NCBI RefSeq assembly: GCF_024172165.1
Contig: NZ_JAMZEB010000002.1
Span: 10,805,001-10,869,000, forward strand
Length of the DNA: 64,000 bases
Direction: 5' to 3'
DNA from: Nonomuraea thailandensis
Lineage (GTDB): Bacteria; Actinomycetota; Actinomycetes; Streptosporangiales; Streptosporangiaceae
Position 1 is the first letter of the stretch, and every line of letters starts with the position of its first letter. The notes beneath the pieces were generated by a model. The model was not told the origin of the DNA. It was given only the letters and a program-made list of their open reading frames with translations, and did no database searches. Shown here in pieces: positions 1 through 64,000 of this stretch. The position numbers and the translations under genes were made by a program.

Positions 1-2063
<2,063 letters not shown>

Positions 2064-2190
2064 AAGCATTGTGCTTGGTGTGTGCTGCGCTCTGTTACTC
2101 TTCGCCGGGTCCAGAGCTGCGCCGCATCAAGGTACTTCTTGCTCGCGTCCACTACGCAATTCTGAGACAGCAAACAGGCTGTTTCGCAGG

Positions 2191-2309
2191 GTTACGGCGG
2201 TTATGGCGGGAAGGAAACACCCGGTTACATTCCGAACCCGGAAGTTAAGCTTCTCTGCGCCGATGGTACTGCACTCGGGAGGGTGTGGGAGAGTAGGTCA
2301 CCGCCGGAC
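2191..2309 (+). rRNA. rrf: 5S ribosomal RNA
   Basis: A 119-base segment has the actinobacterial 5S pattern. The 5' end GTTACGGCGG pairs with the 3' end CCGCCGGAC, and the internal CCGAACCCGGAAGTTAAG is the conserved loop B/C segment. It follows 23S rRNA on the same strand and is followed at once by a strong terminator, so it closes the rRNA operon. Ends are set from the terminal helix and may be off by a base or two. Confidence 0.97.
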
Positions 2310-2323
2310 AATCTTTATGGGAA

Positions 2324-2361
2324 GGGCCCCGACCAGCACCGGTCGGGGCCCTTTCGTGTTT
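2324..2361 (+). terminator. Rho-independent terminator of the rRNA operon
   Basis: An 11-bp perfect stem (GGGCCCCGACC with GGTCGGGGCCC), a 6-base loop and the T-rich tail TTTCGTGTTT lie 14 bases after 5S rRNA. This is the expected end of the rrn transcript. Confidence 0.93.
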
Positions 2362-3114
2362 CTGGGGCTCTGCACTGGTCTCCCTGGGGCGGTACTGTCG
2401 GGCAGTCTCGCGGGGCGCCGGCGGAGCAACGGTCTTCCTTCTTGCTCGTGCTGGGAAGAGCGGTTGTGGGTCAAAGCCGAATGCTCTGGAGACGTTGCCG
2501 ACTGAGCATGCTGCTGTGGCTGTCCTGCAGCTGTCCGGCCTCCAGCCTGTCCGGGTTCGGTCTGTCCGGGGTTCGGTTGTCCCGGCTTCAGTCGTCCGGG
2601 CTTCAGCTGTCCGGCTCGGCTCGGTGTCCATGCGGGCGAGCGAAGCGGCGCAAGGCCTTTGTCGTTTGACCACGCGTGCCTGTGGGTCATCGCCGACAGA
2701 GGATCAGGAACTTACGGATCTCCACTTGCTTCGGCTTCATCCATGGGCCTGGTGCCCGGGAGAGCGGGTGAGGATGCTCTCGTCGGTTCGAGTAGACGCC
2801 TGCGCCATCAGTCCCTGACGTAGGTGAGCGGAAGTCGGCCGCCAGCCTCACCGGCCAAGCTTGTCTGCCAGCCTCTCGCGTGCGGGCGCTGCTCTCGGCC
2901 GCCTGCTGCTGTCGTACAGCCGTATCAGGCTCTTGGAGGGGAGGACGGCTTCCCTCGCTCCGTGCCTTCAGCGAGGGGGAGAGCTGGAGGCTCTCAGGCC
3001 TTCCTCCGGACGTGAGCGGCTTGAGTCGTCACCTGGATGCTGGATGCGATCGTTCAGCGGCTCGGACGCGGCAGGCCGGACAGGCGGCACACTTTGCCGG
3101 GCGGCTCTGTTCGG
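2362..3114. other. Gene-free stretch downstream of the rRNA operon
   Basis: About 750 bases contain only overlapping Arg/Pro/Ser-rich open frames with no ribosome binding site, no recognisable protein pattern and no consistent third-position bias. I see no gene, RNA or mobile element here. It holds the TGTCCGG repeat listed separately. Confidence 0.6.
2530..2625. repeat. Degenerate ~16-bp tandem repeat with TGTCCGG core
   Basis: Five to six diverged copies of a unit of about 14-17 bases share the core (C)TGTCCGG followed by GTTCGGT or CTTCAGT. They run from CTGTCCGG at 2531 to CTGTCCGG at 2607. No gene is associated with the array. Confidence 0.7.
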
Positions 3115-3879
3115 CTACACGTGCAGTGTGCCGGACAGGACGGTGACGGCTCGGCCGGTCAGGTGGACGCGGTCCCCCGCGTGGGTCACGTGGACGAGGC
3201 CGCCTCGGGGCGAGAGCTGAGCGCCCACGAGCGTGAGCCGGCCGAGGCGGGCCGACCAGTACGGGGACAGGGCGCAGTGGGCCGAACCCGTCACCGGGTC
3301 CTCGGGCACCCCGACCCTGGGGGCGAAGAAGCGGGAGACGAAGTCGGTTTCGGTGCCGGGCGCCGTGACGATGACGCCTCGGGCGTCCACGTCCGCCAGG
3401 GCGGCGATGTCGGGGGCCAGCGACCGTACCGTCTCCTCTGACTCCAGCTCGACCAGCAGGTCGAGCTCGCTTTTCCCGACCCGCACCGGAGTCACGCCGA
3501 GGGCTTTCTCCAGCCCGTCGGGAACGGTGGCGGGGGTCACGTCCTTGGCCGGGAAATCCATTGTGATCATGCCGTCGGGGCGACGATTCACGGTAAGCGT
3601 CCCGCTCGCGGTGTTGAATTCGAGCTGCCCGTCCGCCGCGCCGGTCGAATAGAGGACGTGGGCGGTGGCGAGCGTGGCATGGCCACACAGCGTGACCTCC
3701 ACGGCCGGAGTGAACCAGCGGAGGGAATCTCCGAGCAGGAAGGCGGTCTCGGAGAGGTTCATCTCGGTCGCTACGCTCTGCATCCATCGCTCAGTAACCG
3801 GAGTGTCCAACAGGCAGACGGCGGCGGGATTACCCTGGAAAGCTGAGTCGGTGAAGGCGTCGACCGTGAAGAGGCGCAT
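3115..3879 (-). CDS. PhzF family isomerase/epimerase
   Basis: The 254-residue product belongs to the PhzF / diaminopimelate-epimerase-fold family, cytoplasmic enzymes whose best-known member isomerises a phenazine precursor. Family marks are VDAFTDSAFQGNPAAVCLL at the N-terminus, the catalytic-type Glu44 in NLSETAFLL, GHATLATAHVLY near residue 67, and DPVTGSAHCALSPYW near the C-terminus. I start it at the ATG that gives MRLFTVDAF; a 13-residue upstream extension looks unlike the family. No phenazine genes surround it, so the substrate is unknown. The gene stands alone, transcribed away from the SepF-like gene. Confidence 0.9.
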   Translation of the reverse strand: MRLFTVDAFTDSAFQGNPAAVCLLDTPVTERWMQSVATEMNLSETAFLLGDSLRWFTPAVEVTLCGHATLATAHVLYSTGAADGQLEFNTASGTLTVNRRPDGMITMDFPAKDVTPATVPDGLEKALGVTPVRVGKSELDLLVELESEETVRSLAPDIAALADVDARGVIVTAPGTETDFVSRFFAPRVGVPEDPVTGSAHCALSPYWSARLGRLTLVGAQLSPRGGLVHVTHAGDRVHLTGRAVTVLSGTLHV

Positions 3880-4047
3880 GTGGCAGATGGTATACGGGGG
3901 TCGGATATCCAGCTGCAAGCAGGCTGCAAGCCGTACAAAATGGAATTAGGGCTGGGCGTGTCGCGTGGCGAATGCGGAATCGTCGGTTACCGTCCAATGT
4001 GTAGGGACGTGCCGATTACGGTGAGTTCCTGAGGAAAGGACAAGCCG

Positions 4048-4431
4048 ATGGGGGCAGTGCGCAAGGTGGTGAGCTACCTTGGCCTGAGCGGGGTCGATCA
4101 CTACGACGAGGGCTATGACGACGACGAGCAGTACGAGGACGAGTACGTCCCGGCCACGGAGCGGGCTGCCCGGCGGTGGCGCGCGAACGTGGACTCGTCG
4201 CGGATCGTTATGGTTCAGCCGCTCAAGTACAACGACGCACCGTTGATCGGCCAGCACTTCCGAGACGGTCAGACGGTGATCATGGACGTGACGGGCATGT
4301 CGATGCCAGAGGCGACGCGGATGGTGGACTTCGCCGCCGGGCTGGCCTTCGGCTGTGAGGGGCGGATCGAGCGCATCGCCGAGCGCGTCTTTCTCCTCGC
4401 CCCGGCTCACGTGGAGATCGAGACCACCTGA
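4048..4431 (+). CDS. SepF-like cell division protein
   Basis: The 127-residue product matches the SepF/YlmF family, which tethers FtsZ to the membrane. The N-terminal segment MGAVRKVVSYLGLSG resembles the amphipathic membrane helix. An acidic linker (about residues 18-35) follows, and then the SepF core from about residue 45, with VQPLKYNDAPLIGQHF, a VIMDVTGM strand and VDFAAGLAFGCEGRIERIAERVFLLAP. An AGGAAAGG ribosome binding site lies about 8 bases before the ATG. It is not beside ftsZ or other dcw genes, so it is probably one of the extra SepF-like (Sfl) paralogues that actinomycetes carry besides the dcw-linked copy. It is a single-gene unit closed by a hairpin. Confidence 0.92.
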   Translation: MGAVRKVVSYLGLSGVDHYDEGYDDDEQYEDEYVPATERAARRWRANVDSSRIVMVQPLKYNDAPLIGQHFRDGQTVIMDVTGMSMPEATRMVDFAAGLAFGCEGRIERIAERVFLLAPAHVEIETT

Positions 4432-4453
4432 GCACATAGTACGAGCTGACCAT

Positions 4454-4485
4454 GAGGAACCTGCCCCGACCCGGGCGGGTTCCTC
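4454..4485 (+). terminator. Terminator-like hairpin after the SepF-like gene
   Basis: GAGGAACC pairs with GGTTCCTC around a GC-rich loop that can extend the stem. It starts 23 bases after the stop codon. The tail is short (ATCGCGTTTG). Confidence 0.75.
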
Positions 4486-4555
4486 ATCGCGTTTGTGCCC
4501 CTTGTGCCCCTTGTCTCAAGGGGCGGGGCCGCGAGGTAGCGGCGATCCGATCAGG

Positions 4556-5040
4556 TTGGCTTGTCAGGCGGCGGCCTGCTCAGGGTGCGTCTGTGAGGGT
4601 GACGGTCCGTAGGGCGGGCTTGCGAGGTGGCGGTCTGCTCAGGACCGGCCTGCGCGATGGCGCTTCGGTCAGGGACTCGCGAGGTGGTGGAGCTGGGCGG
4701 CTTCCCTCGGAGCGGGCAGCCCCGGAGCGGGCGTTGGGGCCGTCCGATGCGGACGACGCCGGGCATCGATGCTGCACGCTGCGCACCGATGCTGCACGCT
4801 GCGCAGCGATGTGGCAAGCCAGCCTGCCGCCCCGGCCCCGCACGTCTGCCTGGGGGCGCGTCCTGATGGTGGGCGGCGACCGTGGCGCGGGGCCCGTGGC
4901 GCGTGCCCGTGACGCGTAGACCGTGCGGGCCCGTCACGTGCGGGTGCGGCGCTTGGCCGAGCAGCCGAGCAGCCCAGCAGCCCAGCAGCGCGGCAGCCGA
5001 GCAGCGGAGGTGTCGAGCAGCGGAGGTGTCGAGCGGAGTG
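4556..5040. repeat. Gene-free stretch of several short tandem repeats
   Basis: The 560 bases between the SepF-like gene and the next gene contain no credible coding frame. They are a patchwork of short diverged repeats. Two copies of a ~60-bp block with GGCGG(C/T)CTGCTCAGG lie near 4570 and 4630. A 20-bp unit CCGATGCTGCACGCTGCGCA occurs about 2.5 times at 4765-4815. CCCGTGGCGCGT-type units lie near 4880-4940. GAGCAGCC/GGAGGTGTC units fill 4958-5037. The array stops just before the stop codon of the leftward gene. Confidence 0.7.
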
Positions 5041-5047
5041 GGTGGGG

Positions 5048-6400
5048 TCAGTGGGCGGCGCGGGGGCCGCGGCGGATGAGGCGGGTCAGTTCGGCCGCGT
5101 CCTCCGTGGCCTGGATCGCCCGGGCGTCCGCCTCGTGGGCGTACGCGTGCAGCGCCCAGACCGCCCCCTCCGCCAGCTCCTTCAGCTCGTTCACCTGGCC
5201 CGCGACGTACCGGGCGTCGGCCTCGACGAGCTTGCGGCGCTGCCAGAGCTGCCAGCCGGCGAGGCCGATCATGGCGACCGCGGCCGCGGCGAGCAGATGG
5301 GGGCCGAGTGCGGCGCCGACGAGGCAGGCGACGCCCGCGACGATCAGCACCAGGGCGGCCCAGGGCCGGCCGCGCGGGACCATGCCCTCCGCGAGGATCG
5401 ACTCCTCGGCGGCGGCGAGCGAGGCCTGGTCGGGGCCCTCGGGGCGCAGGTGGATGCGGTGGCCGAGCAGCGGGACCGTGAGCGTGGCGGGGGGTTCGAG
5501 GCGGCTGTCGGCCTCGAGCTCCTCGGCCACGCCGCGCAGGATGGGCGCGGCCACGTGCAGGGCGATGGCCGCCAGGTGCGGGTCGGCGCCGGGGCGCAGG
5601 TCGTCCAGCAGGTACGTGCTGAGCGAGGCCATCGGCCCGGCGGGGCCGCCCTGGCCGATCAGGGTGCGCAGGACGGCGAGCGGCTCGTCCTCGGCCCAGG
5701 TCGCGGCCGGGGCGGCGGGGCTGTTGTCGAGCGGGGCGGCGGAGTCGTGCTCGGACTGCCGTGCCGAGGTGATCTCCGCGCACCGCCCGCGCAGCCGGGC
5801 CAGCCGGGCGGCGGCCACGGCGGGCCGGGCCAGCTCGGGGATCTCGGCCATCTCCGGGAAGTCGGCCAGCGACGGCGGCACGACGACGGAGGGCTCGCCG
5901 GGCACGAGTGCCTGCACCCACTGCTGCGGGTCGGCGTGCTCCTGGACGGCCAGCGCGTCGAGCTTGCGCAGCACGAAGATCTTGCCGGCGGGCCCGTACG
6001 CGCCCCTGGCGGCGGCCAGCCACAGCGAGCGCTGGCCGTGGGAGACGGGGCGGTCGAGCGACAGCTCGCCGAACGCGGTGCCCAGCCAGGACGCATGGAT
6101 GCGGCTGCCCTGCCCGGACACCGCCAGCGCCAGGCAGAGGAAGAGCGCGGTCTGTTGCTGGTCGCGGCCGGCGGCCCGGCTCAGCGGCTCCAGCGGGTCG
6201 TCGCCCGCCAGGATGGCGACCAGCGCTTCGAGGGCCGGGGGCAACCAGTAGCCCGGTACGTCGCGAAAGCTCGGTGCGGCCGGAGGCGCGGTGCCCTTGG
6301 CGGCGAGGTGCGCCAGCAGCGCCTCGGCGTAGCGATGCAATTCGGTCGCTGCTGGGGGGCTCGCAGTCAGGTCCGTGCTCAAGGCAGAGAACTCCCCCAT
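5048..6400 (-). CDS. Hypothetical protein with two C-terminal membrane segments
   Basis: I do not recognise this 450-residue protein. The first ~340 residues are Ala/Leu-rich and probably helical and soluble, with no signal peptide. Two adjacent hydrophobic segments follow at about residues 344-386 (ALVLIVAGVACLVGAALGPHLL and LAAAAVAMIGLAGWQLW). A charged helical tail (RRKLVEADARYVAGQ...) suggests a membrane-anchored protein with cytoplasmic domains. The ATG at 6400 gives MGEFSALSTDL. Codon use is typical of the window. It is transcribed in the same direction as argS and ctpE, but a hairpin separates it from argS. Confidence 0.8.
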   Translation of the reverse strand: MGEFSALSTDLTASPPAATELHRYAEALLAHLAAKGTAPPAAPSFRDVPGYWLPPALEALVAILAGDDPLEPLSRAAGRDQQQTALFLCLALAVSGQGSRIHASWLGTAFGELSLDRPVSHGQRSLWLAAARGAYGPAGKIFVLRKLDALAVQEHADPQQWVQALVPGEPSVVVPPSLADFPEMAEIPELARPAVAAARLARLRGRCAEITSARQSEHDSAAPLDNSPAAPAATWAEDEPLAVLRTLIGQGGPAGPMASLSTYLLDDLRPGADPHLAAIALHVAAPILRGVAEELEADSRLEPPATLTVPLLGHRIHLRPEGPDQASLAAAEESILAEGMVPRGRPWAALVLIVAGVACLVGAALGPHLLAAAAVAMIGLAGWQLWQRRKLVEADARYVAGQVNELKELAEGAVWALHAYAHEADARAIQATEDAAELTRLIRRGPRAAH

Positions 6401-6439
6401 TTCGGCCTCAGTTCATGACCGCGTAAAGCCTAGCCGTTA

Positions 6440-6468
6440 GGGCGCGCCAACCCGGTGGAGGCGCGCCC
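6440..6468 (-). terminator. Hairpin downstream of argS
   Basis: A perfect 9-bp inverted repeat (GGGCGCGCC / GGCGCGCCC, 11-base loop) lies 35 bases beyond the argS stop codon. It lacks a T-run, as many actinobacterial terminators do. Confidence 0.5.
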
Positions 6469-6502
6469 ACGACGGAACGGGAGACTTTGAGCCAACTGCC
6501 TG

Positions 6503-8254
6503 TTACATGCGCTCGGGGACAGGGACGCCCAGAAGGTCGAGCCCCGTCTCCAGCACCCGCAACGTCAGCGCGCACAGGGCCAGCCGGGAGGCGCGGATGG
6601 CGGGATCGGCCTCCTTGAGCACCGGGCACTGCTCGAAGAAGTCGGTGAAGGCGGAAGCGGTGGCGTAGAGGTAGGCGCACAGCCGGTGCGGCTCGCTCGT
6701 CGCCGTCGCGTGCTCCACCACGGCGCCGAAGCCGAGCAGTTGCAGGGCCAGGGCCCGCTCGGCCGGCGCGCCGATGACGATGGGCTCGGTCGCCGTGGCG
6801 CGGTCGATTCCGCCCCTGCGGAAGATGGAGCGGATGCGGGCCTGGGCGTACTGCAGGTAGGGGCCGGTGTTGCCGGTGAAGGCCACCATGCGGTCGAGGT
6901 CGAAGACGTATTCGCTCTCGTGGCTGACCGACAGATCCGCATATTTCACCGCGGCCATGCCGACGGCGTGCGCGATCTCGGCCCGCGTCTCGTCGCCGTA
7001 CTCCCTGTCGGCGGTGGGGGCGGCGGCCTCCCGCTCGGCGATCAGCGCGGCGGCCCGATCGATGGCCGACTGCAGCAGGTCCATCAGCTTGACGGACTCG
7101 CCGGAGCGGGTCTTGAAGCGGCGGCCGTCCTTGCCCAGCATCATGCCGATGCGCACGTGCTCGGCCGAGGCGCTCTCGGGCAGCCAGCCCGCCTGCCGCG
7201 CCGCGGCGAACACCATCTGGAAGTGCAGCGCCTGCTCGTTGCCCACCACGTAGAGCATGCGGTCGGCCTTGAGGTCGTGGACGCGGTAGCGGATGGCCGC
7301 CAGGTCGGTGGTGGCGTAGCCGTAACCGCCGTCGCTCTTCCTGATGATGAGCGGCAGCGGCTTGTCGTCGGAGCCGGTGAAGCCGGGCGGGAACACGCAC
7401 AGCGCGCCCTCGCTGATCACGGCCGTGCCCGCGGCCTCCAGGTCGTCGCAGGTCTTCTGGAGCATGGGGTTGTACATGCTCTCGCCGGCGATGTCGGCGT
7501 CGGTGAGCGTGACGCCGAGCAGGTCGTAGACCTTGTTGAAGAAGCGCACGGTGGCGTCCATGAAGACGTGCCAGAGCCGCAGCGTGTCGGGGTCGCCCGA
7601 CTGCAGGGTGCTGACCCGCGCCCGCGCGCGCGTCTTGAACGCCTCGTCGGCGTCGAACTTGGCCCGCGCCGCCTGGTAGAACTCGGTGCCCTGGCCGGCT
7701 TTGAGCTGCTCGACCGCGGCCTGCTCGCCGATGTCGAGCAGGTGCTCGATGAGCATGCCGAACGGGGTGCCCCAGTCGCCCAGGTGGTTCTGCCTGATGA
7801 CCTTGTTGCCGAGGTGCTCGTGCAGCCGGGCCAGCGAGTCACCCACGATCGTGGTGCGCAGGTGGCCGACGTGCATCTCCTTGGCCGCGTTGGGCGCGGA
7901 GTAGTCGATCACGACGGTCTGCGACGGCGTGATCGTGCCGACGCCGAGGCGCGGGTCGGCCAGCATCTGCCGGGCCTCGGACTCGATCCACGCGTCGCCG
8001 AGCGTGATGTTGAGGAAGCCCGGGCCGCTGACCTCGATCGTGCCGGGGAAGTCGGACAACTCCGCAGCGATCGCGTCGGCGACCTCCCGCGGGGACCGTC
8101 GCAGGCGCTTGGCCAGGCTCATCGCGACGTTCGCCTGGAAGTCGGCGAACTGGGAGGGCCGGATCAGCGGATCTGCGTCGGCGTGCTCCGGACCGAACGC
8201 GCGAGCCAGCGCCTGCTGGACGCGCTCGGTGAGCACAATCTGCGGGTCGGTCAT
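6503..8254 (-). CDS. argS: Arginyl-tRNA synthetase
   Basis: This class I aminoacyl-tRNA synthetase (583 residues) charges tRNA-Arg in the cytoplasm. The N-terminal Add1-type domain includes SGPGFLNITL. The HIGH-type signature is HVGH (residues 128-131) in VDYSAPNAAKEMHVGHLRTT-like context (here VIDYSAPNAAKEM). GMMLGKDGRRFKTRSG occupies the KMSK loop position, which is degenerate in most ArgRS. The C-terminal anticodon-binding domain ends CALTLRVLETGLDLLGVPVPERM, a typical ArgRS terminus. Its ATG overlaps the stop of the upstream ATPase gene by 4 bases (ATGA), so the two are probably co-transcribed and translationally coupled. Confidence 0.97.
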   Translation of the reverse strand: MTDPQIVLTERVQQALARAFGPEHADADPLIRPSQFADFQANVAMSLAKRLRRSPREVADAIAAELSDFPGTIEVSGPGFLNITLGDAWIESEARQMLADPRLGVGTITPSQTVVIDYSAPNAAKEMHVGHLRTTIVGDSLARLHEHLGNKVIRQNHLGDWGTPFGMLIEHLLDIGEQAAVEQLKAGQGTEFYQAARAKFDADEAFKTRARARVSTLQSGDPDTLRLWHVFMDATVRFFNKVYDLLGVTLTDADIAGESMYNPMLQKTCDDLEAAGTAVISEGALCVFPPGFTGSDDKPLPLIIRKSDGGYGYATTDLAAIRYRVHDLKADRMLYVVGNEQALHFQMVFAAARQAGWLPESASAEHVRIGMMLGKDGRRFKTRSGESVKLMDLLQSAIDRAAALIAEREAAAPTADREYGDETRAEIAHAVGMAAVKYADLSVSHESEYVFDLDRMVAFTGNTGPYLQYAQARIRSIFRRGGIDRATATEPIVIGAPAERALALQLLGFGAVVEHATATSEPHRLCAYLYATASAFTDFFEQCPVLKEADPAIRASRLALCALTLRVLETGLDLLGVPVPERM

Positions 8255-10665
8255 GGTCTAAGGGTACCGGCGAGCTTGACCGCCACGCTTGTCATCAGGG
8301 CCGCCACGAGCGAGACGCCGACGGCGGTCAGGTCGTTGCCGAGGTCGCCGGGTTCGAGCGCGAAGAACTCCCTGACGAACGGCAGCGCCAGACCGGCCGC
8401 GAACAGCACCGCCATGGCCCCGACCAGCACCACCCGCCACCAGTTGAGCGGCCTGGCGATGAGCACGAGCACCCACCAGGTGGTGAGGAAGAGCGTGATC
8501 ACGGCGGCCGTCTGGTCCTCCAGGAGGGTGGAGGTGCCGCTGTGCGCGGCCCAGAACGACACCAGCACCGCCACCGCGCACAACACCCCCGCCGGTACGG
8601 CGAAGCGCAGCACCCGCGGCACGAAGCCGGGCTCGGAGCGCTCCAGCGTGGGCGCCAGCGCCAGGAAGAACGCCGGGATGCCGATGACCAGCGCGTTGGT
8701 CAGCGTCGAGTGGCGCGGCGCGAACGGGAACTCCATCCCCGCCAGCCCGACCGTCAGCGAGAGCACGATCGCGTAGAACGTCTTGGTGAGGAACAGGTTG
8801 GAGACCCGTTCGATGTTGGCCAGCACCCGCCGGCCCTCGCCCACGACGTGCGGCAGCGTGGCGAATCTGTCGTCGAGCAGCACCACCTGGGCGACGGCCT
8901 TGGTGGCGGGGCTGCCCGCTCCCATCGCGATGCCCAGGTCGGCGTCCTTGAGTGCGAGCACGTCGTTGACGCCGTCGCCGGTCATGGCCACGGTGTGGCC
9001 GCGGGCCTTCAGGGCGGCCACGAACTCGCGCTTCTGCTGCGGGCTGACGCGGCCGAAGACGGTGTGGGTGTCCAGCAGCTCGCCGAGCTTGGCCGGGTCG
9101 TCGTGCGGGAGGGTGCGCGCGTCGATCGACCGCTCGCCGCCGGGGATGCCGAGGCCGGTCGCGATGGCGGAGACGGCCAGCGGGTTGTCGCCGGAGATGA
9201 TCTTCAGGGTGACGCCCTGCTCGGCGAAGTACCCGAGGGTCTCGCGGGCGTCGGGCCTGATGCGCTGTTCGAGCGTGATGAGCGCGACGGGCTCCACCGC
9301 CGCCTCGCCGCGCTCGGTGCCGGCCAGCGACGCGGTACGGCACAGTGCCAGCACGCGCGTGCCGGTGGCGGCCAGCTCGGTGGCCCTGTCGAGGCAGGCG
9401 CCGCCGCGCAGCAGCACGTCCGGCGCGCCCAGCACCCAGGCGCCGTGCTCGCCGAAGTCGGCCCCGCTCCACTTGCGCGCCGAGGAGAACGGCACGGTCG
9501 AGCGGGCGGTCCACCCGCGGGGGGCGGCGGGGTAGCGGGCCCTGATGGCCTCGGCGGTGGCGTTCGGGTGCTCGTCGAGGTTGGCGAGCGCGGCCAGGGC
9601 CTCGTCGGCCGGCCGGCGGTCGACCGGCACTGCTCGGGCCGCGTGGGCCGTGTGGTCGCCCGGCTCTGTGTGGGCCGCGCGGTCGCCCGGCTGTGCCTGC
9701 GTCGTCCGGGCCGTGCCGTCGCCGACGGGCAGCACCTCGCCGAGGTCCATCCCGCCCGCGGTGAGCGTGCCCGTCTTGTCCAGGCAGAGCACGTCCACCC
9801 TGGCCAGGCCCTCGATCGCGGGCAGCTCCTGGACCAGGCACTGGCGCCGGCCCAGGCGGACGACGCCGACGGCGAACGCGATGGAGGTCATCAGCACCAG
9901 GCCCTCGGGGATCATGGTGACGATGCCCGCGACGGCGCCGGTGACGGCGGTGCGCAGGTCGGCGGAGTTGTGCAGCTGGCTGTAGATGAGCAGGGCGCCG
10001 ATCGGGATGACCAGCCAGGTGATGTACTTGATGAAGTTCGCCACGCCCGCGCGCAGCTCGGAGTGGGCCAGGTGGAACTTGCTGGCCTCCTCGGCCAGCT
10101 TCGCCGCGTACGCGTCGGTGCCGACCCGCGTGGAGACGAACGCGCCGGAGCCGGCCACCGCGAAGCTGCCCGACAGCACCTGGTCGCCGGGCTGCTTGTG
10201 CACGGCGTCGGCCTCGCCGGTGAGCAGCGACTCGTCGATCTCCAGGCCGTCGGAGCGCACGACCTCGCCGTCCACGAGGAGGCGGTCGCCGGGGCCGAGC
10301 AGGATCAGGTCGCCGAGGACCACGTCACGGGGGTGGATCTCGCGTTCCGCGCCGTCGCGGCGCACGCGTACGGGAGCCTCGTTGATCACCGCCAGCCGGT
10401 CGAGCGTGCGCTTGGCCCGCAGCTCCTGGATGATGCCGATCAGCGCGTTGGCCACGATGACCAGCCCGAACAGGCTGTCCTGCCACTCGCCGAAGATCAG
10501 GATCAGCGCCCAGAGCACGCCGATGACCAGGTTGAACAGGGTGAACACGTTCGCCCTGAGGATCGCGCTCAGGGAGCGGCTGGACCGGCGCGGGATGTGG
10601 TTCGCCTTCGCGCTCGCCACCTGCTCAGAGGTGAGCCCATGTGCCACCGAGATGAGCCCGTCCAC
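8251..10665 (-). CDS. ctpE: CtpE-type cation-transporting P-type ATPase
   Basis: The 804-residue P-type ATPase resembles mycobacterial CtpE, a probable calcium importer, along its whole length. Visible marks are the actuator loop SLLTGEAD (146-153), the PEGL motif in the membrane (253-256), the phosphorylated Asp296 in CLDKTGTLT and the hinge MTGDGVNDVLALKDADLG. RANVFTLFNLVIGVL at the N-terminus and GRRVLANIERVSNLFLTKT are also CtpE-like. An Ala/His-rich insertion (about residues 316-345, containing AAHTEPGDHTAHAA) interrupts the start of the nucleotide domain. Ion specificity is inferred from the family only. The stop codon overlaps the argS start. Confidence 0.93.
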   Translation of the reverse strand: MDGLISVAHGLTSEQVASAKANHIPRRSSRSLSAILRANVFTLFNLVIGVLWALILIFGEWQDSLFGLVIVANALIGIIQELRAKRTLDRLAVINEAPVRVRRDGAEREIHPRDVVLGDLILLGPGDRLLVDGEVVRSDGLEIDESLLTGEADAVHKQPGDQVLSGSFAVAGSGAFVSTRVGTDAYAAKLAEEASKFHLAHSELRAGVANFIKYITWLVIPIGALLIYSQLHNSADLRTAVTGAVAGIVTMIPEGLVLMTSIAFAVGVVRLGRRQCLVQELPAIEGLARVDVLCLDKTGTLTAGGMDLGEVLPVGDGTARTTQAQPGDRAAHTEPGDHTAHAARAVPVDRRPADEALAALANLDEHPNATAEAIRARYPAAPRGWTARSTVPFSSARKWSGADFGEHGAWVLGAPDVLLRGGACLDRATELAATGTRVLALCRTASLAGTERGEAAVEPVALITLEQRIRPDARETLGYFAEQGVTLKIISGDNPLAVSAIATGLGIPGGERSIDARTLPHDDPAKLGELLDTHTVFGRVSPQQKREFVAALKARGHTVAMTGDGVNDVLALKDADLGIAMGAGSPATKAVAQVVLLDDRFATLPHVVGEGRRVLANIERVSNLFLTKTFYAIVLSLTVGLAGMEFPFAPRHSTLTNALVIGIPAFFLALAPTLERSEPGFVPRVLRFAVPAGVLCAVAVLVSFWAAHSGTSTLLEDQTAAVITLFLTTWWVLVLIARPLNWWRVVLVGAMAVLFAAGLALPFVREFFALEPGDLGNDLTAVGVSLVAALMTSVAVKLAGTLRP

Positions 10666-10738
10666 ATAAGCCCCCGTTTCTGTGGATCGGTCTCACACCC
10701 TAAGGGTTCGCCTGGCTCCGGGGGAGTGACTTGGGCCC

Positions 10739-11788
10739 TCACTCCACCCGATCTCCACCGTGGCTCGACCACCACAGCCGGTGGGAGCGGCTGTTGGCGG
10801 CCATCCGCTCGCCGATCGCGCTCACCACGCCGGCGGCCGACAGGTCCGCGGCGAGCCGGCAGGCCGCGCTGATGCCCTGGGCCCGGGAGGCGCCGTGGGC
10901 GATGACGACCGTGCCGTTCAGGCCGAGCAGCACGGCGCCGCCGTGGGCCTCGGAGTCGAGGCGGCGGTGCAGCTCGCGCAGGCGCGAGCGCTGCATGGCG
11001 GCGCCCAGCCGGGCCAGCCTGCTCTCGCTGATGGCCTGCCTGAGCTCGGCGAAGGCGTAGCGGACCGCGCCTTCCAGGGTCTTCAGCGCCACGTTGCCGG
11101 TGAAGCCGTCGGTGGTGATGACGTCCACCTTGCCGGTCAGCAGGTCGTGTCCTTCGACGTTGCCGGCGAAGGTGATGCCGGGGGAGGCCTGCAGCAGCTC
11201 GTGCGCGCGCCTGACCAGCTTGTCGCCCTTCTCGGCCTCGCTGCCGATCGTCAGCAGGCCGACCTTGGGGCTCTCGATGCCGTGGGCGAGCTCGGCGTAG
11301 ATGGCTCCCAGGTGCGCGAACTGCACCAGCATCTCCGGCTTGACCTCGGCGTTCGCGCCGGCGTCGAGGAGCACGGCGGGGGCGGGCAGCGTGGGGAGGT
11401 CGACGGCGATGGCCGGTCGGAGCACGCCCTGCTGGCCCTTGAGCCGCAGCCTGCCGGTGGTCACGATGCCGGCCGTCGAGCCCGCGGACACCACCGCGCA
11501 GGCGTCGCCGCGGCGTACGAGGTGGCAGGCGATCGCGATGCTGGAGCGGGGCCGGCGCAGGCTGGCCAGCGCGCCCTCGTCCATCTCCAGCGCCTCCTCG
11601 GCCCGGACGATCGGGACCTCCTTGGTGGCGTCGTGGTCGGCCAGCGCCTCGTAGAGCACGCGCGGGGAGCCGACGAGCACGACGGGCAGGCCGCGCTCCC
11701 GCACCGCGTGCACCGCCCCCGCCACGATCTCGTGCGGCGCGTGGTCGCCGCCCATGGCGTCGAGCGCGACTGGCCTGCTCTCGGACAA
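10739..11788 (-). CDS. plsX: Phosphate acyltransferase PlsX
   Basis: PlsX makes acyl-phosphate from acyl-ACP for phosphatidic acid synthesis. The 349-residue product starts with the hallmark VALDAMGGDHAP and contains VSAGSTAGIVTTGRLRLKGQQGV (here split by the conserved Ser/Gly), the VLLDAGANAEVKPEMLVQFAHLGA-type segment, NVEGHDLLTGKVDVI and DGFTGNVALKTLEG. Length and order fit the family. It is not next to rpmF, acpP or rnc as in many bacteria; its neighbours here are ctpE and a DUF1707 gene, each separated by non-overlapping gaps, so it may be a single-gene unit. Confidence 0.95.
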   Translation of the reverse strand: MSESRPVALDAMGGDHAPHEIVAGAVHAVRERGLPVVLVGSPRVLYEALADHDATKEVPIVRAEEALEMDEGALASLRRPRSSIAIACHLVRRGDACAVVSAGSTAGIVTTGRLRLKGQQGVLRPAIAVDLPTLPAPAVLLDAGANAEVKPEMLVQFAHLGAIYAELAHGIESPKVGLLTIGSEAEKGDKLVRRAHELLQASPGITFAGNVEGHDLLTGKVDVITTDGFTGNVALKTLEGAVRYAFAELRQAISESRLARLGAAMQRSRLRELHRRLDSEAHGGAVLLGLNGTVVIAHGASRAQGISAACRLAADLSAAGVVSAIGERMAANSRSHRLWWSSHGGDRVE

Positions 11789-11946
11789 TGCTCACCTCGT
11801 ACGGCATCGAGCCCGCCGCCACGGCTTGGCCGGTACGCGGGCTCGGTATGTCCGCATCGCAGGCAAGGCAGGTGTCAGGTTAACCGGCGGGTAGGACCTC
11901 TTGGTTCCCTGCCACGGCCGTTCCAGTCCTGGCCGCTCACCTGCCT

Positions 11947-12504
11947 CTATCGCAGGTTCCAGTCGTCCTTGCCCCGGGTGACGATCACCTTGGAGAACCT
12001 CGACGCCCCCACGACCCGGATCAAGGGCCCGTCTCCCGAGGATCCGGCTGTCACGTGCCGCTTGCCGAACAGGGTGCTGCCCTCGTCGACCACCTGCGCG
12101 TTCTCCGGCACCCGCACGATGACCTTGCTGAACGCGGCGTCGGCGTGGATCGTGATCTCGCGCCCCGGCAGGACGGCGTCCGACAGGTCGATGATGAGCG
12201 CGCCGAACCAGGCCGACAGGGCGGTGGTCCGGGAGGCGACCCAGCGCCCCTTGCGCACGACCTTGCTGAACCTGGACCGGATGATCTGCCGCTCGATCGC
12301 GGCCGGTCTTCCGGAGGCGGTCACCTCGGGCAGGTCCCGGGTGACGGAGACGAGCTCGCCCATCGTCCTGGCCGCGTAGGCGACGTCGAGGCGGTCGGCG
12401 TGCTCGATGGTGGTGAGTCTTCCCGTGGCGAGCGCCTCGGACAGCACGGCGGCCACGCGGTCGCGGTCGGCGTCTGAGGCGCGCAGGTCCGGATCGTCAG
12501 TCAC
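11947..12504 (-). CDS. DUF1707 (SHOCT-like) domain protein
   Basis: The 185-residue protein begins with the actinobacterial DUF1707 pattern. LRASDADRDRVAAVLSEAL, then GRLTTIEHADRLDVAYAA and TMGELVSVTRDLP, fills residues 7-60. The C-terminal half (SKVVRKGRWV..., ITIHADAAFSKVIVRVPE, VDEGSTLFGKRHV) resembles the beta-rich C-terminal domain of cell-envelope stress proteins of the LiaF type. The family is common in Actinobacteria and its function is unsettled; a role in envelope sensing is inference. There is no signal peptide or membrane segment. It is divergent from the KamA-type gene. Confidence 0.85.
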   Translation of the reverse strand: MTDDPDLRASDADRDRVAAVLSEALATGRLTTIEHADRLDVAYAARTMGELVSVTRDLPEVTASGRPAAIERQIIRSRFSKVVRKGRWVASRTTALSAWFGALIIDLSDAVLPGREITIHADAAFSKVIVRVPENAQVVDEGSTLFGKRHVTAGSSGDGPLIRVVGASRFSKVIVTRGKDDWNLR

Positions 12505-12682
12505 GATATGTCAGTTTACGCGCATACGCGATATGTCGCGAGTGTCCACAAACCTCAAGGAAAACTTGGAGCCCAGCGGAACCGCGAACGCAGGTCACCG
12601 CGTCCGGGTATTAAGAACCGTAGACGCGCGACAGGGTCGTGAGGTTTACACCCGATCGAACAAAAAAGATGGGAACGGCCTA

Positions 12683-13999
12683 GTGATCTTGAACCAAGCA
12701 GGCACGCGGCGCTTCCGGGCGTACACGTCCAAGCACCTCGACCAGCTCCTGCAGCGTGCGGGGCTGGGGGACGACGAGCGCCTCAAGGTGCGCGCCGTCG
12801 CCACGGTGCTGCCCTTCCGGACGAACGCCTACGTCGTCGATGAACTCATAGATTGGTCGGCCGCGCCCGACGACCCCATCTACCGGCTCGTCTTCCCGCA
12901 GGAGGACATGCTGCCCGCGGCGGACGTGGCCAGGCTGGCCGACCTGCTGAAGGCGGAGGCGCCGAACGCCGAGGTCCAGGCCGAGGCGAACCGCGTACGC
13001 GCACAGCTCAACCCGCATCCCGCCGGGCAGATGGACCTGAACGTCCCGAGGATCGGCGAGGAGCCCGTCCCCGGTATGCAGCACAAATACTCGGAAACTG
13101 TGCTGATCTTCCCTAAACAGGGGCAGACCTGTCACGCCTACTGCACCTACTGCTTCCGGTGGGCACAGTTCGTCGGCGACGCCGACCTGAAGTTCGCCTC
13201 CGACGACATCGACCAGATGGTCGGTTACATCCGCCGGCATCCCGAGGTCACCAGCGTGCTGATCACCGGCGGCGACGCCATGATCATGGGTGAGCCGGTG
13301 ATCAGGCGATATATCGAGCCGCTGCTGGAGCTCGAACAGCTCGAGTCCATCAGGATCGGCACCAAGGCGCTGGCCTACTGGCCGCAGCGTTTCACCACCG
13401 ACCCCGACGCCGACGACACGCTCCGCCTGTTCGAGCGGGTGGTCGAGTCGGGCAAGAACCTCGCGTTCATGGCGCACTTCTCGCACCCGCGCGAGCTGGA
13501 GTCGCCGCTGGTCGAGTCGGCCGTCAAGCGCATTCTCGGCAGCGGGGCCACGATCAGGACCCAGGCGCCGCTGATCAGGTCCATCAACGACGACCCGGCC
13601 GTGTGGTCGGCCATGTGGCGGCGCCAGCTCAGGATGGGGCTGATTCCCTACTACATGTTCGTGGAGCGCGACACCGGGCCGCAGGACTACTTCGCGGTCC
13701 CGCTGGCGCGGGCGTACGAGATCTTCAGGGACGCCTACGCGAGCGTCTCCGGGCTCTGCCGTACGGTGCGCGGGCCCTCCATGTCGGCCACGCCGGGCAA
13801 GGTGTGCGTGGACGGCGTCATGGAGATCGCCGGGGAGCAGGTGTTCGTGCTCCACTTCATCCAGGCCCGCGACCCATCGCTGGTGGGGCGGCCGTTCTTC
13901 GCGCGCTACGACCCGTCCGCCGTGTGGCTGACGGACCTGCGCCCGGCCTTCGCCGAACGTTTTCCGTTCGAGCCGGCCGATGCCCTGCTGACCGTCTGA
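12683..13999 (+). CDS. KamA family radical SAM protein (lysine 2,3-aminomutase-like)
   Basis: With the GTG start at 12683 the product has 438 residues. The iron-sulfur motif is CHAYCTYC (Cys150, Cys154, Cys157), followed by FRW, and SVLITGGDAMIMG matches the SAM-binding GGD segment. PLP-dependent KamA enzymes move amino groups on lysine or glutamate; this branch is shorter and uncharacterised, and the reaction is not predictable. An in-frame ATG at 12533 exists, but codons between 12533 and 12683 have poor G/C third-position bias and that start would leave only 28 bases to the divergent gene. I therefore prefer 12683, with GGGAACGG as its ribosome site. It is a single gene ended by a strong hairpin. 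Confidence 0.88.
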   Translation: MILNQAGTRRFRAYTSKHLDQLLQRAGLGDDERLKVRAVATVLPFRTNAYVVDELIDWSAAPDDPIYRLVFPQEDMLPAADVARLADLLKAEAPNAEVQAEANRVRAQLNPHPAGQMDLNVPRIGEEPVPGMQHKYSETVLIFPKQGQTCHAYCTYCFRWAQFVGDADLKFASDDIDQMVGYIRRHPEVTSVLITGGDAMIMGEPVIRRYIEPLLELEQLESIRIGTKALAYWPQRFTTDPDADDTLRLFERVVESGKNLAFMAHFSHPRELESPLVESAVKRILGSGATIRTQAPLIRSINDDPAVWSAMWRRQLRMGLIPYYMFVERDTGPQDYFAVPLARAYEIFRDAYASVSGLCRTVRGPSMSATPGKVCVDGVMEIAGEQVFVLHFIQARDPSLVGRPFFARYDPSAVWLTDLRPAFAERFPFEPADALLTV

Positions 14000-14035
14000 T
14001 CCCGGCCGCGCGCGTCCACCGCGACCGGAAAAAGT

Positions 14036-14095
14036 GGCCCCGGCGGCCTGTGAACATTTGTTTTCGCGACCCTTTGTTCACGGGCCGTCGGGGCC
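14036..14095. terminator. Long inverted repeat / terminator after the KamA-type gene
   Basis: Two 21-base arms (14036-14056 and 14075-14095) pair throughout, with two G-U pairs in the transcript, around an 18-base loop. The arms begin GGCCCCGGCGGCC and end GGCCGTCGGGGCC, and CTCTTGTGTT follows. It lies 36 bases after the stop codon. Confidence 0.8.
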
Positions 14096-14391
14096 CTCTT
14101 GTGTTCCCGCGCGAGACGCGCGCAATATTGGAAACAAGACCCGCCTATTTCCGTTTTGTCGCTCCGCTCAACACTCCCCCTTTACTCGGTAACCGGGCTG
14201 CAAACCCCTGCTACATGGGCATTCATGCGCCTGCGGTGGATCAAGCCGAGTGATAGAACTGCTTGCGTAGCTCAGCCGTAGCGACACGCTTCGTGTGGTG
14301 CCCATAGCGCGTCCGCAACGGCATACGGGGGTTATCGATTCGCATTTCCACCGCATTCGAGAGCGATCGATCACGAGCCGGGAAGGCAATC

Positions 14392-15369
14392 ATGAATCGA
14401 GTAGTCAAGACGGCGCTGGCCGTCACAGCATTCGGCTTGGCGGCGGCGGCGATGGCCGTGCCCGCGCAAGCGGAAGTTCAATACAACGCCGCCAAGCACG
14501 CACCTGTCGACGGACTGGGCGGAGGCACCATCGCCGGCGCCGACCCGCTCGGGGGGCTGCTGAGCGGCCTCATCGGCAGCAGTGGTGGCCTGCTCGGCGC
14601 ACTCAGCGGCAGCGCCAAGTCCGGTGCCCAGTCCGGCGCCCAGCAGAGCGGCCAGATGTCCGAGGTCGAGCGCGACATCGCCGCCGAGAACCGGGCGGCG
14701 GCCGGCACCACGGGCAACGCGGCCGAGGACGTCACCGCCGCCGGCGGCCCGGTGCCCGAGCTGATGCCCATCCTCAGCAACGTCGGCAACATCCCGCTCG
14801 GCGGGGGTGGCCTGACCGAGTCCCTGCCCCTGCTGGGCTCGGCGCGCATGGCCCAGCCCTCCGTCAAGGCCGGCAAGCAGGACCAGAACGCGCCCGCCAC
14901 CCGCGGCGGCGGCGTGACCGGAGGGGTGACCGGCACGGTCAGCTCGTCCGTCGAGCGCACGGTCGGCACGCTGAGCGGAGTGAGCCTGCTGCCGGGCTCG
15001 GGCAGCGCCGCCACGGCCAAGACCATGGCGAGCAGCTCCCAGGGCCTCGGCGCCGTCTCCGCCGACGCCCTGCTGGGCGGCGTCACCAAGGCCACCTGGC
15101 TCGCCCTGCCGCACGGCGCGGGCCGCCAGCTGTCCCCGGCGCTCGGGCAGGTGACGCCCGCCGAGATGGCCCCGGTCGTCGAGGCGCTGCCCGCCACCTC
15201 CCAGGCCGCCGCCATGGACGAGCTCACCCCGCTCGTCCAGGACACCTCGGCCCTCGTCGAGGGCCGCGGCATGCAGGCCGCCGGCGCCTACAGCGACCTG
15301 ATCACCGCCCTCGGCTGGACCACCGACGCGCTGACGAGCTCGGTGCGGGGCACCGCGGCCCGCGACTAG
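14392..15369 (+). CDS. Secreted hypothetical protein, Ala/Gly-rich
   Basis: The 325-residue protein starts with a clear signal peptide (MNRVVKTALAVTAFGLAAAA, cleavage probably after AQA at residue 27), and the rest is exported. The mature part is low-complexity, rich in Ala, Gly, Ser and Leu (GGLLSGLIGSSGGLLGALSG near residue 50), with no Cys and no known domain. A GGGAAGG ribosome site precedes the ATG. Such proteins are common in spore-forming actinomycetes and often relate to the cell surface, but no function can be assigned. Its stop codon TAG lies inside the first unit of a tandem-repeat array. Confidence 0.82.
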   Translation: MNRVVKTALAVTAFGLAAAAMAVPAQAEVQYNAAKHAPVDGLGGGTIAGADPLGGLLSGLIGSSGGLLGALSGSAKSGAQSGAQQSGQMSEVERDIAAENRAAAGTTGNAAEDVTAAGGPVPELMPILSNVGNIPLGGGGLTESLPLLGSARMAQPSVKAGKQDQNAPATRGGGVTGGVTGTVSSSVERTVGTLSGVSLLPGSGSAATAKTMASSSQGLGAVSADALLGGVTKATWLALPHGAGRQLSPALGQVTPAEMAPVVEALPATSQAAAMDELTPLVQDTSALVEGRGMQAAGAYSDLITALGWTTDALTSSVRGTAARD

Positions 15370-15480
15370 TCGCCTTCCCTGGGCTCGCGACTAGGCACTC
15401 CTAGAGGCGCGGCTGGACACTCCTGGGTCCGTGGCCAGGCACTTCCCGATTCGTGGCTAGGCGCGACTCCGGGCGGGTGA
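15361..15480. repeat. 22-bp tandem repeat containing the stop codon of the secreted-protein gene
   Basis: Diverged units of 22-25 bases begin at about 15361, 15386, 15408, 15430 and 15452, with the shared pattern CGYGRCTAGGCACTCC. The first unit starts CGCGACTAG, where TAG is the stop codon at 15367-15369. Further decay continues downstream. Confidence 0.75.
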
Positions 15481-16195
15481 CCTCGGCCGCGACATCCGGG
15501 CCCGTGGCCGGGCGCGGCTCCTAGGCGCGACCCCCAGGTACGCGACAGGGCCGCGATGGAGGCGTTGACGAGCGTGGCCGGCCAGGAACCGGCAGGACGG
15601 TTCGCGGGTGTCACAGGTGCCGACACCCGGGCACCGGCCCTGGCGGTGGCCTGGCGGCCGGCTCGCTCGCCCCCAGCAGTCCCCTGACGGCAGGCTCCCT
15701 CGACGGGGGCCGCTCCGGGATCCCCTGATCTGTGGGATCGCTGATCCGGGCCGCGTTGTTGAGAGGTCCGGGAATCGCTTGACCTGGTCACTTCCGTCGG
15801 AGGTCCGGGGCTCGCCCGCCCCTGGGCCCTCCTGTGTCAAGGTGTGGGGTTTCGCTTGCCCCCAGGCCCTGCCGCTGGAGGCCCGGGGCCGCGTGCTCCC
15901 GGGCCGCGGAAAGGCCGGGTCTTCTTGGTTCACGGCCCTCGACCGGAGGTCCGGACACCGGTGATCGGCCCCTTGGCCGGAGTGCTGGGCCGGTCCCTTC
16001 GATCGGGACGCCGTCGCACTGACGCGGCAGGCCGCGAGACGCCCTCAGGTGCCGGGCGCCCGTGGCACTGACGCGCGTAGGTTGCGAGCCCGTTACCCCG
16101 TACAGGGCGGGCTCACGTCGGGCCTGGGTGGACGCGCCCTTGCCCCGGGGCACCCAAGGCGCTGCCACTGCAGGGCGGCGGCGCCCGCGCCCCGC
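15481..16195. other. Gene-poor stretch, no credible gene
   Basis: The region from 15481 to 16195 contains several Arg/Gly/Pro-rich open frames on both strands. They have no ribosome site, no family pattern and mixed third-position composition. I take it as non-coding, partly decayed repeats (recurring CCGGGCC, GGTCCGG and GGCCCTG words). Confidence 0.55.
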
Positions 16196-16227
16196 GTCGT
16201 CACCGGCCCCCAGGGGCCGGTGACGAC
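16196..16227. terminator. Perfect 15-bp inverted repeat, bidirectional terminator
   Basis: GTCGTCACCGGCCCC and GGGGCCGGTGACGAC are exact reverse complements separated by two bases. TCTTCCG follows on the plus strand. It could end transcription of the small leftward gene at 16498-16671, or shield it from rightward read-through. Confidence 0.7.
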
Positions 16228-16497
16228 TCTTCCGTCCATCCCTCCGTTACGGCACGGCCGACGCCACCGCCACTCCCCGCACGTGCCCGATGGCCTCCAG
16301 GAATACGCCCTCCGGCCCGGACGCGGCCGGCCGCCGTCACGCACGCACTTGACCGTCGAAGGCCGGACGTGCCGCCCCTGCATGTCACCGAAGCCCATGG
16401 CGGCTGCCTCCGGGCCTGTGGAAGGCCGTAGAGGCCGTAGATCGTCGCAGGCGCCCCCCGGCGCCCCGGCAGCCCCCTCGGTCGCTGTGGGCCGTTC

Positions 16498-16671
16498 TCA
16501 GGGGAGCCGGACGCCTGTGCGGCGCGCTATCTGGGCCTGCAGCCTTGCCATCTGCCAGTGCAACTCGAGAAGCTGCTCGGCGAGCTGCACCCGCGGAATC
16601 TCGGACACGTCCTCGGTGGCCAGGTGGTCAATCGCGGTCGCAAGCTCTCCCATCGCGCGCCCCCACTCCAT
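16498..16671 (-). CDS. Small hypothetical protein, 57 residues, helical
   Basis: Reading leftward from the ATG at 16671 gives a 57-residue protein that begins MEWGRAMGELATAIDHLA and ends RLQAQIARRTGVRLP. A good GAGGAAC ribosome site lies 7-8 bases upstream. The heptad-like pattern (IDHLA, LAEQLLELHWQMARLQAQIA) predicts a helical hairpin or short coiled coil. The sequence faintly recalls the N-terminal helices of DUF222/HNH proteins, but there is no nuclease domain. It is too short for most length cut-offs and has no recognised function. The AT-richer sequence just upstream (16690-16720) fits a promoter. Confidence 0.72.
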   Translation of the reverse strand: MEWGRAMGELATAIDHLATEDVSEIPRVQLAEQLLELHWQMARLQAQIARRTGVRLP

Positions 16672-16937
16672 CACCGTTCCTCGGATCGAATTGACGTTCG
16701 AATCCTATCGGAACGGGGGGCACGGTGTCAGTCATTCGCCCCTCCAGTCGCCGCCGTTTCGCACGCAAGATCGAATACCGCCCCGGTCGGGAGGGACCGC
16801 GCGGACGGCGGCCTGGGCTCGTGACGGCGGGTCGGCACTGGAGGGCCAGAGGCCGTTTCCCCGGAGGGCCGTCAGCCGGAGTGCGGCGGGTGGCAGGCCA
16901 CGGCAGCGCGTAGAGGAAGGTGGGTGAGAACGTCAGA
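16672..16937. other. Intergenic stretch, no supported gene
   Basis: An Arg-rich 62-codon frame at 16725-16913 (plus strand, GTG start) is the best candidate but has weak third-position bias and no family pattern. I leave it out. Confidence 0.5.
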
Positions 16938-16964
16938 CGGCCCGGCCTCAGGGCGGCCGGGCCG
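16938..16964 (-). terminator. Hairpin downstream of the polysaccharide exporter ATPase gene
   Basis: CGGCCCGGCC pairs perfectly with GGCCGGGCCG around a 7-base loop, 24 bases past the stop codon of the leftward ATPase gene. Confidence 0.65.
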
Positions 16965-16987
16965 AGCACGGAGGACCGGGAGGAGAA

Positions 16988-17854
16988 TCAGCCCTTGTTG
17001 TAGGCGGCGATGACTTCCTTCGGATCGCCGTCCATCTTGATCTTGCCCTTGTGGAGCCAGATCACCCGGTTGCAGGTCTGCTCGATCACCCGCAGGTCAT
17101 GGGCGACGAGGAACACCGTGCCCGCCGACTCGCGGATCTGCCGGATGCGCTCCTCGCTCTTCTTGCGGAACTCCCGGTCACCCGTCGCCAGCGCCTCGTC
17201 GATGAGCAGGACGTCGTGGGTCTTGGCGGAGGAGATGGCGAAGCGCAGGCGGGCGCCCATGCCGGAGGAGTAGGTGGACATCGGCAGCTGCACGAACTCG
17301 TCGATGCCGGAGAAGTCGACGATCTCCTGGTACTTCTCCTTGACCTCGGCGGGCGTCATGCCCATGGCGTAGCAGCCGAGGACGATGTTGCGCTCGCCGG
17401 TCAGCTCGCGCATGAGGGCCGCGTTGACGCCCAGCAGCGAGGGCTGGCCGTCGGTGTAGACGGCGCCCTGGTGCGGGGGCAGCAGGCCCGCGATGGCGCG
17501 CAGCAGCGTGGACTTGCCGGAGCCGTTGCGCCCCACGATGCCGATGGCGTCGCCGTGGTAGGCCACGAAGGTCACGCCCTTGACGGCGTGGACCTCCTTC
17601 ATCTGCGGCCGGCCCTGGCGCTTCAGGATGCGCGTGAGGGCGTTGACCGCGTTGCCCTTCTCGCTGTCGGAGGCCGCCCCGTAGACGCGGTAGACGATGT
17701 GCAGATCGTCGACGATGACGGTGGGAGTGCCTGTGGGGGCATCGAGGGGCCGCTTGCCCGGGGGCTCCGGGTTGGGATGCACTCTCACATCCTTGCCGGG
17801 GTCGGCGGGCTTGTCGCCCTTCACCTGTGACAGCTCCTTGGTCAGTTCAGCCAC
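16988..17854 (-). CDS. ABC exporter ATP-binding protein, TagH/Wzt type
   Basis: This 288-residue ATPase should power export of a teichoic acid or other surface polysaccharide across the membrane with the permease encoded just upstream. Walker A is GRNGSGKS (108-115), the signature is YSSGMGARLRFA (195-206), Walker B is VLLIDEALATGD with Asp219-Glu220, and the switch His is His252 in LVAHD. NAALMRELTGERNI and the SSGMGARL signature are characteristic of the TagH/Wzt/KpsT group. A charged tail of ~45 residues precedes the domain. It lacks the C-terminal carbohydrate-binding domain of Wzt. It overlaps the permease gene by 8 bases. Confidence 0.92.
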   Translation of the reverse strand: MAELTKELSQVKGDKPADPGKDVRVHPNPEPPGKRPLDAPTGTPTVIVDDLHIVYRVYGAASDSEKGNAVNALTRILKRQGRPQMKEVHAVKGVTFVAYHGDAIGIVGRNGSGKSTLLRAIAGLLPPHQGAVYTDGQPSLLGVNAALMRELTGERNIVLGCYAMGMTPAEVKEKYQEIVDFSGIDEFVQLPMSTYSSGMGARLRFAISSAKTHDVLLIDEALATGDREFRKKSEERIRQIRESAGTVFLVAHDLRVIEQTCNRVIWLHKGKIKMDGDPKEVIAAYNKG

Positions 17855-18782
17855 GCCCGTACCTCTCCTCGGACCGCCAGAAGTACCAGAAGCCGAAGCC
17901 GAGTGCGAACACCGCCCAGAATACGCAAGACACCAAGACCATCGTCGGGGGGTGGTGCCCGTAGGAGGTGTTGTAGCTCGGGATGAGAATCTCGCGCATC
18001 CACTCGATGTACGAGGCCGCCGGGTTGAGGTACATCAGGTCGGCCACCCACTGGGGCAGCCCCGCGGACCCCACGACCTTGGCCTGGATCACGAAGAAGA
18101 CACCGGAGGCGTAGAGCCAGGTGCGGGTGATGAACGGCAGCAACTGGTTGAGGTCGCGCATCTGTGCGCCCAGCCTGGCCATCACCAGGCCGGCCCCGAT
18201 GTTGAACAGCGTCTGGAGCAGCAGCACCACCGGGATCATGAGCCAGGCCCAGGTGGGCCACTCGTTCGTGGCCACCACGAGGACCAGCAGCACGCCCATG
18301 GAGATGGCGAGTTGCTGGAGCTCCTGGATCGTGTACGCCAGCGGGAGGGAGGCCCTGGGGAAGTGCAGGGCCCTGATCATCGACAGGTTGCCGGAGATCG
18401 ACTTCGCGCCCGCGGTGACCGTGCGCTGCGTGAAGGTGAAGATGAACATCCCGGTCAGCAGGAACGCCGGGTAGTTCTCCACATCCTTGCCGCCGCCCAG
18501 GATGACGCCGAACATCACGAAGTAGATGGCGGCGTTGAGCAGGGGCGTGAGCACCTGCCACAGCTGGCCGAGCGCGGAGCTGGAGTATTTCGTGACGTTG
18601 CGCGAGGTCGCGTACGTCAGGATGAAGTGTCGGCGCTGCCACAGCATACGCAGGTAGACAGGGAACCTCGGCCGCGCGATGGCACGGCGAAGCCCGTATC
18701 TTTTGGCGAGCTTGGCCAGCGGCTCCTGCCCGCTCCGGCCGCCCGCCTGGGCGTCCGCGACAGCGGATTCCGGCTGGCTCAT
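17847..18782 (-). CDS. ABC exporter permease, TagG/ABC-2 type
   Basis: The 311-residue ABC-2 permease has about six hydrophobic segments. The conserved ALGQLWQVLTPLLNAAIYFVMF-type first segment, GVILGGGKDVENYPAFLLTG and NLSMIRALHFPRASLPLAYT match polysaccharide/teichoic acid exporters (TagG, Wzm, RfbA type). I start at the ATG giving MSQPESAVADAQ; the frame extends 39 residues upstream, but that part is Arg/Pro-rich and unlike the family. It is the first gene of a two-gene unit with the ATPase. No glycosyltransferase or teichoic acid synthesis genes are nearby, so the cargo is unknown. Confidence 0.92.
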   Translation of the reverse strand: MSQPESAVADAQAGGRSGQEPLAKLAKRYGLRRAIARPRFPVYLRMLWQRRHFILTYATSRNVTKYSSSALGQLWQVLTPLLNAAIYFVMFGVILGGGKDVENYPAFLLTGMFIFTFTQRTVTAGAKSISGNLSMIRALHFPRASLPLAYTIQELQQLAISMGVLLVLVVATNEWPTWAWLMIPVVLLLQTLFNIGAGLVMARLGAQMRDLNQLLPFITRTWLYASGVFFVIQAKVVGSAGLPQWVADLMYLNPAASYIEWMREILIPSYNTSYGHHPPTMVLVSCVFWAVFALGFGFWYFWRSEERYGRG

Positions 18783-19268
18783 GGCAAGGACTCTATTGGA
18801 TCCCGGTCGGTGGGGTGCCTGTCGTACGGGTTGACGGCAGACAGTTGGACAGACTGTTGGACGGAGTCTCCTGACGCCTGGGTTCCAAGACGTCGTCAAG
18901 ACCTGCTCAACCGTAGCCCAGCGAGCCGGGGCGTGGTGGCAGAGGCGTGAGCAGTGTCGTGTAGGGGGTATTTTTCATCGACTGTTCACGTCCAGGCCCT
19001 GCCTGTTGGGGCTGATTTGTACTGATTGCTCCCCATGGGGTCAAATGTCTGTGACGCTGGATTGGCACACGTGTGACCGAACTGCAACGCGCCAGAGACT
19101 CGCTGGTGGCAAGTAGTGAGGGATAGTCGCGATCGACTGGCAGGGCGTCGGCTGGTTTGACCATGTCAGCCAAATCCGGGGGGATACCAGGAACTCCCCG
19201 TCAGGCTGCTCTTGATCACAGCAGCTCAGCGCTAGGCGCCCACCTGTAGAGGGAGGATTTCTTTCACC
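18783..19268. other. Divergent promoter region between exporter and peptide importer
   Basis: This 486-base stretch lies between divergent operons and is less GC-rich than the genes. GTTGGACAGACTGTTGGAC near 18844 is a short direct repeat. TTGACC at about 19158 with GATACC 18 bases later is a possible promoter for the importer operon. No gene is seen. Confidence 0.5.
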
Positions 19269-20903
19269 ATGCGTGTTACTAAGGGCGCACGGATCGTCGC
19301 CGGTACCGCGCTGCTCGCCCTCGCGGTTGCCGCGTGTGGCGGCGGTGCCTCGGACAACGGTGGCACTGCCGCGGGCGGTGAAACGCCGGTCCGTATGGAG
19401 GTCGGTGAGCCCCAGAAGATGCTGTACCCGCAGGACACCACGGAGACCGAAGGTGCCGAGGTGCTCGCTGCGGTGTTCTCGCCGCTCGTGCGTTACGACG
19501 AGAACAAGCAGCCCGTTGAGGAGGCCGCCGAGTCCATCACCACGACGGACAGCAAGGTCTGGACGATCAAGCTGAAGTCGAACTACACGTGGCACGACGG
19601 CGCCCCGGTGAAGGCCGAGGACTACGCCCGCGCGTGGAACTTCGCCGCCCTCCAGGACAACGCCATGAGCTCGTCCTACTTCTTCGGGCGCGTCGACGGC
19701 TACGCCGACGTGCACCCGGGTGAGGGCAAGACTCCGACGGCCAAGGAGATGAAGGGCCTCAAGGTCGTGGACGACACGACGCTCGAGGTCACGCTCACCG
19801 CGCCGTTCTCGCAGTTCAAGACCATGCTGGGCTACACCGCGTTCTACCCGCTGCCCGCCTCGGCGATCGGCGCGGACGGCAAGCTCAGCCCGGCCTACGG
19901 TGAGAAGCCGATCGGGCAGGGTCTGTTCAAGGTCGACAAGCCCTACAAGAAGGGCACCGACCAGACCATCGAGCTGTCGGTGTACGACAAGTTCACCGGC
20001 AAGAAGCCGGCGGGCTGGACGAAGCTCCAGTTCAAGATCTACACGAGCTCCGAGACCGCGTGGAACGACCTCCAGGCCGAGAACCTCGACATCCACGACT
20101 CGCTGCCCGCCACGGCCATCTCCACGGCCAAGCAGGTGCTGGGTGACCGGTACTTCGACGAGCCCGACGCCTCCATCGGCTACATCGGCGTCCCGCTGAA
20201 GTACAACAAGGAATTCGAGAACGTCGACGTCCGCAAGGCCATCTCGATGGCCATCGACCGGAAGACCATCGCCGACACGGTCTTCTCGGGCACCCGCTCC
20301 CCGGCCGACGACTTCATCAACCCGGCCATCCCCGGCTACCGCCAGGGCGCCTGCGCGGCGTGCACGTACAACCCGGCCGAGGCCAAGAAGCTGTACGAGA
20401 GCGCCAACGGCCCCAAGACCATGGAGCTCGGCTACAACGCCGACGGTGGTCACAAGGAGTGGATCGAGGCCGTCGCCAACAACCTCCGTGCCAACCTCGG
20501 CATCGAGGTCACGCCGAAGCCGTTCGAGAAGTTCCAGGGCATCCTGGACGCCCTGGACGCCAAGGAGTACAAGGGCCTGTTCCGCATGGGCTGGTCCATC
20601 GACTACCCGGCGGCCGAGAACTACCTGACGCCGATCTTCGGCACGGGCGCCATCGGCACCGGCTCCAACTACGGCGGCTACTCCAACAAGGAGTTCGACG
20701 ACCTGGTGGCCAAGGGCGACCAGGCCACCGACGCCGCTGAGGGCCTGAAGTTCTACCAGCAGGCCAGCGACATCCTGATCAAGGAGTTGCCGTACATCCC
20801 GGTGTACTTCTACCGCAGCAACTTCGGGCACTCCACCAAGGTCAAGAACGTCAAGCTCAACCTGCTCAACCAGATCAACTGGGCGGACGTCGAGAAGGCC
20901 TGA
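19269..20903 (+). CDS. Oligopeptide/dipeptide ABC transporter substrate-binding lipoprotein
   Basis: The 544-residue extracytoplasmic solute-binding protein belongs to family 5 (OppA/DppA type). The signal peptide ends in the lipobox LAVAAC with Cys23 as the lipidation site, followed by a Gly/Ser linker. The body shows the family order VLAAVFSPLVRYDENKQP, WTIKLKSNYTWHDGAPVKAEDYARAW, IGYIGVPLKYN and NVDVRKAISMAIDRKTIA. It is lipid-anchored outside the membrane and delivers peptides to the permeases that follow. A GGGAGG ribosome site sits rather far (about 12 bases) from the ATG. Two hairpins after the stop probably let the binding protein be made in excess of the other components. Confidence 0.94.
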   Translation: MRVTKGARIVAGTALLALAVAACGGGASDNGGTAAGGETPVRMEVGEPQKMLYPQDTTETEGAEVLAAVFSPLVRYDENKQPVEEAAESITTTDSKVWTIKLKSNYTWHDGAPVKAEDYARAWNFAALQDNAMSSSYFFGRVDGYADVHPGEGKTPTAKEMKGLKVVDDTTLEVTLTAPFSQFKTMLGYTAFYPLPASAIGADGKLSPAYGEKPIGQGLFKVDKPYKKGTDQTIELSVYDKFTGKKPAGWTKLQFKIYTSSETAWNDLQAENLDIHDSLPATAISTAKQVLGDRYFDEPDASIGYIGVPLKYNKEFENVDVRKAISMAIDRKTIADTVFSGTRSPADDFINPAIPGYRQGACAACTYNPAEAKKLYESANGPKTMELGYNADGGHKEWIEAVANNLRANLGIEVTPKPFEKFQGILDALDAKEYKGLFRMGWSIDYPAAENYLTPIFGTGAIGTGSNYGGYSNKEFDDLVAKGDQATDAAEGLKFYQQASDILIKELPYIPVYFYRSNFGHSTKVKNVKLNLLNQINWADVEKA

Positions 20904-20915
20904 CGTCATTCGTCT

Positions 20916-20939
20916 GGCGGACGGTACTTGCCGTCCGCC
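20916..20939 (+). terminator. Attenuator-like hairpin after the binding-protein gene
   Basis: GGCGGACGG pairs perfectly with CCGTCCGCC around a 6-base loop, 12 bases after the stop codon and inside the operon. It has no T-run, so partial termination or mRNA 3'-end protection is likely. Confidence 0.65.
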
Positions 20940-20954
20940 CGTCGGAGGACTGAG

Positions 20955-21011
20955 CTTGGAGGCAGTCATTCGGACCGGGTAAATCACGGATTCCGAGTGA
21001 CTGCCTCCAAG
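20955..21011 (+). promoter_or_regulatory. 20-bp inverted repeat ahead of the first permease gene
   Basis: The arms 20955-20974 and 20992-21011 (outer part CTTGGAGGCAGTCA / TGACTGCCTCCAAG) pair over 20 bases with one G-U pair around a 17-base loop. It ends about 9 bases before the GGAGGG ribosome site of the permease gene. It may stabilise the upstream mRNA, attenuate read-through or be a repressor site; the sequence cannot decide. Confidence 0.65.
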
Positions 21012-21031
21012 TGTGTACCGGAGGGCTTGAA

Positions 21032-21976
21032 ATGGGCCGATATGTAATCAGGCGACTGATCCAGGCGATACCCGTCCTGATCGGCGCCACGCTACTCATC
21101 TTCTGCATCGTCTTCGCTCTGCCCGGGGATCCCGTCGCGGCACTGTTCGGAGACAAGCGCCCGGATCCGGCCGTGGCCGAGGTCCTGCGCGAGCAGTATC
21201 ACCTCAACGATCCGCTGCTGCTGCAGTACTGGTACTACATCAGCGGCGTGCTCTTCCGCGGCGACTTCGGCGTGAACTTCGCCCAGGTGCCGGTGTCCGA
21301 GATCCTGGCGGGCAAATTCCAGGTCACGCTGAACCTCGCGCTGACCGCCCTGATCATGGAGGCCATCCTCGGCGTCGGCCTCGGCCTGTGGGCGGCGCTG
21401 CGCCGCGGCAAGGCCACCGACACCATGATCCTGGCCTCGACGCTGCTGCTGATCTCGATCCCCACGCTGGTGACGGGCTTCGTGCTGCAGCTGGTCCTGG
21501 GCGTGAAGCTCAAGCAGTGGACCGGGCTGGACATATTCCCCGTCGCGGGCGTCTTCGCCGGCCTGCGCAGCTACCTGCTGCCGGGCTTCGTGCTGGCCGG
21601 CGTGTCGGTCGCGTACCTGACCAGGCTCACCAGGACCAGCCTGGTGGAGACCCTCAGGGCCGACTACATCCGCACGGCCACGGCCAAGGGGTTGTCCAGA
21701 CGGCGCGTCATCGGCAGGCACGGCCTGCGCAACGCGCTGATCCCGCTGATCACCTATCTGGGCGCCGACCTCGGTAACCTGATGGGCGGCGCGGTGATCA
21801 CGGAGACGATCTTCAATCTCCCGGGAATCGGCAATCAGCTCTTCACCTCGGTCTACTTGCGAGAACAACCGGTGGTGGTGGGCACCATCACGGTGCTGGT
21901 GCTGATCTACATCCTGGCCAACCTGGTCGTCGACCTGTTGTACGCCGTGCTCGACCCGAGGATCCGCTATGAGTAA
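21032..21976 (+). CDS. Peptide ABC transporter permease, DppB/OppB type
   Basis: The 314-residue integral membrane protein has six predicted membrane segments. Marks are the family start MGRYVIRRLIQAIPVLIGATLL, the YHLNDPLLLQYWYY segment, and the EAA loop EAA-like TLRADYIRTATAKGLSRRRV that contacts the ATPases. I start at the ATG at 21032, where GGAGGG lies 6 bases upstream; an in-frame GTG at 21011 lies within the hairpin and lacks a site. It pairs with the following permease, with an 8-base gene overlap. Confidence 0.94.
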   Translation: MGRYVIRRLIQAIPVLIGATLLIFCIVFALPGDPVAALFGDKRPDPAVAEVLREQYHLNDPLLLQYWYYISGVLFRGDFGVNFAQVPVSEILAGKFQVTLNLALTALIMEAILGVGLGLWAALRRGKATDTMILASTLLLISIPTLVTGFVLQLVLGVKLKQWTGLDIFPVAGVFAGLRSYLLPGFVLAGVSVAYLTRLTRTSLVETLRADYIRTATAKGLSRRRVIGRHGLRNALIPLITYLGADLGNLMGGAVITETIFNLPGIGNQLFTSVYLREQPVVVGTITVLVLIYILANLVVDLLYAVLDPRIRYE

Positions 21977-22946
21977 CCCAACCCCGCCGGTCGGGGGGCC
22001 GGGACTCCCGGAGACGCAGATGCTGGTCCCCGACACGGTGCCCGCCCCGGCGCCCGAGCGTGAGGGCAAGAAGCCCAAGGGCGGCAAGCCCGCCAGCCTG
22101 TGGACCGACGCCTGGTACGACCTCAGGCGCCGGCCGATGTTCATCATCTCGATGGTCATCATCCTGATCCTGCTGGTGATGTCACTCTGGCCGTCGCTGT
22201 TCAGCGCGATCGACCCGTACAACGCCAGGACCTGCGACCTGTCCACGGCGCGGCAGGGGCCGAGCCCCGGCCACCTGTTCGGGCGCGACAACCTGGGCTG
22301 TGACGTCTTCGCCAGGACGATCTACGGAGCCCGCAACTCCATCGTGATCGGCGTCTTCACCACGCTCATGACCACGATCATCGGCGGTCTGCTCGGCATC
22401 ATCGCCGGTTTCCGCGGCGGCGTGGTCGACACGCTCGCCTCGCGGGTCACGGAGATCTTCTTCGCCATCCCCTCGATCCTCGGCGCGCTGCTGATCGCGG
22501 CCACGTTCCGCGGCAGGGCCAACAGCATCCTGCTGGTCATCGTGGCTCTGACGGTGCTGGGCTGGCCGATGGTGTTCCGCATCATGCGGGCCGCCGTGAT
22601 CACGGCGAAGAGCCAGGACTTCGTGGTCGCGGCCAGGGCGCTGGGTGCGGGAGCGGGCCGGATCATGTTCCGCCACCTGCTGCCGAACTCGCTCGCCCCG
22701 GTCATCGTCGTCGCCACCATCAACCTGGGCACCTTCATCGCGGCCGAGGCCGCGCTGTCGTTCCTGGGCGTCGGCGTGCAGTCGCCGGACATCTCATGGG
22801 GCCTGATGATCGCCGACGCGCGCAACAGGTTCCTAGAGGCCCCGCTGCCCCTGGTGTTCCCCGCGGTGTTCCTGAGCGTCACCGTGCTCGCGTTCATCAT
22901 GATGGGCGACGCCGTGCGCGACGCGCTCGACCCGAAGCTCAGGTAG
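21969..22946 (+). CDS. Peptide ABC transporter permease, DppC/OppC type
   Basis: The 325-residue second permease has a cytoplasmic Pro/Lys-rich N-terminus, then WYDLRRRPMFIISMVIILIL and five further hydrophobic segments. HLFGRDNLGCDVFARTIYGARNS is the hallmark of DppC/OppC proteins, and RAVITAKSQDFVVAARALGAG is the ATPase-contact loop. It ends DAVRDALDPKLR, a near-universal OppC terminus. It forms the pore with the preceding permease. Confidence 0.94.
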   Translation: MSNPTPPVGGPGLPETQMLVPDTVPAPAPEREGKKPKGGKPASLWTDAWYDLRRRPMFIISMVIILILLVMSLWPSLFSAIDPYNARTCDLSTARQGPSPGHLFGRDNLGCDVFARTIYGARNSIVIGVFTTLMTTIIGGLLGIIAGFRGGVVDTLASRVTEIFFAIPSILGALLIAATFRGRANSILLVIVALTVLGWPMVFRIMRAAVITAKSQDFVVAARALGAGAGRIMFRHLLPNSLAPVIVVATINLGTFIAAEAALSFLGVGVQSPDISWGLMIADARNRFLEAPLPLVFPAVFLSVTVLAFIMMGDAVRDALDPKLR

Positions 22947-22957
22947 AAGGGGACCCA

Positions 22958-23995
22958 GTGAAGAAAACCTCTGCAAACCTGTTGCCCGCCGAGGGAGGGC
23001 TGGGCGACGAGCCGCTGCTCGCGGTCGACGACCTGCACGTGGAGTTCCGCACGCGAGCGGGGATCGTCCGCGCCGTCAACGGCGTGAGCTACACGGTCAG
23101 GCCCGGCGAGACGCTGGCGGTGCTGGGCGAGTCGGGGTCGGGCAAGTCCGTGACGGCGCAGGCCATCATGGGCATCCTGGACATGCCTCCCGCGATGATC
23201 CCCAAGGGGGAGATCCGCTTCAGGGGCACCGACCTGCTCAAGCTCTCGGAGGAGGCCCGCACGCAGGTGCGCGGCCAGCGGATCGCGATGATCTTCCAGG
23301 ACGCGCTGTCCGCGCTCAACCCGGTCTTCACCGTGGGCTGGCAGATCAGCGAGATGTTCCGGGTCCACCGGGGCATGTCGAAGTCCGACGCCATGAAGAA
23401 GGCCGTTGAGCTGATGGACCGGGTCCGCATCCCGGCGGCCAAGCAGCGCGTGCACGACTACCCGCACCAGTTCTCCGGTGGCATGCGCCAGCGCATCATG
23501 ATCGCCATGTCGATCGCGCTGGACCCCGAGGTGCTGATCGCGGACGAGCCGACCACGGCGCTGGACGTCACCGTCCAGGCGCAGATCATGGAACTGCTGG
23601 CCGAGCTGCAGCGCGAGAGCCAGATGGGCCTGATCCTCATCACCCACGACCTCGGGGTCGTGGCCGACGTGGCCGACAAGATCGCGGTCATGTACGCGGG
23701 GCGCATCGTCGAGAGAGCCCCCGTGCACGACATCTACCGGGCGCCCGCGCACCCGTACACGAAGGGCCTGCTGGACTCGATCCCCAGGGTCGACCAGAAG
23801 GGCCAGGACCTGTACGCGATCAAGGGTCTGCCGCCGAACCTGCTGGACCTGCCGACGGGGTGCTCGTTCCATCCCCGGTGCCCGTACCGGCAGGACAACT
23901 GCGTGACCGACGTCCCCCCGCTCTACGAGATCAGCGGCACGCGCGGCAGCGCCTGCCACTACTGGAGGGAGGTCCTCGATGGCGAACAGCAGTGA
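22958..23995 (+). CDS. Peptide ABC transporter ATP-binding protein, DppD/OppD type
   Basis: The 345-residue ATPase has Walker A GESGSGKS, signature [14 protein letters not shown], Walker [14 protein letters not shown] and the switch His in [16 protein letters not shown]. The C-terminal oligopeptide-type domain holds four cysteines ([14 protein letters not shown] plus a later Cys in SACHYW), the pattern that in relatives binds an Fe-S cluster. The chosen start is the GTG at 22958, after the GGGGA site in AGAAGGGGACCCA. It works as a heterodimer with the next gene product, which it overlaps by 17 bases. Confidence 0.93.
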
Positions 23996-24995
23996 GCGCA
24001 TCCTGGAAGTGCGTGACCTGGTCAAGCACTTCCCGCTGACCCAGGGCATCCTCTTCAAGAAGCAGATCGGCGCCATCAAGGCCGTCGACGGCGTCTCGTT
24101 CGACCTGAACAAGGGCGAGACGCTGGGCATCGTGGGCGAGTCCGGCTGCGGCAAGTCCACGCTGGCCAAGGTGCTGATGGCGCTCGAACGGCCCACCTCC
24201 GGCTCGGTGGTGGTCAACGGCCGCGACATCGCCAAGGCCAGGGGCGGCGAGCTCAAGCGCATGCGCCGCAACATCCAGATGGTGATGCAGGACCCGTACA
24301 CCTCGCTGAACCCCCGGATGACCGTCGGCGACATCATCGGCGAGCCGTACGAGATCCACACGGAGGTCGCACCCAAGGGCGACCGGCGCAAGCGGGTGCA
24401 GGAGCTGCTGGAGGTGGTCGGGCTCAACCCCGACCACATCAACCGCTACCCGCACCAGTTCTCCGGCGGCCAGCGGCAGCGCATCGGCATCGCCCGGGGG
24501 CTGGCGCTGCAGCCGGAGATCATCGTCTGCGACGAGCCGGTCTCCGCGCTCGACGTGTCGATCCAGGCCCAGGTGATCAACCTGCTGGAGCGGCTGCAGA
24601 ACGAGTTCAACCTGGCCTACATCTTCATCGCCCACGACCTGTCGGTGGTGCGCCACATCTCCGACCGGGTCGGCGTGATGTACCTCGGCAAGTTCGTGGA
24701 GCTGGGCAAGGACACGGAGATCTACGACCGTCCCGCGCACCCGTACACGCAGGCGCTGCTGTCGGCGGTGCCGGTGCCCGACCCGGACGGGCGGGAGCAG
24801 CGGGAGCGGATCATCCTCCAGGGCGACCCGCCGTCGCCGGCGAACCCGCCGAGCGGGTGCCGGTTCCGTACGCGGTGCTGGAAGGCGCAGGAGATCTGCG
24901 CCGAGGAGGAGCCGCTTCTCCAGATCCGTCCCGGCACGGGTCACGAGAGCGCCTGCCACTTCGCCGAGACGCACGACGTGGTGCACGTGAGCTGA
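23979..24995 (+). CDS. Peptide ABC transporter ATP-binding protein, DppF/OppF type
   Basis: The 338-residue partner ATPase has Walker A GESGCGKS, signature FSGGQRQRIGIARGLAL, Walker B IIVCDEPVSALDVS and switch His in FIAHDLSVVRHISDRV. IQMVMQDPYTSLNPRMTVGD is the OppF-type Q-loop. The C-terminal CRFRTRCWKAQEIC segment again carries the cysteine pattern of the oligopeptide subgroup. It closes the importer operon. The first base of a tandem-repeat array follows its TGA stop directly. Confidence 0.93.
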   Translation: MANSSERILEVRDLVKHFPLTQGILFKKQIGAIKAVDGVSFDLNKGETLGIVGESGCGKSTLAKVLMALERPTSGSVVVNGRDIAKARGGELKRMRRNIQMVMQDPYTSLNPRMTVGDIIGEPYEIHTEVAPKGDRRKRVQELLEVVGLNPDHINRYPHQFSGGQRQRIGIARGLALQPEIIVCDEPVSALDVSIQAQVINLLERLQNEFNLAYIFIAHDLSVVRHISDRVGVMYLGKFVELGKDTEIYDRPAHPYTQALLSAVPVPDPDGREQRERIILQGDPPSPANPPSGCRFRTRCWKAQEICAEEEPLLQIRPGTGHESACHFAETHDVVHVS

Positions 24996-25130
24996 GGCGC
25001 GTCCCGGGGCGCTCTGCTTAAGGCGCGTCCCGGGGGGTGCTCCGGTTTGAGGGCACGTCCCGGGGGTGCTCTGGTTTGAGGCACGTCCGGGGGGTGCTCT
25101 GGTTTGAGGCACGTCCCGGGCGATCCCGGC
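24996..25130. repeat. 28-29-bp tandem repeat starting at the stop of the importer operon
   Basis: Four to five copies of a unit with the pattern GGCACGTCCCGGGGGTGCTC followed by TGGTTTGA start at 24996, 25022, 25051, 25080 and 25108. The middle copies are over 85% identical; the first and last are diverged. The array begins at the base after the TGA at 24993-24995. Confidence 0.85.
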
Positions 25131-25153
25131 GCACGTTGAGCTGACGTTTTCGG

Positions 25154-25180
25154 GCGGCCCCCTCGGGGGCCGCTCTTTTT
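25154..25180 (+). terminator. Rho-independent terminator of the peptide importer operon
   Basis: GCGGCCCCC and GGGGGCCGC form a perfect 9-bp stem with a tight TC loop, followed by TCTTTTT. This is the best-formed intrinsic terminator in the window after the rRNA one. Confidence 0.9.
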
Positions 25181-25308
25181 CGTCACGGCAGTGCCGCGGG
25201 CACCCCACACGCCGCATGTGCCTGGGGGCCCTCCAGGGAGACGCGGGCTGAACCCGTCAGTGGCGGGCCGCCGTCACGACGCATGGCGGGCCGTCTCTGT
25301 GGTGCCTC

Positions 25309-26493
25309 CTAGACCGTGGCGATGATCGCCGAACCGTGGCCGAACAGGCCCTGGTTGGCGGCCAGGCCGACGCGGGCGTTGGCCGTCTGGCGGGCGCCCG
25401 CGCGGCCTCTCAGCTGGGTCGCCAGCTCGCAGAGCTGGGCGATGGCCTGGGCCGGGATGGCCTCGCCGAACGACGCCAGGCCGCCCGACGGGTTCACCGG
25501 GACGCTGCCGTTCAGGGACGTCCGGCCGTCCCTGAGCAGCTTCTCCGCCTCCCCGGGCGGGCAGAGGCCGATGTCCTCCATCCAGTCCAGCTCCAGTGCC
25601 GTGGACAGGTCGTACACCTCCGCCAAGGAGAGGTCTTCCGGGCCCAGCCCGGCCTCCTCGTACGCCGCGTGCGTGATCGCGGCTCTGAAGGGCCTCTCAG
25701 GGGCGGGCACGGCCGCGCAGGAGTCCGTGGCGAAGTCCGGCAGCTCCAGCACCGTGTTCGGGAAGACGGGCGTCACCGTGGAGACGGCGGCCAGGCGGAC
25801 GAAGCCCGTGCCGCGGCGGCGGGCGTACTCCTGCGAGGCGAGCACCACCGCGGCGCCCCCGTCCGAGGTGGCGCAGATGTCCATGAGGCGCAGCGGGTCG
25901 GCCACCATGGGCGAGGCCAGCACCTCCTCGGCCGTGACCTGCTTGCGGTAGCGGGCCATCGGGTTGAGCGAGCCGGCCAGCGCGTTCTTCACCTTGACGG
26001 CGGCGAAGTCGGCCGGCGTCGAGCCGTGCAGGGCCATGCGGCGGCGGGCGTACAGGGCGAAGTAGGCGGGGTTCGTGGCGCCGAGGAGGCGGAAGCGCAG
26101 CCAGTCGGGGTCGTCGGGGCGGTCGCCGCCCACCGGTTTGAAGAAGCCCTTGGGGGTGGCGTCGGCGCCGATCACGAGCGCGACGTCGCACAGCCCGGCG
26201 AGGATCCGGGCCCGGGCGATGTCCAGCGCCTGCGCGCCCGACGCGCACGCCGCGTAGCAGGAGGCGACCCTGGCGCCCGACCAGCCCAGCTCCCTGGCGT
26301 AGGAGGCGCCGGAGACGAAGCCCGGGTAGCCGTTCCTGATCGTGTCGGCGCCGACCACGTACTGCACGTCGGTCCACTCCAGACCGGCGTCCCGCAAGGC
26401 CTCGCGGGCGGCCGCGACGCCGTACTCCAGGAAGGGGCGGCCCCACTTGCCCCACGGGTGCATGCCCGTTCCCAGCACCGCCACCGCGCTCAT
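25309..26493 (-). CDS. Thiolase-fold lipid-transfer protein / Ltp-type enzyme
   Basis: The 394-residue thiolase-superfamily protein starts MSAVAVLGTGMHPWGKWGRP. It keeps the N-terminal active-site cysteine region (Cys83 in CYAACASGAQAL). The C-terminal thiolase motifs are altered: NPSGGLASFGEAIP replaces the GHP histidine motif, and GLFGHGSAIIATV lacks the usual cysteine. That pattern is seen in lipid-transfer/Ltp2-type aldolases that work with a DUF35 partner, so a thiolysis role is doubtful; retro-aldol cleavage of an acyl-CoA side chain is an inference. The ATG at 26493 overlaps the stop of the OB-fold partner gene (ATGA). Confidence 0.88.
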   Translation of the reverse strand: MSAVAVLGTGMHPWGKWGRPFLEYGVAAAREALRDAGLEWTDVQYVVGADTIRNGYPGFVSGASYARELGWSGARVASCYAACASGAQALDIARARILAGLCDVALVIGADATPKGFFKPVGGDRPDDPDWLRFRLLGATNPAYFALYARRRMALHGSTPADFAAVKVKNALAGSLNPMARYRKQVTAEEVLASPMVADPLRLMDICATSDGGAAVVLASQEYARRRGTGFVRLAAVSTVTPVFPNTVLELPDFATDSCAAVPAPERPFRAAITHAAYEEAGLGPEDLSLAEVYDLSTALELDWMEDIGLCPPGEAEKLLRDGRTSLNGSVPVNPSGGLASFGEAIPAQAIAQLCELATQLRGRAGARQTANARVGLAANQGLFGHGSAIIATV

Positions 26494-26897
26494 GAGGCCC
26501 GCTCCCACATCCACACCAGCGGCCCGTCGGCCAGCGGTCCCGAGGTCAGCTCCAGCTCCATGCCCACCTGCAGCTCGTTCACCGTCAGGCCCTTGACCTG
26601 GCCGAGCACCACGATGCCGACCTCGTCGAGCTCGACCGCCGCCAGCGTGACCGGCACGTACGGCTCGGCCGCCACGAACGGGGGAGGTGGCGGGTAGCAG
26701 GCGTTGGTGTACGACCAGACGCGGCCGCGCCTGGGCAGCGGCAGCACCTGCATGTCGGTGGCCGCGCAGCGCGGGTTGGGGCAGGATCCGCGCCGGGGCG
26801 GGAAGCAGACCGTGCCGCAGGCGGCGCATCTGGTGCCGAGGAGGTGGACGCCGTCCTCGGGGGAGAGGGCGAACCAGCCGTCGATGGCGTACGTCAT
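26490..26897 (-). CDS. Zn-ribbon OB-fold (DUF35) partner protein
   Basis: The 135-residue protein is the usual partner of thiolase-fold Ltp proteins. Residues 20-45 form the zinc ribbon (Cys24, Cys27, Cys39, Cys44), and the OB fold follows (GRVWSYTNACYPPPPPFV, PVTLAAVELDEVGIVVLGQV, LQVGMELELTSG). In characterised relatives it binds acyl-CoA and completes the active site of the thiolase-fold subunit. It is the first gene of the pair, transcribed leftward, and overlaps the next gene by 4 bases. No steroid or fatty-acid degradation genes are adjacent. Confidence 0.9.
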   Translation of the reverse strand: MTYAIDGWFALSPEDGVHLLGTRCAACGTVCFPPRRGSCPNPRCAATDMQVLPLPRRGRVWSYTNACYPPPPPFVAAEPYVPVTLAAVELDEVGIVVLGQVKGLTVNELQVGMELELTSGPLADGPLVWMWERAS

Positions 26898-26955
26898 AGC
26901 CGGAGTATCACACAAGCGCTTGCTAGGTTGAATCCCTCGTGCGCCGTTCGGCGCG

Positions 26956-27053
26956 GTTCCCGGCCGGGCGACCGCCGTGCCGCTTCGTGGAGTTCCCGGC
27001 CGGGCGACCGCCGTGTCGTTCAGCGCGGGTCCCGCCGGCGACCGCCGTGCCGC
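26956..27053. repeat. 36-bp tandem repeat overlapping the 3' end of the protease gene
   Basis: Units at 26956-26991 and 26992-27027 share GTTCCCGGCCGGGCGACCGC and CGTG; a third, diverged unit runs from 27028. The stop codon of the leftward protease gene (27020-27022) lies inside the second unit, so the last residues of the protein are encoded by the repeat. Confidence 0.78.
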
Positions 27054-28447
27054 AGCACCACCCGGGCCGACATCGCCGCCACCAGCAGCACCATGCCCGT
27101 CACCACCGGCATCCTGGAGCCGGGCGCGGGGCCGGCGCCGAAGTACGGGCCCGGCCCCGGCGGGCCGGCCGCCGGCACGTCGAGCCTGGCGGCCTCGCGC
27201 AGGGCGAGCAGCGCGTTGGCCACGCCGTGCCCGTACGCGGGGCTGTAGCCGTCGCTCGGCCGCCGCCTGGTGCCCAGCTCGATGGCCATCCGCACGTGGT
27301 ACGGCGACAGGCCGGGATGCGCCGACCTGATCAGGGCCGCGATGCCGGCGACCATGGCGGCGGCCGAGCTGGTGCCGTCGCCGACCACGTACGAGTCGCT
27401 GCCGTCGGCGGTGACGATCTCCGTGCCGGGGGCGACCACCGACACGTAGTCCTGCCGGTTGGAGAAGGCGGCCACCCTCAGCCGCCGGTCCACCGCGCCC
27501 ACCGCGATCACCCCCGGGTAGGCGGCGGGGAAGTTCTTCCTGTTGCCGGCGTCGCCGTCGTTGCCCGACGAGGCCACCAGCACGGCGCCCCTGCCGATCG
27601 CGTACTGGACGGCTTCCTCCTCCTCCGCCGACCCCTCCCACGCGCCGCTGCCGCCGCCGAGCGACATGCTGATCACGTCGGCGCCGTGGTCGGCCGCGTA
27701 CCTGATGCCCGAGGCCAGCGCGTCCCGCCAGCCCGCGCCCGAGCGCTGCTTCTCGCGCCTGGGGTCGCCGTTCTCCAGCGTCACCCTGACCGACAGCACC
27801 CTGGCGGCGGGCGCCACCCCCAGGACACCGCCCTTGCGGCCGTCGCCGTGCCCGTGTCCCGCGATCAGACTGGCCATGGCGGTCCCGTGCGGCCCCCACA
27901 CGCCCTGACGGGCACCGTCCTCGCCGGCGCCCGAGGCTGTGCGCGCGGTGCCGGCGCCGGGGGCGGTGCCGCCGGTCGCGTCCGCATCCGGCCGCTCTGT
28001 GCCGCCGGTCGCGTCCGCATCCGGCCGCTCTGTGCCGCCGGTCGCGTCCGCATCCGGCCGCTCTGTGCCGGTGGTGGCGCCGGTCAGGTCCGGGCCCGGG
28101 ATGACGGCGCCCTGCAGGTCGGGGTGGCGGGCGTTCACGCCGGTGTCGAGCACGGCCACCACCACGCCCTCACCCCTGCTCGACCGCCACGCCTCCGGCA
28201 GTCGCAACGCGCCGAGCTGCCACTGCCCCGCCCGTGCCGCCTCGGCCACGTCGTCCGCCTGCGCGCCCTCGTCCCCGTCGTCCGCCCACGAGACGGGACA
28301 GGCCGCGCAGGTCACCAGCCCGGCCAGCAGGAGGACACGCAGAGCGCGCCCTCTCCTCCAGCCGGCCCCCCGTCCGGCGGCCCGCTCGTCGCCTCCGGGA
28401 TTCGTCGTGGGTCTGGTGGCCCGTGCGGCGCCGTCGGGGGTGTTCAT
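27020..28447 (-). CDS. Subtilisin family (S8) serine protease, mycosin-like
   Basis: The 475-residue membrane-anchored protease has the mycosin (MycP) layout. An N-terminal signal/anchor (residues 36-54) is followed by the S8 domain with catalytic Asp101 (AVLDTGVN), His187 (GPHGTAMAS) and Ser360 (GDGTSSAAAM), oxyanion Asn296 (SSGND), and a C-terminal membrane helix (VVTGMVLLVAAMSARVV). Mycosins cleave ESX (type VII) secretion substrates, but no ESX genes are in view. Between Asp and His lies an insertion with three exact copies of TERPDADATGG. Its start overlaps the stop of the upstream gene by 4 bases, so the two are probably made together. Confidence 0.9.
   Translation of the reverse strand: MNTPDGAARATRPTTNPGGDERAAGRGAGWRRGRALRVLLLAGLVTCAACPVSWADDGDEGAQADDVAEAARAGQWQLGALRLPEAWRSSRGEGVVVAVLDTGVNARHPDLQGAVIPGPDLTGATTGTERPDADATGGTERPDADATGGTERPDADATGGTAPGAGTARTASGAGEDGARQGVWGPHGTAMASLIAGHGHGDGRKGGVLGVAPAARVLSVRVTLENGDPRREKQRSGAGWRDALASGIRYAADHGADVISMSLGGGSGAWEGSAEEEEAVQYAIGRGAVLVASSGNDGDAGNRKNFPAAYPGVIAVGAVDRRLRVAAFSNRQDYVSVVAPGTEIVTADGSDSYVVGDGTSSAAAMVAGIAALIRSAHPGLSPYHVRMAIELGTRRRPSDGYSPAYGHGVANALLALREAARLDVPAAGPPGPGPYFGAGPAPGSRMPVVTGMVLLVAAMSARVVLRHGGRRRDPR
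27966..28064. repeat. Three exact 33-bp tandem copies inside the protease gene
   Basis: Units at 27966-27998, 27999-28031 and 28032-28064 are identical and encode TERPDADATGG three times in the loop between catalytic Asp and His. Exact identity at DNA level implies recent expansion or active slippage; 33 bases keeps the frame. Confidence 0.92.
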
Positions 28448-29061
28448 CGGACCAGTGCCTCATGCAGCGCCGTGGCGAGCCGCCGGGCCGCGTCGCGCAA
28501 CCGCGGCGTGACGCGGTCGCCCGGCTGGTACGCCCGCCCGTCCGCGTACCCCGCGGCCGTCGCCACCATGTACCGCTCCCCGGACCCGACGACCACCCCG
28601 GTGAAGTACTGCCGGTCGCCGAACCGCTCGGCCGGCCCGCCGGGGAAGGCCGCCGGGCGGACGGTGGCGGGCCGCCCCGAGCCGTTGCGGCCGGGCCCGG
28701 GCGTGTCGAGCACGGCGATGCCCACGGTGACGACGAAGGTCTGCGTGCTGTCGGCGTACGTGGCGCGTAAGGCCGTGCGGCAGCCGGGGCGCACCGCGGC
28801 GGGCTGGAAGGCGACCCGGCAGGGCGCCTCGGGGGCGACCCCGGTCAGCACGTACGTGACCCTGGCCCCCGAGGGGCTGTGACCGGGCACCGCGGCGGGG
28901 AACACCCGGACGACCGGCCAGGCGTGCCAGCGCTCGGAGACGGGCGGCGCCGGGGCGGGCCAGATCGTGGAGACGAGGGAGAGCAGCACAACGGACAGGT
29001 GGTACACGGCGACCTCGAACGGAAGGGGAGGGACCTCCGATCTGCCCATGCATTCTGACAT
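28444..29061 (-). CDS. Hypothetical exported or membrane-anchored protein
   Basis: I do not recognise this 205-residue protein. Residues ~15-36 (VAVYHLSVVLLSLVSTIWPAP) look like an uncleaved signal or membrane anchor. The rest is a beta-rich, Pro/Ala-rich extracytoplasmic domain with two Cys (PCRVAFQP, GCRTAL) that could form a disulfide. Start codons at 29061 and 29049 are both possible. The stop overlaps the mycosin-like protease start by 4 bases, which suggests that it acts with the protease outside the membrane. Some type VII secretion loci contain similarly placed small membrane proteins, but no sequence match is claimed. Confidence 0.75.
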   Translation of the reverse strand: MSECMGRSEVPPLPFEVAVYHLSVVLLSLVSTIWPAPAPPVSERWHAWPVVRVFPAAVPGHSPSGARVTYVLTGVAPEAPCRVAFQPAAVRPGCRTALRATYADSTQTFVVTVGIAVLDTPGPGRNGSGRPATVRPAAFPGGPAERFGDRQYFTGVVVGSGERYMVATAAGYADGRAYQPGDRVTPRLRDAARRLATALHEALVR

Positions 29062-29136
29062 GCGAGTGCGCGCGCAATCCGACGCTTCGGTAAACAGACC
29101 GATACGCGGAGTAGTTACGGATCTGCGGCTTTCCGC

Positions 29137-29943
29137 CTACGGAGTGGGTGAAAGTCGTACATGCGCCCCGGGCGGGAGCCCCAGCCGCTGTGCCGCGTCA
29201 CCCGAGTTGACCGCGATCGCGACCAGCCCGGCCGAGTCCGCGAACGCCACCAGCTCCCCGGGCGGCACCGCCGCGTACGTCTCCCGGTACGGCAGCGCGA
29301 GCTGCCGCCGCCCCAGCCACACCCCCAGCGTGTCACCCACCCGCACGCCCAGCGCCTGGAGGTCGCCGGCCGCGATCGAGAGCTGCGTGTTGCCGTAGCG
29401 GTCCACCGAGACCACCTCGCCCTCCACCGAGCCCTCCCGCAGCAGCGAGGTAGGCTCGGGCAGCGAGACCAGCCTGGCCAGCGGCACCTCGGGCCCCAGG
29501 TCGGCCGGCGTCAGCCCCCCGCACAGCCGCCCCGCGACCGGCGAGAACACGTCGCGTCCGTGGAAGGTCGGAGAGACAGGGTGCAGGAAGTGATCGGCGT
29601 TGCTGATCTCGTACGCCGCCCGCGCGCCGCCGCTGGCGTGCACCGCCCATGACAGCAGCCCGTTGTCGGGGCCGATGAACACCCGGCCGCCCGCCTCGAC
29701 GGCCACCGCGCGCCTGGCGCCGCCCGCGCTCGGATCGACCGCGCCGATGTGGATGCCTTGGGGGAGGTAGGGGATGGTCTGGGCGAGAACCGCCGCGCCG
29801 CGCCGTACGTCGCCGGAGGGAATCAGGTGGCACACGTCGATCACCCGCGCCTCGGGGGCGATCCCGGCGATCACTCCATGACAGGCCGCCACATAACCAT
29901 CCTCGAGCCCATAGTCGGTGAGGAGCGTGATGACTGGGGTCAC
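29137..29943 (-). CDS. SAM hydrolase / SAM hydroxide adenosyltransferase family protein (DUF62)
   Basis: The 268-residue protein belongs to the fluorinase-like DUF62 superfamily, whose common members hydrolyse S-adenosylmethionine to adenosine and methionine. Marks are VITLLTDYGLEDGYVAACHG at the N-terminus, HIGAVDPSAGGARRAVAVE, VFIGPDNGLLSWA, HPVSPTFHGRDVFSPVAG and VVSVDRYGNTQLSI in the C-terminal domain. There is no sign of the halogenase-specific insertion, so hydrolase is more likely than halogenase. I start at the GTG at 29943; the open frame runs on upstream without family similarity. It is divergent from the DUF3263 gene. Confidence 0.9.
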   Translation of the reverse strand: MTPVITLLTDYGLEDGYVAACHGVIAGIAPEARVIDVCHLIPSGDVRRGAAVLAQTIPYLPQGIHIGAVDPSAGGARRAVAVEAGGRVFIGPDNGLLSWAVHASGGARAAYEISNADHFLHPVSPTFHGRDVFSPVAGRLCGGLTPADLGPEVPLARLVSLPEPTSLLREGSVEGEVVSVDRYGNTQLSIAAGDLQALGVRVGDTLGVWLGRRQLALPYRETYAAVPPGELVAFADSAGLVAIAVNSGDAAQRLGLPPGAHVRLSPTP

Positions 29944-30059
29944 ATTTCGTGACTGTACGTCTCTCAATCCGCCGTGAACAGCCGCACTCCGCACATTACG
30001 ATGGCCACGGGCCGCGTGCGGGCGACGTGATCGTCCCCGCCCCTTTCGAGGAGGACACC

Positions 30060-30359
30060 ATGGGAGCACCGCTCAGCGGTGACAATGCTGCCCAGGAACC
30101 GTCCCGCCAGCCACTCTCGGACCGCGAACTCGAGCTCCTCGCCTTCGAGCGCCAATGGTGGCGCTACGCGGGCGCGAAGGAGCATGCCATCAAGGAGACC
30201 TTCGGGATCTCCGCCACCCGCTACTACCAGTTGCTCGGCGTGCTGATCGACCGGCCGGAGGCACTCGAGCACGACCCCATGCTGGTCAAGAGGCTGCGCA
30301 GGTTACGGTCCACGCGACAGCGCGACCGCGCGGCCAGAAGGCTCGGCATGCGTCCCTGA
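30060..30359 (+). CDS. DUF3263 family protein
   Basis: This 99-residue actinobacterial protein of unknown function has the DUF3263 core in residues 19-85. It runs LSDRELELLAFERQWWRYAG, KEHAIKETFGISATRYYQLL, then the LIDRPEALEHDPMLVKRLRR segment. The core has a helix-turn-helix look (ATRYYQLL as recognition helix), so DNA binding is a reasonable guess. A GGAGGACACC ribosome site precedes the ATG at 30060; a longer reading from 29949 lacks one. It is 21 bases before otsB on the same strand. Confidence 0.88.
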   Translation: MGAPLSGDNAAQEPSRQPLSDRELELLAFERQWWRYAGAKEHAIKETFGISATRYYQLLGVLIDRPEALEHDPMLVKRLRRLRSTRQRDRAARRLGMRP

Positions 30360-30380
30360 CGTGCTGGGTACGGCAGGCGC

Positions 30381-31169
30381 GTGAAGAACATCCCTGGAAT
30401 GGAAGCGATCCTGAGCGATCCGGCCGGCGCCGTGATCGGGCTCGACTTCGACGGCACCCTGTCGCCGATCGTGCCCGACCCCGCCAAGGCCGTGATCCAC
30501 CCGAAGGCGCCCGAGGTACTCGCCGACCTGGGTGCGCACGTCCTCGCGGTGGCCATCGTGACCGGGCGTCCCGCGGCCACCGCTCTGGAGCTCGGACCTG
30601 GCCTGGCGGACGTGCCGGGGCTGGTCGTGCTCGGCCACTACGGCTTCGAACGCTGGGAGGACGGGCAGATCTCCGCCCCTCCGCCTCCGCCGGGAGTGCC
30701 CAGGGCCGAGGCCGAGCTGCCGCTGCTGCTCGACTCGCTCGGCCTCAGCGACGTGGCCGTCGAGGACAAGGGCCGGGCCGTGGCCGTGCACACCAGGCGC
30801 AGCCCCGACCCCGAGGGCGCGCTGGCCCGGCTGCGCGAGCCGCTGGCCAAGCTGGCCGACAAGCACGGCCTGGTGATCGAGCCGGGGCGCATGGTGCTGG
30901 AGCTGCGGCCGCCCGGCATGGACAAGGGGCACGCGCTGAGCCTGTTCCTGGCGGAGCGGGCGGCGAGGTCCGTCATGTTCGTGGGCGATGACCTGGGCGA
31001 TCTGGCCGCCTTCGATGCGGTACGCGCCTCCGGGCTGCCGGGCGTGACCGTGTGCAGCGGGTCCACCGAGGTGACCGCGCTGGCCGAGCGGGCCGACATC
31101 GTGGTGGACGGGCCCGAGGGAGTGGTGGCGCTGCTCGCCGAGCTGTCCTCGGCCTTCACCCGTTCGTGA
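30381..31169 (+). CDS. otsB: Trehalose-6-phosphate phosphatase
   Basis: OtsB removes phosphate from trehalose 6-phosphate, the last step of the OtsAB route to trehalose. The 262-residue product is a HAD-type phosphatase with the nucleophile motif LDFDGTLSPIV (GLDFDGTLSP near residue 22), motif II VAIVTGRP, and motif III/IV GDDLGDLAAFDAV. VLELRPPGMDKGHAL is typical of the OtsB cap-to-core junction. It starts at GTG. The matching synthase otsA lies 2 kb away on the opposite strand, so the pathway is local but not one operon. Confidence 0.93.
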   Translation: MKNIPGMEAILSDPAGAVIGLDFDGTLSPIVPDPAKAVIHPKAPEVLADLGAHVLAVAIVTGRPAATALELGPGLADVPGLVVLGHYGFERWEDGQISAPPPPPGVPRAEAELPLLLDSLGLSDVAVEDKGRAVAVHTRRSPDPEGALARLREPLAKLADKHGLVIEPGRMVLELRPPGMDKGHALSLFLAERAARSVMFVGDDLGDLAAFDAVRASGLPGVTVCSGSTEVTALAERADIVVDGPEGVVALLAELSSAFTRS

Positions 31170-31227
31170 GAGCCGTTTTCAGTCGTTGGTGACTGATCTG
31201 CAAGTCGCGGTCCCTAGGGTCGGCGGC

Positions 31228-31809
31228 ATGCACAAGCGTTACCTCGCCGTCGTGGCCGCCACCGGGGTGGCCGCGGCCACCCTCCTCTCCTCCTCGCTGC
31301 CTGCCGCCGCCGCTGCTCCCGCCCAGCAGCTCACGTTCAGGGGCATGACGCTCTACGTCCCGATCAAGTGGGTGGTCCACCGGTTCGGCGCCGACGCCGT
31401 CCAGGTGGTCACCGGGAAGTGCGGCAAGGCCCAGGGGTGGAGCACGCCGGAGTGCGACTCGTTCTACCTCCTCGGGCCGAAGTACATCAAGATCGGCGCG
31501 GAGGGCTGGGGTCCCTACACCGGCAAGCGGCCGTTCTACACGGCCAGCGACGTGCAGCCCTGCCCGTTCAACGACAAGTACGGCGAGATCATCGGGCCCA
31601 AGGTCAGCCGGGGGCTGCGCCAGGTCGGGCCGGGGCACAAGGCGGCCTACAACGCGTGGCAGGCCACGTGCGTCTCCTACTCCAGCACCAAGGTGCACAA
31701 GCGGTTCACGCAGCGCGAGTGGTACCTGCCGAAGTCGAAGATCCTCGTCGTGGACCAGTGGAACACGCCGGGCCTGTCCGACACGCTCAAGCACGCCGAC
31801 TGGACGTAG
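31228..31809 (+). CDS. Secreted hypothetical protein
   Basis: This 193-residue protein has a signal peptide (MHKRYLAVVAATGVAAATLL, Ala-rich cleavage region to about residue 30). The mature domain is compact, aromatic-rich and contains four cysteines (GKCGKAQGW, PECDSF, QPCPF, ATCVSY), probably two disulfides. I do not recognise the family. I start at the ATG at 31228; an upstream in-frame GTG would place 14 polar residues before the signal peptide. It follows otsB by 58 bases on the same strand. Confidence 0.82.
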   Translation: MHKRYLAVVAATGVAAATLLSSSLPAAAAAPAQQLTFRGMTLYVPIKWVVHRFGADAVQVVTGKCGKAQGWSTPECDSFYLLGPKYIKIGAEGWGPYTGKRPFYTASDVQPCPFNDKYGEIIGPKVSRGLRQVGPGHKAAYNAWQATCVSYSSTKVHKRFTQREWYLPKSKILVVDQWNTPGLSDTLKHADWT

Positions 31810-31900
31810 CCCCCCGCGCCCGATCCTGAACAGCCCGGCTCGCGTGCGCTGACCGGATGCCGGCACCTGGCTCGCGTGGGCCGGCCGGCGCGCCGGCTCC

Positions 31901-33160
31901 TCAGGCGCGCCGGCCCGGTACGAGCACCCCGGCGACCGCGAGGCCGATGAGCACCGGCACCATCAGGAACGCGTTCCGGGTGCCGAAGCCGTCGGCCAGC
32001 GCGCCGAGCACCAGCGGCCCGATCGCCATGGCGGCGCCCGCCCAGACGGGTGAGGCCGCCGCCGCCAGGTCGGCCCGGCCGCCGGAGCCGGCGATCAGCG
32101 CGGACAGCGCGAGCGGGAAGTGCAGCGCGGCCCCGAGCCCGCAGATCACCAGCCCCGCGTACGACAACACCGGCTGGCCGCTCGTCCAGAACACCAGCCA
32201 GCCCGCCAGCGTCAACCCCAGCGCCCCCGCGAACAGCGGCGCCCGCGCCAGCCGCAGCGCGAGCTGAGCCCCGGCGAACCTGCCCGCCGCCATGCCCGCC
32301 ACGAACGCCGTCAGCCCGGTGGCCGCAGCGGCAGTGGACAGCCCGGTGCCGACGGCGAGCAGCTCCGCCGCCCACAGGTTGAACGTGAACTCCAGCGCCA
32401 CGCAGCAGAACAGCACCAGCCCCGCCAGATGGAACCGCCAGCCCACCCGGGCCCCGGCGGAGGCGGGAGCGTGGGCGGCGGGATCAGCGATGGCGGGATC
32501 AGCGATGGCGGGATCAGCGATGGCGGGGTCAGCGATGGCGGGGTCAGCGATGGCGGGATCGGCGGTGGCGCGGCCGGGGGTCCGGTGGCCGGGCCACACC
32601 CGTCCCATGGCCAGCGCCAGCAGCACGCTCATGACCGGCGTGGCCAGCAACGCCGCGCGCCACCCCAGCGAGCTCTGCCCCACCACGCTCAGCCCGAACG
32701 TCATCGCCATGCCCGCCACCACGGCGACCGCGTTCGCCTCGCTCAGCGCCGCGGCCCCGGCGGCCCCTTGGTGGTCGCTGAGCGCCGCCATGGCGGAGTA
32801 GAGCATGACCGAGCCGAAGCCACCGGCCACGCCGTACCCCAGCAGGGTCAGCGGCAGGGCGTCGGCGGCGAAGATCGTGAGCATGCCCGCGTTCAGCCCC
32901 GCCACCCCGATCCAGCTCGTCACGCGCCGCCCGAAGGTGCGGGTGAGCAGGGGGAGCAGGAGCCCGGCGGCGATCGTGCCCGCGGCCATGGAGGTGCCGT
33001 GCAGGCCCGCCACGGTGGCCGAGATGCCCTGGTCGGCACGCAGCAGCGGCAGGGCGGCGCTGAGGCCGTACACGAAGGTGGCGAAGACGCTGAGCAGGAG
33101 GTAGATGAGCCAGGTCGGGCGGTCTCTGATCAGACGGACGGGCGATAAGGCCGTGCTCAC
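31901..33160 (-). CDS. MFS transporter
   Basis: The 419-residue protein has about twelve hydrophobic segments and resembles drug or sugar efflux members of the major facilitator superfamily. Examples are WLIYLLLSVFATFVYGLSAALP, LLLPLLTRTFGRRVTSWIGVAG in the loop after segment two, and LLALAMGRVWPG before the central loop. The central cytoplasmic loop contains a DPAIA repeat encoded by six 15-bp units. It is transcribed toward the secreted-protein gene, 43 bases after otsA on the same strand. The substrate cannot be told. Confidence 0.87.
   Translation of the reverse strand: MSTALSPVRLIRDRPTWLIYLLLSVFATFVYGLSAALPLLRADQGISATVAGLHGTSMAAGTIAAGLLLPLLTRTFGRRVTSWIGVAGLNAGMLTIFAADALPLTLLGYGVAGGFGSVMLYSAMAALSDHQGAAGAAALSEANAVAVVAGMAMTFGLSVVGQSSLGWRAALLATPVMSVLLALAMGRVWPGHRTPGRATADPAIADPAIADPAIADPAIADPAIADPAAHAPASAGARVGWRFHLAGLVLFCCVALEFTFNLWAAELLAVGTGLSTAAAATGLTAFVAGMAAGRFAGAQLALRLARAPLFAGALGLTLAGWLVFWTSGQPVLSYAGLVICGLGAALHFPLALSALIAGSGGRADLAAAASPVWAGAAMAIGPLVLGALADGFGTRNAFLMVPVLIGLAVAGVLVPGRRA
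32481..32570. repeat. Six 15-bp tandem units inside the MFS gene
   Basis: Units GGATCAGCGATGGCG run from 32481 to 32570, with one or a few changes in the last three. They encode DPAIA repeats in the loop between the two transporter halves and keep the frame. Confidence 0.9.
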
Positions 33161-33202
33161 CCGCCAGCCTCCCGCGGCTCGGACTGACCTTGCCCTCCCA
33201 TG

Positions 33203-34627
33203 TTAGGTGAGCGCCTCGAGCTGGGTCGCGAGCCACTTCTGCGGCGGCAGCGCGGTGGCGGCGGCGTGCAGCTTGTCGCGGCGCGTGCGGCGCTCGTCCT
33301 CCGGCATGACCAGCGCGTCGTGCAGCGCGGCGGCGGTGCCGCTGATGTCGTAGGGGTTGACCACGAGCGCGTGCGCGCCGAGCTCGGCGGCCGCGCCCGC
33401 CTCGCGCGAGAGCACCAGCGCGCACCGCGGCGACAGGACCGGGCCCTCCTTGGCGACCAGGTTCATGCCGTCGCGGATGGGGTTGACCAGCAGCACGTCG
33501 GCCATCCGGTACGCGGCCAGCGAACGCGGGTAGTCGTCGTTGACGTTGAGGATCAGCGGGTCCCAGTCCTCGGTGGCGTACTCGTCCTCGATCTGCCGGG
33601 CGCAGCGCTGCACCGACGCGGTGTACTCGCGGTATTCGGGCAGGTCGTGGCGGCTGGGGTAGGCGAAGGCCAGGTGCACGACCCGGCCGTGCCACTCGGG
33701 GTGCGCGGCGAGGAACTCGCGGTAGGCGATCAGGCCGCGCACGATGTTCTTCGACAGCTCGGTGCGGTCGATGCGCACGATCAGCTTGCGGTCGCCGACC
33801 TGCTCCCGCAGCGCGGTCATGTGCGACTCGACGTCCGGCTCGCAGGCCCGCTGCCACAGGGCGTCGCCGTCGACGCCCAGGCTGTGCACGCCGATGCGGG
33901 TCGTCCTGCCCTCGTACGTGACGCTGCGCCCCACCCGGTCGGCCTCCGCGCCCAGGAGCCGCTCGCAGCAGTCCATGAACGCCTGCGCCCACCTGTCGGT
34001 GAGGAACCCGGCGTGATCGGCCCCCAGGATGCCCTCCAGGACCTCCCCGGCCACGTCGTCGGGCAGCAGCGAGAAGTACTCCGGCGGCGCCCACGGGGTG
34101 TGGCTGAAGTGCGCGATGCGCAGGTCGGGCCGCTCGGCGCGGAGCATGGCCGGGGTCAGTGTCAGATGGTAGTCCTGCACCATCACGCGGGCGCCGTGCC
34201 CGGCCTCCTCGGCCAGCGCCAGCGCGAACGCGCCGTTGTAGTCGCGGTACGACTCCCACTCGCGCTCGAACCTGGTGCCGAAGTTGGGCGAGTTCGGGAT
34301 GTCGTAGAGCAGGTGGTTGACGAACCACAGGGTGGAGTTGGCCACGGCGTTGTAGGCGCGGTGGAAGGTGGCGGGCGGGATGTCCAGCATCCGCAGCGGG
34401 CCGGTGTCGTAGCCCGCGTGGTCGATGCGGCCGCCGGTGGCCAGCCGGACGGCGATGCGGTCGCCGTCGGACAGCGCGGCGCAGACCCACAGCACGCCGT
34501 CGTCCTTGGCCACGCCCGACAACCCCGAGACGAGGCCGCCGCCGCCGCGTCTCATCGTCAGCTCGCCGTCGTCGGAGACGGTGAAGGACACAGGCCCTCT
34601 GTTGGAGGCCAGCAGGACGCTGTTCAT
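33203..34627 (-). CDS. otsA: Trehalose-6-phosphate synthase
   Basis: This GT20 glycosyltransferase (474 residues) makes trehalose 6-phosphate from UDP-glucose and glucose 6-phosphate. Marks are LLASNRGPVSF at the N-terminus, GGGGLVSGLSG (the sugar-binding loop), VMVQDYHLTLTPAMLRAERP, AHFSHTPWAPPEYFSLLP, RIDRTELSKNIVRGLIAYREFL and the C-terminal DGMNLVAKEG. Together with OtsB it forms the trehalose stress-protectant pathway. It is divergent from the sigma factor gene with 31 bases between the starts, so their promoters must overlap the coding regions or each other. Confidence 0.95.
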   Translation of the reverse strand: MNSVLLASNRGPVSFTVSDDGELTMRRGGGGLVSGLSGVAKDDGVLWVCAALSDGDRIAVRLATGGRIDHAGYDTGPLRMLDIPPATFHRAYNAVANSTLWFVNHLLYDIPNSPNFGTRFEREWESYRDYNGAFALALAEEAGHGARVMVQDYHLTLTPAMLRAERPDLRIAHFSHTPWAPPEYFSLLPDDVAGEVLEGILGADHAGFLTDRWAQAFMDCCERLLGAEADRVGRSVTYEGRTTRIGVHSLGVDGDALWQRACEPDVESHMTALREQVGDRKLIVRIDRTELSKNIVRGLIAYREFLAAHPEWHGRVVHLAFAYPSRHDLPEYREYTASVQRCARQIEDEYATEDWDPLILNVNDDYPRSLAAYRMADVLLVNPIRDGMNLVAKEGPVLSPRCALVLSREAGAAAELGAHALVVNPYDISGTAAALHDALVMPEDERRTRRDKLHAAATALPPQKWLATQLEALT

Positions 34628-34658
34628 CTCGGCTCCCTTCGATCATAGGATCCCAGCT

Positions 34659-35213
34659 ATGGCGCTTGATGAGCTAACCGAGGAACTCGCCCGCTCCGCT
34701 GCTGCGGGAGATCATCGCGCACTTGGCGAGCTCCTCGCGCGGATTGAGCCGGATGTGATGCGGCACTGCGCCCGGATCCTCCCCTATCACCAGGACGCGG
34801 AGGAGGCCTCGCAAGATACGTTGCTGGCGGTGGCGCGCAACATCGGGCGGTTCGAGGGTCGCGCCAGGTTCAGCACGTGGCTGCACATCGTGACGGCCAA
34901 CTGCGCGCGCACCACGTACCGGTCGCTGAAGCGCAGGGCGGCCGAGCAGACCTCCGACGAGTTGCCCATGCAGAAGCCCGACGTGCGGCGGGTCAGTGTG
35001 ATCGCGGGGTCGCGGCTCGATCTGCTCGACGCGATGGAGGCGCTGGAGGCCGACAAGCCGGATCTGGCGCAGGCGCTGGTGCTGCGTGACATCGTCCAGC
35101 TCGACTACAACGAGGTGGCCGAGCAGCTCAACATCCCGCTGGGCACGGCGAAATCGCGGATCCATCAGGCCCGCAAATACGTGCAGGGTGTGCTGGGCGA
35201 GGACTATCGCTGA
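34659..35213 (+). CDS. ECF-type RNA polymerase sigma factor
   Basis: The 184-residue protein has sigma region 2 (DAEEASQDTLLAVARNIGRF and RARFSTWLHIVTANCARTTY) and region 4 (ALVLRDIVQLDYNEVAEQLN, then IPLGTAKSRIHQARKYV), with no region 3, as in extracytoplasmic-function sigma factors. The ATG at 34659 gives MALDELTEELARSAA; longer readings run through the otsA start region. No anti-sigma factor gene is adjacent, which is unusual for ECF factors and suggests control by another means. It may regulate otsA, which is divergent from it, but that is a guess. Confidence 0.92.
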   Translation: MALDELTEELARSAAAGDHRALGELLARIEPDVMRHCARILPYHQDAEEASQDTLLAVARNIGRFEGRARFSTWLHIVTANCARTTYRSLKRRAAEQTSDELPMQKPDVRRVSVIAGSRLDLLDAMEALEADKPDLAQALVLRDIVQLDYNEVAEQLNIPLGTAKSRIHQARKYVQGVLGEDYR

Positions 35214-35294
35214 GACTGCTTGTCTCGCATGTTGAGACGGGTGGGAATTTCGGGCACTTAAGCGGGTAGAGTCCATTTCAACAACTTCATATTG

Positions 35295-35432
35295 CTCATC
35301 CAGAGGGGTGGAGGGACCGGCCCTGCGAAGCCCCGGCAACCCTCCCGGCTTTCGACTCGCGACCTGGCGAGGCCGACCGGGACAAGGTGCCAATTCCGGT
35401 TCGCGGTCAAGGTGGCCGTGGGCGAAGATGAG
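35295..35432 (+). promoter_or_regulatory. SAM-I (S-box) riboswitch
   Basis: The leader has the S-box core in order. Helix P1 is CTCATC (35295-35300) with GATGAG (35427-35432). Then come CAGAGGGGTGGAGGGACCGG, GGCCCTGCGAAGCCCCGGCAACC-type P2 (GCCCCGGCAACC), a variable P3, the GGTGCCAATTCC core at 35387-35398, and a P4 hairpin before the closing GAAGATGAGG. The 3' strand of P1 runs straight into the ribosome binding site GAGGGAAGG, and no separate terminator is visible. When SAM binds, P1 forms and should lower translation of the downstream gene. The match to the family consensus is by eye. Confidence 0.93.
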
Positions 35433-35447
35433 GGAAGGCCTCGCTTC

Positions 35448-36683
35448 ATGTCGCTCGACTTTGGTCCTGCCGTCGCTCTGTCCTGCCGCGAGTGCGGTGC
35501 CCGCTACCCGCTGGGCCCGAGCTTCGCCTGCCAGGAGTGTTTCGGGCCGCTGGAGGCGGCCTACGACTTCGGTGACGTGACCCGCGCGGAGATCGAATCG
35601 GGTCCCGCGAACATCTGGCGTTACCGCTCGCTGCTGCCCGTTCCCGCGGACGTGGCCAGTAAGCCCAATATGAACCCCGGTTGGACCAAATTGGTCAAGG
35701 CCGGAAACCTGGGTCGCGCCCTCGGCATCAAGTCCCTTTACGTGAAGGACGACTCGGGCAACCCCACCCACTCCTTCAAGGACCGGGTCGTGGCCATGGC
35801 CGTCGAGGCGGCCCGCAACTTCGGCTTCCACACGCTTTCCTGCTCCTCCACGGGCAACCTCGCCGGCGCCGTCACCGCCGCCGCCGCGCGCGCCGGGCTC
35901 GACGCGTGCGTGTTCATCCCGGCCAACCTCGAGAAGGCCAAGATCGCCATGGCCCGGGTGTTCGGCGGGCGGCTGATCGGCATCGACGGCACCTACGACG
36001 AGGTCAACCGGTTCTGCTCGGAGCTCATCGGCGACCCCATGGGCGACAAGTGGGGCTTCGTCAACGTGAACCTGCGGCCCTACTACGCCGAGGGCTCCAA
36101 GACGCTCGCGTACGAGATCGCCGAGCAGCTCGGCTGGCGGCTGCCGGAGCAGATCATCATCCCCATCGCCTCCGGCTCCCAGCTCACGAAGATCGACAAG
36201 GGCTTCAAGGAGCTGGTGAAGCTGGGCCTGGTGGAGGACACCCCGTACAAGGTGTTCGGGGCCCAGGCCCTCGGGTGCTCGCCGGTGTCGACGGCCTACA
36301 AGGCCGGGCACGAGGTCGTGCAGCCGGTCAAGCCCGACACCATCGCCAAGTCGCTGGCCATCGGCAACCCCGCCGACGGGCCGTACGTGCTGGACATCGC
36401 CCGGCGCACCGGAGGTGCCGTCGAGGACGTCACGGACGCCGAGATCGTGGCCGCGATGAAGCTCCTGGCCTCGACCGAGGGCATCTTCGCCGAGACCGCC
36501 GGCGGGGTCACCGTCGGCGTGCTGAAGAAGCTCACCGAGAACGGGGTGCTCGACCCTGAGGCCGAGACCGTGGTGCTCAACACCGGCGACGGGCTCAAGA
36601 CGCTCGACGTGCTCACCGGTGAGTCCGTCGAGCCCACCGCCGTGATCAAGCCCTCTCTCGACGCGTTCCGCGCGACTGTCTGA
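35448..36683 (+). CDS. thrC: Threonine synthase-like PLP enzyme
   Basis: The 411-residue fold-type II PLP enzyme is of the threonine synthase family, which acts on O-phosphohomoserine. An N-terminal zinc ribbon (Cys13, Cys16, Cys28, Cys31) is followed by the PLP lysine Lys111 in PTHSFKDRVV and the phosphate loop SSTGNLAG (133-140). ETAGGVTVGVLKKL near the C-terminus is also typical. The context is not that of the usual hom-thrC-thrB operon. It sits behind a SAM riboswitch and before a MoaD-like carrier gene. A sulfur-transferring role (homocysteine from O-phosphohomoserine and a carrier thiocarboxylate) is a real alternative; see findings. The ATG at 35448 follows GAGGGAAGG. Confidence 0.88.
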   Translation: MSLDFGPAVALSCRECGARYPLGPSFACQECFGPLEAAYDFGDVTRAEIESGPANIWRYRSLLPVPADVASKPNMNPGWTKLVKAGNLGRALGIKSLYVKDDSGNPTHSFKDRVVAMAVEAARNFGFHTLSCSSTGNLAGAVTAAAARAGLDACVFIPANLEKAKIAMARVFGGRLIGIDGTYDEVNRFCSELIGDPMGDKWGFVNVNLRPYYAEGSKTLAYEIAEQLGWRLPEQIIIPIASGSQLTKIDKGFKELVKLGLVEDTPYKVFGAQALGCSPVSTAYKAGHEVVQPVKPDTIAKSLAIGNPADGPYVLDIARRTGGAVEDVTDAEIVAAMKLLASTEGIFAETAGGVTVGVLKKLTENGVLDPEAETVVLNTGDGLKTLDVLTGESVEPTAVIKPSLDAFRATV

Positions 36684-36707
36684 CAACCAGGAAAGGCGAT
36701 TAGAACC

Positions 36708-36983
36708 ATGAGCGTTTCTGTGCGGATTCCCACCATTCTGCGCACGTACACCGGGGGGAACGCGGAGGTCAGTGGCGAAGGCGCGACTCTTCGTGACGTG
36801 CTCGCCAAGCTCGACTCCGACTACCCGGGGATCGGCGCGAGAATTCTGGATGAATCGGGCAAGATTCGTCGTTTCGTCAACGTTTACGTTGGGGAAGAGG
36901 ACGTCCGTTTCGCCGAGGGGCTCGACACTCCAGCCCCTGAGGGCACTCAGATCTCCATCATCCCGGCGGTCGCCGGCGGCTGA
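36708..36983 (+). CDS. MoaD/ThiS family sulfur-carrier protein
   Basis: The 91-residue ubiquitin-like protein starts MSVSVRIPTILRTYTGG and ends in the free Gly-Gly (IIPAVAGG) needed for C-terminal thiocarboxylation. LDSDYPGIGARILDESGKIRRFVNVYVG is the conserved middle (the stretch around residues 34-60). It is 24 bases downstream of the threonine-synthase-like gene and ended by a terminator, so both belong to the riboswitch-controlled transcript. No molybdopterin or thiamine genes are nearby. The partner is therefore most likely the preceding PLP enzyme, as CysO is for CysM in mycobacteria. Confidence 0.93.
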   Translation: MSVSVRIPTILRTYTGGNAEVSGEGATLRDVLAKLDSDYPGIGARILDESGKIRRFVNVYVGEEDVRFAEGLDTPAPEGTQISIIPAVAGG

Positions 36984-37006
36984 GCCGTCCCGGAGACCAC
37001 CCTCTT

Positions 37007-37038
37007 GAAGGCGCCCCTAGTGGGCGCCTTCTCCTTTT
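37007..37038 (+). terminator. Terminator after the carrier-protein gene
   Basis: GAAGGCGCCC pairs perfectly with GGGCGCCTTC around a 5-base loop, followed by TCCTTTT. It ends the riboswitch operon 23 bases after the stop codon. Confidence 0.88.
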
Positions 37039-37103
37039 CCCAGCCAATTCAACGTTGAACGACCCGCACTGCGAAGAAATAGGTAGTTTGCGGATTGACT
37101 CTG

Positions 37104-37131
37104 TTGCCAAACCCCGTGCCACAGGTATGGT
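37104..37131 (+). promoter_or_regulatory. Probable promoter of the cold-shock gene
   Basis: TTGCCA (37104-37109) and TATGGT (37126-37131) are spaced by 16 bases, close to the housekeeping consensus. Transcription from about 37138 would give a ~90-base 5' leader, as is common for cold-shock genes. Confidence 0.45.
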
Positions 37132-37229
37132 CGAGGGCGATCGTCTGGCTGCTTTTCCGTTAAGTCATACGATTACAGGTCCCGCGGAGGAATGGGCGAG
37201 ATCTGGGAGACCAGTAAGAGGAGTCGGAA

Positions 37230-37430
37230 GTGGCGCAGGGCACCGTCAAGTGGTTCAACGCGGACAAGGGCTACGGCTTCATCGCGGTAGACGGTGGTAA
37301 GGATGTATTCGTCCATTACTCAGCGATCATGATGGACGGGTACCGCTCTCTCGAACAGGGGCAGCGTGTCGAGTTCGAGATCACGCAGGGCCAGAAGGGG
37401 CCGCAGGCGGAGTCCGTCCGCGCGGTCTGA
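37230..37430 (+). CDS. Cold-shock protein, CspA family
   Basis: The 66-residue single cold-shock domain has both RNA-binding motifs, KGYGFIAV (RNP1) and DVFVHYSAI (RNP2). It starts at GTG with AGAGGAG about 9 bases upstream. It is an RNA chaperone of the cytoplasm. Its place between the MoaD-like gene and groEL is the order I recall from Streptomyces chromosomes. It is probably transcribed alone from its own promoter. Confidence 0.95.
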
Positions 37431-37588
37431 ACGTCCAAGCTGGTGTGCACCGGGCGGGATCGCGCGGCAACGCAGTCCGCGCGAGCCGTCACCTCTCTTT
37501 CGCCGACTCGTGTGCGGCGGGCCGTTCCGCGCGGCTCGCCGTACCGACTGACTGACCTGGGCGGGAATGCCGGGCGGGGTGGCGTTCG

Positions 37589-37615
37589 CTTGCACTCGGC
37601 AGGGTAGAGTGCTAA
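37589..37615 (+). promoter_or_regulatory. Upstream CIRCE-like element overlapping the groEL promoter
   Basis: CTTGCACTC, 9 bases, GAGTGCTAA matches the HrcA operator (TTAGCACTC-N9-GAGTGCTAA) at 16 of 18 arm positions. It overlaps a likely promoter TTGCAC (37590-37595), 17-base spacer, TAAACA (37613-37618), so a bound repressor would block RNA polymerase. Confidence 0.8.
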
Positions 37616-37624
37616 ACAGTTCGT

Positions 37625-37651
37625 TGGCACTCTGTGCAGCAGAGTGCCAAC
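37625..37651 (+). promoter_or_regulatory. Second CIRCE operator before groEL
   Basis: TTGGCACTC, 9 bases, GAGTGCCAA is a perfect inverted repeat with the CIRCE spacing, differing from consensus by one symmetric pair. It lies just after the putative transcription start. Control by HrcA is expected from the family. Confidence 0.88.
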
Positions 37652-37692
37652 ACCGGATCGAGACGATGGGGTCTGCCGAACGGAGATGCTGA

Positions 37693-39384
<1,692 letters not shown>

Positions 39385-39406
39385 GTCTTTTCTCGCTGCA
39401 CGGACG

Positions 39407-39448
39407 AAGAGCGGCCCGGGTTTTCCCGGGTCGCTCTTGTTTTGTTTT
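39407..39448 (+). terminator. Rho-independent terminator of groEL
   Basis: AAGAGCGGCCCGGG pairs with CCCGGGTCGCTCTT (14 bp, one G-U) around TTTT, followed by GTTTTGTTTT. It starts 23 bases after the stop. Confidence 0.93.
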
Positions 39449-39532
39449 ATCTGCTATTACGTTTCACAATTGATCAGTTACCTGGAGTGAGGGAAGGTGG
39501 TGGCGCTCACATCTTGACCGAAGGAGCCAACA

Positions 39533-39859
39533 GTGCATTTCCACAGCAGGCGAATTCTCGGTATCACGGCCCTGACCTTGGCCGCCGCAACCCTCGTGGC
39601 CGCTCCCGCGTACGCCGGAGACGACGCGGGCATCATGGCGGGAGGGGAGGTCGAGACCGACACGAAGGCTTGGCTGCACGTGTTCGCCGATGACGACGGG
39701 CCGCAGGTGCACCTCATCGGCGAGCCGATGCGCGACGTCGTGCTCCCGCGCGAGCTGTGGTTCCCCCTCTGCTCGCCCGAGCCCGATCTCCGCATCCCGC
39801 TCATCAGCGAGGTGCTGCCACGGCTCATGGGCTGCCCGGCGCCCGCAGCGGGCGGCTGA
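39533..39859 (+). CDS. Small secreted hypothetical protein
   Basis: The 108-residue protein starts at GTG with AAGGAG 6 bases upstream. Residues 1-28 are a signal peptide (cleavage after AYA). The mature ~80 residues are acidic, with two cysteines (PLCSPEPDLR, MGCPAPAAGG) that may pair. I recognise no family. The AT-rich DNA after the groEL terminator (39440-39480) probably holds its promoter. Confidence 0.8.
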   Translation: MHFHSRRILGITALTLAAATLVAAPAYAGDDAGIMAGGEVETDTKAWLHVFADDDGPQVHLIGEPMRDVVLPRELWFPLCSPEPDLRIPLISEVLPRLMGCPAPAAGG

Positions 39860-39895
39860 CGGCCGGGCCGGGCAGCCACCCCGCGGACGAGCGGC

Positions 39896-40426
39896 TCAGA
39901 CGCCGTAGAGGGCGGTGACGTGGCCCCGGGCCAAGGTGTTGGCGGTGATGTTGAAGCCCACCACGGCCGGGCTGGCGTCGCTGTCCACCCCGAGCTTCTC
40001 CACGCCCAGCGCGTGCACCGTGAACACGTAGCGGTGCGGGTCGCCGGGGGGCGGGGCCGCGCCGCCGTAGGCCTTGGTGCCGTAGTCGTTGCGGGCGTGG
40101 ACCGCGCCGCCGGGCAGGCCCTTGAAGTCAGGGGCCGTGCCGGCGCCGGAGGGAAGCTCGCTCACCGAGGCCGGGAGGTCGAACAGGACCCAGTGCCAGA
40201 AGCCGCTGCCGGTGGGCGCGTCGGGGTCGTAGCAGGTGACGGCGTAACCGCGGGTGCCCTCGGGGGCGCCGGACCAGCGCAGGTGGGGCGACTGGTTCTG
40301 GCCGCTCATGCCCCAGTCGTTGAACACGTGGAGATCGGCGAGCGTCTGGCCGTCCTGGATGTCGTCGCTCTCGACCGCGAGCGCGGGCACCGGCGGCAGG
40401 AACTCGTGGGGAAGGGGTGCGGGCAC
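39896..40426 (-). CDS. YbhB/YbcL family (PEBP-like) protein
   Basis: The 176-residue protein is of the phosphatidylethanolamine-binding / Raf-kinase-inhibitor-like family. Marks are [30 protein letters not shown] (the CSGxxxSP-type ligand site; here [10 protein letters not shown]), [30 protein letters not shown] and [10 protein letters not shown]. There is no signal peptide, so it is cytoplasmic. The bacterial role is unknown. The stop is 37 bases from the end of the secreted-protein gene, convergent with it. Confidence 0.93.
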
Positions 40427-40491
40427 GGCATCCTCCTAGGGTGAGTGGCTGCTTGCTCAGCCATCCTAGAAGCGGCCGTGCCCGCGGCCCG

Positions 40492-42492
40492 TCATGCCAC
40501 GAGTTGCGCCGGGAGCGCCTTGTCGTGCAGGACCGTCAGGGAGGTGACGGCCCGGGTCAGCACGACGTACAGCCGGGCCAGCCCGCGCGGCTCGGCCGAG
40601 ACGATGTCCGCCGGCTCGACGACGATGACGTGGTCGTACTCCAGACCCTTGGCCAGCGTGGCCGGGACGATCAGGAGGCGGTGCTCCTCGGCGGAGTCCG
40701 GGTCGAGCACCGCGTGCGGCAGGCCGCCCAGCGCCGCGGAGACCTCCCCGATCAGCGCGTCGGGCACGATGACGCCGATGGAGCCCTCCTTGGCGAGCGC
40801 CTCCTCGGCGGCCTGCGCCACCGCCAGGCCCTGCCGGACGGTGAGCGAGCCCGCGCCGGGGCGCAGCGAGCGCGGGGCGGCCAGGTCGGGGGCGATCGAG
40901 GGCAGCAGCCGGGCGGCGAAGTCGAGGACCTCGCGGGGCACGCGGAAGCCGAGCGTCAGCTCCGTCACCTCGCCCTCGCGCTGCCCGAGGTGCTCCAGCA
41001 CCGACTCCCACGAGCTGGTCGACCACGGCGTGGTGCCCTGGGCGAGGTCGCCGAGCACGGTGGCCGAGCCGTTGCGGCAGCGCCGCCCCAGCGCCCTGAG
41101 CTGCATCTCGGACAGGTCCTGGGCCTCGTCGACGACGAGGTGGCCGAGCGAGGGCGTGCGCTCCATGAGGTCGCGCAGCTCGTCCAGGAGCGCGGCGTCC
41201 GCCGCCGTCCACTTCGCGGACTTCCAGCTTCTGTACGGCTTGCGCCAGATCAGCGTCTCCTGCTCCTCGGCCGACAGGTCGCCCTTGGCGGCCCTGGCGA
41301 GGAACTCGGGGTCGGACAGCAGCCGGTACAGCACCTGCTCGGGCGTCAGCTTGGGCCACACCGCGTCCACGAGCTGCTTGACCGGCTTCGACCTGGCCAC
41401 CGCGTCCTGCACCCGGTCGTCGGGCGACTCGCCGCGCTGCTCCATCCTGACCAGCACCATGTGGGCCAGGCGCTGCGCCAGCGCGGCCCGGCCGGGGTTG
41501 TAGCGGGTGGTGCCGCGCAGGGAGGCCACGATCTCGCGGACCTCGTAGTCGGCCACCCGGTGGCGGTAGGCGCCCTTCGTGAACACCACGCCTTCCGACG
41601 GTTTCACGATGTGCATCCACAGGGCGCGTTCGAGCACCGCCGCCATCCTGGCGTCGCCCTTCACGGCCGCCACGAGCGGGTCCTCGGGCGTCGCGTGCTC
41701 GCCGAGCAGGCCCGCCACCGTGGTCTGGTCGACCTTGACCTCGCCGAGGGCGGGGAGCACGGAGGAGATGTAGGACAGGAAGGCCCGGTTGGGGCCGACG
41801 ATCATGACGCCGGACCTGGCCAGCCGCTCGCGATGGGTGAACAGCAGGTAGGCGGCCCGGTGCAGGCCGACGGCGGTCTTCCCGGTGCCCGGCGCGCCCT
41901 GGACGCACACGGTCTGGGCCAGGGTGGAGCGGACGATCTCGTCCTGGTCGGGCTGGATGGTGGCCACGATGTCGCGCATGGGGCCGGTGCGCGGGCGCTC
42001 GATCTCCTCGGTGAGGATCTTCGAGGGGCCGATCTCGCCGCCGTCGCCGAGCGGCTCGTCCTCGAACGCGGTGAGCTCGCCGCCGTGGTAGCCGAAGCGG
42101 CGCCGCCGTACGATGCCCATCGGGTCGGTGGGGCTGGCCTGGTAGAACGCGCGGGAGACCGGCGCCCGCCAGTCGATGACCAGCGGCTTGCTGCCGCCGT
42201 CGTGCACGTGGCGGCGGCCCACGTAGATCGTGCCGGGCAGGTCGTCGCCGGCGGCGCGGTCGAGCCGGCCGAAGAACAGCGGGGTGTCGGGGTGGTCGGC
42301 CAGTGCGGCGACGCGCTGGTCGAGCAGCGACTGGAGGATCTGCTGCGACACCCAGTCGCCCGCCGCGTCGGCGGACAGCGACTGCGCGTGGGCGCGCATG
42401 GCCTTGAGCGCGGCTCTGGACTCGGCGAGGTGTGCCTGCTCGGCGGCCAGCACGTCGGTGGGTATGTCCGGGGCCAGCTTGTGTGTGGGCAT
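40492..42492 (-). CDS. helD: HelD-like RNA polymerase-associated ATPase (UvrD/helicase IV fold)
   Basis: The 666-residue SF1 ATPase has Walker A GAPGTGKT (199-206), preceded by a Q-type PDQDEIVRS, and a Walker B VVDEAQDLS (453-461). The long N-terminal coiled region (residues 1-90, ending LFFGRLDR) and VGRRHVHD...VIDWRAPVSRAFYQA are typical of HelD rather than of true DNA helicases. HelD strips stalled RNA polymerase from DNA or nucleic acid in Gram-positives, and some actinobacterial forms give rifampicin tolerance. Catalytic motifs are complete. It appears to be a single-gene unit. Confidence 0.88.
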   Translation of the reverse strand: MPTHKLAPDIPTDVLAAEQAHLAESRAALKAMRAHAQSLSADAAGDWVSQQILQSLLDQRVAALADHPDTPLFFGRLDRAAGDDLPGTIYVGRRHVHDGGSKPLVIDWRAPVSRAFYQASPTDPMGIVRRRRFGYHGGELTAFEDEPLGDGGEIGPSKILTEEIERPRTGPMRDIVATIQPDQDEIVRSTLAQTVCVQGAPGTGKTAVGLHRAAYLLFTHRERLARSGVMIVGPNRAFLSYISSVLPALGEVKVDQTTVAGLLGEHATPEDPLVAAVKGDARMAAVLERALWMHIVKPSEGVVFTKGAYRHRVADYEVREIVASLRGTTRYNPGRAALAQRLAHMVLVRMEQRGESPDDRVQDAVARSKPVKQLVDAVWPKLTPEQVLYRLLSDPEFLARAAKGDLSAEEQETLIWRKPYRSWKSAKWTAADAALLDELRDLMERTPSLGHLVVDEAQDLSEMQLRALGRRCRNGSATVLGDLAQGTTPWSTSSWESVLEHLGQREGEVTELTLGFRVPREVLDFAARLLPSIAPDLAAPRSLRPGAGSLTVRQGLAVAQAAEEALAKEGSIGVIVPDALIGEVSAALGGLPHAVLDPDSAEEHRLLIVPATLAKGLEYDHVIVVEPADIVSAEPRGLARLYVVLTRAVTSLTVLHDKALPAQLVA

Positions 42493-42621
42493 GCGAAAGC
42501 GCCTCCCTGGTTCAATACGGAGGTGGTCAAAGGCAGCGAATCGGCCAGTCTAGTGGCGACTTCCGCTTGCTTCCAAAGCATTTACCGGCAAGGGGCGGGG
42601 TAGGCATAGGAGGTGGCGCGG

Positions 42622-42948
42622 GTGCAGCTTCGTTTCTCGCCGATCATCCCCACGATCGCGAGCTTCCTGCTCGCGGCGTTGTGGGGGCTGTCGGTGTTCG
42701 CGGGGTGGGGGCTCAAGGCGTTCTGCGAGGGTGGCGAGGCCGCCGGGGCGTGCTCGCAGCGGCTCGGCACGGTCTCCACCGTGTCGGCGTTGTTCGCCGT
42801 GCTGGCCGCCTGCTGCACGCTGGCCGCCTGGCTGCTCCCGTGGTCGAGGCAGGACCCGCGAGCGTTCGCGCGCCTGATGGGCGCCGGGGTGCTGGCCTGG
42901 ATCGCGGCGGAGGGCGTGCTCTTTCTGGGGGGCCTGCTGGTGCGCTGA
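42622..42948 (+). CDS. Small membrane protein, three hydrophobic segments
   Basis: With the GTG at 42622 the protein has 108 residues and begins MQLRFSPIIPTIASFL; AGGAGG sits 8 bases before it. An in-frame GTG at 42613 overlaps that site and is less likely. Hydrophobic stretches lie near residues 10-28, 50-72 and 83-105. I recognise no family. Two cysteines (FCEGGEAAGACS) flank the first outside loop. It is divergent from helD. Confidence 0.75.
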   Translation: MQLRFSPIIPTIASFLLAALWGLSVFAGWGLKAFCEGGEAAGACSQRLGTVSTVSALFAVLAACCTLAAWLLPWSRQDPRAFARLMGAGVLAWIAAEGVLFLGGLLVR

Positions 42949-43111
42949 CCCGCACAAGCTGTAACGAACCTGGGAATACCGAAAAATTCGGGCATATCAG
43001 GTGGGTTTGCCGGATCATGAGGGTATGTCGCAGGCGGCGTGATAGTACGCAGGTGAGGGGGGTGGTTCGAATGTCGGCCCGCGGAGTCTCGTGGACGTGA
43101 CGCCACGCTGA
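42949..43111. other. Intergenic region, no gene seen
   Basis: It contains only very short frames. GGTTCGAAT near 43063 superficially looks like a tRNA T-loop, but the flanking stems do not pair. Confidence 0.5.
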
Positions 43112-43144
43112 ATGCCTGGCCGCTCAGGACGAGCGGCCGGGCAT
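43112..43144. terminator. Terminator hairpin downstream of the XPB-type helicase gene
   Basis: ATGCCTGGCCGCTC pairs with GAGCGGCCGGGCAT (14 bp, one G-U) around a 5-base loop, 9 bases beyond the leftward stop codon. It is symmetrical enough to act on both strands. Confidence 0.8.
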
Positions 43145-43152
43145 CACCACCG

Positions 43153-44799
43153 TCACACCCCGCCCAGCACGTCGTCGGCGTCGATGATCTGGTACGCGTA
43201 CCCCTGCTCGGCCAGGAACCGCTGCCGGTGCGCCGCGAACTCCTGGTCCACCGTGTCGCGGCTGACCACCGTGTAGAACCGCGCGCCCCCGCCGTCGGAC
43301 TTGGGCCGCAGCACCCGCCCCAGCCGCTGAGCCTCCTCCTGGCGCGAGCCGAACGTGCCCGACACCTGGATCGCGACCGTCGCCTCCGGCAGGTCGATGG
43401 AGAAGTTGGCCACCTTCGACACCACCAGGACCTGGATCTCCTTGTCGCGGAAGGCCTGGTAGAGCCGCTCGCGCTCCTTCACCCTGGTCTCGCCCTTGAT
43501 GACCGGGGCGTTCAGGTGCTCGCCGAGCTCGTCGAGCTGGTCGATGTACTGGCCGATGACCAGCACCTGCTCGCCCAGGTGGCGGCGGACCAAAGCCTCG
43601 GTCACGTGCGTCTTGGACGGCGTGGTGGCGCAGAAGCGGTAGCGCTCCTCGGACTCGGCCATCGCGTACGCCAGCCGCTCCTCGTCGGTCAGCGTCACGC
43701 GGACCTCGACGCAGTCGGCGGGCGCGATCCAGCCCTGGTTCTCCATCTCCTTCCAGGGCGCGTCGTACCGCTTGGGACCGATCAGCGAGAACACGTCGCC
43801 CTCGCGCCCGTCCTCGCGCACCAGCGTCGCGGTCAGCCCCACGCGCCTGCGGGCCTGCAGGTCGGCGGTCATCCGGAAGATCGGCGCGGGCAGCAGGTGC
43901 ACCTCGTCGTAGACGATCAGCCCCCAGTCGCGGGCGTCGAAGAGCTCCAGATGGCTGTAGACGCCTTTGCGCCGGGTCGTCATCACCTGGTAGGTGGCGA
44001 TGGTGACCGGGCGGATCTCCTTCTTGTTGCCGGAGTACTCGCCGATCTCGTCCTCGGTCAGCGAGGTGCGCTTGAGCAGCTCGGTCTTCCACTGGTGGGC
44101 CGAGACCGTGTTCGTGACCAGGATGAGCGTGGTGGCCTGGGCCTGGGCCATGGCGGCCGCGCCGACGATGGTCTTGCCGGCGCCGCAGGGCAGCACGACC
44201 ACGCCGGAGCCGCCGTTCCAGAACGCCTCGGCGGCCTCCCGCTGGTACGTCCGCAGCGCCCAGCCGTCCTCGCGCAGCGTGATCGGGTGGGCCTCGCCGT
44301 CGACGTACCCGGCGAGGTCCTCGGCCGGCCAGCCCAGCTTGAGCAGGGCCTGCTTGACGTTGCCCCGGTCGCTGGGGTGCACGACGACGGTGTCCTCGCC
44401 GACCCGCTCGCCCAGCATCGGCTGGATCTTCTTCGAGCGCAGCACCTCTTCGAGCACGGCCCGGTCGGTGGAGGTCAGGATCAGGCCGTGGACCGGGTCC
44501 TTCTCCAGCCGCAGCCGCCCGTAGCGGGCCATCGTCTCGGCGACGTCCACCAGCAGGGCGTGCGGCACCGGATAGCGGCTGTAGCTGATGAGCGCGTCGA
44601 TGACCTGCTCGGCGTCGTGGCCGGCGGCGCGCGCGTTCCACAGCGCCAGCGGGGTGACGCGGTAGGTGTGCACGTGTTCTGGAGCGCGCTCGAGCTCGGC
44701 GAACGGCGCGATCGCCTTACGACAGGCGTCGGCCCGCTCGTGGTCGACCTCGAGCAGCAGCGTCTTGTCCGACTGGACGATCAGCGGTCCATCGCTCAC
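43153..44799 (-). CDS. XPB/Rad25-type DNA repair helicase
   Basis: The 548-residue SF2 helicase is of the XPB group, which unwinds DNA 3'-5' and acts in repair or transcription. Walker A is LPCGAGKT (203-210), and the Walker B motif is DEVH (298-301). SAT-like GLTAT is followed by the XPB hallmark Arg328-Glu329-Asp330 (the RED motif), and the last helicase motif is QEEAQRLGRVLRP. An N-terminal damage-recognition-like domain spans residues 1-170. In mycobacteria the XPB gene neighbours a helicase-associated protein; here that protein is encoded 3.8 kb away at 48592-50973. Confidence 0.93.
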   Translation of the reverse strand: MSDGPLIVQSDKTLLLEVDHERADACRKAIAPFAELERAPEHVHTYRVTPLALWNARAAGHDAEQVIDALISYSRYPVPHALLVDVAETMARYGRLRLEKDPVHGLILTSTDRAVLEEVLRSKKIQPMLGERVGEDTVVVHPSDRGNVKQALLKLGWPAEDLAGYVDGEAHPITLREDGWALRTYQREAAEAFWNGGSGVVVLPCGAGKTIVGAAAMAQAQATTLILVTNTVSAHQWKTELLKRTSLTEDEIGEYSGNKKEIRPVTIATYQVMTTRRKGVYSHLELFDARDWGLIVYDEVHLLPAPIFRMTADLQARRRVGLTATLVREDGREGDVFSLIGPKRYDAPWKEMENQGWIAPADCVEVRVTLTDEERLAYAMAESEERYRFCATTPSKTHVTEALVRRHLGEQVLVIGQYIDQLDELGEHLNAPVIKGETRVKERERLYQAFRDKEIQVLVVSKVANFSIDLPEATVAIQVSGTFGSRQEEAQRLGRVLRPKSDGGGARFYTVVSRDTVDQEFAAHRQRFLAEQGYAYQIIDADDVLGGV

Positions 44800-44924
44800 T
44801 GGCTATCTCCGTGGGGTTTCGGACGGGGGCCTGGCGCAACAGGACCATCGTCTCCTGATCCCGGCTCCCCCGCTCCGAGTCTCCAACAACGGCAGGGCCA
44901 GGATTAGTCCTCAGGATCGCCTGG

Positions 44925-45275
44925 TCACTCGTCGAAGGCGCCGCTGACCCCGAGGGCGATGAACGTGCCGATGGTGAGCACGAAGCCCAGCCCGAACAGG
45001 ACCCAGCTCCAGATGACCATGGTGCGCGCCGACTCCGGCTCCGTGGCGGACCTGCTGATGGCCAGGCCGGCCAGGATCGCGCCGGGGATGCCCAGGATGT
45101 TGCAGCAGGAGACCAGCGCGAAGAGGTTGAGCACGAGGGAGACGATCGCGTTGGCGCTCGGCCCGCTGCTGCGCGGGGGAGGCGGATAGCCGTAGCCGTA
45201 CGGCGGGGGCGGCTGCTCGCCGTAGGGCGCGCCATATGGCTGGTACGGATATCCCGACGGGTCACCCTGACTCAT
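44925..45275 (-). CDS. DUF4190 domain membrane protein
   Basis: The 116-residue protein has a Tyr/Pro/Gly-rich cytoplasmic N-terminus (YQPYGAPYGEQPPPPYGYGY) and two membrane segments (IVSLVLNLFALVSCCNILGI; MVIWSWVLFGLGFVLTIGTF). Between them lies the DUF4190-type loop AGLAISRSATEPESARTM. GGAGGTG precedes the ATG at 45275. The family is widespread in Actinobacteria with unknown function; Pro/Tyr-rich tails often mediate protein interactions. Confidence 0.88.
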   Translation of the reverse strand: MSQGDPSGYPYQPYGAPYGEQPPPPYGYGYPPPPRSSGPSANAIVSLVLNLFALVSCCNILGIPGAILAGLAISRSATEPESARTMVIWSWVLFGLGFVLTIGTFIALGVSGAFDE

Positions 45276-45361
45276 GTTCACCTCCAGACAGGTCAACACT
45301 TATCACGGAATTGACACGCGTCTGACCGGGAGCACGAGATCGCCCCGCCTCCGCGGCAGGC

Positions 45362-46876
45362 TCAGCCGAGGAGGCTCCGCAGGGCCTTGCGGTCGAGCTT
45401 GAGCACGCTCGTCAGCGGCACGGACTCGACGAACCGCACCTCGCGCGGGTACTTCACCCGCCCCACCCGCTCGCGGGCCCACTCGATGAGCTCCTCGGCC
45501 GTCACCGTAGCATCCGGCCCGAGCTGCACGAACGCGACGACCTCCTCACCGAGCCGGGGGTCGGGCCGGCCCACGACGCCCGACGCCACGACGTCGGGGT
45601 GCCGATCGAGCGCGTCCTCGACGTCGCGGGGGAACACGTTGAAGCCGCCGCGGATGATCAGATCCTTCTTCCTGTCCACGATGTACACGTAGCCGTCGTC
45701 GTCCACGCACCCGATGTCGCCGGTACGCAGCTCCTTGCCGACCAGCGCGGTGCCCTCGGGGTCGGGCTCGTGCTCGCCCCAGTAGCCGAGCATCAGCGAG
45801 TCGCCGGAGACGCAGATCTCGCCGACGTCCCCGGTCTCCATCGCCTCGCCGTCGCCGTCGCGGATGGTGATGGTGTAGCCGGCCAGCGGGAGACCGACGC
45901 TGCCGGCCCGCCGCCTGCCCGGCGGGTTGAACGTGGTGACCGCGCTGGTCTCGGTCAGGCCGTAGCCCTCCAGGACCTGCACGCCCGGCACCCTGCGCTC
46001 GAACTCCTCCAGCGTGTGCCTGCCGAGCGGCGCCGCGCCGCAGGTGAGGTAGGCCAGGTCGGGCAGCGGATGCTGCTCCAGCGGCTCGGCGAGCAGGAGG
46101 TGGATCATGGAGGGGACCACGGTGGCGTAGTGCACGTGCTGCCCGGCGGCCAGCTCCAGGAAAGCCCGCGGCTCGAACCAGCGCATCAGCACCGCCTGCT
46201 GCGGCTCGGTGGCGTGCAGCGAGGCGATCGTGATGATCAGCCCGTACGCGTGCGAAAGCGGCACGGGCACCAGCGCGCGGTTCTTGCCCTTCTGGTGCGA
46301 CAGCTCGAAGGCGTCCTTGGCCACGTGCCACAGGCCGTGGTGGCTGAGCATGACACCCTTGGCCCTGCCGGTCGTGCCGCCGGTGTAGAGGAGCGCGGCC
46401 AGGTCGTCGGGGTCACGGGAGACGGGGCCGCGTTCGGCCGCCCGCTCCAGCTCCGCCGTGTCCACATGGACGGGGATGCCGACGTCGGCGGCGCGCACGT
46501 TCTCCGCCAGCTCGGGCGAGGTGACGATCGCGCTCGCGCCGCTGTCGAGCAGGAGGTGGCGCAGCTCCTCCGGCCCCACCAGGAACACCACCGGCGTCAC
46601 CACCGCGCCCGCCGCCCACAGGGCCTGGTAGACGATCGGCACCTCGGGGGAGTTGGCCATCATGACGGCCACCCGGTCGCCCGGCCGGATGCCCGCCTCG
46701 GCGAAGCCGCCGCACATCCGGCGCGCCCGCTCGGCGAGCGCGTGACTGCGGTGCCAGACGCCTTCGTAGTACACCGAGTCGTGGTCGTCGAAGCGGCTCC
46801 ACGACTCCTCCGCCAGCCTGCCCAGCGTTTGCTCGGTCACATGCACAACCTGATGCTTGTGAGCAGGCCCAGTCAA
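45362..46876 (-). CDS. AMP-dependent acyl-CoA synthetase/ligase
   Basis: The 504-residue ANL-superfamily enzyme activates a carboxylic acid with ATP and links it to CoA. The A3 motif is LLYTGGTTGRAKGVMLSH, A5 is EGYGLTETSAVTTF, and A7/A8 is ELRTGDIGCVDDDGY with IVDRKKDLIIRGGFNV. The catalytic lysine region PLTSVLKLDRKALR ends the protein. It resembles the long-chain/medium-chain FadD group, but the acid is unknown. A GTG at codon 13 (VTEQTLGRLAEESW) is an alternative start. It is a single gene, divergent from the unknown gene at 47146. Confidence 0.93.
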   Translation of the reverse strand: MTGPAHKHQVVHVTEQTLGRLAEESWSRFDDHDSVYYEGVWHRSHALAERARRMCGGFAEAGIRPGDRVAVMMANSPEVPIVYQALWAAGAVVTPVVFLVGPEELRHLLLDSGASAIVTSPELAENVRAADVGIPVHVDTAELERAAERGPVSRDPDDLAALLYTGGTTGRAKGVMLSHHGLWHVAKDAFELSHQKGKNRALVPVPLSHAYGLIITIASLHATEPQQAVLMRWFEPRAFLELAAGQHVHYATVVPSMIHLLLAEPLEQHPLPDLAYLTCGAAPLGRHTLEEFERRVPGVQVLEGYGLTETSAVTTFNPPGRRRAGSVGLPLAGYTITIRDGDGEAMETGDVGEICVSGDSLMLGYWGEHEPDPEGTALVGKELRTGDIGCVDDDGYVYIVDRKKDLIIRGGFNVFPRDVEDALDRHPDVVASGVVGRPDPRLGEEVVAFVQLGPDATVTAEELIEWARERVGRVKYPREVRFVESVPLTSVLKLDRKALRSLLG

Positions 46877-47145
46877 GCCTCCGCCTCTTGACTAGTCCTT
46901 GTGGACGGTGTTCTTGTAGCCCGTAAATAGGTATAAATTTCCCTCTATCACCATTCGTGTTTTCATGTTGCTCTAGATCGTGTAAAGGTGGGGTGCCGAG
47001 GGTCGCAGGGCGGCCCTGGCCACCTGTCTCCGCAGTTCAGGAGCCGGGTGGTGACAGTCGGTAACGCTCATGGATAAACGAAGAAACTCGTTGTCTCGCC
47101 ATAATTCCTGTAGAAAAGTTTCCAGTTAGCTACCGAGGTGGCTTC
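46877..47145. other. AT-rich divergent promoter region
   Basis: The 269 bases are far richer in A/T than the rest of the window (for example ATAGGTATAAATTTCCCTCT near 46927, GTAGAAAAGTTTCC near 47112). No open frame has coding character. Both flanking genes must be transcribed from here. The composition suggests strong or acquired regulatory DNA. Confidence 0.6.
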
Positions 47146-48498
47146 GTGACCGAAACGCCTGAACCAGGCGAGATCGACCTCGACAACATGACGCTCGCAG
47201 GGAGCCTCATGGCCGTCACCGAGCACCTCCGCGCCGTGGCCGGTCCGGCCACCAGAGACCTGACCAGACGGGAGGCCGACGCGCTGCTGCGCTCGTACCT
47301 GGAGCCGGGCTCCTTCCCCGAGGCGGTGCGCCGCCTGGCGAGCCGCCACCTGCTGGTCCTCGTCGGCGAGCACGAGACGGGGCGGCGGCTGGGGGCGCTC
47401 GCGCTGCTGTCGCGCATGTCGCTGGCCGAGAGCACGATCACCGTGCTGTCTCCGGCCGCCGGCGCGCACGACCTGCTGACCGGCACCGAGTACGAGCCGG
47501 GCCGGGCGTACCTGCTGCACGACTGGATCGTTGCCAGCACCGACCGGACCGAGCTGGTCAACCTGGCGCGCAAGCTGGCGGAGCTGGGCTCGTACCTGGT
47601 GATCACCCGCAGCGGGGCGCCGTCGCAGGCGGTCGAGGTGGAGCACGCGTGGGCCGCGCCCGAGCCCGGCGAGCTGTTCGACCTGTGCCTGAGCACGTAC
47701 GACCTGCGTGCCGGGCTGTCCCCCGAGAAGCTGACCCGGGCCAGGGAGGCGGCGCTGACGCTGCCGACGCCCGCCGAGGTCGTCCGCCTCGCCGCGCGCC
47801 TGGCGCCCGGCGGCGAGCCTGCCGGCGCGGACGTCGCGGCCTGGCTCGACACCAAGCCGCCCATGCGCGAGGTGCTGGCCGCGGCGGCGCTGGCGTTCAC
47901 GCACCGGCTGGCCGAGCCCGACTTCGACGAGCAGCTCTCCCGGCTCGAACGGCTCTGCCACGAGATCGGCCGCCGCCCGCTCACCGGCCCGCTGATCGGC
48001 GTCGAGGACGGGCTCGTCGCCTTCCTGGCGCCGCACCAGCGGGCGCGGGTGCTGGGTGAGCTGGCCGGCCGGTACGGGTTCTCGCTGTGGCAGCCGCTGC
48101 GCGAGTGGGTCAGGTCGCTGCCGGGGCAGGGGCCGGCCGTCCAGGTACGGGCGGCGGAAGGCGTGGCGCTGCTGGCCCGGCACTCGATGAAGGAGGTCCG
48201 GCAGGAGTTCCTGGAGGTCTGGGCCCGGGGAAGCGCGGCCGAGCGGGTGGCGGCGGCCAACGTGCTGTCGTACATGTGCGCCGACGACACTCTCGCCCCC
48301 GAGGCGCTCGGGATCGCGCTGGGCTGGGCCGCCGACCCGCAGGACGTCAGGGCGACGGCGGCGGCCGTGGCGCTGGGCGCCGGGCTGTCCGTGCGTTACC
48401 CCGGCGACTGCGCCCGGCTGCTGCGCCACCTGGAGTCGCTGGACGGCCCCGCGGCGACGGTGGCGGCCCAGTCACTCAAGTCCCTGCCACGCCGGTGA
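47146..48498 (+). CDS. Hypothetical protein with a degenerate P-loop
   Basis: I do not recognise this 450-residue protein with confidence. Residues 67-90 read RHLLVLVGEHETGRRLGALALLSR, which sits like a Walker A strand-loop-helix, but GEHETGRR lacks the Lys of GxxxxGK(S/T); YLLHDWIV near 125 could be a Walker B remnant. The C-terminal 200 residues are helical with HEAT-like periodicity (RAAEGVALLARHSMKEVRQEF, RVAAANVLSYM). This pattern recalls STAND-type NTPase proteins without an obvious effector domain. It starts at GTG after GAGGTGG. It has no signal peptide or membrane segment. Its stop codon lies in a 36-bp repeat. Confidence 0.75.
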   Translation: MTETPEPGEIDLDNMTLAGSLMAVTEHLRAVAGPATRDLTRREADALLRSYLEPGSFPEAVRRLASRHLLVLVGEHETGRRLGALALLSRMSLAESTITVLSPAAGAHDLLTGTEYEPGRAYLLHDWIVASTDRTELVNLARKLAELGSYLVITRSGAPSQAVEVEHAWAAPEPGELFDLCLSTYDLRAGLSPEKLTRAREAALTLPTPAEVVRLAARLAPGGEPAGADVAAWLDTKPPMREVLAAAALAFTHRLAEPDFDEQLSRLERLCHEIGRRPLTGPLIGVEDGLVAFLAPHQRARVLGELAGRYGFSLWQPLREWVRSLPGQGPAVQVRAAEGVALLARHSMKEVRQEFLEVWARGSAAERVAAANVLSYMCADDTLAPEALGIALGWAADPQDVRATAAAVALGAGLSVRYPGDCARLLRHLESLDGPAATVAAQSLKSLPRR

Positions 48499-48619
48499 CA
48501 CGGACCGGCGCCCAGAGCGCTGCGACGCCGGTGACGTGGGCCGGCGCTCAAGGCGCTGCGACGCCCGTGACGCGGGTGGTCCGGCCGCTTCTCAGAGGCC
48601 TGCGACGCCGGTGATGCGG
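48484..48619. repeat. 36-bp tandem repeat holding both convergent stop codons
   Basis: Units of 36 bases start at 48484 and 48520 with CTGCSACGCCGGTGACRYGG; a third unit (48556) has a longer, diverged end, and a fourth begins near 48600. The stop of the rightward gene (48496-48498) lies in the first unit, and that of the leftward gene (48592-48594) in the third. Confidence 0.82.
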
Positions 48620-50973
48620 TGCAGGGCGAAGCGGTGCACCGCCGCCCGCGTCTCGTCGTAGGCGGTCAGGTAGCCGCCCTCCATCCGCGCCGGCTCCAGG
48701 ATGCGCGAGGTCGCGTTGCCCTGCGAGTCGAGGTAGCCGATCCACACCCGCACGCCCTGCTTGATCGCCTCCTGCAACGCCGAGATGGTGGCCGTGGCGG
48801 GGCCGCGCGGCACCTGGCCACCCGGGGCGTCCACCGGCTCCCGCCTGGCCAGGTGAGCCGCGTCGCCGGCCCGCAGCGCGCGGACGGCCGCCGCCGCGAC
48901 CTCGGGGTCGAGGCCGTTGGGCGAGGTCACGGCGCGGGCGAGGGCGACCCCCTCGGTACGCCGGCTCTCGAGCTGCGAGATGATCACATCGCCGTCGAGC
49001 GACTCCGCGACCGGCGCGTACCCCATGGCCCGCAACGAGTCGACCAGCGCCGCCCTGGACGAGCGGGAGGCGATGACGGTCGGCGCGAGCCGGCGCAGCC
49101 GCAGCGCCGCCGAGCGGCGGTCGGCGGTGATCTGGTCGAGCAGCGCGGGGTCGTCGCAGCGGATGTAGGCGCTCGCGGTGCCCACCCGGATCCGCCCGTG
49201 CCGCCTGGCCACGTCGGTCACCAGGTACGACAGCGCCTGCGGCACCGGCGTGGCCGAGTGCCGGGCCAGCATCGCCACCAGCTCCTCGCCGCCGTGGCCC
49301 GCGTCGAGCGCCCGCCTGATCGAGCTCTCGCTGAACCGGTAGACCGTGGCCCCGCCCTTCGACTCGACGTCGGCGGTGAGCGTCATCCAGCGGTTGAGCT
49401 CGCTCGTGAGCGGCCCGGGCGCGACGGCGGTGAGGTCGGCCTGCAGCAGCACGTGATCGACGGGGTCGGGCAGCAGCGGCGCCAGCAGCCCGGCCGCGTC
49501 GCCGCCCTCGACCAGCGCGCGCCCGTGCCCGGACAGCGCGCCCAGCCCGGTCACGCCGACCTGCTCGGCCTCCCGCAGCGTGAAGTCGACGAGCTGCTCG
49601 CGCAGCGGGCCGCGGCGGCGGGGCTGCTCCCACGCCAGCCGTTCCAGCACGGAGTCGCGGTCGGGCGCCAGGCCCGGCGCCGAGGCGAGCACGCCCAGCG
49701 TGGCCGCCCTGACGCCCGGCGCGGAGGAGCGGCGCAGGTCGGTGTGCAGGGCGTTGAGCGGCCTGTCGCGGTCGTCGCGCTCGCCGGCCAGGCCGGGCAC
49801 CCGGTCCATGTGCAGCCATGTGGCCGCCAGCGCGGCCCACCGGTCGGCGGTGGACCTGACCCGCCACAGGTCGTAGCCGGAGGTCGGCAGCCACTCGCCG
49901 TCCACGCCGCCGCCTGCCGCGATCAGCCCGGCCGCGTGCGCCACCTCGACCACCAGCGCCGTCACCCACTCCGGCAGGTCCAGCTCGCCCGCCGCGCGCT
50001 TCAGGTCGCGCACGCCGAGCCCGCCGGTGCGCAGCACGCCCGGCGGCTCGACGCTCCACCGCTCGCACAGCTCCTCGACGGCCCTGACGAACGAGAACGC
50101 CTGCCCCGCCGCCGTACGGTCGGCCAGGGACGGGTCGCGCGTGGCGCCGTGCAGCGCCGGCGGCACGGCCAGCAGGTCGCGGTGCACCCGGCCGCCGCGC
50201 AGGAACAGCCCGACCTCGCGGGGCAGTGTCACGCTCTCCTCGCCCGTGGCGGCCAGCAGGCCGCGGGCGAGCAGTTCCTCGATGGGGGAGCGGGCCGACC
50301 CGATCCGCACCTCACGCCTGGCGTTGGGCACGCGGCCGGTCGGCGGGCCCCAGACGAGCTGGTCGAGCGCGCCCCTCGCCTCGGGCGAGACGGACGCGAC
50401 GAGCGCGGCCGGCTCGGTCAGCGCCGCCGCCAGGCGCTCCTTGCCGGAGCCCGCCGTGCCGGGGGCGACGTCGTCGGCCATCTCGTCGAGCTGCTCCGGC
50501 GCGTGGTGCCGGAACGCGTCGGCCGCCCTCGGGCCGAGGCCGGCCGGGTCGTCGAGCACCTTGCGTACGCCGGGGCCCAGCTCCAGCGCGTCGTCGGGCC
50601 CGTAGACCAGCGCGAGGTCGCGCAGCCTGTCGAGCGCCGTGGACAGCGCGGGCTCCGGATCGGCCGGCTCGCCGCCCTCGGCCGCCCGCGGGTGCGTGGG
50701 GTCGCCGGACCCCAGCGCCCTGCCCATGAGGTCGTGCAGCGCGTCCTTCGCGATCGGCTCGTCGCGCACCGCCAGCGTCTCCACGACGGCCAGCGTGAAC
50801 CGGTCGAGCCGGTCCAGCACCCTGCCGATCGCCGAAGGACTGGCGGCCCGCGAGGCGAGACCCTCCAGATGCGCGGGCACCGGAGTGATCAGCTCGGGAC
50901 GCGCGGAGACGAGCGCCCGTAGCTGTTCGTCGGTGCGCCCCCTGATCCACTCCGTGAACTCCATCGTTGCCAT
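48592..50973 (-). CDS. Helicase-associated (XPB/Ssl2 N-terminal-like) protein with C-terminal WYL-like domain
   Basis: The 793-residue protein corresponds to the actinobacterial helicase-associated family that usually neighbours XPB (in M. tuberculosis the gene next to ercc3). It begins FTEWIRGRTDEQLRALVSARPELI, followed by winged-helix-like segments (FTLAVVETLAVRDEPIAKDALHDLMG). A middle VLLQADLTAVAPGPLTSELN resembles the XPB/Ssl2 N-terminal domain. The C-terminus (ISALQEAIKQGVRVWIGYLD, then ILEPARMEGGYLTAYDE) looks like a WYL ligand-sensing domain. It has no helicase motifs itself. The ATG at 50973 is preceded by AGGGGGGA. A role in DNA repair or transcription with XPB is inferred. Confidence 0.85.
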   Translation of the reverse strand: MATMEFTEWIRGRTDEQLRALVSARPELITPVPAHLEGLASRAASPSAIGRVLDRLDRFTLAVVETLAVRDEPIAKDALHDLMGRALGSGDPTHPRAAEGGEPADPEPALSTALDRLRDLALVYGPDDALELGPGVRKVLDDPAGLGPRAADAFRHHAPEQLDEMADDVAPGTAGSGKERLAAALTEPAALVASVSPEARGALDQLVWGPPTGRVPNARREVRIGSARSPIEELLARGLLAATGEESVTLPREVGLFLRGGRVHRDLLAVPPALHGATRDPSLADRTAAGQAFSFVRAVEELCERWSVEPPGVLRTGGLGVRDLKRAAGELDLPEWVTALVVEVAHAAGLIAAGGGVDGEWLPTSGYDLWRVRSTADRWAALAATWLHMDRVPGLAGERDDRDRPLNALHTDLRRSSAPGVRAATLGVLASAPGLAPDRDSVLERLAWEQPRRRGPLREQLVDFTLREAEQVGVTGLGALSGHGRALVEGGDAAGLLAPLLPDPVDHVLLQADLTAVAPGPLTSELNRWMTLTADVESKGGATVYRFSESSIRRALDAGHGGEELVAMLARHSATPVPQALSYLVTDVARRHGRIRVGTASAYIRCDDPALLDQITADRRSAALRLRRLAPTVIASRSSRAALVDSLRAMGYAPVAESLDGDVIISQLESRRTEGVALARAVTSPNGLDPEVAAAAVRALRAGDAAHLARREPVDAPGGQVPRGPATATISALQEAIKQGVRVWIGYLDSQGNATSRILEPARMEGGYLTAYDETRAAVHRFALHRITGVAGL

Positions 50974-51009
50974 GGTATGTCCCCCCTGATTGGGGCAGCA
51001 TTGCTAGTC

Positions 51010-51942
51010 GTGATAGAGCGCGCGGACCAGCTGGTGCTGAACTACGTCTCGAAGGCGGCCGACGCCGCCCACGGCGTGCTCAGGGCCGACCAGCGGCTCG
51101 ACTTCGCCAAGCGGCTGCGGGCCAGGATCGAGGCCGAGCGGCGCGGCAGTCAGAGCGCGCGCGAGGTGGCGAAGGTGCTCGCGCGGTTCGGTGATCCGGC
51201 CGCCCTGGTCGAGCGCGAGGCCAGGAGGCTGGCCGAGCAGGGCGTCCCCACCAAGCGCGACCTGGCCCCCACGGGCGCGCCGGGCGCGGCGGCCACCCCG
51301 GGCGCGCCGGCCGGTCCGGGCGCGCCGGCCGGTCCGGGCGCGCCGGCCGTTTCCCGCGCGAGTGCTGTGGAGGGGCAGGGCCCGGCGGGTACGCGGGAGT
51401 TCCCCGCCATCGTGGACGACCGTGCCGCGCAGCCGCCCGGCGTCCGCGCCTACCGGAGGCTCGCGCAGGAGCGCCTCGACCGGCAGCGGCAGGGCCTCGG
51501 GATGCCGTTCGCGGGGCTGCGCAGGGCGGCGATGTCCAGCGCCAACCCGATGGCCACCGGCGGCAGGGACGCCAGGACCATCGTCAAGGAGCACCCCCGC
51601 GACGTGTCGGCCGTCGTGATCCTGGTGGTGGCGGCGCTGCTGGTGCCGATCGACCTGCCGCCGCTGGCGATCTTCGAGGTGCCCCTGGTGGTGTGGGCGG
51701 TGGGCGCGGCGATGGTGCTGCTCAGCGACAGCTGGAACGTGCGCGACAAGTTCGTCGGGGTCGGCGCGCCGCTGCTCGGTTACTCGGTGGGCGGGGTGCT
51801 CATCGGCGGCCTGCGGGTGGGCATCGAGGCCGGGATGCAGGCGTTCGTCCAGCAGTTCTTCGACGTCAGCGGCACGATGTTCATGATCGGTACGGGGGCG
51901 GGCGTGCTCTGGCTGGCCTACCGGCTGCTCGACGTCAACTGA
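51010..51942 (+). CDS. Membrane protein with HAAS-like N-terminal domain
   Basis: The 310-residue protein has a soluble helical N-terminus. DFAKRLRARIEAERRG, SAREVAKVLARFGDPAALVE resembles the HAAS/DUF1700 signalling domain. An Ala/Pro/Gly linker with GAPAGP repeats follows. The C-terminal part has about four membrane segments (VVILVVAALLVPIDLPPLAI; VPLVVWAVGAAMVLL; GAPLLGYSVGGVLIGGL; MFMIGTGAGVLWLAYRLL). The in-frame ATG at 50977 is 3 bases from the divergent gene's ATG and has no ribosome site and poor codon use up to 51009, so I use the GTG at 51010. Its end overlaps the convergent TetR gene by 8 bases. Confidence 0.78.
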   Translation: MIERADQLVLNYVSKAADAAHGVLRADQRLDFAKRLRARIEAERRGSQSAREVAKVLARFGDPAALVEREARRLAEQGVPTKRDLAPTGAPGAAATPGAPAGPGAPAGPGAPAVSRASAVEGQGPAGTREFPAIVDDRAAQPPGVRAYRRLAQERLDRQRQGLGMPFAGLRRAAMSSANPMATGGRDARTIVKEHPRDVSAVVILVVAALLVPIDLPPLAIFEVPLVVWAVGAAMVLLSDSWNVRDKFVGVGAPLLGYSVGGVLIGGLRVGIEAGMQAFVQQFFDVSGTMFMIGTGAGVLWLAYRLLDVN

Positions 51943-52552
51943 CCGGCGCCGGGCTGGGCAGCAGGCCGACCGCCAGGCGTACCCAGGCGGCCACGAACTG
52001 GTCCTTCTCCGCGTGCCCCGGCAGCTCGCCCACGGTCTCCTGGAACAGCCGGTAGTGCACCACGGAGCCGCCGAGCACGGTCGCGATGCCCGGCCAGTCG
52101 AGCTTGACGTCGCGGTACTCGGGCTGCGCCTGGAACCAGGTCACGATGGCGTCGAACATGGGCTGCATCAGCCCTTCGCGCACCACCGCGACCAGCTCGG
52201 GGAACTGGCTGAGGTCGCGGAAGAAGACCCGGGTCAGCTCCGACTCCTCGCGCACCTTGGCCAGGCCGGCGCGGCACACGTGGGCCAGCCGCTCCTCCAG
52301 GTCCACCGAGGCTTCCATGCTGCTCAGCTCGGCCAGGCTGCCGGCCACCTGGAACCGCGTACGGCTGGCGTGCTCGTTGATGGCGGCGGCCAGCACCTCG
52401 TACTTGGACTTGAAGTGCCGGTAGAGCCCGCCGGCACCGGGAGACAGCCCTGAGGCGGCCTCGATCTCGGCCACGGAAGTGGCGGAGTAACCCCGCTCGG
52501 CGAACAGCCGCAGGGACTCATCGATGATCCGCTCACGGGTCGATCTGCTCAT
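51935..52552 (-). CDS. TetR family transcriptional regulator
   Basis: The 205-residue repressor-type protein has the TetR helix-turn-helix at residues 1-55. It starts MSRSTRERIIDESLRLFAER, then GYSATSVAEIEAASGLSPGA, then GGLYRHFKSKYEVLAAAINE. The C-terminal ligand domain resembles fatty-acid/acyl-CoA-responsive TetR proteins (FRDLSQFPELVAVVREGLMQ), but this is weak. No transporter or enzyme is in an obvious divergent pair; a membrane protein gene lies 85 bases upstream on the same strand. Confidence 0.93.
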   Translation of the reverse strand: MSRSTRERIIDESLRLFAERGYSATSVAEIEAASGLSPGAGGLYRHFKSKYEVLAAAINEHASRTRFQVAGSLAELSSMEASVDLEERLAHVCRAGLAKVREESELTRVFFRDLSQFPELVAVVREGLMQPMFDAIVTWFQAQPEYRDVKLDWPGIATVLGGSVVHYRLFQETVGELPGHAEKDQFVAAWVRLAVGLLPSPAPVS

Positions 52553-52637
52553 ATCTACGCTGATACCTCCGTAAGGAGAGTAATCGCTTCCGCGGGCCGC
52601 GGTTCAGGCGGCACGCTGCGAAGATCGGACTTTGCAC

Positions 52638-53024
52638 TCAGGAGCCCGCACGCCGGATCAGGCCCGCCAGCGCGGAGCCCGCGACCAGCCAGACGATCGC
52701 GGCGAGCCCGTGGTTGACCAGCGCCGTCCAGCGCGGGTCGGCGAGCTGGAAGAGGTTGGCCAGGCCCAGTGACAGCCACGTCGCCAGCAGCTCGACGAAC
52801 TGGTACCAGACGTTGCCCGGATTGGCCCGGAAGACGGTGAAGAGGGCGTGGAGCAGCAGGGCCAGGGCGGCCACCCGGGAGGCCAGCCGGACCAGACCGG
52901 CCAGCGTCGAGGCGGCGCGCTGCCTGACCGTCACGGGGCGCCCGCCGGGGCGGGCCGGGCGGTGGGGGCGGGGCGGAGCGGAGGAGGCGACGAGCCGGTC
53001 GCCGGGCTCAGGGGGGTCGGTCAC
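52638..53024 (-). CDS. Small membrane protein
   Basis: The 128-residue protein has a Pro/Arg-rich cytoplasmic N-terminus (~35 residues) and three hydrophobic stretches (STLAGLVRLASRVAALALLL; FVELLATWLSLGLANLFQL; HGLAAIVWLVAGSALAGLI). WYQFVELLATWLSLGLANLF may be a re-entrant or membrane segment. It resembles small actinobacterial membrane proteins of unknown function. The GTG at 53024 is preceded by AGGAG with 5-base spacing; a longer reading from 53081 has no site. Confidence 0.78.
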   Translation of the reverse strand: MTDPPEPGDRLVASSAPPRPHRPARPGGRPVTVRQRAASTLAGLVRLASRVAALALLLHALFTVFRANPGNVWYQFVELLATWLSLGLANLFQLADPRWTALVNHGLAAIVWLVAGSALAGLIRRAGS

Positions 53025-53125
53025 GGCCGCTCCTCTCCGATAAGTAACTCCTTTCTTCCCATTTCTCTCGCCGCGGAACAAGGGCAGTTACGCGGGGTAG
53101 GGAGTCCTTTGGCATCCTGCAACGT

Positions 53126-53746
53126 GTGATGACTTCGGTGGGATTCGACCTTGACATGACATTGGCCGACACGCGGGCGGGCATCGCGGCCGTTTACGAC
53201 GAGCTGGCCGTGCGATTGGGCGTGCCATTTGACAGTGCGGCGATCGTGAGCCGGTTGGGGCCGCCGCTGGAGGTGGAGCTGGCCAACTGGCTGCCCTCGG
53301 CGGAGGTGCCGGCCGCCGCCGACCTCTATCGAGAGATATATCCGGAAATGGGGGTTCCGGTGCACACGGCCATGGCCGGCGCGCACGAGGCCATCGAGGC
53401 CGTGCGCGGGGCCGGTGGCGGGGTCATCGTGGTGACCGGCAAGAACGTCCGCGACGCCCGCGGCACGGTCAAGGTTCTCGGGCTCGACGTGGACGAAGTG
53501 GTCGGCTCGGTTTTCGGTGCGGACAAGGGATCGGCACTCGCGCGCTTCGGCGCGGCGGCTTATGTTGGTGACCATGTCGCGGACATCAAGGCGGCACGCG
53601 CGGGCGGCGCCGTGAGCGTGACAGTCGCGACCGGCCCTTACACGGTGGGAGAGCTGCGTGATCACGGAGCAGATGTGGCACTGGGCGACCTGACCGAATT
53701 CGCCGCCTGGTTCGCCGGTTGGCGCGAGCATGACGCGCTTCGCTAA
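53126..53746 (+). CDS. HAD family phosphatase (phosphoglycolate phosphatase-like)
   Basis: The 206-residue HAD hydrolase has motif I VGFDLDMTLADTRAG (Asp8 and Asp10), the DxDMT variant seen in this subgroup. Motif II is VIVVTGKNVRDARG, and motif III/IV is YVGDHVADIKAARAGGAVSV. It is likely a small cytoplasmic phosphatase; the substrate is unknown. GTG at 53126 is directly followed by ATG at 53129, either of which could be the start. It leads a short run of conserved actinobacterial genes (cold-shock, MFS, DUF3027, sacsin-like). Confidence 0.9.
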   Translation: MMTSVGFDLDMTLADTRAGIAAVYDELAVRLGVPFDSAAIVSRLGPPLEVELANWLPSAEVPAAADLYREIYPEMGVPVHTAMAGAHEAIEAVRGAGGGVIVVTGKNVRDARGTVKVLGLDVDEVVGSVFGADKGSALARFGAAAYVGDHVADIKAARAGGAVSVTVATGPYTVGELRDHGADVALGDLTEFAAWFAGWREHDALR

Positions 53747-53839
53747 TTGTCCCGCATTTACCCGGTCGCCCCGGCGCTTCGCGGGGCATAACCTACATCC
53801 ATCCATCCTGCTTTTCGACTGTTTGAACGAGGTCCTCCT

Positions 53840-54235
53840 GTGCCGAGTGGCAAGGTCAAGTGGTACGACGCCGACAAGGGATTCGGCTTCCTCACCCGCG
53901 ACGACGGCGGTGAGGTCTTCGTGCATTCATCCGCGCTGCCCGCAGGCGCAGGCCCGCTCAAGCCCGGCCAGAAGGTCGAGTTCGGCGTGGCCGAGGGCCG
54001 CAGGGGCCAGCAGGCGCTCTCCGTGAGGATCCTGGAGCAGCCGCCGACGCTGGCCAAGACCAAGCCCAAGGGCAAGCGGAAGAAGCCGGACGAGATGGTG
54101 GTCATCGTCGAGGACCTGATCAAGCTGCTCGACGGGGTCTCGACCTCGTACCAGCGGGGCAAGCACCCCGACGCGGCGCACGCCAAGAAGATCGCCCAGG
54201 TGCTCCGGGCGGTCGCCGACGACCTCGACGCCTGA
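53840..54235 (+). CDS. Cold-shock domain protein with C-terminal extension
   Basis: The 131-residue protein has an N-terminal cold-shock domain with RNP1 KGFGFLTRDD and RNP2 EVFVHSSAL (residues 1-66). It has an extra ~65-residue Lys-rich helical tail (KTKPKGKRKKPDEMVVIVED, then LIKLLDGVSTSYQRGKHPDA). This is about twice the usual CspA length. The tail is a recognisable feature of an actinobacterial subfamily that co-occurs with DUF3027 and sacsin-like genes. It starts at GTG. RNA binding is expected; the tail's job is unknown. Confidence 0.92.
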   Translation: MPSGKVKWYDADKGFGFLTRDDGGEVFVHSSALPAGAGPLKPGQKVEFGVAEGRRGQQALSVRILEQPPTLAKTKPKGKRKKPDEMVVIVEDLIKLLDGVSTSYQRGKHPDAAHAKKIAQVLRAVADDLDA

Positions 54236-54283
54236 CCTCTTCCCCGTCTCCCCGCGCCCCGGCCCGCCCCGTCCCCGGGCGGG

Positions 54284-56035
54284 TCAGCCGTTCGGGTTCG
54301 TGAGGGGCTTGGTGGGGTCGATCTTCTCCTTCCGCGCCGGCTCCTCGCCGCCCCGCGGCTCGTCGTACGGGGCGGTCTCGTCGTACGGGGCGGGCTCGTC
54401 GTAGGCGGAGGTCGCTTCGTGTGCGGGGGCCGAGCCAGCGGTCGAACCGTTCGTGGCGGCCGAGCCGTTCGTGGCGGCCGAGCCGTTCGTGGCGGCGCCG
54501 CCGCGGGCGCCGGGCTCGGCGTGGGCGGCGGCCGTCCCGGCCGGATCGGCGGCCTCGGCGCGCCGGCGGCGCAGGTCGGCCTTGGTGGCGCGGACCCGCT
54601 TGCGCCGGGAGACCAGCAGCCACCCCAGCGCCGCGGTCAGCGCGACCGACAGCGTCACCAGCCCCGCCAGGCTGCTCTCGGTGAGCGAGAGCACCAGCCC
54701 CACCAGCCCGCCGAACACCCAGGCGAGCTGCAACACGGCCTCCACCACGCCGAAGGTGGACGAGCGCACCTCCTCGCCGATCTCCCGCTGCACGATCGCG
54801 TCGAGCGCCAGCTTGCCCAGCTCCTGAGCGAAGGCCGCGACCAGCGAGATCGCCAGCGCGGCCCACAGCCCGAAGAAGACGGCGGTGACGATGGCGGTCA
54901 CCACGGTCATGGCCAGCGTGGCGAGCACGATGAGCTGCGGCGCGTGGTTGCGCGTCCAGTTCGCCACCACGGCGCCCGCCAGGCCGCCCAGCCCGGCCGC
55001 GCCCGCGAGCAGCGCGATCGTCTTGGGGATGTCGAAGAACGGGTCGCGCGCCCACGGCTCCGCCGCCGCCAGCCACGGCACCGCCTCGTCCTGCACCAGG
55101 AACAGCAGGAAGAACAGCAGGAACCCGGAGAAGACGCGGATGGCCACGTTCGCCCAGACCGCCTCGGCCACCGCGGGCCCCACCTTCAGCAGGGTGCGCC
55201 CGCGCGGGGGCGCGCCCTCCTCCTCCATGTCGGGGGAGTCGACGTGCCGCGGCAGGCGTACGGCGACGACGCCGAGCAGCAGGAAGCCCACCATGGCGAC
55301 GCGCAGCATCATCGCGCTGCCCAGCCACGCGGTCAGGCCCGCGCCGACCGGCACCGCCACCCCGGCCGAGACCAGCGTGAACAGCGCCACCCGCGCGTTC
55401 GCCGAGACCAGGGTGATGTCGGCGGGCAGCACGCTCGGCATGATCGCCGCCCGCGACACGTTGTACGCCTTCGACAGCACCAGCACGCCCAGCGCCCCGA
55501 TGAACAGCGTCGGCAGGTCGCCGGGGCCCACGGCCGCCGCCATGGCGAAGCACAGCAGGCCGCGCCCGAACAGCGTGCCCGCCATCACGTAGCGCCGGCC
55601 CGACCTGAACCGGTCGAGTATCGGCCCCACGAACGGCGCCAGCAGCGCGAACGGCAACATCGTGATGACGAGGTAGAGGGCGACGGAGCCGCGCGCCTCG
55701 CCCACCGGCACGCCGAAGAACACGGTGCTGGCCAGCGCCACCGTGACGAAGGCGTCGCAGGCGCTGTTGCCGGCCGACAGCTCGATCAGGCGGCCGAGCC
55801 CGGTGCGGCCCGCGCCGCCCGCGTACGTGAGCCTGCGCGTGGCCTTGCCGACGCTCCGCGCGCCCCTGGCGGTGGCCTTGCTCGCCCGCGCGGTGCCGCT
55901 GGCCGTGGCCCTGGTCGCGCGTACGGTGCCGCTCGCGGTGGCCTTGGTGGCGCGCACGGTGGCACGACCGGCGTCAGCGGCGCCGCGCGCCACGCGCCGG
56001 GAGATGTGGCGTGCCCGCTCCCAGCCTCCCTCCAC
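54284..56035 (-). CDS. MFS transporter with repeat-rich N- and C-terminal tails
   Basis: The 583-residue protein has a twelve-segment major facilitator core from about residue 75 (SVALYLVITMLPFALLAPFV, GPILDRFRSGRRYVMAGTLF and so on), related to MFS_3/enterobactin-exporter-like proteins. The N-terminus is an unusual basic Ala/Thr/Arg repeat (RATKATASGTVRATRATASG) from 33-bp units. The C-terminal tail has AATNGS repeats, PYDE repeats and ends KPLTNPNG. The start is uncertain: the GTG at 56035 begins MEGGWERARHISRR, and the frame continues far upstream through the DUF3027 gene. The substrate is unknown. Confidence 0.82.
   Translation of the reverse strand: MEGGWERARHISRRVARGAADAGRATVRATKATASGTVRATRATASGTARASKATARGARSVGKATRRLTYAGGAGRTGLGRLIELSAGNSACDAFVTVALASTVFFGVPVGEARGSVALYLVITMLPFALLAPFVGPILDRFRSGRRYVMAGTLFGRGLLCFAMAAAVGPGDLPTLFIGALGVLVLSKAYNVSRAAIMPSVLPADITLVSANARVALFTLVSAGVAVPVGAGLTAWLGSAMMLRVAMVGFLLLGVVAVRLPRHVDSPDMEEEGAPPRGRTLLKVGPAVAEAVWANVAIRVFSGFLLFFLLFLVQDEAVPWLAAAEPWARDPFFDIPKTIALLAGAAGLGGLAGAVVANWTRNHAPQLIVLATLAMTVVTAIVTAVFFGLWAALAISLVAAFAQELGKLALDAIVQREIGEEVRSSTFGVVEAVLQLAWVFGGLVGLVLSLTESSLAGLVTLSVALTAALGWLLVSRRKRVRATKADLRRRRAEAADPAGTAAAHAEPGARGGAATNGSAATNGSAATNGSTAGSAPAHEATSAYDEPAPYDETAPYDEPRGGEEPARKEKIDPTKPLTNPNG
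54447..54500. repeat. 18-bp tandem repeat in the MFS C-terminal tail
   Basis: Three units of CCGTTCGTGGCGGCCGAG (54447, 54465, 54483) encode AATNGS repeats. Neighbouring 18-bp CTCGTCGTACGGGGCGG units (about 54359-54410) encode the PYDE repeats. Confidence 0.88.
55863..55961. repeat. 33-bp tandem repeat in the MFS N-terminal tail
   Basis: Three ~80%-identical units at 55863, 55896 and 55929 encode an ATRATASGT-type basic repeat ahead of the first membrane segment. Confidence 0.8.
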
Positions 56036-56149
56036 GACTACCAGTCTTACCCGATCCTGGCCCGATCTCAGCCGTGTGGGCCCCCGCAGGTCCCGTGATG
56101 GGTGAGAATGAAGTGTGAGCGAACAGCACCTTTCGGCGGAGGCGGCCCG

Positions 56150-56950
56150 ATGAGCCGCACCAGGGCCCGCGTCTCCGCTCCCGACCAGGCCTGTGTCGCC
56201 GCGGTCGATCTGGCGCGCGCCGCGGCCGAGGAGCTCGCGCGGCCGGGCGCGCCTGGCGAGCACCTCGGTTACGAGAGCGAAGGCGACCGGATCGTCACCC
56301 ACTACTTCGCCTGCCTCGATCGGGCCTATCGCGGCTGGCGCTGGGCCGTCACCGTGACGCGTGCCTCGCGCGCGAAGAAGGTCACGGTCAGCGAGGCCGT
56401 GCTGCTGCCCGGCTCCGGAGCGCTGCTGGCGCCGGAGTGGCTGCCGTGGAGCGAGCGCCTTCGCCCCGGCGACCTGGGCGTGGGCGACCTGCTGCCGACC
56501 GCGGACGATGACGACAGGCTCGCGCCGGGTTTCACCGAGACCGACGACGACGCCGACCATCAGGCGGTTTTCGAGTACGGCCTGGGCCGGGCCCGTGTGC
56601 TCTCGGCCATCGGCAAGGACCGGGCGGCCAGACGCTGGCACTCGGGCGAGCACGGGCCGCACACACCGATCGCACACGCCGCTCCCGCGCAATGCTCCAC
56701 CTGCGGCTTTTACTGGCTGCTGGCGGGTGGCTTGCGGCAGATGTTCGGAGTCTGCACCAACGAGTACGCCCCTGACGACGGCAAGGTCGTGGCCGCCGAC
56801 CACGGCTGCGGTGCCCACTCGGAGGCCGCGGTGCTGCCGCCGCCCGTGGAGCAGGCCATCCCGATTCTCGACGATCTGGGTTACGACCTCATGGAGGAGG
56901 AAGCAGGTTCGGTGGACGAGTCGGCTTCCGAGGAGCTCGGCCATTCCTGA
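56150..56950 (+). CDS. DUF3027 domain protein
   Basis: The 266-residue actinobacterial protein of unknown function shows the DUF3027 pattern. ITHYFACLDRAYRGWRWAVT (here IVTHYFACLDRAYRGWRW), VLLPGSGALLAPEWLPWSER and YGLGRARVLS are followed by a Cys-rich part (CSTCGFYWLLAGG, FGVCTNEYAPDDG, VVAADHGCGAHSEA). The four cysteines could bind zinc or a cluster. The ATG at 56150 overlaps the stop of a 12-codon frame starting at GTG 56115. It is 68 bases before the sacsin-like gene on the same strand, and the pair is conserved in the phylum as far as I recall. Confidence 0.9.
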   Translation: MSRTRARVSAPDQACVAAVDLARAAAEELARPGAPGEHLGYESEGDRIVTHYFACLDRAYRGWRWAVTVTRASRAKKVTVSEAVLLPGSGALLAPEWLPWSERLRPGDLGVGDLLPTADDDDRLAPGFTETDDDADHQAVFEYGLGRARVLSAIGKDRAARRWHSGEHGPHTPIAHAAPAQCSTCGFYWLLAGGLRQMFGVCTNEYAPDDGKVVAADHGCGAHSEAAVLPPPVEQAIPILDDLGYDLMEEEAGSVDESASEELGHS

Positions 56951-57018
56951 CCGAGAGTGTCGGTGAAGGCCGCTAACCTACGGTGGCCCCCTACCCTCTC
57001 CAATCAGGATCGTGATCG

Positions 57019-60000
57019 ATGAGCGACACCTACGGCACTGACCGGATGCGAGCCGCCGTCCTCTCGGCGTGGACGGCCTCGCCCGCCCGGTTCCGCGAAG
57101 ACGCCAACGCGGAGGAGGACTTCGCGCTCGGCGGCTACCGCGATCGGCTGATCGTCGAGCTGGCGCAGAACGCCGCCGACGCGGCGCTGCGGGCGGGCGT
57201 GCCAGGGGTGCTGCGGCTGACGCTGCGCGGCGAGGTGCTGACGGCCGCCAACACGGGCGCCGCGCTCGACGCCACCGGTGTGGAGAGCCTGTCCACGCTG
57301 CGCGCCTCGGGCAAGCGTGCCGAGGCGGGCGCGGCGGGCCGGTTCGGGGTCGGGTTCGCGGCGGTGGTGTCCGTCTGCGACGCGCCCTCCATCGGCTCGC
57401 GCGGCGCGCCCGCGGTGCGCTGGTCCCGTACGGAGACCGCGGCCCTCGTCGCCGAGACCCCCGCGCTCGCGGGCGAGCTGGCCGAGCGCGGCGGGCATGT
57501 GCCGCTGCTGCGGCTGCCCTTCGACGAGCCGCCGATGATCGACATCCCCGACGGCTTCGACACGGTCGTCCGGCTGCCGCTGCGCGACCAGGCCGGCGTC
57601 GAGGCCGTGCGGCGGATGCTGGCCGAGACGAGCCCGGCGCTGCTGCTCGGCATGCCCGCGCTGGAGAGCATCGAGATCGACGTCGACGGCTCCGTGCGCA
57701 CGGTGGTCGCCGACGGCTGGCACGTCGTGTCGGAGTCCGGCGAGTTCACGCCCGAGGAGGTGGGCAGGCTCTTCGCCGACCGGCCCACCGAGGAGCGCGC
57801 GCGTCCCTTCTGGTCGCTGCGCTGGGCGGTGCCGGTCACCGGCACCGGCGAGCCGGGCCCGCTGCCCGCCGCCGTGCCGCCCGTGGTGCACGCCCCGACG
57901 CCCAGCGACGAGCCCATCGACCTGCCCGCGCTGCTGATCGCCTCGTTCCCGATGGCCACCGACCGGCGCCACGTGGCCAAGGGGCCGCTGGCCGACTTCC
58001 TGGTCGAGCGGGTCGCCGACGCCTACGTCCGGCTGCTGCGCGAGCTGCCGCGCACCTCCAGGCTGCTCGACCTGGTGCCCTCCCTCATGGGCAAGGGCGA
58101 GCTCGACGCCCGCATCCGCAGGGCGGTGCTGGAGCGGCTGCCCGGCACGCCGCTGCTGCCCGCGCTGTCGGCGCCCGCTCCGGCCGTGCGGACGCCGTCG
58201 TTCGCCGACGAGAAGGTCTACGAGCCCGACGCGCAGTGGCAGGTCGAGCACCCGGCGCCCGAGCCCGACGGCGACGGCTGGGTGGTGACGGGCCGCGAGG
58301 CGGCCGTCGTGGCCGCCGCCTCGGCCGAGCTGCTCGCCACCGTCGCCGCCTTCGTGCCGGGGCTGCTGCCCGCCGGCTGGCCCGCCCGCCATCCCGCCAT
58401 GGCCGCGCTCGGCGTGCGCAGGGTGGAGCTGTCCGACATCGTCGACCTGCTGTCGGGCGAGGCCGTGGAGGCGCGCGAGCCGTCGTGGTGGCGCTCGTTG
58501 TACGAGGTGCTGCCGGCCGACGACCCCGAGTCGCTGGGCGCGCTGCCGGTGCCGCTGGCCGACGGCCGGCTGGTGCGCGGGCCGCGCGGCACGCTCATCC
58601 TGACCGACGGCGGCGCCGAGCTCGACCTGACGCCGCTCGGGCTGCGCATCGTGCACCCGGAGGCGGCGCACCCGGCGCTGCTGCGGCTGGGCGCCGCCGA
58701 GGCCACGCCGCGCACGGTGCTGGACGACCCGCTGACCAAGGCGGCCGTCGCGCAGTCGCTCGACAGCCCCGACCCCGAGCCGGTGGCCAGGGCCGTGCTG
58801 TCGCTGGTGGAGGCGTCCGGGCTGGGGCCCGGCGAGGCGCCGTGGCTGGGCGAGCTGGCGCTGCGCGGCGCCGACGGCGAGCTCTACCCGGCGGGCGAGC
58901 TCATGCTGGCCGACGGGGCGCTGGCGGCGGTCCTGGAGCCCGACACGCATCTCGGGGTGGCCGCGGCCGAGCTGGAGGAGACCTACGGGCCGCGCGTGCT
59001 GGCCGCGGCGGGGGTGCTCGACGGGTTCGCCGTGGTGCACGAGCCCGACGTGCTGCTCGACCCCGACGAGTGCGACCACGACCTCGACGGCGAGGCCGAC
59101 TGGCTCGACCACGTGCTCGACCTGCTGCCCGAGCTGGACGTGCCGCCGCTGGTGCCCGAGTTCCTCGCGGTGCGCGACCTGGAGCTGGTGGCCGACTGGC
59201 CGGCCGCGCTGGAGCTGCTGACCACGCCGCCGCTGCGGGCCGCGCTGCACCCGCTGCGCGTGGAGGGCGTGGAGGTGCCGTCCTACACGGCGTGGTGGCT
59301 GGCCAACCATCCCGTGCTGGGCGGGCGCAAGCCGCTGGAGCTGCGGCTGCCCGGCGCCGACCCCCTGCTGCAGGGCCTGTTCTCCGACGCCCCGGCGGGG
59401 CTCGACGAGGCGGCGCTGTCGATGCTCGGCGTCCGCACGACGCTCACGGAGCTGCTGGCCTCGCACGGCGGCCCCGAGGAGCTGCTCGACCTGATGGCCG
59501 ACGAGTCGATCGAGGTCGACCGGGCCCAGCTCAGGGCGTTGTGGATCGCGCTGGCCGCCGTGGACCCGTCGCGGGTGGCGCCGCCGCCGAGCCTGCGGGC
59601 GGTGCTCGGCGGGGAGATCGTGGTGGCCTCGGCCGAGGACGTCGTGGTGGTGGAGGCGCCCGACCTGCTGCAGCTCGTCACCGACCGGCCGCTGGTGCTG
59701 GCCCCGTACGACCTGGCGGAGGCCCTGTCCGAGCTGCTCGACCTGCCGCTCGCCGGCGAGCTCACCTCGGGTGCGGTCACTTCGGAAGGGGTGACGCGGC
59801 AGGTGCCCGCCGAGGTGCGGTCGTTGCTGCCGGCCGCGCCGGCGACGTACGTCGAGCACGAGAAGCTGCTGGTGGACGGCGTGGAGTGCGCCTGGCGCTT
59901 CTTCGAGGGCGCCGTGCACTGCACCGGGGTCGACGGGCTGGCCAGGGGGCTGGCCTGGGCGACCGGGCAGTGGAACGACCGCCTCGCGGTGGCCGCCCTG

Positions 60001-60054
60001 CTGCGCGACCCGGGGGCGGTGCCGCTGCTGCTGGCCGAGGCCGACCTGTCCTGA
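57019..60054 (+). CDS. Sacsin N-terminal-like (HSP90-type) ATPase, giant protein
   Basis: The 1011-residue cytoplasmic protein has a GHKL/Bergerat ATP-binding fold at its N-terminus. The E-x3-N motif is ELAQNAADA (Glu47, Asn51), followed by ANTGA (77-81) and the glycine loop GRFGVGFAAV (107-116). This is the pattern of the sacsin N-terminal repeat and HSP90. The remaining ~850 residues are Leu/Ala/Glu-rich and unlike characterised domains. No HSP90 middle domain is evident. A chaperone- or signalling-like ATPase role is inferred. It follows the DUF3027 gene on the same strand and ends at a hairpin. Confidence 0.9.
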   Translation: MSDTYGTDRMRAAVLSAWTASPARFREDANAEEDFALGGYRDRLIVELAQNAADAALRAGVPGVLRLTLRGEVLTAANTGAALDATGVESLSTLRASGKRAEAGAAGRFGVGFAAVVSVCDAPSIGSRGAPAVRWSRTETAALVAETPALAGELAERGGHVPLLRLPFDEPPMIDIPDGFDTVVRLPLRDQAGVEAVRRMLAETSPALLLGMPALESIEIDVDGSVRTVVADGWHVVSESGEFTPEEVGRLFADRPTEERARPFWSLRWAVPVTGTGEPGPLPAAVPPVVHAPTPSDEPIDLPALLIASFPMATDRRHVAKGPLADFLVERVADAYVRLLRELPRTSRLLDLVPSLMGKGELDARIRRAVLERLPGTPLLPALSAPAPAVRTPSFADEKVYEPDAQWQVEHPAPEPDGDGWVVTGREAAVVAAASAELLATVAAFVPGLLPAGWPARHPAMAALGVRRVELSDIVDLLSGEAVEAREPSWWRSLYEVLPADDPESLGALPVPLADGRLVRGPRGTLILTDGGAELDLTPLGLRIVHPEAAHPALLRLGAAEATPRTVLDDPLTKAAVAQSLDSPDPEPVARAVLSLVEASGLGPGEAPWLGELALRGADGELYPAGELMLADGALAAVLEPDTHLGVAAAELEETYGPRVLAAAGVLDGFAVVHEPDVLLDPDECDHDLDGEADWLDHVLDLLPELDVPPLVPEFLAVRDLELVADWPAALELLTTPPLRAALHPLRVEGVEVPSYTAWWLANHPVLGGRKPLELRLPGADPLLQGLFSDAPAGLDEAALSMLGVRTTLTELLASHGGPEELLDLMADESIEVDRAQLRALWIALAAVDPSRVAPPPSLRAVLGGEIVVASAEDVVVVEAPDLLQLVTDRPLVLAPYDLAEALSELLDLPLAGELTSGAVTSEGVTRQVPAEVRSLLPAAPATYVEHEKLLVDGVECAWRFFEGAVHCTGVDGLARGLAWATGQWNDRLAVAALLRDPGAVPLLLAEADLS

Positions 60055-60064
60055 CCACAGCACG

Positions 60065-60094
60065 CCGGGGAGGCGCCCTCGTCGGCCTCCCCGG
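60065..60094. terminator. Bidirectional terminator between convergent genes
   Basis: CCGGGGAGGC pairs perfectly with GCCTCCCCGG around a 10-base loop, 11 bases after one stop and 14 before the other. Confidence 0.75.
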
Positions 60095-60108
60095 TATCGG
60101 GCTCGTGA

Positions 60109-61592
60109 TCAGGCGCCGCAGGTGCTGCCCGCGGCCGGCACCTTGCCGTCGAGCACGTACGCGTCCACGGTCCTCATGACGCAGGTGTCGCCGGTCAGGT
60201 AGGCGCCGTGGCCCTCGCCCTCGTAGGTGACCAGGACCCCGGTCCTGAGCTTCTCCGTCAGGCTCGTGGCCCACTGGAACGGCGTGGCCGGGTCGCCCTT
60301 GCCGCCGATGACCACGATGGGCGCCGAGCCGGTGGCGTCGATGCGCCTGGCCTGGTCGTCCCCGCGCACCGGCCAGTACTCGCACGACCCGCTGCTGATC
60401 CCGTCGAAGGACAGCACCGGGAAGATCTTCTTCACCCGCTCGTTGGTCCTGGCCATCTGCGCGGGCGTCGGGCGCTCGGCGTAGTCGGCGCAGTTGATGG
60501 CCTGAAGGCTGGTCATCATCGTGTTGTACGTGCCGTCGTGGCGGCGCCCGGTGTAGGAGTCGGCCAGGGCGAGCAGGATGGTGGCGTTGCCCTTGCGCGC
60601 GGCGGCGGTCGCCTGCTCCAGCACGGGCCAGCTCTGCTTGGCGTACAGCGGGGTGATGACGGCGAGCTGGCCCAGCCAGAACGTGAGCTCGCGGTCGCCC
60701 ACCTTGATCGGCTCGGTCTTGAGGCCCTCGACGAAGTCCTCGACCGTCTTCACCACGGCGGCGGGGGTGGCGCCGAGCTCGCAGCTCTTCGCCACGCAGT
60801 CCTCGGCGAACGCCTCCAGCGCCTGGTCGAAGCCCGTCGCCTGGATGACGGCGCGTTCCTCGTAGGTCACCGAGGGGTCGAAGGCGCTGTCCAGGACGAA
60901 GCGGCCGACGTTCTTGGGGAAGTGCGTGGCGTAGACGGCGCCGAGGTGGGTGCCGTACGAGAAGCCGAGGTAGTTGAGCTGCTTGTCGCCGAGCGCGGCC
61001 CTGAGCAGGTCGAGGTCCTTGGCGGCGTTCACGGTGCCCACGTGGGGCAGCACCTTGCCCGATTCCTGTTGGCACGCCTGGACGAACTCCTTGGCCAGCG
61101 CGTCCTGGTCGTCGTCCGCGTCCGAGGCCATGATCTCGGCGAACTCGTTCCCGCAGGTGACGCCGGCGCTGCGATCGACGCCGCGCGGGTCGAAGCCGAC
61201 CAGGTCGTAGCGGGTGCCGAGCTTGCTGAACGCGGTGGCGGTCATGGCCAGCGAGTCCACGCCCGACGCGCCGGGGCCGCCGAAGTTGAACACCAGGGAG
61301 CCGAGGCGGTCGCCGGTGGCCTTGACCCGGAGGAGCGCGATGTCGATCTTCTCGCCGTCGGGCTCGGAGTGGTCCAGGGGACCGGGAGCTTGCCGCACTC
61401 GACACCGGGCCCGGGAGTGAACGGCTTGCCGTCGGGGCCGACGAGGTCGGTGCACGCGCTCCACGCCACCGTGCCCGCCGTGCCGCCCGTGCCCCCCGTG
61501 CCGCTCTGGGCGGGCGGTGCTGAGGTGCCGCCGGTGCTGCAGGCGGTGAGCACCACGGCGCCCAGGAGGAAGGTTGCGATGGGCTTCTTCAT
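60109..61592 (-). pseudogene. Secreted TAP-like alpha/beta-hydrolase peptidase lipoprotein, frameshifted
   Basis: Two adjacent frames together encode one ~494-residue exported peptidase of the tripeptidyl-aminopeptidase family. The ATG at 61592 gives a lipoprotein signal (MKKPIATFLLGAVVLTAC). This frame reads to ECGKLPVP, but the homologous continuation LDHSEPDGEKIDIALLRVKA is in the next frame. The break is at a GGGG run (61377-61380), where one base is missing. Downstream the catalytic set is intact: Ser in GFSYGTHLGA, Asp in GGKGDPATPF, His in GEGHGAYL. So this is either a recent inactivating deletion or a base-calling error in a homopolymer. Relatives release tripeptides outside the cell. 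Confidence 0.88.
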
Positions 61593-61701
61593 GCAACAAG
61601 CATGAGTTGGCGGGCATGTGCCGATGTAGTGGGCAGAAACACCACTTAAAGGTGACTTCGGGGAACAGCCGGAGATGACGAATGTCACCTGCCGCGCGGG
61701 G

Positions 61702-61935
61702 TCAGCCGCGCCCGGGCCTCCGGACGAGCCAGATGCCGACGAAGCCGAAGCCCACGCCCGTCAGGCAGGTCCAGATCCACCAGGTGTTCTCGGGGGCGGG
61801 ACGGAAGATCAGCAGGGCGACGAACGCGACCGCCCAGACGGCCGTGCCGACGGCGACGGCGGCCGTGTCGTTGGTCTTGATCGGCTCGGGGTCGGGATGC
61901 CACTGCTGCTTCACGTTGTCCAGCCTAGCTTCCAA
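61702..61935 (-). CDS. DUF2530 membrane protein
   Basis: The 77-residue protein has two membrane segments (AVGTAVWAVAFVALLIF; WWIWTCLTGVGFGFVGIWLV) and ends RRPGRG. The pattern KTNDTAAVAVGTAVWAVAF and NTWWIWTCLTGVGFGFVG fits the actinobacterial DUF2530 family. Function is unknown. It is divergent from the purine permease gene, with the starts 62 bases apart. Confidence 0.9.
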   Translation of the reverse strand: MEARLDNVKQQWHPDPEPIKTNDTAAVAVGTAVWAVAFVALLIFRPAPENTWWIWTCLTGVGFGFVGIWLVRRPGRG

Positions 61936-61997
61936 TCGGGTCTCGATCTCATCACTGGCTCTTTTCGCAGTTCATGACTGCTGTCACTCTTCGCGTC

Positions 61998-63437
61998 GTG
62001 AGTGACACACGTAATGCGATAGACCGTTTCTTCGCAATCTCCGCACGAGGGTCCACCGTCTCCCGAGAGGTACGCGGCGGCATCGCCACGTTCTTCACGA
62101 TGGCGTACATCGTCGTGCTCAACCCGTTGATCCTGGCCAACGGCAAGGACGTGGACGGCCAGTTCATCGCCGACAACGCGACCGCCCCCGTGGCCCTCGT
62201 CGCCGCGGGCACGGCGTTCGTGGCCGGCGTGCTGACGATCCTCATGGGGGTCATCGGCAGGGTGCCGTTCGCGATGGCGGCCGGGCTCGGCCTGAACGCC
62301 TTCGTCACCTTCCAGATCGCCACGGTGATGACCTGGGAGGAGGCCATGGGCCTGGTCTTCCTCGAAGGCGTCATCATCGCCGTGCTGGTGCTGACGGGGC
62401 TCAGGACGGCGATCTTCCACGCCATCCCGGCCCAGTTGAAGACCGCCATCAGCGTGGGCATCGGCCTGTTCATCGCGCTGATCGGCTTCGTGGACGCCGG
62501 TTTCGTGCGCAAGGCCGCCGGGACGCCCCTGGAGCTCGGCATCGGCGGCTCCCTGACCTCCTGGCCGATCTTCGTGTTCATCATCGGCCTGCTGGCCACG
62601 GCGGCGATGGTGGCGCGCAAGGTCAAGGGCGCCATCCTCATCGGGATCGTCGGCACCACGGTCCTGGCCATCATCGTCGAGGCGATCGCCAAGCTCGGCC
62701 CGGCCTCGCCCGACAACCCCTACACCTGGCAGCTCAACCGGCCCGTCGTGCCCGATCAGGTCATCGGCTTCAACAACCCGCTGGTCCTGTTCACCGAGTT
62801 CGACCCGTTCGGCGGTTTCATCCGGGTGGACGTGCTGCTGGCCGCCCTGCTCGTCTTCACCCTGCTCATCACCGACTTCTTCGACACGATGGGCACCATC
62901 GTGGGCGTCGGCCGCCAGGCGAACCTGGTGCAGGCGGACGGGACGCTGCCGCGTACCAGGGAGATCCTGCTCGTCGACTCGCTCGGGGCCGCCGCCGGCG
63001 GCGCCGGATCCGTCTCCTCCAACACCACCTACATCGAGTCGGCCGCCGGGGTCGGCGAGGGCGCTCGCACTGGCCTCGCCAGCGTGGTCACGGGTCTGCT
63101 GTTCCTCGTGGCCATCTTCTTCACGCCGCTCGTCACCATCGTGCCCTACGAGGCCGCCGCGCCCGCGCTGGTCATCGTGGGCTTCCTGATGATGACCGCC
63201 ATCAAGGACGTCGACTGGGACGACTTCGAGATCGCGATCCCGGCCTTCCTGACCATCGTGATCATGCCGTTCACGTACTCGATCTCGAACGGGATCGGCG
63301 CCGGGTTCATCAGCTACGTGCTGATCAAGGTGGTGCGCGGCAGGGCGCGTGAGGTGCACCCGCTGCTGTGGGGCGTGGCCGCGCTGTTCGCGCTCTACTT
63401 CGCCATCGGCCCGGTCAGGGCGATGCTCGGCCTCTGA
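61998..63437 (+). CDS. NCS2 family purine permease (AzgA-like)
   Basis: The 479-residue transporter of the AzgA branch (adenine, guanine or hypoxanthine uptake) has about 12-14 membrane segments. Marks are STVSREVRGGIATFFTMAYI and VVLNPLIL near the N-terminus, FAMAAGLGLNAFVTFQI, FFDTMGTIVGVGRQANLVQA and SSNTTYIESAAGVGEGARTG (the substrate-site region). I start at GTG 61998 (MSDTRNAIDRFFAIS); an in-frame ATG at 61974 is possible. Neither has a ribosome site, so the mRNA may be leaderless. A hairpin ends it. Confidence 0.92.
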   Translation: MSDTRNAIDRFFAISARGSTVSREVRGGIATFFTMAYIVVLNPLILANGKDVDGQFIADNATAPVALVAAGTAFVAGVLTILMGVIGRVPFAMAAGLGLNAFVTFQIATVMTWEEAMGLVFLEGVIIAVLVLTGLRTAIFHAIPAQLKTAISVGIGLFIALIGFVDAGFVRKAAGTPLELGIGGSLTSWPIFVFIIGLLATAAMVARKVKGAILIGIVGTTVLAIIVEAIAKLGPASPDNPYTWQLNRPVVPDQVIGFNNPLVLFTEFDPFGGFIRVDVLLAALLVFTLLITDFFDTMGTIVGVGRQANLVQADGTLPRTREILLVDSLGAAAGGAGSVSSNTTYIESAAGVGEGARTGLASVVTGLLFLVAIFFTPLVTIVPYEAAAPALVIVGFLMMTAIKDVDWDDFEIAIPAFLTIVIMPFTYSISNGIGAGFISYVLIKVVRGRAREVHPLLWGVAALFALYFAIGPVRAMLGL

Positions 63438-63464
63438 GCCCGTACCTGCCCGTCACACCTTCGG

Positions 63465-63490
63465 AGCCGTCCCGCGCGCGCGGGGCGGCT
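63465..63490 (+). terminator. Hairpin after the purine permease gene
   Basis: AGCCGTCCCGC pairs with GCGGGGCGGCT (11 bp, one G-U) around 4 bases, 28 bases after the stop. It has no T-run. Confidence 0.6.
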
Positions 63491-63549
63491 TCGGGGTATC
63501 AAGGGGTGGAACAACAGTTGTGTCCGGAAATATCTTGTCTTGCCGTATA

Positions 63550-63577
63550 GTTAGCAAAGGTAATGACTCATGCTAAC
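63550..63577 (+). promoter_or_regulatory. Candidate MarR operator overlapping the regulator start codon
   Basis: GTTAGCA (63550-63556) and TGCTAAC (63571-63577) form a perfect inverted repeat with 14 bases between. The ATG of the MarR gene (63570) lies in the right arm. The region is AT-richer than its surroundings. Autorepression is the usual mode for this family. Confidence 0.6.
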
Positions 63578-64000
63578 CAAAACCCAGCCCAAGATGGACC
63601 TGCGCAGCGACGCAGGTCTGGCTTCAGCCCTGCGCGTGTCCCTGGCAAGGCTGAACCGACGCCTACGACGACAGGCGGCGGCGCACTCGCTGACGCCCAC
63701 ACAGTTCGCGACCCTCGCCGCGGTGGAACGGCATTCCGGGATAACCCCCGGCGAATTGGCCGAGCTCGAGAAGGTGCAACCACCCTCGATGACGCGCGTG
63801 ATCGCCGCCCTAGAGGAGCGCGGCCTGGTCGCCCGCACCCCGCATCCGACCGACCGGCGGCAGGTGACCGTCTCGGTGACCGAGGCCGCCGAGAAGCTGC
63901 TGAAGGAGGAGCGCCGCCGCAAGGAGGCGTGGCTGACGCAGCGGTTGAAGGAGCTGTCTCCGGAGGAGAGGTCGATCCTCAGGCAGGCGGCGCCGATCCT
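63570..64000 (+). CDS. MarR family transcriptional regulator (cut by window end)
   Basis: The first ~143 residues are present, with no stop before base 64000. The winged helix-turn-helix reads HSLTPTQFATLAAVERHSGI, then TPGELAELEKVQPPSMTRVI, then AALEERGLVARTPHPTDRRQ with the wing VTVSVTEAAEKLL. ATG at 63570 (MLTKTQPKMDLRSDAG) follows AAAGG; an internal ATG at 63594 is an alternative. MarR proteins repress efflux or catabolic genes; the likely target lies beyond the window. Confidence 0.9.
   Translation, partial: MLTKTQPKMDLRSDAGLASALRVSLARLNRRLRRQAAAHSLTPTQFATLAAVERHSGITPGELAELEKVQPPSMTRVIAALEERGLVARTPHPTDRRQVTVSVTEAAEKLLKEERRRKEAWLTQRLKELSPEERSILRQAAPI

Follow-up and report, generated by a model that had tools for sequence, protein, structure and literature searches.

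A gene for an enzyme that resembles threonine synthase, followed by a gene for a small sulfur carrier protein, raises the question of what product such an enzyme forms and whether the carrier takes part in forming it. The pair lies in a window of 64,000 nucleotides (the whole stretch of DNA that was analysed, to which the positions below refer unless another locus is named) from the soil actinomycete Nonomuraea thailandensis. The preliminary description of this DNA proposed that the enzyme makes homocysteine from O-phosphohomoserine and a protein thiocarboxylate, and mentioned reports of a ThrC-like methionine enzyme with a carrier in Streptomyces. Such a report exists: the homocysteine synthase MetM of S. 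albulus, with its carrier MetO and a SAM riboswitch, was described by Hasebe et al. 2024 (Appl Environ Microbiol e01247-24, as cited in PMC12172450) and is discussed in the accessible part of PMC12172450. An enzyme similar to threonine synthase and a small sulfur carrier thus constitute a recently described two-gene route to homocysteine, the precursor of methionine. The pair examined here is very probably the Nonomuraea orthologue of MetM-MetO, with a predicted route from O-phosphohomoserine and a thiocarboxylate to homocysteine; the earlier proposal is supported in substance, with the substrate and the carrier dependence as predictions. The system itself is already described and the present locus is a further member of it, in Nonomuraea; what the present analysis adds are the riboswitch at this locus, the counts of gene context across the phylum, a Met-type T-box, a string of sulfur carrier genes at one locus, and a link to Acidimicrobium.

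The two open reading frames, the 24-base gap between them and the Gly-Gly end of the 91-residue carrier are exactly as first described. The metM gene (35448-36683, plus strand, ATG start) encodes a PLP enzyme of 411 amino acids that is threonine-synthase-like according to family models, the tree and relatives, and is a putative O-phosphohomoserine-dependent homocysteine synthase; metO (36708-36983, plus strand) encodes a ThiS/CysO-type carrier with the C-terminus IIPAVAGG, assigned through Pfam, solved relatives and the kept pairing. The claim that a terminator follows the pair stands in part: a hairpin of 10 bp with a T-rich tail (37007-37031, plus strand) resembles an intrinsic terminator and folds better than its own shuffles (z = -4.0), but the terminator consensus scan gives one site in the region compared with a mean of 1.6 in shuffles of the region. 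On the other side of metM, and divergent from it, lies an otsA-like glycosyltransferase gene (GT20; 33203-34627, minus strand), and downstream of the pair are the genes for a cold-shock protein (37230-37430, plus strand; Pfam CSD) and GroEL (37765-39384, plus strand; Pfam Cpn60), all three being conserved neighbours by synteny, with the first likewise identified through Pfam. An ORF for an ECF-type sigma factor with an uncertain start (34425-35213, plus strand; Pfam sigma70 r2 and r4 on 34503-35210) is outside the metM-metO unit.

The assignment of the enzyme to the ThrC type, made already in the preliminary description, is borne out by the match to the thrC model TIGR00260 (268 bits, above the curated cut-off of 167), and the lysine named there, Lys111, corresponds in the alignment to K61 of Thermus ThrC; Pfam PALP matches as well. 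Passing TIGR00260 is of little weight for threonine synthase function because MetM is ThrC-like by descent. Another threonine synthase model, NF006050, matches MetM over nearly the full length but below its cut-off (264 bits against 303), and the match to the cysteate synthase model is weak (50.8 bits, cut-off 324.9). The putative zinc ribbon proposed earlier is in line with the invariance of Cys13, Cys16, Cys28 and Cys31 in 33 aligned relatives. The AlphaFold model of MetM (pLDDT 83.7; below 50 at residues 106-108, 298-300, 302-307 and 381-388) finds its best structural matches among ThrC chains, 2zsj first, which shows the ThrC fold only.

Within that fold, MetM forms a group of its own. The MetM clade comprises 105 sequences and leaves all 14 others outside (FastTree support 0.87); the outsiders are 10 ThrC loci, the ThrC of N. 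thailandensis (also among the 10), its proteins L002 and L004, and IlvA, and two MetM fragments shorter than 380 amino acids (L193 and L194) were left out of the tree. MetM falls outside the ThrC clade and lacks several of its conserved residues: at columns conserved in both groups, Thermus T88, R160, N188 and R242 correspond to L138, Y213, S242 and A304 of MetM, and K61 is kept as K111. We take T88, R160 and N188 of Thermus ThrC to touch the phosphate of the substrate. Among the best 80 of 568 confirmed matches (the named set), the nearest relatives are those of Nonomuraea jiangxiensis and N. longispora (91% identity), and named Streptomyces loci are 73-79% identical, with one match per genome. 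All eight sampled genomes of a family taken for Streptomycetaceae (f3) have one MetM orthologue each, with the sole SAM riboswitch found located upstream of the gene, so that the gene is firmly identified as metM, orthology having been judged against the named Streptomyces loci rather than the S. albulus sequence itself.

The best clue to the role of MetM is a SAM-I (S-box) riboswitch aptamer (RF00162; 35293-35434, plus strand; 68.7 bits, gathering score 44.4), which stops 13 nt before the metM ATG and went without mention in the preliminary description. SAM, a product of methionine, is what these riboswitches sense. The metM leader is the only match found to RF00162 in the 13.8-Mb genome, with 150 of the 598 first-look candidates scored. 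The expression platform (35427-35450, plus strand) consists of the 3' strand of P1 (GAUGAG), a purine-rich Shine-Dalgarno-like stretch, CCUCGCUUC and the start codon, and is nearly identical in 11 of 11 leaders (the one studied here and those of ten relatives taken for Streptosporangiaceae). P1 and a GAGG/CCUC hairpin are mutually exclusive and about 2 kcal/mol apart in the computed folds, so that folding does not settle the ON/OFF direction; the ligand-free minimum free energy fold misfolds the aptamer. Because the metM leader has no U-run after the riboswitch, it probably acts at the level of translation, and the off-with-SAM sense is adopted here because SAM-I switches usually behave in this way. 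At another locus (L143), a T-box leader (102.9 bits) takes the place of the SAM riboswitch directly before the genes for MetM and the carrier; where the Rfam alignment places the specifier, we read the triplet as AUG, and this T-box seems to read Met codons. Leaders of two unrelated kinds thus tie the enzyme to methionine. The carrier encoded at the same locus (4362-4640, genome G233) contains a run of phenylalanines and ends in AVAWG, possibly an assembly error or a sign of decay.

The N. thailandensis genome also encodes an ordinary ThrC, and its gene is followed by that of a GHMP kinase read as ThrB and then by rho. The second thrC in a hom-thrB operon that had been anticipated is accordingly present next to a ThrB-like gene, but no hom gene was seen among the ORFs neighbouring thrC. 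The companion expectation, that metX, metY, metA and metB would be missing, held for metA, for which PF04204 gave no match in the genome, and failed for the rest: metX and metY lie side by side, and genes for cystathionine gamma-synthase and cystathionine beta-synthase are present too. The metX product scores 482 bits with NF001209 (cut-off 331) and 429 bits with TIGR01392, below the cut-off of 500. Given metX and metY, the MetM route would therefore run beside the O-acetylhomoserine route rather than as the sole route. A separate cluster holds mec, cysO and cysM side by side, and a ThiF-rhodanese protein of the MoeZ type is encoded as well; Thr_synth_N (PF14821) had no match in this genome.

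Further relatives of these proteins occur in the same genome. Protein L002 (C2:3781841) is ThrC-like and 65% identical to ThrC, and L004 (C2:9472004), another relative of ThrC, is far from both MetM and ThrC in the tree. The region L042 (C2:4466000-4477000) encodes, at 62-6792, a PALP-family PLP protein, a ThiG-family protein, a transporter-like ORF and an OtsA-type GT20 protein, and holds in addition a CysO-like carrier ending in AVAGGA and a protein similar to FAD-binding monooxygenases; we take it to resemble a 2-thiosugar/2-thiotrehalose cluster of the BE-7585A type.

Across the phylum, MetM is present in 107 of the 296 sampled Actinomycetota genomes (N. thailandensis included), with one match each at E <= 1e-100, and the 106 other proteins are 50-79% identical to the one studied here. 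About 3 kb on each side, less at contig ends, was fetched for all 106 loci, which were scanned directly for riboswitches. At 71 of these loci (72 of 107 with that of N. thailandensis), the aligned start is preceded on the same strand, at a distance of 11-274 nt, by a SAM riboswitch, and a carrier gene follows directly, within 241 nt, at 81 (82 of 107); both features occur at 61 of the 106 and neither at 15. The 25 loci with no carrier nearby include some that run into the end of a contig (L115, L154, L190, L191, L238 and L249), which were counted as misses although absence there says little. They also include all 13 loci of family f16 (for example L136, L127 and L130), which have neither riboswitch nor nearby carrier; 12 of these 13 genomes have a separate ThrC, and the neighbours listed for 6 of the 13 loci gave no lead. 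Because of these 25 loci, f16 included, some MetM members may use another sulfur donor. A separate ThrC (E <= 1e-70) is found in 102 of the 107 MetM genomes, and in the other five (G058, G097, G149, G274 and G275) the best ThrC match scores like MetM itself.

In the named set (best 80 of 568), the SAM core text pattern, counted with no background control, occurs within 400 nt upstream at 80 of 80 loci, and a carrier within 400 nt at 78, the two misses lying close to contig ends (72 and 76 nt away); with the carrier kept in 78 of 80 relatives, the pairing with the enzyme is therefore not due to chance. GroEL is encoded near MetM at 71 and OtsA at 78 of these 80 loci (best 80 of 568), compared with 23 and 22 of the 106 fetched loci, where these counts come from short flanks and orientation is confirmed in part. 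This synteny speaks for old vertical inheritance.

MetO matches ThiS (PF02597, 56.8 bits), and its closest solved relatives are CysO (3dwg, E 3.8e-25) and 4n6e. The carriers of the named loci all score closer to the N. thailandensis MetO than to its CysO (78 of 78), but only 52 of 82 do so in the phylum set (N. thailandensis included), and MetO and CysO are therefore not separable in deep lineages. An exact Gly-Gly end is present in 54 of the 81 complete carriers of the phylum set, again with that of N. thailandensis. Among the named loci (L195-L274, best 80 of 568), 20 of the 80 carriers beside MetM have Gly-Gly-Cys as their C-terminus, as does the CysO-cysteine adduct, the substrate of Mec, and a JAMM protease might therefore mature such carriers.

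A long string of genes, all in one direction, is found at locus L165 of genome G244: metM is preceded by genes for an ATP sulfurylase domain, a TauE-type transporter, a JAMM protease and a ThiS-CysM fusion, and is followed by genes for a carrier with the C-terminus AIAGGETDV, a ThiF E1, a NIL protein and one PP-loop protein. This set, found at one locus of the 106, corresponds to the needs of a carrier cycle, namely E1, carrier, acceptor enzyme and release protease; the tail of the carrier beyond Gly-Gly would need trimming. The fusion protein (1804-2952 of this locus) joins a ThiS domain to a CysK/CysM-type enzyme, that is, carrier and acceptor in one protein. Genes of the sulfite reductase family lie near MetM at L192, L131 and L143, the latter two of which also have a carrier, and these neighbours leave room for direct use of sulfide; at L181 (f47), a relative of L192, an aconitase-like gene is downstream and no sulfite reductase was found there.

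The proposed cycle, in which substrate, sulfur donor, release step and switch direction are inferred, has its basis in the genes, the riboswitch, the terminator-like hairpin, the Streptomyces orthology, the separate ThrC, the MoeZ-like, Mec-like, CysM and CysO genes and the conserved context. A MoeZ-type E1 with a rhodanese domain would adenylate and thiocarboxylate the C-terminal glycine of MetO. MetM, with PLP bound to Lys111, would eliminate the phosphate of O-phosphohomoserine, and the MetO thiocarboxylate would add at the gamma carbon, whereas in the ThrC reaction water is added to the beta carbon. The resulting MetO-homocysteine would then rearrange, and a JAMM protease of the Mec type would cleave it, releasing homocysteine for methionine, and SAM binding to the riboswitch would lower translation of metM-metO and close the loop.

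This reading has to be weighed against others. MetM could be a second threonine synthase next to which the carrier serves elsewhere, in molybdopterin, thiamin or cysteine synthesis. The enzyme does pass the thrC model, and a Microcystis relative (51.6% identical to S. albulus MetM, next to a carrier but lacking a riboswitch) acts in vitro chiefly as threonine synthase and deaminase, which counts against the homocysteine reading of MetM; the authors of that study doubt full MetM function in cells, according to the accessible text (PMC12172450). However, N. thailandensis already has a ThrC beside a ThrB-like kinase, a separate ThrC occurs in 102 of the 107 MetM genomes, the gene is preceded by a SAM riboswitch at 72 of 107 loci and at one by a T-box whose specifier we read as Met, and the swaps at the Thermus T88, R160, N188 and R242 columns are conserved, so that a second threonine synthase is quite improbable. 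An enzyme of this fold might instead use its carrier for another product, such as cysteine, a sulfonate compound or a secondary metabolite. The versatility of PLP fold type II, the weak cysteate synthase match and the use of Gly-Gly-type sulfur carriers by thiosugar enzymes lend this idea some appeal, but the SAM-type and Met-type leaders, the housekeeping context otsA-metM-metO-groEL and the single match per genome make it extremely unlikely.

The alternative closest to the preferred reading, that MetM is a homocysteine synthase acting on free sulfide, with MetO as an optional partner or a storage device, is unlikely but deserves consideration. It would account for the loci without a nearby carrier and for the sulfite reductase-family neighbours, and the Microcystis relative assayed with Na2S gave an unidentified peak near methionine, as reported in the accessible part of PMC12172450. 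Against it stand the carrier genes directly downstream at 82 of 107 loci and at 78 of the 80 named ones (best 80 of 568), and the addition of E1 and JAMM genes to the same string at L165. Three identities were rejected: a plain duplicate of threonine synthase, given the separate ThrC, the SAM and Met leaders, the separate clade and the residue swaps; a CysM/CysO locus, as the enzyme is ThrC-like, outside the CysK/CysM subfamily, and the mec-cysO-cysM set is elsewhere in the genome; and a thiamin or molybdopterin carrier identity for MetO.

The predicted MetM-MetO route may bear on a gap named in 2018. The iron-oxidising bacterium Acidimicrobium ferrooxidans (DSM 10331) was listed as having neither the traditional, nor the DUF39, nor the protein-thiocarboxylate route, with homocysteine synthesis unknown, and for the absence of these routes the accessible part of PMC5764234 is the source. 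Genome G080, taken to be A. ferrooxidans, encodes MetM (3053-4369 of its locus L112) and a carrier ending in SVVPAVAGG (2742-3083), with a SAM riboswitch (60 bits), GroEL downstream, a divergent GT20 gene upstream and a separate ThrC match (2.9e-111). The gene order is common to G080 and the Nonomuraea window, the latter adding the sigma-factor ORF and the cold-shock gene in between. MetM-MetO is, then, a testable candidate for filling this gap. A limited literature search found no paper joining MetM and Acidimicrobium, a link that the 2024 MetM paper may make. Whether MetM-MetO is an ancient system, inherited vertically in an otsA-metM-metO-groEL block, that provides the missing route of A. 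ferrooxidans and goes back to a deep sharing of one carrier, E1 and JAMM protease by CysM and MetM, with a later split of CysO and MetO, seems evenly balanced when all parts are taken together. The NCBIfam models still call the MetM family threonine synthase, so that many genomes may have their methionine pathways misinterpreted, the family being present in over a third of those sampled.

Compared with known systems, MetM shares with ThrC (TIGR00260; 2zsj, 1uim) the fold, the PLP lysine, about 34% identity to the solved proteins and presumably the substrate, but forms a separate clade with the four Thermus positions swapped; the aligned part of 1uim and 2zsj lacks its N-terminal Cys4 region, which is nevertheless not unique to MetM because NF006050 matches nearly the full length. 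The thiocarboxylate-dependent methionine route of Wolinella (Krishnamoorthy and Begley 2011, as cited in the accessible parts of PMC6271081, PMC6225789 and PMC5764234) likewise draws the sulfur of homocysteine from a protein thiocarboxylate, but its enzyme is an O-acetylhomoserine sulfhydrylase of the MetY type, with another fold, rather than ThrC-like. The cysteine cycle of Mycobacterium, CysO-CysM-Mec-MoeZR, resembles the proposed one in that a PLP fold II enzyme draws its sulfur from a carrier ending in Gly-Gly, phosphate is the leaving group, the E1 has a rhodanese domain and a protease releases the product (accessible part of PMC3227635); its acceptor is O-phosphoserine, in a beta replacement, whereas that of MetM would be O-phosphohomoserine, with replacement at the gamma position, and N. 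thailandensis keeps its mec-cysO-cysM set apart. The S. albulus system, as presented in the accessible part of PMC12172450, has the same ThrC-like enzyme, adjacent sulfur carrier and upstream SAM riboswitch; the host differs, being here a Nonomuraea relative, and in the N. thailandensis genome, the one inventoried here, metX, metY and cystathionine gamma-synthase genes are present as well. The sequence features by which the pair belongs with MetM-MetO are found at this locus and in its genome: a ThrC-like enzyme orthologous to that of Streptomyces, an adjacent Gly-Gly carrier, a SAM riboswitch and a separate ThrC.
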